From the IMG/VR virus record IMGVR_UViG_3300040751_002834, positions 1 through 21,049 of that record: a stretch of DNA of 21,049 nt. One strand, given 5' to 3'. Below are positions 1 to 21,049 of this stretch, in pieces; the stretch's first letter is position 1, and every line of letters starts with the position of its first letter. Under the pieces are notes generated by a model. That model made no database searches. It was given only the letters and a program-made list of their open reading frames with translations, and was not told the DNA's origin. Made by a program: the position numbers and the translations under genes. The DNA comes from a virus.

Positions 1-648
1 AAGACCTGGCATTAACGAAACTGGATCAAGCTCTTTGAAACCGATTATTCGATCTTGTGATTTGTTATAAATGATCTCAAATGCGATATATCCATCGATC
101 AACCACTTTCTAAAGTAAGACCAAGCGGAAAGATCATTATTGAATCCGAAATACTGATAGATTCGTTTAAAGTTGGTATCTAAAGATATTTTAATTGCGG
201 CTAAAGTTTCCGGATCTAACGATTCATCGTCAAAAGTTACCGGAGCCATGCAATAATTTTTATCGTCATAAACTACACATTCATCACAAAGAGTATCAAG
301 AATATCTTCGATTTCATCCTGTATAGCAAATTTTCTAAGATCTTCTCGTTTCTTTGGATAAGACTTATCAAAAATAGAAATTGATTTTCTTAGATTAATA
401 TCAGTCATTGACAGATTAGCAAAAAGTGCATAATCGTCGTATTCTCCTCCAGCTGCATTTCTAGGATCTAACCTCCATCCAAATTGATCTTCATTAACAC
501 CAATTGCTCGTGAATTTGTTAGAACCATATCGTCGTACATCATCCCAAAAGATGATAACGATTTCAAAGCTTTACGTATAGGATTTCTTGATGAAGCCGG
601 AGATTTTCCAGTATAAACATCATCTCTATTAACGAATCCTTGTGCCAT
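1..648 (-). CDS. 20: Portal vertex protein, T4 gp20-like, N-terminal 216 residues (gene runs off the left edge)
   Basis: The frame is open from the ATG at 648 to the first base, giving 216 codons. The portal is the dodecameric ring at the head vertex through which DNA is packaged and to which the neck attaches. The visible part starts MAQGFVNRDD and ends with a stretch containing YFRKWLIDGYIAFEII and then GFKELDPVSLMPG. This matches the gp20-type pattern in which a K-W-x-x-D-G segment is followed by an L-D-P-x-x-(L/I)-x-P segment. Family members have roughly 500 to 560 residues, so about 40 percent is present. An ATATATAG box lies 21 nt upstream of the start. The gene is last in the order head completion protein, 254-residue protein, portal. 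The assignment rests on recalled family patterns. Confidence 0.8.
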   Translation of the reverse strand, partial: MAQGFVNRDDVYTGKSPASSRNPIRKALKSLSSFGMMYDDMVLTNSRAIGVNEDQFGWRLDPRNAAGGEYDDYALFANLSMTDINLRKSISIFDKSYPKKREDLRKFAIQDEIEDILDTLCDECVVYDDKNYCMAPVTFDDESLDPETLAAIKISLDTNFKRIYQYFGFNNDLSAWSYFRKWLIDGYIAFEIIYNKSQDRIIGFKELDPVSLMPGL

Positions 649-669
649 AGTTTAGTTTATTATTATGTT

Positions 670-677
670 CTATATAT
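670..677 (-). promoter_or_regulatory. Candidate late promoter box ATATATAG upstream of the portal gene
   Basis: The minus strand reads ATATATAG here, ending 21 nt before the portal ATG. The same 8 bases occur at similar distance before three other virion genes in the window. T4 late promoters carry TATAAATA in the -10 position, read by gp55, and a gp55-like gene is present here. The sequence is AT-rich, so chance is not excluded. Confidence 0.4.
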
Positions 678-694
678 TTGATTCTGAATCTTAC

Positions 695-1459
695 TTATTT
701 TATGAACTTATGCTTACCTTGTTTCTCAGCAAGTTCAATTTTAGCTTTGTAATATTGAGGATTCTCGTTCCATTTAATAACATAATCTTCATATGCTTTG
801 TATATGTCAAATATACTCGTATTTCCTTCGAGTTGAGGATATTGTGTTGGTTGGTCTATCTTTAAGATCTTATCCCAATCATCATAACATACACAGTATA
901 TTGGATCTTGGATTTGTTGAGGTAGATAATTACGGATAGCAAAAGAAAATCCCATAGGATCTAATGCTGTACGGATAGCAAAAAGGTCAAGATTATCAAT
1001 TGATGCTTGTTCAGATGCTTTTTGAGGTTTTTTCTTGATTGCGTCTTTATACATCCCAGAATATCCTTTACGTAGCTTATTCACTATCATATCTCGATAT
1101 TTAGGCGGATACCAGCTTATATTAATACCTTTATAAAGGAGAGATCCATTAGGTGAGATATATCTCCCTAACATTAACATTATCGGCATCTTATCCCAAT
1201 AAGCTAATCTGTCTGCGGTTATTGCATCATATTGAAAGATGTAAATTTTACCAGGATCTAGATCCGTAGATTTTTTTAGCTTTTCTACTCGTGTGGATTT
1301 CTCGTCCTTCATTTCATTGAGCAGCCATTTATAAGGATTTTTGAGTTCCTTTTCTGGATCACTTTGATTTTGGTCTTCTTCAAAACCACCTTGAGCCTTT
1401 AAAGAAAGAATCTCTAGAAAGGCTTTAAAAACATCAAAGAAACTTCTATTTTTACTCAT
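695..1459 (-). CDS. Virion-associated protein of T4-like phages, 254 aa, exact role unresolved
   Basis: The ATG at 1459 overlaps the stop of the head completion gene by one base (TAATG), so the two are probably translationally coupled. Residues 67 to 130 carry a recognisable pattern: DPGKIYIFQYDA, then LAYWDKMPIMLML, then LYKGINISWYPPKYRD. I associate the arrangement Y-W-D-x-x-P followed by Y-x-P-P-K-x-R with a conserved protein of T4-like phages whose annotation I cannot recall with certainty. In T4, gene 4 (50) is flanked by gene 2 (DNA end protector) and gene 53 (baseplate wedge), so one of those roles is possible by position. The N-terminal 60 residues are charged and the C-terminal 30 form a likely helix. 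No signal peptide or membrane segment is visible. Confidence 0.6.
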   Translation of the reverse strand: MSKNRSFFDVFKAFLEILSLKAQGGFEEDQNQSDPEKELKNPYKWLLNEMKDEKSTRVEKLKKSTDLDPGKIYIFQYDAITADRLAYWDKMPIMLMLGRYISPNGSLLYKGINISWYPPKYRDMIVNKLRKGYSGMYKDAIKKKPQKASEQASIDNLDLFAIRTALDPMGFSFAIRNYLPQQIQDPIYCVCYDDWDKILKIDQPTQYPQLEGNTSIFDIYKAYEDYVIKWNENPQYYKAKIELAEKQGKHKFIK

Positions 1460-1941
1460 TATTTATTGCTCATTTTGAAAAAATCTTCTGTGATTACTCG
1501 GAATTCGCAGTCTTTCATGGTTTTTGCTAGTTTGGTTGCGGCTTCCTTTTTTGCAACATTCGTAACCCAAGCTTCATAGGCCCATTTATAAGAAGCCATG
1601 GCTTTTTTGGTTTTTCTTTTTGGGAGATTAGGTTTTTTGAATTGAGATTTTGGTTTTATCTCAATTATCCAAGTCTTTCCTGTGTCAGTTCCTATAATGA
1701 AATCCGGAAAGTAACTGTGATATTTGTTATCAAGTGGATTGAAGTATTTAATACACAAAGACTCCGATGACCACCATAGGATCGCCGGAGTCCTTTCACA
1801 ATATAAACAAAATTTCTTTTCCCAAGAAGATCGATAAATTATAGGACCTGAACCTTTATACTTTTTAGCCTCGTTTAGCGGAAAGTAACCTTGCGTAAAG
1901 GGAGATTTTTTGGATGGTCTATTATTTTTTATCGACTTCAT
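1459..1941 (-). CDS. 4: Head completion protein, T4 gp4 (gp50)-like, nuclease fold
   Basis: The product has 160 residues, close to the T4 gp4 length. It carries the family signature YRSSWEKKF at residues 36 to 44, then ILWWSSESLCIKY, then YFPDFII at 77 to 83 and WIIEIKPKSQ at 91 to 100. E41, P79-D80 and E94-x-K96 together make a PD-(D/E)xK or TnsA-like nuclease pattern, which is typical of this family. In T4 the protein acts late, when the filled head is closed and made ready for tail joining. The Lys/Arg-rich stretch at residues 101 to 116 could touch DNA. The start at 1941 lies 8 nt after the stop of the upstream 107-residue gene. The gene is coupled to the 254-residue gene downstream. Confidence 0.85.
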   Translation of the reverse strand: MKSIKNNRPSKKSPFTQGYFPLNEAKKYKGSGPIIYRSSWEKKFCLYCERTPAILWWSSESLCIKYFNPLDNKYHSYFPDFIIGTDTGKTWIIEIKPKSQFKKPNLPKRKTKKAMASYKWAYEAWVTNVAKKEAATKLAKTMKDCEFRVITEDFFKMSNK

Positions 1942-1949
1942 AGAGTGTA

Positions 1950-2273
1950 TTACATAGCAGATCTCTTAATAGCTCCGCCAGCTAATACATCATCCATTTC
2001 AGCATCTTCCCAGCGAACGTCTTTTTCCATGTTCTCTGTATTAAAGATATGATAGTGATCAGTTACTCCTTGATAAACCATTGAAGGAACTTCTTCACCA
2101 TCAACAACCACGATATATTCTTTTCCTGGAATTAAATCCTCTTTAGCAGTAATTGTATCTACAACAACATCTGCATCGGATGCCTCATCTGGTTTGAAGT
2201 TTGGTGCGATATCTTCGTCAACTTTGTTATAATTTTCGTTAACGAATTCGTCAAATGATAAAAGCTTTTTCAT
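1950..2273 (-). CDS. Putative internal head protein with capsid-targeting peptide and a shared 58-residue module
   Basis: The product has 107 residues. The N-terminus, MKKLLSFDEFVNE, matches the F-x-[ED]-F-[IV]-N-E peptide shared with five neighbouring proteins. T4 internal proteins (for example IPIII) use such a peptide to enter the prohead core, and the gp21 protease then cuts after its Glu. Cleavage here would be after E13. Residues 14 to 44 form an acidic linker. Residues 45 to 102 (EDLIPGKEYIVV, then MVYQGVTDHYHIFN, then DDVLAGGAI) are clearly related to the C-terminal module of the 602-residue protein at 5907 to 7715. The role of this module is unknown to me. A candidate late promoter lies 28 nt upstream. 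No membrane segment is visible. Confidence 0.75.
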   Translation of the reverse strand: MKKLLSFDEFVNENYNKVDEDIAPNFKPDEASDADVVVDTITAKEDLIPGKEYIVVVDGEEVPSMVYQGVTDHYHIFNTENMEKDVRWEDAEMDDVLAGGAIKRSAM

Positions 2274-2301
2274 TGTCTCTTTTTCTTTTTTGTTATTTTA
2301 T

Positions 2302-2309
2302 CTATATAT
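2302..2309 (-). promoter_or_regulatory. Candidate late promoter box ATATATAG upstream of the 107-residue head protein gene
   Basis: The minus strand reads AGATATATAGATAAAAT around this box, which ends 28 nt before the ATG at 2273. It sits in the short gap after the stop of the 306-residue gene. It matches the box before the portal gene and the boxes at 8288 and 9316. Confidence 0.4.
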
Positions 2310-2310
2310 C

Positions 2311-3231
2311 TTAATCAACATAAACAGGATGAGATCCTGCAGATGCTGAATCGGTTGGATCCCAGCCTTTCATTCCATTAAATGATCTCATGTCTGTAGT
2401 GGACCATGTTGATGTGTAAGTTCCGGTTCCAACGGTTCTTTTTGGATCGTTATTTAAAGATGTTTGATCAGGATCTATTGCAACTGAAGGATCTCTTGTA
2501 ATTTCTGCAGTTTGTTCTAGTCCGTTTTCTTCAAGTTTTTCTCCACCTTCATCGGTTAGAGGTCTATCTCTCAACATTGCATTAACTTCAACAAAGAATT
2601 TTTCTTCCTCAGGTGATAGCTTAGATTTGACGTATTTGGCAATTCCTCTTAAAACCGTCTTACGCTTTTTATTATTTTCTATTTTGAACTTATGTTCACG
2701 TTTTCCTCTCGTAAAACCATCCATATAAGGATATTGATCTAGCTCTCTTAACATCCTTTCTAGTTTGGCATCTCCATTAAACTTATCAGCAATCTTTGCA
2801 GATTCTGATTTTAATTGTTCCATTTTAGTTTTATCTCTAAATCCTTTGATTTTGTCAATTATGGATTTTCTCCAATGTGAGAAGATTTTTCCGGCAAGAA
2901 TAATACCACCTCCAGCAACAATTGTTGCCATTTCAGCACCGGTTTTAATTACATCTGCGGCTAAAATTCCTTTTGTTACCTCCCACCATTCAAGACCTTC
3001 ATTAAGTGACTCATCAGCAGAAATCATGTATTGAGATTCGCAAATATGAATAGTTCCTTTGCTATCTCGAAAAGCCAACTTACCTTTGATAAGTTCTTTA
3101 GATATTATAACTCCGGAATAACCGTCCAATGTAACAATAGGCGATCCTACTTGAAGATCACATCCATCATAACTGACATTGGGAGTAGATTCGTTTAGTT
3201 GATATTCTTCGTACGAAAATAGATTTTCCAT
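2311..3231 (-). CDS. Putative internal head protein with targeting peptide, internal cleavage site and a membrane-like segment
   Basis: I place the start at 3231, giving 306 residues, because it begins MENLFSYEEYQLNES, a variant of the shared targeting peptide, and lies one base after the stop of the upstream gene. A longer frame to 3339 exists, but its extra residues are very basic and are the out-of-frame image of the acidic C-terminus of the upstream protein. Residues 74 to 79 are ESLNEG, a second likely prohead-protease junction (cut after E78). Residues about 87 to 115 (GILAADV, then MATIVAGGGIILAGKIF) form a hydrophobic stretch long enough to cross or insert into a membrane. A basic, helical region follows at 118 to 220, and a Ser/Thr/Asp-rich low-complexity tail ends the protein. 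A head protein with a hydrophobic segment could take part in DNA ejection; that is inference. Confidence 0.7.
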   Translation of the reverse strand: MENLFSYEEYQLNESTPNVSYDGCDLQVGSPIVTLDGYSGVIISKELIKGKLAFRDSKGTIHICESQYMISADESLNEGLEWWEVTKGILAADVIKTGAEMATIVAGGGIILAGKIFSHWRKSIIDKIKGFRDKTKMEQLKSESAKIADKFNGDAKLERMLRELDQYPYMDGFTRGKREHKFKIENNKKRKTVLRGIAKYVKSKLSPEEEKFFVEVNAMLRDRPLTDEGGEKLEENGLEQTAEITRDPSVAIDPDQTSLNNDPKRTVGTGTYTSTWSTTDMRSFNGMKGWDPTDSASAGSHPVYVD

Positions 3232-3232
3232 A

Positions 3233-4549
3233 TTATTCTTCTTCGGTTGTTGTTGTTTCTTCATCTTCTGCTTCTTCAGGGGTTTCGTCAGCCAATTCCT
3301 TACCTTTCTTTTCGGCATCTTCAACTGCTTCTTTATCAACAGTTACAGGTATAGTGATAACCTCAGGACCTTGATTAGTAAAGACTTTATTTCTTTCAAA
3401 ATCATATACGAAAACGACCTCACCATCTTTTTTGACGATATAAGTCTTGGTCATTCCATCTTCTTGAAATTCATAACCATCCTTTTTTCCTACATTAGAT
3501 TTCCAAAGTTCCCACCAAGCAGGATCAACGGCATAAGCATTTTTAAGATCTCCAATTTTCGGTTTTTCTTCAGGTTTAGAATCTGTCTTTTCTTCTGCTT
3601 CTGTTATAGATTCATTAACTTCAACAAATCCTTGTGATACTAAAATTCTTTCGGCATCTTTTAGATCTTTTGCATCTATATTTTTATAACTAAATTCTAC
3701 ACGATATTTTTTACCGTCTTTTGTGATGTATGCCGATTCTTTCTTATCATTCTTGTATTCAGCAACCTTTTCTTTTGCTTCATTAACTGATTCAGATAAA
3801 AACTTATAGATTAATTTACCATCCTCGGTTTGAGTTTCTCTTGTATTAAGGCCACCAACATTTTGAAGTGCTAGATCAATAAGTAGCTTTTCGGAAGGTG
3901 CACCCATATTGTCCCAACGTTTATCCGTCTTATGAATTTTACCAAGCTTTACTTCACCATCATAAACATATATAGATTGAAGTTTGTCTCCGTCTTTAAC
4001 AGCGATTGCATTACCTTCACGTTTTGAAAAGTAAATATCACCGTCTTTTCCAGGTTTAGTAAATTGAGTAACTTTTGCACCTCTAGCTTCATCTATCGAT
4101 TCGGTAAGACCTAAATGATCAGCCATTTCCTTGTTAAATTCTTCAAGTTCTGCATCATTCAATTTACGGTAAACTTTTTCTCTAAGATTTTTAATTAGCT
4201 TTCTAGCTTCATCATATCCTTTACCTTCATTAACTTCAGATTCGTTAACTCGAGCTTTAAGAAATGAGTAAACTTGTTCAACATCTTCTTTGGCTGTTGC
4301 CATATGATCTACTGCCCAAGCATGTCCATCTCTAAGTAGCTCATCAACTTTGTCTGGGTTCATTTTTAGAATCTCCTCGATTTGATCTTTTATGTTGATC
4401 AAATTTTGAAAAAACATATATTCATCTACGTCTTCTCCTACTGGATTGATGGTAAATGTATGTGGTTCTATAACTCTACCGTCTTGAGAATATTGTTGTG
4501 GAAAATTCTCATTAATAAAGTCTTTGAATTTTTTAAGAGATAAACTCAT
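3233..4549 (-). CDS. Putative internal head polyprotein, targeting peptide plus four internal cleavage junctions
   Basis: The product has 438 residues. The N-terminus, MSLSLKKFKDFINE, carries the shared targeting peptide (cut expected after E14). Four internal segments repeat one pattern: NESEVNEG at 102-109, TESIDEA at 149-155, SESVNEA at 252-258 and NESITEA at 312-318. All fit the (I/L)-x-E type of T4 prohead protease site, with Val allowed. Cutting there would leave five pieces of roughly 94, 46, 103, 60 and 121 residues. The third and fourth pieces are Lys/Asp-rich and look like small beta domains (DGDKLQSIYVYDGEVKLGKI; TKDGKKYRVEFSY). The last piece holds WWELWKSN and ends in an acidic Glu/Thr tail. 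I do not recognise any domain. The stop is one base from the next start, so the cluster is tightly packed. Confidence 0.75.
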   Translation of the reverse strand: MSLSLKKFKDFINENFPQQYSQDGRVIEPHTFTINPVGEDVDEYMFFQNLINIKDQIEEILKMNPDKVDELLRDGHAWAVDHMATAKEDVEQVYSFLKARVNESEVNEGKGYDEARKLIKNLREKVYRKLNDAELEEFNKEMADHLGLTESIDEARGAKVTQFTKPGKDGDIYFSKREGNAIAVKDGDKLQSIYVYDGEVKLGKIHKTDKRWDNMGAPSEKLLIDLALQNVGGLNTRETQTEDGKLIYKFLSESVNEAKEKVAEYKNDKKESAYITKDGKKYRVEFSYKNIDAKDLKDAERILVSQGFVEVNESITEAEEKTDSKPEEKPKIGDLKNAYAVDPAWWELWKSNVGKKDGYEFQEDGMTKTYIVKKDGEVVFVYDFERNKVFTNQGPEVITIPVTVDKEAVEDAEKKGKELADETPEEAEDEETTTTEEE

Positions 4550-4572
4550 TATCCGTTGTTTCTTTTATTTAT

Positions 4573-4935
4573 CTAGATTGAATAGATTCCGTCTGAATCT
4601 GGATTCGATCCTCCTTCTAATGAAAGAGTTCCTTTGTATTTTCCAGGATGTAATTTGTTCCAACCTTTAGCATATCCGTTTTTAGCGATTTGTGTGTAAT
4701 AAGAGAATGCGTTTGTGGTTTTTTCGGGTTTGAAACGATCCCAATACTTGAATAGATCTAGAAGTGCAAATTGAATGCAATCTTCTTTATCTTGTTGTGT
4801 TGTGTAAGTTAATTTATTGTTTGCTCTTTCCGCAATTAAGATGAGCATGTCTTGAGCTTTCTTTGTTAATTTCTTTTGTTCAATACAATAAGAAATCTCG
4901 GCATAAAGCTCTTTATTGTCTACATAAGCTGCCAT
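4573..4935 (-). CDS. 55: Late-transcription sigma factor, T4 gp55-like
   Basis: I use the ATG at 4935 (120 residues, starting MAAYVDNKELYAEI). It leaves a 43-nt leader, whereas the longer frame to 5028 overlaps the upstream gene and adds an unrelated N-terminus. gp55 is a very small sigma that directs host RNA polymerase to late promoters with help from the clamp gp45. The visible pattern is LILIAERANNKL, then QDKEDCIQFALLDLFKYWDRFKPEKTTNAFSYYTQIAKNG (quoted in part), which is the reduced sigma region 2 of T4-type gp55: acidic helix, then F-x-P-x-K-(S/T)-x-N-x-F-x-Y-(F/Y)-T-Q-I. No region 4 is present, as expected. It is unusual to find it inside a cluster of head proteins. The gp45-like clamp in the same window fits the mechanism. 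Confidence 0.8.
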   Translation of the reverse strand: MAAYVDNKELYAEISYCIEQKKLTKKAQDMLILIAERANNKLTYTTQQDKEDCIQFALLDLFKYWDRFKPEKTTNAFSYYTQIAKNGYAKGWNKLHPGKYKGTLSLEGGSNPDSDGIYSI

Positions 4936-4978
4936 GTTTATTATTTTCTTCTTTTTATGAAATTTATCGGAAAAAGGA

Positions 4979-5461
4979 TCAGATCTTAACTGTAAGAAGA
5001 CCTCTAGGAATTGACATAGTTTTACCATCAGGTCTAATCACTTCTACCTCTTCGTCATCTCCTTTACTTGAATAATCAAGAGCATCTGCTTGAACTAATT
5101 GACCTTTACGAAGATCTTTATAATCTTGTTTAAGTCTTACACCGGATGTAATATCATCTTTTTCAATATCTTCATGTAAAATGGATTCTAACATTTCCTC
5201 TTGCTCAGGAAAATTTAGACTTCTTCCTTTTGCAACTTGGATTCCGGATGAACCTCTTAAAGATACTTGAATGTTGTATTTTTCTCCGTTTTCATCTTCA
5301 ACCTCGAATTGTTTGAAGGCATTAGCTCTATTTCCAAATCCTACAATTGTGTAAGTATGTCGATCTGTTTTAAGAGTACTACCGATAGAAAGTTTGTTAG
5401 CATCTTTAGGTGATAGCATTCCTTCGTTAATGAATTCGTGAAAGTGTTTAAATGTTTTCAT
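4979..5461 (-). CDS. Putative internal head protein with capsid-targeting peptide
   Basis: The product has 160 residues and starts MKTFKHFHEFINEG, the closest match in the window to the T4 IPIII leader as I remember it (MKTYQEFIAE). Cleavage would be after E13. A second possible junction is ESILHED at residues 92 to 98. It would split the protein into two small domains, residues 14 to about 97 (IGSTLKTDRHTYTIVGFG, then VEDENGEKYNIQVSL) and 98 to 160 (LVQADALDYSS, then VEVIRPDGKTMSIPRGLL). Both look beta-rich and resemble small SH3-like folds, which is only an impression. A strong terminator lies just upstream, so this gene probably has its own start signal or depends on read-through. Function is unknown beyond probable packaging. 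Confidence 0.75.
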   Translation of the reverse strand: MKTFKHFHEFINEGMLSPKDANKLSIGSTLKTDRHTYTIVGFGNRANAFKQFEVEDENGEKYNIQVSLRGSSGIQVAKGRSLNFPEQEEMLESILHEDIEKDDITSGVRLKQDYKDLRKGQLVQADALDYSSKGDDEEVEVIRPDGKTMSIPRGLLTVKI

Positions 5462-5479
5462 ATTCGATCTTTTGCTGAA

Positions 5480-5503
5480 AAAAGAGGAGTTTCCTCCTCT
5501 TTT
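5480..5503 (-). terminator. Rho-independent terminator with GAAA tetraloop
   Basis: The two arms AAAAGAGGAG and CTCCTCTTTT form a perfect 10-bp stem. On the minus strand the loop is GAAA, a stable GNRA tetraloop, and the 3' arm continues into six T residues. It lies 20 nt after the stop of the 118-residue gene and 18 nt before the start of the 160-residue gene. It therefore ends the upstream head-protein transcript. Confidence 0.85.
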
Positions 5504-5523
5504 CTATTTTCATTTAAGTTATT

Positions 5524-5880
5524 TTATTTCTTTACAAAAAATGACAACCAACCACCAGAATAAGTGCTCACTGCATTAAGTTTTTTACTATAGGCAACGT
5601 TTGACATAAAATAATCTTCATATTCAGGAGCTGATGCATCCTTGAAATTACCACCTTTACTCCATTCTTTGTCGAGTTTTTTGTATTCTTTTGAATCTCC
5701 ATCTTCGTCAGGGTCATATACAACGATATCCGAAGGTTTAGCGCCTAAGATTTTTGCAATTTCTAAGTAACCGTCTTTTCCATCAGGATCAGATTGCATT
5801 ATCTTATCTAGTGAAAGGCCTACTTCTTCGTTAAGTTTACCTTCGTTGATGAATTCTGAAAATGTTTGTAAATTTTTCAT
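5524..5880 (-). CDS. Putative internal head protein with capsid-targeting peptide, 118 aa
   Basis: The protein starts MKNLQTFSEFINEG, a clean copy of the shared targeting and cleavage peptide (cut expected after E13). The next residues, KLNEEVG, offer a possible second site after E18. The remainder is a small acidic soluble domain. It contains ILGAKPSDIVVYDPDEDGDS around residues 44 to 63, with an Asp-rich stretch that could bind a metal, and ends in an aromatic, basic tail, GGWLSFFVKK. I do not recognise the family. It follows the 602-residue gene by 26 nt and is followed by a strong terminator, so it is the last gene of the upstream head transcript. The leader AATAAACAAAAGATG has no Shine-Dalgarno box. 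Confidence 0.7.
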   Translation of the reverse strand: MKNLQTFSEFINEGKLNEEVGLSLDKIMQSDPDGKDGYLEIAKILGAKPSDIVVYDPDEDGDSKEYKKLDKEWSKGGNFKDASAPEYEDYFMSNVAYSKKLNAVSTYSGGWLSFFVKK

Positions 5881-5906
5881 CTTTTGTTTATTTTTATTTG
5901 ATTAAA

Positions 5907-7715
5907 TTATTCAATTTCTCCAGCATCGATAGCGGCGATAACTTCTTCGTCTGTCATTTCGATAGGTGTTGCTTCTTCAGATCCTGAATCATTATTCCAT
6001 ATATGAACTCCATCAGTAGATCCTTGGTAGATATAACCTCCAACTCCTTTGATTTTGTTTTCTTTACCTGGAACTAGATCGTTAACTGATGCGATTGCTT
6101 CGTTTACCGATTCATCAACTTTGCTTAGTTCAGTTTTAAGATTTTTCAAAGAATCTTCAAGATACTTAACATAATCTCTCATTTTCTTTTGTGGATCAAA
6201 TGGGTGCATTGTATTAGGATGCTTGGATTTGTATTGTCTTAGTTTAGCTTCAACGTTTGCTATTCTCTCTTCTAAGTCATCTTTTTTTGATTCGTCTAGA
6301 TCATTGTTTTTGTATTCTCCAGTCAGCTTAGACATTTCTTTTTCTTGCTCAGCCAATTTGCTTTCTAAAAGTTCTTTAGCTTTTGTGATATGTGTAGATT
6401 CTCCATTAACTTTAACAAAAGTATTTAGATCTTCGATTTTTTCAAGAATAAACTTGATTCGACTTTCAACCTTAGCGATTTCTTTTTCTTTTCTTTCAGC
6501 ATCAGCTTTTTCGTTTTCTAAAAGATGATTAACTGAATCGGTGATATCGTAATTCATGAAGTCCTTAACAATTTTAACTGCATCTTCAGCTGATTCAGCA
6601 AGAACAAGAGAATTTTCTTTCATTCCTTTGTTAATTCGTTGAATGTAGATATTTTCGTTTACCGTAAATACGTTTACTGTAACTCCTTCGAAAAGAGATG
6701 AAGTAACTCGGTAACCAAAATCAAGTTCTTTAATTCCTTCACCTTCGGAAATTGCATGTTGAATGAAAGACATTTTAGAAGTCTCTCCCATTTTAACGAA
6801 ACCTCCAGCCAATAAGTGATTAATAACTTCAGATGATTCAACAACTTTATTATTCAATTTAACAACCTTATCATCGCCATATTCGATATCGATAATCGAG
6901 TTTGTGTTAGGATAAATTCGAATTCCTTTGTTAGAGAATTTAGCATTTTCTGAGATATTAACAAGAGACTTGAAGTTATCGGATACTGTAAAAGCAGATT
7001 CCTCAATTGATTCTCCGTTAAGTTCTAGTAGCTTTCCTGAAGAGAAAAATACGAATCGAGATTCATCAATAGCTTCAACCGGAGAATAAATTCTAGAAAC
7101 TTGGAAATTAGGATTTTGTCCATTTACTTCTCCATGTTTTTTACTAGCATATTCATAAAGTCTTTTCACTAAAGGAATCCATTTTTGATTCTCAAGTAAA
7201 TTGATAATTTCTTCTGTTGGATTGCTTGATTCTGAACACTCTTTCAATTTAGCAAGAGCATCTTTGTAAAATTTCTTTTCTCGACTCATTTCTAAATCAA
7301 ACATAACTTGTTCAATAAGAATATAAGTCTCGTTTCGCTTCAAGTAATCTTTTGTTTCGTTGATAAAGTTACCAACAGATTTCATCCAAGCATAAGCTCC
7401 TAGCTCTTTAACTAAAGACTCAAGTAACTCAACTCTTTTGATTACAAATTGATCAGCCATAGTTGTAGATCCTTCGTTCAAAGAAGCATCTTTAACCATA
7501 TTTCTAGCTTTGTTTTGCTCTACTCCAAGACCTTTAAGCTCATCGTAAATATCGTTAGTAGTTGACTTACCTTCAGAAATTTCTAAAGAGGCAAACTTAC
7601 CATAATATCTTTCGATAATCATTCTTGAAGTATTAACTCGGTCAAGTCCTTCAAGAAGATTAGTAAGCTTCTCTTTCAGAATAGCCGAATCTAAGGTTTT
7701 CTTAAGATGTGACAT
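5907..7715 (-). CDS. Large putative prohead core or internal protein with a detachable C-terminal module
   Basis: The product has 602 residues and no N-terminal targeting peptide, but three internal segments match the cleavage pattern: SLNEG at 78-82, FINET at 117-121 and ESVNEA at 535-540. Residues 1 to 180 are mostly helical. Residues about 205 to 380 are beta-rich (SRFVFFSSGKLLELNG; IRIYPNTNSIIDIEYGDDKVV; VNVFTVNENIYIQRI). Residues 395 to 535 are a highly charged coiled coil (EKADAERKEKEIAKVESRI and further heptads). Residues 545 to 602 carry the module shared with the 107-residue protein (NDLVPGKE, then YIYQGSTDGVHIWN, then IAAIDAGEIE). This module starts six residues after E539, so prohead cleavage would free it. 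Size and coiled coil fit a core or scaffold role, but it does not resemble T4 gp22 as I recall it. Confidence 0.7.
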   Translation of the reverse strand: MSHLKKTLDSAILKEKLTNLLEGLDRVNTSRMIIERYYGKFASLEISEGKSTTNDIYDELKGLGVEQNKARNMVKDASLNEGSTTMADQFVIKRVELLESLVKELGAYAWMKSVGNFINETKDYLKRNETYILIEQVMFDLEMSREKKFYKDALAKLKECSESSNPTEEIINLLENQKWIPLVKRLYEYASKKHGEVNGQNPNFQVSRIYSPVEAIDESRFVFFSSGKLLELNGESIEESAFTVSDNFKSLVNISENAKFSNKGIRIYPNTNSIIDIEYGDDKVVKLNNKVVESSEVINHLLAGGFVKMGETSKMSFIQHAISEGEGIKELDFGYRVTSSLFEGVTVNVFTVNENIYIQRINKGMKENSLVLAESAEDAVKIVKDFMNYDITDSVNHLLENEKADAERKEKEIAKVESRIKFILEKIEDLNTFVKVNGESTHITKAKELLESKLAEQEKEMSKLTGEYKNNDLDESKKDDLEERIANVEAKLRQYKSKHPNTMHPFDPQKKMRDYVKYLEDSLKNLKTELSKVDESVNEAIASVNDLVPGKENKIKGVGGYIYQGSTDGVHIWNNDSGSEEATPIEMTDEEVIAAIDAGEIE

Positions 7716-7736
7716 TTTTTGTATATTTGTTTTTGT

Positions 7737-8270
7737 TTATTTTTCTTTCAATTCATTCTCATAAGATTCCATTAGAATTTTCTTGATCTTTTCTAATTTT
7801 TCAGAATCTTTCATTGCAGATTTAAGAGCAGCCAATTTAGCCGAATCTTCGTCATCCTTTTTCATGGAATCTTCATCATCTTTTTTATCTTCCATGTCTT
7901 CTTCATCACCTTTCTTTAACTTATCTAAAGCATCTTCTACATCCGGATCAGCCTTAGCTTTTTCTGGCTCAATTCCTTTTGCCAAATCATCTGGATCAGC
8001 TTTAACTAAATCATCGATCTCATCGTCTTCCTCAAATAAACCTTCTTGAATTGCGTCAAAATCTATAGCAGATTCGAATACTTGAGCAAGAACTTTTCTT
8101 TTTCTTTCTTCATCAATACCTAATTGAGTCATATATTGATAAATCATTGAAGGTGTTTTACCTTCTTCAGCAAGCTTCTTTATTAAAGGATAAAGAGAAC
8201 CTTGTCCATAATAAGAGTATTGTCCAACCAACATCTCATTGACAAAGTCTTTGTGTGATTTTAATTCCAT
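7737..8270 (-). CDS. Acidic prohead core protein candidate with capsid-targeting peptide
   Basis: The product has 177 residues. It begins MELKSHKDFVNE, matching the shared peptide (cut after E12). Residues 13 to 60 contain YSYYGQGSLYPLIKKL and look like a compact helical domain. A second likely junction is AIQEG at 74-78. Residues 79 to 146 are extremely rich in Asp, Glu and Lys (DKKDDEDSMKKDDEDS and similar), and the C-terminus is a basic-acidic amphipathic helix. This acidic composition is reminiscent of T4 gp67/gp68 and of the core peptides left in the mature head, but I see no clear sequence match. It is the first of the head cluster after the gp15-like gene. A candidate late promoter lies 23 nt upstream. 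Confidence 0.7.
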   Translation of the reverse strand: MELKSHKDFVNEMLVGQYSYYGQGSLYPLIKKLAEEGKTPSMIYQYMTQLGIDEERKRKVLAQVFESAIDFDAIQEGLFEEDDEIDDLVKADPDDLAKGIEPEKAKADPDVEDALDKLKKGDEEDMEDKKDDEDSMKKDDEDSAKLAALKSAMKDSEKLEKIKKILMESYENELKEK

Positions 8271-8287
8271 TTTTTATGTGCCTATTA

Positions 8288-8302
8288 TTTTTACTATATA
8301 TC
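8288..8302 (-). promoter_or_regulatory. Candidate late promoter upstream of the acidic core protein gene
   Basis: The minus strand reads GATATATAGTAAAAA, identical over 15 bases to the site at 9316 to 9330. The ATATATAG core ends 23 nt before the ATG at 8270. The extended identity between two intergenic sites, each just before a virion gene, supports a functional element more than either site alone. Confidence 0.5.
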
Positions 8303-8325
8303 TATGCTGGTTCCTCAAACTTTGA

Positions 8326-9303
8326 TTATGCGGTTCCTCCTTGCGGTGGGAATGCAGATGAGCTAGGACCTTTAGGCCAAACGTTATCTGGAGGAATTGT
8401 CGATATAGGAGGTACTACATTACCTGTATAATCTTCATCCGGTGTATAATCAAGTCCACTAGTGGATCCAGCAGAAGGACCATTAGCTATTTCATCTACT
8501 GTTTGAGCCAGACCAAATGTATTTGCAGGTTGTCCAGATGCAGGTGGTGCTCCGGTATTTGATGTCAATGCGGTAGATCCTTGTACTATCGGTGGTATAA
8601 ATGTACTCGATTGGAATCCTTCAATTACATTACCTTCGAAGAATGAAGTTCCTTCTTTGAATATCGGTAAATGTGCTTTGATTTCTAGAGAAAAACTAAC
8701 CTTAAATTCCTTCCTTTCAGTGAATCCGAATTCCATGGTTCTTTCGTTATTGTAATCGTCAGGGAATACGGCTAGACAAGGAATTCTTACATATCCAGTG
8801 TCTATTTGAAAGATTTTGTTTTTGAAGAATGTTCTAATTATTGCCTCAGTGCACTTCATCTGATCTACAATGGAATCGCAATAAATTGTGTTTTCTACGG
8901 ATAAGATCAAAGGAACCATAAAGGCTTCTGTGTTATATGAATTTAGAGTACCATCATCTTCTTGTATTTGATGTCTCATTCTCACATACTTATTGACAAT
9001 AGATTGTCCATCAACCGTAATTCCGTTTAGATTTACGATTCCTCTAGGAATTTTGTTATAGAAAGTTTCGGCAACTCTACCTTCCGGATCAAAATCGATG
9101 TTATTAAGAAAGTTATTTTGTAGATAACGTTCAGTACCTGTTGTACTAAAATAAAAAGGAACTTCGACCTTTTGTTTTTGGTCTACTCTTTGACCTATTT
9201 GATTGTACCAATAAATGTTATCGTGAAGGGTTGCAAGAAGACCAATAAGGATATTTCTTAAAGTTACGTCGTCTTTGTTAAAATGTAAGTCATATACTGA
9301 CAT
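8326..9303 (-). CDS. 15: Probable tail completion and sheath stabiliser protein, T4 gp15-like
   Basis: The product has 325 residues; T4 gp15 has about 270. gp15 caps the tail tube and sheath and connects them to the neck. The layout of motifs fits what I recall of gp15: an N-terminal helix (TLRNILIGLLATLHDNIYW), then KVEVPFYFSTTGTERYL, then IPRGIVNLNGITVD. A strand-helix follows, VPLILSVENTIYCDSIVDQM with EAIIRTFFKNKIFQIDT, and then RKEFKVSFSLEIKAHLPIF. The last 90 residues are Gly/Pro/Ser/Thr-rich low-complexity sequence, again as in T4 gp15, only longer. Similarity is in pattern rather than strong identity, so another neck or tail protein is possible. The ATG at 9303 has a candidate late promoter 18 nt upstream and the gp46 gene ends just beyond it. 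Confidence 0.55.
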   Translation of the reverse strand: MSVYDLHFNKDDVTLRNILIGLLATLHDNIYWYNQIGQRVDQKQKVEVPFYFSTTGTERYLQNNFLNNIDFDPEGRVAETFYNKIPRGIVNLNGITVDGQSIVNKYVRMRHQIQEDDGTLNSYNTEAFMVPLILSVENTIYCDSIVDQMKCTEAIIRTFFKNKIFQIDTGYVRIPCLAVFPDDYNNERTMEFGFTERKEFKVSFSLEIKAHLPIFKEGTSFFEGNVIEGFQSSTFIPPIVQGSTALTSNTGAPPASGQPANTFGLAQTVDEIANGPSAGSTSGLDYTPDEDYTGNVVPPISTIPPDNVWPKGPSSSAFPPQGGTA

Positions 9304-9315
9304 GTACCTTGTTTC

Positions 9316-9330
9316 TTTTTACTATATATC
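9316..9330 (-). promoter_or_regulatory. Candidate late promoter upstream of the gp15-like gene
   Basis: The minus strand reads GATATATAGTAAAAA, identical over 15 bases to 8288 to 8302, with its ATATATAG core 18 nt before the ATG at 9303. It lies in the 31-nt gap after the gp46 stop. This is the boundary between the replication and recombination genes and the virion genes, where a switch to late transcription would be expected. Confidence 0.5.
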
Positions 9331-9334
9331 AAAT

Positions 9335-11005
9335 CTAGGAAACTTCCTCGATGAGTAGTTTAGAGAATCCGCCTTCCTTAGTGGCTTCAACTCGTCTATC
9401 AAAAAGTTCTAAAGGTAATTCAGCATGATTGATAACCCATGTATTAAGATCACTTTCTTTCGAGGTTTCTCTAAGAATTTTAATGATCTCATAAATTCCA
9501 GCAGAATCGATTGAAGAGAAGATTTCATCAAGAAAAAGTAAATTGATAGATGGATATCTAACCTTCAGCATTTTCAAAAGTGCTATAATAATGATGAAGT
9601 CAGCCTTTTTTCTTTCTCCGGTTGACATACTTTTTGGTGATATTTCTTCACCTATTGATTTGATTATGCAATCAAATTTATCATTGAATTGTATAGAATA
9701 AGGCAGATGTATTTGAGCTGCCATATTTAAGATGGTTTGATTAAGTGGAGGGAGAATAACTTTCATTGCCATATTCTTAATACCATCATCTCCTAATACC
9801 GATTCTATTCCTTCGAGAAATGAATCTTCGTTTCTTTTTGTAATTTTATCTGATTCTCGATCGGTTTTCTTTTCTTGATTTTCGTTTATTAGCTGATTGA
9901 GATAATCTTTGTCTTGAGTCTTTACTTCGTTTTTAAGCTTTTCCGCTTCAGACTTATATTGATTGATTCTCATTGATGTTCTAATAGATTCATCATTCAT
10001 CGATTGAATCTTATCGGATATCTTTTTTATTGCAGCATTTACATTTTGTATTTCGATATTAATTTCACTTGAAATATCTAGGTCTGTATTGATCTTTTTT
10101 GTTAGTTCGTCTATAGCCGAATCAGATTCCTTTTTATCAAAATCTCTTTCACAAGTAGGACATTTGTGTTGCTTATACAAATCAACTTTTCGATTCATTG
10201 ATTTGATTTCGTTGTCGATTTCTAGTTTTTTAGAACTTTTTTCTTTTAGAAGTTCTCCTACTTCTTTGTTTTTATTTCGAATCAAAACCAAATCGCTATC
10301 AACCTTTTGCTTCTTGGAAAGGAGATCTTTTACGTTTTCGATATACTCTTTGATTAGATTTACTCGATCTTCTTTTTTGGTTTTTTCTAAGTCTTTGATT
10401 TTTGATGTGATAGAATCAATGGATTCTTCGATTAAAGTTAGCTCGCTTTCGATAGTTTTAATTTGATCTTTGAGTTCTCGTCTTTCTCCTTTGATTTCAT
10501 CTCTCATTTGATTGATTATAGACAATCCAAATAGTCGATCAATGATATTTCGCTTATCTCCAGTGGACATTGTTAAAAATGACTTAAAGTCATTTACCGA
10601 AAGAACCAAGATATTCTTAAACACTTGATATGGTATGTCGTATATTTCGGTTTCTAAATAGGTTTGAACATTAGCATTTCCGGCAGTTTCATATGGTGCT
10701 CCATCTATTTCTACCTCAAATAAACCGGGAGATACTCCTCGAGTTACTGTTATCTTTTTGTTCCGAGAAACGATTTGTATACGGCACCAAAGATTTTTAT
10801 TGATTCGATTAGGCAGATCTGATTTGTTCTTATTTTCTACCTTCCCGTAAAGTGCAAATGTTATTACTTCAGATATCGTACTCTTTCCATTTCCGTTACC
10901 TCCAAGTAAAAGATAAAGATCTCCTTCTCGTTTAGTGAAATTTATAGATTGGACAGAGTTACCATAGCTATTGAAGTTTTTCCATTCAATTGATTCTATT
11001 CTCAT
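9335..11005 (-). CDS. 46: Recombination nuclease ATPase subunit, T4 gp46-like (Rad50/SbcC family)
   Basis: The product has 556 residues, near the T4 gp46 length. With gp47 it resects DNA ends for recombination-dependent replication and for host DNA breakdown. Walker A is GGNGNGKST at residues 35-43. Two long charged coiled coils (about 165-275 and 295-395) flank a zinc-hook motif CPTCERDF at 282-289. The ABC signature is SMSTGERKKADF at 459-470, Walker B is LLFLDEIFSSID at 489-500, and the switch histidine is in WVINHAEL. All catalytic elements of the family are present. The ATG overlaps the gp47 stop by 4 nt (ATGA), which supports coupled synthesis of the two subunits. Confidence 0.95.
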   Translation of the reverse strand: MRIESIEWKNFNSYGNSVQSINFTKREGDLYLLLGGNGNGKSTISEVITFALYGKVENKNKSDLPNRINKNLWCRIQIVSRNKKITVTRGVSPGLFEVEIDGAPYETAGNANVQTYLETEIYDIPYQVFKNILVLSVNDFKSFLTMSTGDKRNIIDRLFGLSIINQMRDEIKGERRELKDQIKTIESELTLIEESIDSITSKIKDLEKTKKEDRVNLIKEYIENVKDLLSKKQKVDSDLVLIRNKNKEVGELLKEKSSKKLEIDNEIKSMNRKVDLYKQHKCPTCERDFDKKESDSAIDELTKKINTDLDISSEINIEIQNVNAAIKKISDKIQSMNDESIRTSMRINQYKSEAEKLKNEVKTQDKDYLNQLINENQEKKTDRESDKITKRNEDSFLEGIESVLGDDGIKNMAMKVILPPLNQTILNMAAQIHLPYSIQFNDKFDCIIKSIGEEISPKSMSTGERKKADFIIIIALLKMLKVRYPSINLLFLDEIFSSIDSAGIYEIIKILRETSKESDLNTWVINHAELPLELFDRRVEATKEGGFSKLLIEEVS

Positions 11006-12114
11006 ACGTTTTCGTTAACTACCTTTAAGTAAGTTGTATTTAATTTTTTAAGCATTTTTTCTTTATCTGATTCCGATAAACCTCCCATGTTATTAACATA
11101 TTTTTCACATAGATCGTATATCTGATATGTCTTTCCTTCTGCAATATCTTCGGATTGTTCTTGAAGATCTTTCTCAAATGGAATTATTTCTAGCTTACTT
11201 GCAACCTTACTAAGTTCATCGATTATTAGATTGACATTAAATTTCATCAAATAAGATGATGGTACAAAAAGATCTACTCGATTATTTTTGCATTCAGTAA
11301 TAAGATCAGATAAAGGCTTTTCTAACCATTTGTCTAAATAAATTCGATTGAATCTAGGTGAATGTGTGTTTTGATAAAATTGATCATCTCCTGAATGTAT
11401 ATCAAGAAGATACCATCCTTTTTTATTTCCTGCATCAGAACGAGTCATTTCATAAGGATTCCCTACCATAGTAACGTTTTTACGTACCTGACCCCAGTGA
11501 ATATGTCCGGAATATACTTTTCCGAATTTTACCAAATCATCAGTAGTTAGTCCTTCTTCAACTTGACGATTTCGATCAAAACTTAAAGAACGTATGTTAG
11601 TATGACAGAAAAGATAAGAGCATTTATTAGCAGCTAAATGTTCTTTAATACACTCTTTTTCTTCAGTTTCATCAGTTCTCCATGGCATAAACAGTGCATT
11701 GGTTTTTTGATTTTCATCGATAAACGTTCCAATGACAGGTTCTTTGAGGATATGAACTCCTGGAATGTATTTCAAAGTATCAAGTGATGATATGTCATTT
11801 GAGGTTTTTCTCATTACATCATGATTTCCTGCAATGATATAAATTCCATCAACAAAGATTTTAGAAAGTCGTTCGAACAAATCAATACCTTTGTGCATTA
11901 CCAAAAGATTGATTGATTGTCTATTATCATATACATCTCCACAATGAATTAGAATATCACCGGGCTTATGCATCGATTTAACTTTCGGAATGAAATCGTT
12001 ATCAAACCAATCCATCATAACATTGAGCCATTCAACCGAATTAGATCTAGCACCAAAGTGAGTATCGGAAATAATGAAAGCTCTTTTTGCCTTGATATTT
12101 TGAAATTGTGCCAT
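11002..12114 (-). CDS. 47: Recombination nuclease subunit, T4 gp47-like (Mre11/SbcD family)
   Basis: The product has 370 residues and is the metal-dependent phosphoesterase partner of gp46. All five phosphoesterase motifs are visible: SDTHFG (D17, H19), HCGDVYD (D60), GNHDV (N97, H98, D99), FCHTNI (H171) and YSGHIHWG (H204, H206), followed by VGNPYEM. The C-terminal 130 residues would form the Rad50-binding part. The gene starts 1 nt after the stop of the 160-residue acidic gene and overlaps gp46 by 4 nt, so helicase, unknown, gp47 and gp46 form one compact operon. Confidence 0.95.
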   Translation of the reverse strand: MAQFQNIKAKRAFIISDTHFGARSNSVEWLNVMMDWFDNDFIPKVKSMHKPGDILIHCGDVYDNRQSINLLVMHKGIDLFERLSKIFVDGIYIIAGNHDVMRKTSNDISSLDTLKYIPGVHILKEPVIGTFIDENQKTNALFMPWRTDETEEKECIKEHLAANKCSYLFCHTNIRSLSFDRNRQVEEGLTTDDLVKFGKVYSGHIHWGQVRKNVTMVGNPYEMTRSDAGNKKGWYLLDIHSGDDQFYQNTHSPRFNRIYLDKWLEKPLSDLITECKNNRVDLFVPSSYLMKFNVNLIIDELSKVASKLEIIPFEKDLQEQSEDIAEGKTYQIYDLCEKYVNNMGGLSESDKEKMLKKLNTTYLKVVNENV

Positions 12115-12115
12115 A

Positions 12116-12598
12116 TTAAAATAGTGGTTTTCGAGGTTTTAAGTATCCTCGGTTTCTTAGTTCAATTATTAGTTCGGTTTTGAATGTGTTTGAAAGAGAT
12201 TCGTAGAATTTTTCAGGAGAAACATCAAAGAATTCTGTCAAAGAATCAAATATCTCAATCTTGGGAAATTTGTCAAACTTAATGCATACGGTAGAATAAA
12301 TTTCATTGATATTACTTTTGTTTATCTTAGGCAGATTTCCTTCTGAGTCTCGGGAATGAAACTTCTTAAATTCTTCACCATCTTCAACAAAGACTTTAAC
12401 TTTGTCAAATACAATTTGTTTATCTACATTTTCATCTATAGGTCTTTCTCTTTTCGAAAGATCTAGACTAAAATTAGTAGATGATTTTTCTGATTCTGTG
12501 CTTTCGAAATTATTATCAAAGATCTTATCTCTGAAAATTTCTTCCTCTTCGAATTGGTTTTCTTCGTCAAATCCAGGATTTAATTCATCGTTTTTCAT
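12116..12598 (-). CDS. Acidic protein of unknown function between helicase and gp47, 160 aa
   Basis: I do not recognise this gene with confidence. The first 60 residues are low-complexity and acidic (EENQFEEEEIFRDKIFDNN). The region from about 95 to 160 looks like a small helical domain (EIYSTVCIKFDKFPK, then FDSLTEFFDVSPEKFYESL, then TELIIELRNRGYL). The C-terminus is short, basic and hydrophobic (KPRKPLF). That layout, an acidic N-terminus, a small helical domain and a hydrophobic C-terminal end that could dock on the sliding clamp, is loosely like the T4 late co-activator gp33, which works with gp55 and gp45. This is only a guess. One-base gaps on both sides show it belongs to the helicase-gp47-gp46 operon. 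Confidence 0.7.
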   Translation of the reverse strand: MKNDELNPGFDEENQFEEEEIFRDKIFDNNFESTESEKSSTNFSLDLSKRERPIDENVDKQIVFDKVKVFVEDGEEFKKFHSRDSEGNLPKINKSNINEIYSTVCIKFDKFPKIEIFDSLTEFFDVSPEKFYESLSNTFKTELIIELRNRGYLKPRKPLF

Positions 12599-12599
12599 G

Positions 12600-13901
12600 T
12601 TAATTGCTTGTGTTCATTACTGTATCAGTCTCGATTAATCGCATATATCGATAATCAATTCGGTAAAGGCATCGACTGTTTTTACCAGTACCATTTCTTA
12701 CTTTAAGTATTTTTAGCCAATATTCTTGAGCAACATGCATTGCTGTATCTTGAATGATACCGTAAATAATATCGGCGGTATGTGATAATCCGGCAGATTC
12801 TGCAATATGTCCCATAGACAATTCGGTTGAATCATAACCTCCACGATTTATTTGTGTGGCTGTGATAACAATCCATTCATTTCTTACTGCCATAGCTCGA
12901 AGATCTTCAGCTATTTGTTTGATTTTCATGTATGTATTTTCGGAATTAGGATTTCGGTGATTTGATAAGATATTGATGTAATCTATAACCACGACCTTTA
13001 GTTTCAATCCATTTACCGATTCAAGTTCTCGAAGATAAGCTTCAATTTCGGGAACGGTTGCCTGAGATGTTGGATATTCTTTAACAAAAAGATTTCCCGG
13101 AGGAATTATTCCATTAGAAAGAGTGCTTAGTTTTTGTTTGATATATCCTGGCTTTTTTGAAGTCTTTTCGTATTCGGAAATAGGGATATCGAGTAGATTT
13201 GCACCTATACGATGAATAAAGTCAGTATCAGCCATTTCAGCAGTAATTACCGCAACATCGTTTCCGGATTTGACATAATTAACAGCATCATTTGCCAACC
13301 AAATAGATTTACCAATATTTTGTTCACCTGCATAAACAACCAAAGATTTAGTTCGATAACCTCCTGTGAAATTGTCAACCCAATTATGGCCGGTTGTTAT
13401 TTTTGAATTAGCTTCAGGAATATGTGATTCTTCATCAAAAAAGTTTTTACCAAGATTGTCATCGAATGTTATTCGGTTTCGATCATTAATTATCGATTTA
13501 GCTTTAGTGATTATTTCCTGTACGTTATTAGGAGTAACCTTAGTTCCTTTAACAAATTCGTAGGTATCAAAAAGTGATTCATCAAAGTTTTTCCAAAGAA
13601 TCCAGCATTCTGCGGTTTCCTTTATCCATTTTGGATCGTATGAATCGTAAGGTTCGTCGAATATGATATTAATAAGATTTTCGCTTAGAGATCCTTTAAA
13701 TTGTTCTTGTTTGGAAATTACTTTTAGCTGATCTTTAGAAGGGACTTCCTGAAATCGATCGTGAAAAGCTTTTGTAATGTTGGTAAGAGTTTGTAGCTCT
13801 TCAGATTCGTAGAAGTTAGACTTAAGAGTCTTAAGATATTTCGGATTTTCTCTTGTATAAAGATAAAAAAGCTTTTCGAAATCAGGAGTTGTTATATCCA
13901 T
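12600..13901 (-). CDS. 41: Replicative DNA helicase, T4 gp41-like (DnaB superfamily)
   Basis: The product has 433 residues; T4 gp41 has about 475. It is the hexameric 5'-3' helicase of the replication fork. The N-terminal 150 residues form the helical collar domain. The RecA-like domain starts near residue 170 with Walker A GEQNIGKS at 192-199, preceded by GGYRTKSLVVYA, and has AEM at 221-223. Walker B is VVVIDYINIL at 303-312, motif H3 is ITATQINRGG, and the arginine finger region is LKVRNGTGK (R402). The product looks complete. It starts 11 nt after the stop of the 104-residue gene and ends 1 nt before the next gene. The gene order polymerase, uvsX, small gene, helicase matches T4. Confidence 0.93.
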   Translation of the reverse strand: MDITTPDFEKLFYLYTRENPKYLKTLKSNFYESEELQTLTNITKAFHDRFQEVPSKDQLKVISKQEQFKGSLSENLINIIFDEPYDSYDPKWIKETAECWILWKNFDESLFDTYEFVKGTKVTPNNVQEIITKAKSIINDRNRITFDDNLGKNFFDEESHIPEANSKITTGHNWVDNFTGGYRTKSLVVYAGEQNIGKSIWLANDAVNYVKSGNDVAVITAEMADTDFIHRIGANLLDIPISEYEKTSKKPGYIKQKLSTLSNGIIPPGNLFVKEYPTSQATVPEIEAYLRELESVNGLKLKVVVIDYINILSNHRNPNSENTYMKIKQIAEDLRAMAVRNEWIVITATQINRGGYDSTELSMGHIAESAGLSHTADIIYGIIQDTAMHVAQEYWLKILKVRNGTGKNSRCLYRIDYRYMRLIETDTVMNTSN

Positions 13902-13912
13902 TTTTTATTTTA

Positions 13913-13920
13913 TTATATGA
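13913..13920 (-). promoter_or_regulatory. Possible promoter-like box TCATATAA before the helicase gene
   Basis: The minus strand reads TCATATAA, 11 nt before the ATG. The same box precedes uvsX and the clamp gene. Here it overlaps the stop codon of the upstream gene, so it may be chance. Confidence 0.15.
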
Positions 13921-14227
13921 TCTCGTAATAGGTTGTGAACTTTGTATTCTTATTGATTTTTATCAGACCTTCACCAAGTAAACGATTTAACAAAGTTTTT
14001 GTTAGTTCTTCATTACCATCTAATCGATCCTGAAGTTTATCATCTGGAAATATCACATTGCCGGTTTTTTCGATTCCTCGATACTCATGAATGAAATGAT
14101 CTCCACCTTCAACATAAAACCAATTGTTCATGATATAAAGGAAATCCTCAGTAGTAGGAAATTCAGGTCTTTCTCGATATTCACCGATTAGATATTTAAT
14201 CTTAACGTCTTCTTTATTCATTGTCAA
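13913..14227 (-). CDS. Hypothetical protein, 104 aa, possible winged-helix, in the T4 gene 40 position
   Basis: I do not recognise the sequence. The ATG at 14227 gives 104 residues; a second ATG two codons in (14221) is equally possible. The middle holds FLYIMNNWFYVEGGDHFIHEY. The end, LTKTLLNRLLGEGLIKINKNTKFTTYYEII, has a helix followed by a beta wing, as in winged-helix DNA-binding domains; this is a visual impression. In T4, gene 40 (a small head-vertex assembly factor) lies between uvsX and 41. This gene occupies the same place, although I see no sequence likeness. It follows the tRNA-like RNA by 47 nt. Confidence 0.65.
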   Translation of the reverse strand: MTMNKEDVKIKYLIGEYRERPEFPTTEDFLYIMNNWFYVEGGDHFIHEYRGIEKTGNVIFPDDKLQDRLDGNEELTKTLLNRLLGEGLIKINKNTKFTTYYEII

Positions 14228-14274
14228 ATTCTTTAAGCCTTTCTCTTATTTTCTTTTCATTTGATTTTACTAAG

Positions 14275-14388
14275 GCTGAATGAAGGGAATCGAACCCCTC
14301 TTGATCTATATTCATCGCAGATTCTGCGGTTATTGTTAAGACCAATCCATGCGTCCATGGACCGCGTAACCCAATTCACCTATTCAGC
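14275..14388 (-). tRNA. Oversized tRNA-like gene (114 nt), anticodon not certain
   Basis: The minus strand shows a perfect 7-bp acceptor stem (GCTGAAT at 14388-14382 with ATTCAGC at 14281-14275). It has a D-arm (GTG, loop AATTGGGTTA, CGC) with the GG pair expected in a tRNA, and a T-arm (AGGGG, loop TTCGATT, CCCTT) with the conserved TTC. A hairpin CGCAG-AAT-CTGCG at 14316-14328 could be a long variable arm as in Leu or Ser tRNAs. It is about 25 nt longer than a normal class II tRNA. An extra hairpin at 14363-14344 sits between the D-arm and the best anticodon candidate. That candidate is ATTG-GTCTTAA-CAAT, giving CUU (Lys); a one-step shifted reading gives UAA (Leu). No CCA is encoded. It begins 8 nt after the uvsX stop, so it is cotranscribed with uvsX. 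Confidence 0.55.
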
Positions 14389-14396
14389 AGATTTGA

Positions 14397-15587
14397 TTAA
14401 TCTTCAGTATCTTCTCCGTTAAGAAACAAATCAATTTCATCTTCTGCATCAATAACTCCGTATGAGAATTTACCTTTGATGTGCTTTTCATTGATTTTTT
14501 CTAGTACTTCTCGAGTCCATACTCGATCGGTAAATAGATCTTTAGCTGGTACACCTTCTCCGAGATGTTCAACTATATAATTTCTAGCAGTTTCTTTTGC
14601 AATGAAATACCAAGTTTCTCCATCCTTAGGATTGGTAAAAGGTTTAGCTACTTTTTGTACAGATTCTGGTTGTTTATCGTAATTTTTTTGATCTATCATA
14701 TTACCTCTTCCAATACCGCAAGTTTCCCAATCCATATACTCTTCCATACCGATATATCGATTCATTCCTTTATCCCATCGGATATGGAATTTGATTGGTA
14801 TTGGTTTAGAGAATCGATTCTTTAGAGTTTTGACCGTAACGATAATTCCAGTTTGTAAAGTTCCTTCTTTAATTTTTGCTTTTGATAAAGCTAGAATAAC
14901 AGAAGCCGAATATACTAAACCACCACCTCCAGAAAGATTAATTGTCGGGAACATTCCCGTAGATGCATAAGTGTGATTTGTAAATATAAAAGGAATATCA
15001 AGGCCTGTAAGATCCGATGTAATGATTCGGAAAATAGATCTGATCATTTTTGCTCGAGTCATATCTGCCGCAGTATTACCAGATACTGCATCATCAATTT
15101 CCTTTGTAGTTGCAAGCATTCCTAGTGAATCAAGGAATATAGCTAGTTTAGGAATTTCATAACCCTTTTCCTTTGCTTCAATTAATCTTTTACAAAGTGT
15201 AGTGATTGATGTTCTAAATTTTGCAAGATCTGATATAGGTTGATGGTCAAATTTATTTGGATCTACTCCAAATTTTTCAACGGTATCAACATCTACAGCA
15301 CCTTCAGTGTCATAGTAAATTACGTATCTTCCTTTTTCTTGCATTTCTCTTGCAATGTTTAAAGCCAAGAAAGTTTTACCTGTTCCTGAATCTCCAGCAA
15401 GACAAATTGTTCGATTAGAAGGAATTCCTCCAAAAAGATCTCCGCTGAAAACTGCATTCAAATGATAGTTTCCTGTATCAATGAAATCAGTAACTTTCGA
15501 GAACTCGCTTTTACTTAGTACATCACCAAAAGGATTGATTTTCTTTAGTTCCTTTTGAAGATCGTTTATTGAATACTCTTTTGCCAT
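14397..15587 (-). CDS. uvsX: Recombinase UvsX (RecA-like strand exchange protein)
   Basis: The product has 396 residues, almost the T4 UvsX length. It forms filaments on single-stranded DNA and drives strand exchange for recombination-dependent replication, working with the gp46/gp47 nuclease encoded nearby. Walker A is GDSGTGKT at residues 65-72, the next motif YYDTEGAVD carries the catalytic Glu, and Walker B is LAIFLDSLG at 148-156. Loop L2 lies near GGGGLVYSAS. The tail is acidic (DAEDEIDLFLNGEDTED), as is common in this family. All functional motifs are intact. The leader AACAAATAAAATG lacks a Shine-Dalgarno box. A TCATATAA box lies 17 nt upstream. Confidence 0.95.
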   Translation of the reverse strand: MAKEYSINDLQKELKKINPFGDVLSKSEFSKVTDFIDTGNYHLNAVFSGDLFGGIPSNRTICLAGDSGTGKTFLALNIAREMQEKGRYVIYYDTEGAVDVDTVEKFGVDPNKFDHQPISDLAKFRTSITTLCKRLIEAKEKGYEIPKLAIFLDSLGMLATTKEIDDAVSGNTAADMTRAKMIRSIFRIITSDLTGLDIPFIFTNHTYASTGMFPTINLSGGGGLVYSASVILALSKAKIKEGTLQTGIIVTVKTLKNRFSKPIPIKFHIRWDKGMNRYIGMEEYMDWETCGIGRGNMIDQKNYDKQPESVQKVAKPFTNPKDGETWYFIAKETARNYIVEHLGEGVPAKDLFTDRVWTREVLEKINEKHIKGKFSYGVIDAEDEIDLFLNGEDTED

Positions 15588-15604
15588 TTTATTTGTTTTT
15601 CTTA

Positions 15605-15612
15605 TTATATGA
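15605..15612 (-). promoter_or_regulatory. Possible promoter-like box TCATATAA before uvsX
   Basis: The minus strand reads AAATCATATAATAAG, with the box 17 nt before the ATG. A matching box is found before the clamp and helicase genes, but not before the virion genes. AT content makes chance matches likely. Confidence 0.25.
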
Positions 15613-15629
15613 TTTTGATTATTTGTTGT

Positions 15630-16829
15630 TTACCAAAGTGCACCTACGGTATAAGCAAGACTAGGATTGATAGGTGGAAGTCCGGCTGGAATTATTATTC
15701 GATTTAGTGGATCAATAATTGTTGATTGAAATTGTCTTTCATAATCTATTTTAGGTGCAATTTCAATTGGATATTCGCCTGGTTTGTAACCGAAATTATT
15801 GTTCATTCCATCGTCTACCGAATGATACCATTTGATTTTATCACCACCTTGAATTAGCTGATATTTTTGCTTTAATCGAGAATCTTGATTAAGGAGGTAA
15901 TTGTGGTATGCTCCTGCTCGAACATGTATTGGACATCCTTTATTGAGTTCAAATCCGTCAGTATCGTTAAGTACAAATTTCTTATAATTCGAAATTCCTC
16001 GAGACATGGATATCTTTTCGATATTCGACATTTTGAATTCTCGTTTGATGTCTTTAATAAGACCAACTAATTCGGGATTGTTTTCGACGGTAAGTTTTTT
16101 CTTGGAGAAGATAAATTTAACCGCTTCAATTAATTTTTCTCGGCAAAATACTGGTGTACTTGATTGAATAATTTCAAGTCCTGTGGTTTTGATATATGAG
16201 AGATTATCGTAATCCTTTCCATCTTTCCAGATGATGTTTTGTACATATTTCTTTTTTGCAACCCAAACGGCGTTTTCCGCAATAGTTTCAAGTTCAAAAT
16301 CGAGGTAATTATCGACTCCAAAGGATTTGGCATAATCATCAAGAACTTTTTTGATAAGTGGAGCTAATCGAAAATTGTTTAGTCGAATAACAAATTCTTT
16401 AACACCTCCTTGCCAATTAACTGCTTCCATACATTCTTCAAAGATGAGATATCCTGAATCAGTATCGGTATATTTCCAAACGGTTCCTTTGATTTTAGGA
16501 ACTTCAACATCTTCGGGAACATCAAGATATTCGAGTAATTTTCGATCTCGATGGAATACTTCTTTGAAATACTTATCTACCATTTTTTCGGTAAATTTGA
16601 TAGCATCTTGTCCTTGAAGCGTAACCGTTTCAGCAATTGCTATGTTATAAAAGTGAAAGTATTCGTTTGCGAAGGCTCCGTATATACTGTTAATGGCTAA
16701 TTTGATTGCCTGTTCATGAGCCGAACATCTTGCGGAATAGGTTTTAAGATCTTCTAGTTCTTCAACCGAAAAATTCGAAATATCAAGGTTTTCAATTTCT
16801 TCGTATTTTAAACTGTCGTAATCAATCAT
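15630..16829 (-). CDS. 43B: DNA polymerase family B, C-terminal half only (T4 gp43-like split polymerase)
   Basis: The product has 399 residues, against about 900 for T4 gp43. It holds motif B, KLAINSIYG at residues 43-51, and motif C, TDTDS at 121-125 with both metal-binding Asp residues. The KKKYVQN and KTTGLEIIQSSTP segments belong to the palm and thumb, and the hydrophobic end SLAYTVGALW resembles the clamp-binding tail of gp43. The exonuclease domain and motif A (D-x-x-S-L-Y-P) are missing. Only 17 nt separate the start from the clamp gene, so the N-terminal half is not next to it. The break falls in the fingers, before motif B. Everything visible is intact, so this looks like a working split enzyme and not a relic. 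From memory, Aeromonas T4-like phages have gp43 split in the same general region. The 40 residues before motif B show no intein end (no H-N before a C/S/T). Confidence 0.9.
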   Translation of the reverse strand: MIDYDSLKYEEIENLDISNFSVEELEDLKTYSARCSAHEQAIKLAINSIYGAFANEYFHFYNIAIAETVTLQGQDAIKFTEKMVDKYFKEVFHRDRKLLEYLDVPEDVEVPKIKGTVWKYTDTDSGYLIFEECMEAVNWQGGVKEFVIRLNNFRLAPLIKKVLDDYAKSFGVDNYLDFELETIAENAVWVAKKKYVQNIIWKDGKDYDNLSYIKTTGLEIIQSSTPVFCREKLIEAVKFIFSKKKLTVENNPELVGLIKDIKREFKMSNIEKISMSRGISNYKKFVLNDTDGFELNKGCPIHVRAGAYHNYLLNQDSRLKQKYQLIQGGDKIKWYHSVDDGMNNNFGYKPGEYPIEIAPKIDYERQFQSTIIDPLNRIIIPAGLPPINPSLAYTVGALW

Positions 16830-16846
16830 ATTTTTATTTTAATAAG

Positions 16847-17596
16847 TTATTCAGTTATTGCGAGATTCATTGCAACCTTTGTAGCTGATTCGGTTGAATC
16901 GAGAATTAATTTAGATGAACAAACCGTTACATCATAATTTTCTTTATCGATTCGAGAAACAAATGATTTGAAAGTAGATTTTGGTTCAGTTCCTGGTTCA
17001 TCGAATTTTACTTTATCATCGACAACCAAATCAAATACTTCGGTTTTTATATGAACGCCTTCAGAATCAGCATAGATTTGAAATAGTTCGGATTGATCCA
17101 TTGAAAGCATAGAACTAATTCGAATAAGATCTTCTCGAGGAAATGTGAAACTGAATTCCTTTGATGATTTATCTAAAGCCCTTCCAACTTGATCTTCGCT
17201 TAGATAAGTGAATCCTAAAGATTGATCTTGACAGAAAAGATCTATTTTAAGACGACCATCCGAAAGAGTAATCTTATCTGCAAATAATTCATCACCATCT
17301 TCAAATACCGAGATATCCGCCGAAAGATTATGTGGATCAAAATAAGCAATAGATGAAAGAAGTTTTTGACCGGAAAAGAAAGACATTTTAATTGTCTTTT
17401 CGATAGGTGAACTAAATTGAAAAACATCGGGAGTTTGAACCGAATAAGATTTTACAACATCCTTTGAAGGGATGTATACATTAGAATACGTGTTTTCTTG
17501 GTCAATGTTGATATAAACCGAAGAATCCATTAGAAGCATTCTTTTGACCAAACTTTGAAAATTTGGTACCGAGATTTTTGTTGCTTTGATTATCAT
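16847..17596 (-). CDS. 45: Sliding clamp, T4 gp45-like
   Basis: The product has 249 residues; T4 gp45 has 228. It forms a trimeric ring that tethers the polymerase to DNA and activates late transcription through gp55. Visible features fit the two-domain clamp fold: KISVPNFQSLVKRML near the start, VYINIDQENTYSNVYIPS, a central FSFTFPREDLIRISSMLSM at about residues 147-165, and IYADSEGVHIKTEVFDLVVDD after it. Strict motifs are few in this family, so part of the confidence comes from position: it lies directly upstream of the polymerase gene, as gp45 does in T4 replication clusters. The clamp-loader genes 44 and 62 and regA, which separate 45 from 43 in T4, are absent here. Confidence 0.85.
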   Translation of the reverse strand: MIIKATKISVPNFQSLVKRMLLMDSSVYINIDQENTYSNVYIPSKDVVKSYSVQTPDVFQFSSPIEKTIKMSFFSGQKLLSSIAYFDPHNLSADISVFEDGDELFADKITLSDGRLKIDLFCQDQSLGFTYLSEDQVGRALDKSSKEFSFTFPREDLIRISSMLSMDQSELFQIYADSEGVHIKTEVFDLVVDDKVKFDEPGTEPKSTFKSFVSRIDKENYDVTVCSSKLILDSTESATKVAMNLAITE

Positions 17597-17609
17597 TTTT
17601 GTTTTATTT

Positions 17610-17617
17610 TTATATGA
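17610..17617 (-). promoter_or_regulatory. Possible promoter-like box TCATATAA before the clamp gene
   Basis: The minus strand reads TCATATAAAAAT, 13 nt before the ATG at 17596 and directly after the stop of the 74-residue gene. It matches the boxes before uvsX and the helicase. Confidence 0.25.
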
Positions 17618-17842
17618 TTAGATTGTTTCCTGTGTATAACCTTCTCTTTTATAACGATCAATCCATCCTTGAACTTCCTTTTTAAGGATGATTAGCTCTT
17701 CGTTTAGCTTATCGTCCTTTTTGGTTCGATATTGAATAGCGATAAACCAATCTGGATCATCTGGAGTATTCATTGATGGATCCGGTGTAAATACAACACG
17801 ATATCTACCTCTCGGTTTAGTAAGAATTATTGGGAATGTCAT
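17618..17842 (-). CDS. Small hypothetical protein, 74 aa
   Basis: I do not recognise this family. The protein starts MTFPIILTKPRGRYRVVFTPD and contains PDDPDWFIAIQYRTKK, then a charged helix (LNEELIILKKEVQGWIDRYKREG). The first half looks beta-stranded and the second half helical. There is no membrane segment. Its ATG overlaps the stop of the 37-residue membrane peptide gene (ATGA), so the two are probably translated together. The clamp gene follows after 21 nt. A role in the replication complex is possible from position only. Confidence 0.65.
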   Translation of the reverse strand: MTFPIILTKPRGRYRVVFTPDPSMNTPDDPDWFIAIQYRTKKDDKLNEELIILKKEVQGWIDRYKREGYTQETI

Positions 17843-17952
17843 TTTAAGATTTTGATTATTTCTATGATACCTTCAAAGAAAATGTTTAGCAATAAAGCAA
17901 ATCCTAAAAAAATGAAAAGATCAGAAAAGATAAATTTGAAGAAATTGAGCAT
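17839..17952 (-). CDS. Small membrane peptide, 37 aa
   Basis: A short frame from ATG at 17952 to TGA at 17839 encodes MLNFFKFIFSDLF followed by IFLGFALLLNIFFEGIIEIIKILK. Nearly the whole peptide is hydrophobic, with one transmembrane helix at about residues 8-27 and a lysine at each end. Two things support it as a real gene: the exact ATGA overlap with the 74-residue gene, and a membrane-protein composition rather than random sequence. Small single-helix peptides are common in phages (holin-like, superinfection or membrane-modifying functions), but nothing here points to one of these. Confidence 0.6.
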   Translation of the reverse strand: MLNFFKFIFSDLFIFLGFALLLNIFFEGIIEIIKILK

Positions 17953-17992
17953 AATTTTAGTTTTAATTTATTAGATATTATGCAAACAAAAT

Positions 17993-18020
17993 AGGAAAAG
18001 ATCAAAAAAGACCTTCTCCT
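17993..18020 (-). terminator. Hairpin after the lipoprotein gene, probable weak terminator
   Basis: On the minus strand AGGAGAAGGTC, loop TTTTTT, GATCTTTTCCT pairs over 11 bp including two G-U pairs. On the plus strand those two positions would be A-C mismatches, so the structure is made for minus-strand RNA. The stem is followed by ATTTTGTTT, not a clean T run, so it may be a terminator, a pause or an RNA-processing site. It lies between the lipoprotein gene and the 37-residue membrane peptide gene. Confidence 0.5.
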
Positions 18021-18099
18021 TTATTAACACACCGTAAACCTCATTACTACTACTTATAGGGTTGTTGTTGTCTCGGTATTTATATGTATAGCCATAGCT

Positions 18100-18627
18100 T
18101 TATTTTTTGTAATACCAGATCTTATGGCTAACATCATTTATAGAACCTTCAATAACGAATGACTTTAATTCGTCAGGTGTGTAGTCGTTATTAAGTTCAT
18201 CTTGTGGCGTCGGCTTTAGGAATATTGCATCCCACTCTGGGTGATCCATAAACCATCCGCTGGAGAACTGCCCGAATATTTCACATTGATAAAGATCCCA
18301 ATCGAATGGAGCAGCTTCCCCGTAAGAGCTAGTAACTATTAAGAAGTCTGAGCTAGTAACTATTTGATCGCCGTCTAAGTCAAAGATATTTAAAGATTGC
18401 TGCCCGTAGACAGAGTTAAAAGCTAGCAATGTTTGAACATTGAAGTAGTGAGCTGTATCACCACCAATAACAGACCGGTAGATATTGTACCCGTCTGGAG
18501 ACAAGTGGTTCTCAATTTGAGGTACCATATTGGTACTTCTATCGTTTACTCCATCTGGAAGTATCATTTTTGTGCATGAACACACAAAAAACATAGTTAT
18601 TAATGTGATTGTGATTGTTGTTTTCAT
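18100..18627 (-). CDS. Predicted lipoprotein with an EF-hand/dockerin-like calcium loop, 175 aa
   Basis: The N-terminus MKTTITITLITMFFVCSC is a lipoprotein signal peptide with lipobox VCSC, so the mature chain should begin at a lipid-modified Cys near residue 18. Residues about 81-98 read NIFDLDGDQIVTSSDFLI, a D-x-D-G-D loop with a further Asp at position 12, as in dockerin and EF-hand calcium sites common in Bacteroidota surface proteins. The segment IVTSS is repeated eight residues later and is identical at DNA level over 15 nt. The rest is aromatic and acidic (SSGWFMDHPEWDAIFLK). The gene looks richer in G and C than its neighbours and has noncoding sequence on both sides, so it may be an acquired cargo gene. 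Surface lipoproteins of phages such as T5 block superinfection. That role, or a host-derived one, is possible but not shown. Confidence 0.8.
   Translation of the reverse strand: MKTTITITLITMFFVCSCTKMILPDGVNDRSTNMVPQIENHLSPDGYNIYRSVIGGDTAHYFNVQTLLAFNSVYGQQSLNIFDLDGDQIVTSSDFLIVTSSYGEAAPFDWDLYQCEIFGQFSSGWFMDHPEWDAIFLKPTPQDELNNDYTPDELKSFVIEGSINDVSHKIWYYKK
18326..18364. repeat. Two exact 15-nt direct repeats inside the lipoprotein gene
   Basis: GAGCTAGTAACTATT occurs at 18326-18340 and again at 18350-18364, an offset of 24 nt (8 codons). It encodes the doubled IVTSS peptide next to the calcium loop. Identity at all 15 bases, including third codon positions, suggests a recent duplication. Confidence 0.9.
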
Positions 18628-18682
18628 TCTATTTCAATTATTAATTTAGATTGTTTATTAACATCGTTAAAACTTATAAGCA

Positions 18683-20461
18683 TCAACCTTCACATGAGAT
18701 ACATGTTGGATCCATTGCCTGAGTAGCAATATCGCCTCGTAAAACTGATTCAGTTCTCATGTAATAAAGAGTTTTTATTCCTTGTTTCCAAGCTTCAAAG
18801 TGACATTGATTTATCCATTTTGGTGTGGCTTCATTGGGGAATCGAAGATTAAGAGAAACTGCCTGATCAACATATTGTTGTCTAATTCCGGCTTGTCGTA
18901 TTAATTCTAGTTGATTGATTTCTGCAAAAGTTTTGAATACATCTTTTACTGTAGAGATTTCTTCAAATTCTCCTTTTTCACTAATGTTGATAAGTTTTCC
19001 AGTTGAGTCATAACCCCAATTATCTAATTCATCAATTCCTTGAACACTTCCTTTATCTTGTAGAATTTTATCCCATGTCTCTTTGTTATTGATACCGATT
19101 TTTCTTAGTGCTTTTTCTAGATTTGGATTCTTTCGAATGAAAGTTCCTTTAGCACTTTGTTCGGTATATACATTTGCAGGTATTGGTTCAATTCCGCTAG
19201 AAACTCCACCGGAAAGTTTTGAATTAGATACTGTAGGTGCAATAGCTCGTAAATGAGAATTTCTCATTCCTGTTTCCTTACACCAAAGAGGTTCTCCATA
19301 TTCTTTAGCCATATCTTGTGAGGCATGTTCACTATGTGCTTTGATTTGACTAAAGATTTTACGAGTTTCGAATTGTGCTTGAAGACCTTCAAAAGGAATT
19401 CCTTTTGATTGGAGATATGTATGCCATCCAAGAACTCCCAAACCAATAGCTCTTCCTTTTTCTGCGGTTCTTACACTATTTTCAAATCCTGATCGATATT
19501 TTGCCTTTTGAATGAATTCTTCAAGAACTCCATCGAGGAACATTGTCGAATAATAAACAAGATCTGTATCTTTCCATTCGTCATATTTTGCTAGGTTAAG
19601 TGAACTTAAGCAACAAACAAATGAATGAGATTCATCAGTATAAAGAACTATTTCGGAGCATATATTTGTCATAAAGACTTTCAAACCGTTTTTCTTATAG
19701 GCTTCTGGGTTTTGCTTATTTACATTACCTCGATACATGATATAAGGTTGACCGGTTTGTCTACGTTTTTGTAAGACTGCTGCCCATTTTCTTCGAGATT
19801 CATCATCACCATCTTCAATTTTTCTCATGAATTTGTCACCAACTAGTACACATTGATTCATGTTAAGACATTGACGATTTATATCTCCTTTAGGTTCTCT
19901 GATTTCCAACCAATCCCAAAAATCTTCATGTTCAATATTAAGATTAACTGATGCAGCTCCTCTTCGAACATTTCCTTGATTTGTGGCATTGATTGATGAA
20001 TCATATATTTTACAAAAAGGAACAACTCCATCGGTTGTACCATTTCCAGTGATAGGTGATCCGGCAGGTCTTATTTGATTTACGCCAATACCAACTCCAC
20101 CTCCATTTTTTGCAAGCAACATCATTTCAAGATTTTTAGATCCGATATCTTGAATTGAATCTGCTACATCAATACCAAAGCAACTGATAGGTAAACCTCT
20201 TTCGGTTCCAGTGTTTGATAATACAGGAGAAGCTAAACAAAGCCATCCTTTCCAAACATAGTCGAAAAATTTACTAGCCAATTCAGGCTTTCCTAATCGC
20301 TTTGCTATCGTCGTTGAAACTCTCCAATATGCATCTTTAGGTGTTTCACCTTCTAGTACATATCCTTTAGAGATTGTCTCAACATAAACTTGATTATTTC
20401 CCCATATAGGAAAATCTACTCCGGGCTCCCAGCCCAAATAATCACCATAATTTTTTGCCAT
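18683..20461 (-). CDS. nrdA: Ribonucleoside-diphosphate reductase, large subunit, class I
   Basis: The product has 592 residues and appears complete, but is shorter than E. coli or T4 NrdA because the N-terminal ATP-cone (overall activity site) is missing. It reduces ribonucleoside diphosphates to deoxy forms for phage DNA synthesis. Active-site residues are all visible: C94 in LPISCFG, N266-x-C268-x-E270 in TNICSEI, C283 in FVCCLSSLNL, the radical-transfer tyrosines Y566-Y567 in LYYMRTES, and the C-terminal redox pair in CISC (C587, C590). SPVLSNTGTERG and GGGVGIGVNQIRP are typical of the family. Without the ATP-cone, dATP shut-off is probably lost, as in several phage enzymes. It begins 15 nt after the nrdB stop. 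Confidence 0.95.
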   Translation of the reverse strand: MAKNYGDYLGWEPGVDFPIWGNNQVYVETISKGYVLEGETPKDAYWRVSTTIAKRLGKPELASKFFDYVWKGWLCLASPVLSNTGTERGLPISCFGIDVADSIQDIGSKNLEMMLLAKNGGGVGIGVNQIRPAGSPITGNGTTDGVVPFCKIYDSSINATNQGNVRRGAASVNLNIEHEDFWDWLEIREPKGDINRQCLNMNQCVLVGDKFMRKIEDGDDESRRKWAAVLQKRRQTGQPYIMYRGNVNKQNPEAYKKNGLKVFMTNICSEIVLYTDESHSFVCCLSSLNLAKYDEWKDTDLVYYSTMFLDGVLEEFIQKAKYRSGFENSVRTAEKGRAIGLGVLGWHTYLQSKGIPFEGLQAQFETRKIFSQIKAHSEHASQDMAKEYGEPLWCKETGMRNSHLRAIAPTVSNSKLSGGVSSGIEPIPANVYTEQSAKGTFIRKNPNLEKALRKIGINNKETWDKILQDKGSVQGIDELDNWGYDSTGKLINISEKGEFEEISTVKDVFKTFAEINQLELIRQAGIRQQYVDQAVSLNLRFPNEATPKWINQCHFEAWKQGIKTLYYMRTESVLRGDIATQAMDPTCISCEG

Positions 20462-20476
20462 TGTATCTTTAATTTT

Positions 20477-21049
20477 TTACCAAATATCTCCCCAATCATC
20501 TCCTTCTCCAGCTTTTGCATAATCGGTAGGTCGAATTGCAAAGAAGTCAGTCCAGGTTTCACCACCGGTAAGATGATAGAACCATTCTAATTGATTTGCA
20601 CTGTCTTCATTAAATTCAAATTCTCCTTTATATCCAAGTTCTGCTAATTTCTCATTACCTCTTCTTAATATGAAGTTTTTCAAATCCAGACTTTTAAGAT
20701 TTTCTAGATCACCCATTTCGAACATTTTATCAATGAAATTTAATTCCATTCGAATCATTAGTTCAGCAGCTTCTCTTACCGAAGATTCAACCTCAGTCTT
20801 TAATTCAGGATATTCATTGCACATATGACGGAATAACTGACATCCCATTTTAGAATGTAAAGATTCGTCTCGTACTGACCATTTCATTTGCTGGCCAATT
20901 CCTTTTAGAAGATTTCTTAATTGAAAGCTATAAAGTACTGCAAACGAGGAATATAAAGACACCCCTTCAGCAAATGCACTAAATATTGCTAAAGATCTTG
21001 CTACTTCTTTTCTGGCTTCAGGATCTTTAGCAAGATCTTCATGTGTATA
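20477..21049 (-). CDS. nrdB: Ribonucleoside-diphosphate reductase, small subunit, C-terminal part (runs off the right edge)
   Basis: The frame is open to the last base of the window, giving 190 residues (of about 350) starting YTHEDLAKDPEARKEV. The iron-binding residues of the second half are present: the Glu in FSAFAEGVSLYSSF and the E-x-x-H in VRDESLHSKMGCQL. The Tyr radical site would be beyond the edge. The C-terminus, GEGDDWGDIW, is the acidic aromatic tail that docks on NrdA. A GTG at 20962 is an internal codon and not the start, because clear family sequence continues upstream of it. The order nrdB then nrdA is the reverse of the usual T4 arrangement. Confidence 0.93.
   Translation of the reverse strand, partial: YTHEDLAKDPEARKEVARSLAIFSAFAEGVSLYSSFAVLYSFQLRNLLKGIGQQMKWSVRDESLHSKMGCQLFRHMCNEYPELKTEVESSVREAAELMIRMELNFIDKMFEMGDLENLKSLDLKNFILRRGNEKLAELGYKGEFEFNEDSANQLEWFYHLTGGETWTDFFAIRPTDYAKAGEGDDWGDIW

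Follow-up and report, generated by a model that had tools for sequence, protein, structure and literature searches.

A putative T4-type capsid targeting tag on about a tenth of the genes of uncultured giant phages

Six clustered proteins encoded in a 21,049-nucleotide stretch of viral DNA (IMG/VR record IMGVR_UViG_3300040751_002834, positions 1 to 21,049; hereafter, the window) begin with a common short peptide, and we consider it highly probable that this peptide is a T4-type capsid targeting sequence borne by a hugely expanded arsenal of internal proteins that would be packaged, cleaved, and injected. Judging from gene sequences, about 10% of the genes in this phage and its relatives, about 30 to 50 proteins, appear to carry the tag. 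We lean, by a modest margin over doubt, to the broader view that an uncultured clade of T4-like giant phages uses a portable head-entry tag to ship these proteins, including enzymes and polyproteins cut inside the head, and that this amounts to effector delivery by the virion on a scale not described so far among T4-like phages. A T4-type tag system is itself known; the novelty here consists in its scale, the clade that has it, a tag that differs slightly, and the occurrence of polyproteins. No earlier description of such an expansion was found in the open-access papers searched, with subscription journals lying outside the search.

The motif common to the six N-termini is [FYH]-x-[ED]-[FY]-(x)-[ILV]-N-E, with histidine at the first aromatic position in one carrier. 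The genes have ATG starts at 2273, 3231, 4549, 5461, 5880, and 8270, all on the minus strand, and the Glu that ends the tag is residue 13, 14, 14, 13, 13, and 12, respectively. The cluster had been singled out in the original prediction, and all six carriers were found at these genes: when the first 60 residues of the 22 window proteins were shuffled 20,000 times, the mean was 0.0014 carriers per shuffle and the maximum ever was 1, compared with 6 of the 22 proteins in the window. The motif had no match beyond residue 20 of the window proteins. In order along the minus strand (a slash marks the predicted cut), the tag MELKSHKDFVNE/M (8235..8270) opens an acidic protein of 177 aa (7737..8270) and is kept in all homologues found; MKNLQTFSEFINE/G (5842..5880) opens an internal-protein candidate of 118 aa (5524..5880) and has a second LNE right behind it; MKTFKHFHEFINE/G (5423..5461) opens a candidate of 160 aa (4979..5461); and MSLSLKKFKDFINE/N (4508..4549) opens the putative polyprotein 3233-4549 considered below. 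A variant with one inserted residue, MENLFSYEEYQLNE/S (3190..3231), opens a candidate of 306 aa (2311..3231), which has a second site, LNE78/G, and certain homologues of which keep the standard tag, e.g. MKNLKTYEEFLNE. Finally, MKKLLSFDEFVNE (2235..2273) opens a candidate of 107 aa (1950..2273) with a body domain at residues ~32-107.

The N-termini of T4 ipII and ipIII both read MKTYQEFIAEA, and the IPIII peptide given in the original prediction (MKTYQEFIAE) was right. Genetic analysis of T4 IPIII has assigned residues 4 and 7 to capsid targeting and residues 8 and 10 to cleavage (PMC9026906), and the conserved tag columns (aromatic, aromatic, aliphatic, and Glu) correspond to these four residues. 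The short N-terminal peptides of the T4 internal proteins IPI, IPII, and IPIII and of the proteins described here align in register at two aromatics, an aliphatic residue, and Glu (compare MKTYQEFIAE with MKxxxTFxEFxNE). The two tags differ in length (typically 13 residues here, 10 in T4), in the usual Asn at P2 here, and at P3, where these phages often have valine and the T4 motif is given as L/I-x-E. A profile made from these phages placed ipIII and ipII at the top of the 274 T4 ORFs; T4 ipI, which has a variant signal, was missed by it. In the reciprocal direction, phrog_2667 ("internal head protein"), whose match to the T4 internal proteins covers residues 1-14 only, matched tagged carriers in the relatives G002 and G004, though weakly (E-values from 1.6e-5 to 0.19). 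The third-highest score in T4, after ipII and ipIII, belonged to gp61.1 (NC_000866, 18966-19130), a hypothetical protein of 54 aa that begins MKTFKEFIKED and is possibly an unrecognised capsid-targeted T4 protein.

The tag is much more widespread than the window suggests. A profile search of the motif, which the original prediction had proposed, detected N-terminal carriers in three relatives: 48 in the one of 294 kb, 29 in the one of 254 kb, and 28 in the one of 246 kb; with the one-residue-insertion variants included, 51 of 436, 36 of 342, and 32 of 319 genes are tagged. The suggestion that this phage loads a large set of proteins is thus borne out as regards the number of carriers, which is well above six at 32-51 per relative genome. 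At a score of at least 14, the profile retrieved 95 real ORFs (window included) compared with 3 of 3,261 internal-Met segments. As many as 10 tagged genes follow one another without a break in G004, and as many as 8 in G005 (permutation maximum, 5); the longest run in G002, 5, is not above the permutation maximum of 6. In an alignment of 107 carriers, the tag alone (MKxxxTFxEFxNE) is conserved, with E13 invariant and F10 at 90% or more, and in 97 of 110 carriers the Glu of the tag is one of residues 12-14. As had been predicted, the bodies behind the tag are mostly unrelated: grouping the 110 tagged proteins by body gives 73 families, of which 54 are singletons, and the small domain that protein 1950-2273 has in common with the C-terminus of its untagged 602-aa neighbour is an instance of sharing. 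A strict DNA pattern of the tag found 30 stretches in IMG/VR, and the reversed-pattern control was nearly empty. An export signal was ruled out because the tag lacks a hydrophobic core.

The genes around the cluster include head genes. The recognised genes of the window are on the minus strand, in the order nrdB, nrdA, the C-terminal half of gp43, uvsX, gp41 helicase, gp47, gp46, and a gp15-like tail protein gene, after which come the tagged cluster (8270 to 1950), a gp4-type head completion/closure protein (1459..1941; phrog_218, E=3e-39), a gp2-type DNA end protector (695..1459; phrog_429, E=1e-21), and the start of the gp20 portal gene (1..650). A gp55-type late sigma factor (4573..4935, minus strand; phrog_234, E=4e-11; start at an internal ATG) lies amid the tagged genes. 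Contig L001 is 99.88% identical to window positions 1-6007, extends past the window edge, and by its sequence is the continuation of the window's own phage. In L001, the full portal gene is followed by a gene (L001 7019-8899) for a 626-aa protein in which an S77 prohead protease domain (PF03420, E=1.5e-10) is fused to a scaffold-like domain; homologues are present in G002, G004, and G005, and two more tagged proteins, VKNLPTFNDFLNE (GTG start) and MKNFLTFEQFITES, are encoded downstream of the fusion. The original prediction had pointed past the portal gene as the place to look for a prohead protease, and the S77 gene lies directly there; because L001 matches the window so closely, the objection that this phage lacks such a protease fails.

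The S77 domain, encoded in a frame of 608-643 aa, is present in 10 of 11 longer relatives (the exception is a 23-kb fragment) and in 12 of 23 contigs searched after DNA-pattern matches, many of the 23 being fragments. It is 30% identical to T4 gp21 and keeps the GEL-x-HP and SSR motifs. At the end of its catalytic domain is RVNE/S, where self-release of the protease from the scaffold would occur. Sites of the type [ILV][NSTA]E[SAGN] occur at 19.8 per 1000 aa in the scaffold domain compared with 1.4 in other ORFs (26 scaffold-domain sites observed; shuffle maximum, 8). The frequency of the triplet [ILV]NE falls from 10.0 per 1000 residues in the 20 residues behind the tag to 2.7 further along the bodies and 1.4 elsewhere, a 7-fold excess after the tag over other ORFs, and control triplets showed much less or no excess. 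T4 likewise has an S77 domain (gp21) and an adjoining scaffold with many [ILV]xE sites (gp22); the two are separate in T4, whereas here protease and scaffold form a single protein of 614-637 aa. A fusion of this type has been annotated before, in Tenacibaculum phage PTm1, and the arrangement of protease and scaffold in one gene is known from herpesvirus protease-scaffold genes.

Short peptides rich in aromatic and acidic residues can dock to many partners, and the tag could in principle be a docking signal unconnected with the capsid, directing its carriers to host RNA polymerase, a replication compartment, or a degradation pathway, with the likeness to T4 being convergent. We regard this as very improbable, since the profile matches with T4 ipII and ipIII are reciprocal and the same terminal signature is found again within the scaffold and where the protease domain itself ends. 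Overall, the T4 residue pattern, the reciprocal profile matches, the S77 protease, and the site signature of the scaffold support the reading of the peptide as a capsid-targeting and cleavage signal. In this scheme, each tagged protein would attach to the core of the prohead scaffold through the aromatic pair ([FY]-x-x-F) and so be taken in while the shell is still open. Later, cleavage behind [ILV]-N-E by the S77 protease, which is made as the N-terminal portion of the scaffold protein, would take off the tag, set the protease free from the scaffold, and break the scaffold down; the freed bodies would remain with the DNA in the head and be ejected into the host. Certain bodies would be made as polyproteins and cut at doubled sites.

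The best candidate for such a polyprotein is the 438-aa product of the tagged gene at 3233..4549 (minus strand). It has four doubled sites (E103/E108, E150/E154, E253/E257, and E313/E317), the most of any ORF examined; doubled sites are found in 16 of 109 tagged ORFs compared with 6 of 1055 others. Its domains I (~31-101) and IV (~331-400) correspond to stand-alone genes in relatives, mostly tagged. An AlphaFold model, although poor overall (pLDDT 59), is confident for domains at about 45-100 and 331-422, and its confidence is low where three of the four linkers lie. With these features, the 438-aa protein looks like a protease-cut polyprotein, and the count of six tagged proteins given in the original prediction holds for the genes, all six of which are real, but has to be qualified for this product.

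The neighbouring gene at 5907..7715 (minus strand) encodes an untagged protein of 602 aa with ten [ILV]xE[SAGN] sites, and in its homologues such sites are more abundant than in anything but the scaffold. The C-terminal domain of the 602-aa protein, behind the doubled site VDES/VNE539/A, is a separate tagged protein elsewhere: the domain at residues ~32-107 of protein 1950-2273 recurs here and in tagged proteins of relatives. A search of PDB folds with the 438-aa and 602-aa models returned nothing at E<=0.001. Foldseek detects structural similarity between the 602-aa protein and proteins of PTm1, pT24, and marine phages (E down to 9e-16), so that it is probably a conserved virion part. It is also a probable head or core component.

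This protein, with sites along its full length, and the location of the conserved carriers next to head genes are also what would be expected if the tag marked parts of the prohead core only, which would be cut up and mostly lost, so that few would reach the host; T4 gp22, gp67, and gp68 are processed in such a manner. We judge this account unlikely, although well ahead of the docking explanation above. The 54 singletons among the 73 body families fit accessory cargo better than proteins that build the head, at most one additional narrow-type site is present in four of the six window carriers, and the carriers in relatives include several enzymes.

Most bodies match no recognisable family; the few that do are RimK-like ATP-grasp ligases, a cytidylyltransferase-like enzyme, a glycosyltransferase, and KTSC domains. 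Outside matches of the cytidylyltransferase mostly begin at query residues 13-22, i.e. after the tag. Because the outside homologues of enzyme bodies begin there, the tag appears to have been added to unrelated genes. The same observation, together with the 73 body families, argues against the carriers being diverged paralogues that keep the N-terminus alone; despite the small domains common to certain bodies, we give this possibility hardly any weight, marginally less than the docking alternative. The tagged RimK-like ligase, annotated in PHROGs as ribosomal S6 glutaminyl transferase, has a putative retropepsin/zinc-protease-like C-terminus (G005 87756-89231, G002 238020-239516, and G004 109121-110626) and is possibly an injected protein-modifying enzyme. 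PADLOC returned only weak single matches. An NleE-like match was dropped because it was weak, below the family cut-off, and crossed stop codons in the genome search. T4 Ip1, Ip2, and Ip3 are injected inhibitors that block GmrSD restriction enzymes (PMC12373910), and because of this analogy, counter-defence is the leading guess for many of the tagged bodies, which may thus have counter-defence or take-over roles.

With capsid targeting as the preferred reading, the set of tagged proteins can be compared with known systems. The T4 internal proteins similarly have unrelated bodies, an S77 protease, and a scaffold with the same kind of sites. T4 has three internal proteins, and at least ten are reported from T-even phages (PMC12373910), compared with 32-51 per genome here; further, the protease-scaffold fusion and the polyproteins set these phages apart from the T4 internal-protein system. 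The ejection (inner body) proteins of phiKZ and SPN3US are also found in jumbo phages and comprise many prohead-protease-processed head proteins that are loaded and ejected, as the genes suggest for the phages described here. However, processing in SPN3US takes place at A-x-E sites, most propeptides are 111-254 residues long, and nine substrates are known (PMC10052503), with no short common tag described, whereas the tags here end in [ILV]-N-E after about 13 residues. Every defining T4 capsid-targeting feature that sequence can reveal is present: an extreme N-terminal position, aromatics at residues 4 and 7, a cleavage motif in which valine extends L/I-x-E, an S77 protease in the genome, a scaffold with the same sites, and an independent, if weak, match to the T4 internal-head-protein model.

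If the tag does mark 32-51 proteins, the whole injected set could be read from sequence, giving a catalogue of the injected and mostly unknown proteins of uncultured giant phages and a source of candidates in which to look for anti-defence and host take-over functions. The peptides are natural variants of a tag already used for cargo loading into T4 heads, and the polyprotein would offer a route to package several domains at once.

The S77 protease does not always come with the tag, which was sought and not found in the S77-bearing relatives PTm1 and immuto, nor, by DNA pattern, in Lak-A1; the DNA pattern was also not found in S-SSM7 and phiKZ. A diverged tag, MKYIxEYEEFLNE, occurs on about 20 proteins of LR756500.1, a metagenomic phage of 462 kb (e.g. 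323012-323395 and 313382-316693). Membership in the bS21-encoding Bacteroidetes phages (PMC9723584) was considered and rejected, as no bS21 was found in any of 7 records. In the intergenic regions of G002, G004, and G005, untagged genes often have an upstream TTGTTAATAACTTT...TATATTTG signal resembling Bacteroidota promoters, which hints at Bacteroidota as the host phylum. A freshwater member of that phylum is the probable host. A host-type promoter was found within 150 nt of 0 of 90 tagged genes and of 2-8% of others, a weak contrast. The tagged genes follow closely on their neighbours, with a median gap of 9 nt, and an upstream gap of at least 60 nt occurs in only 7, too few for a late-promoter test.

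Two further features of the window lie apart from the tagged cluster. The DNA polymerase ORF (15630-16829) matches the C-terminal part of gp43 only (about 497-838 of 856), and the gene directly upstream is a different gene, so that the polymerase is probably split. Between nrdA and a clamp-like ORF, positions 18100-18627 contain a lipoprotein-like ORF with a signal peptide ending FVCSC and a dockerin-like DLDGDQIVTSSD stretch.
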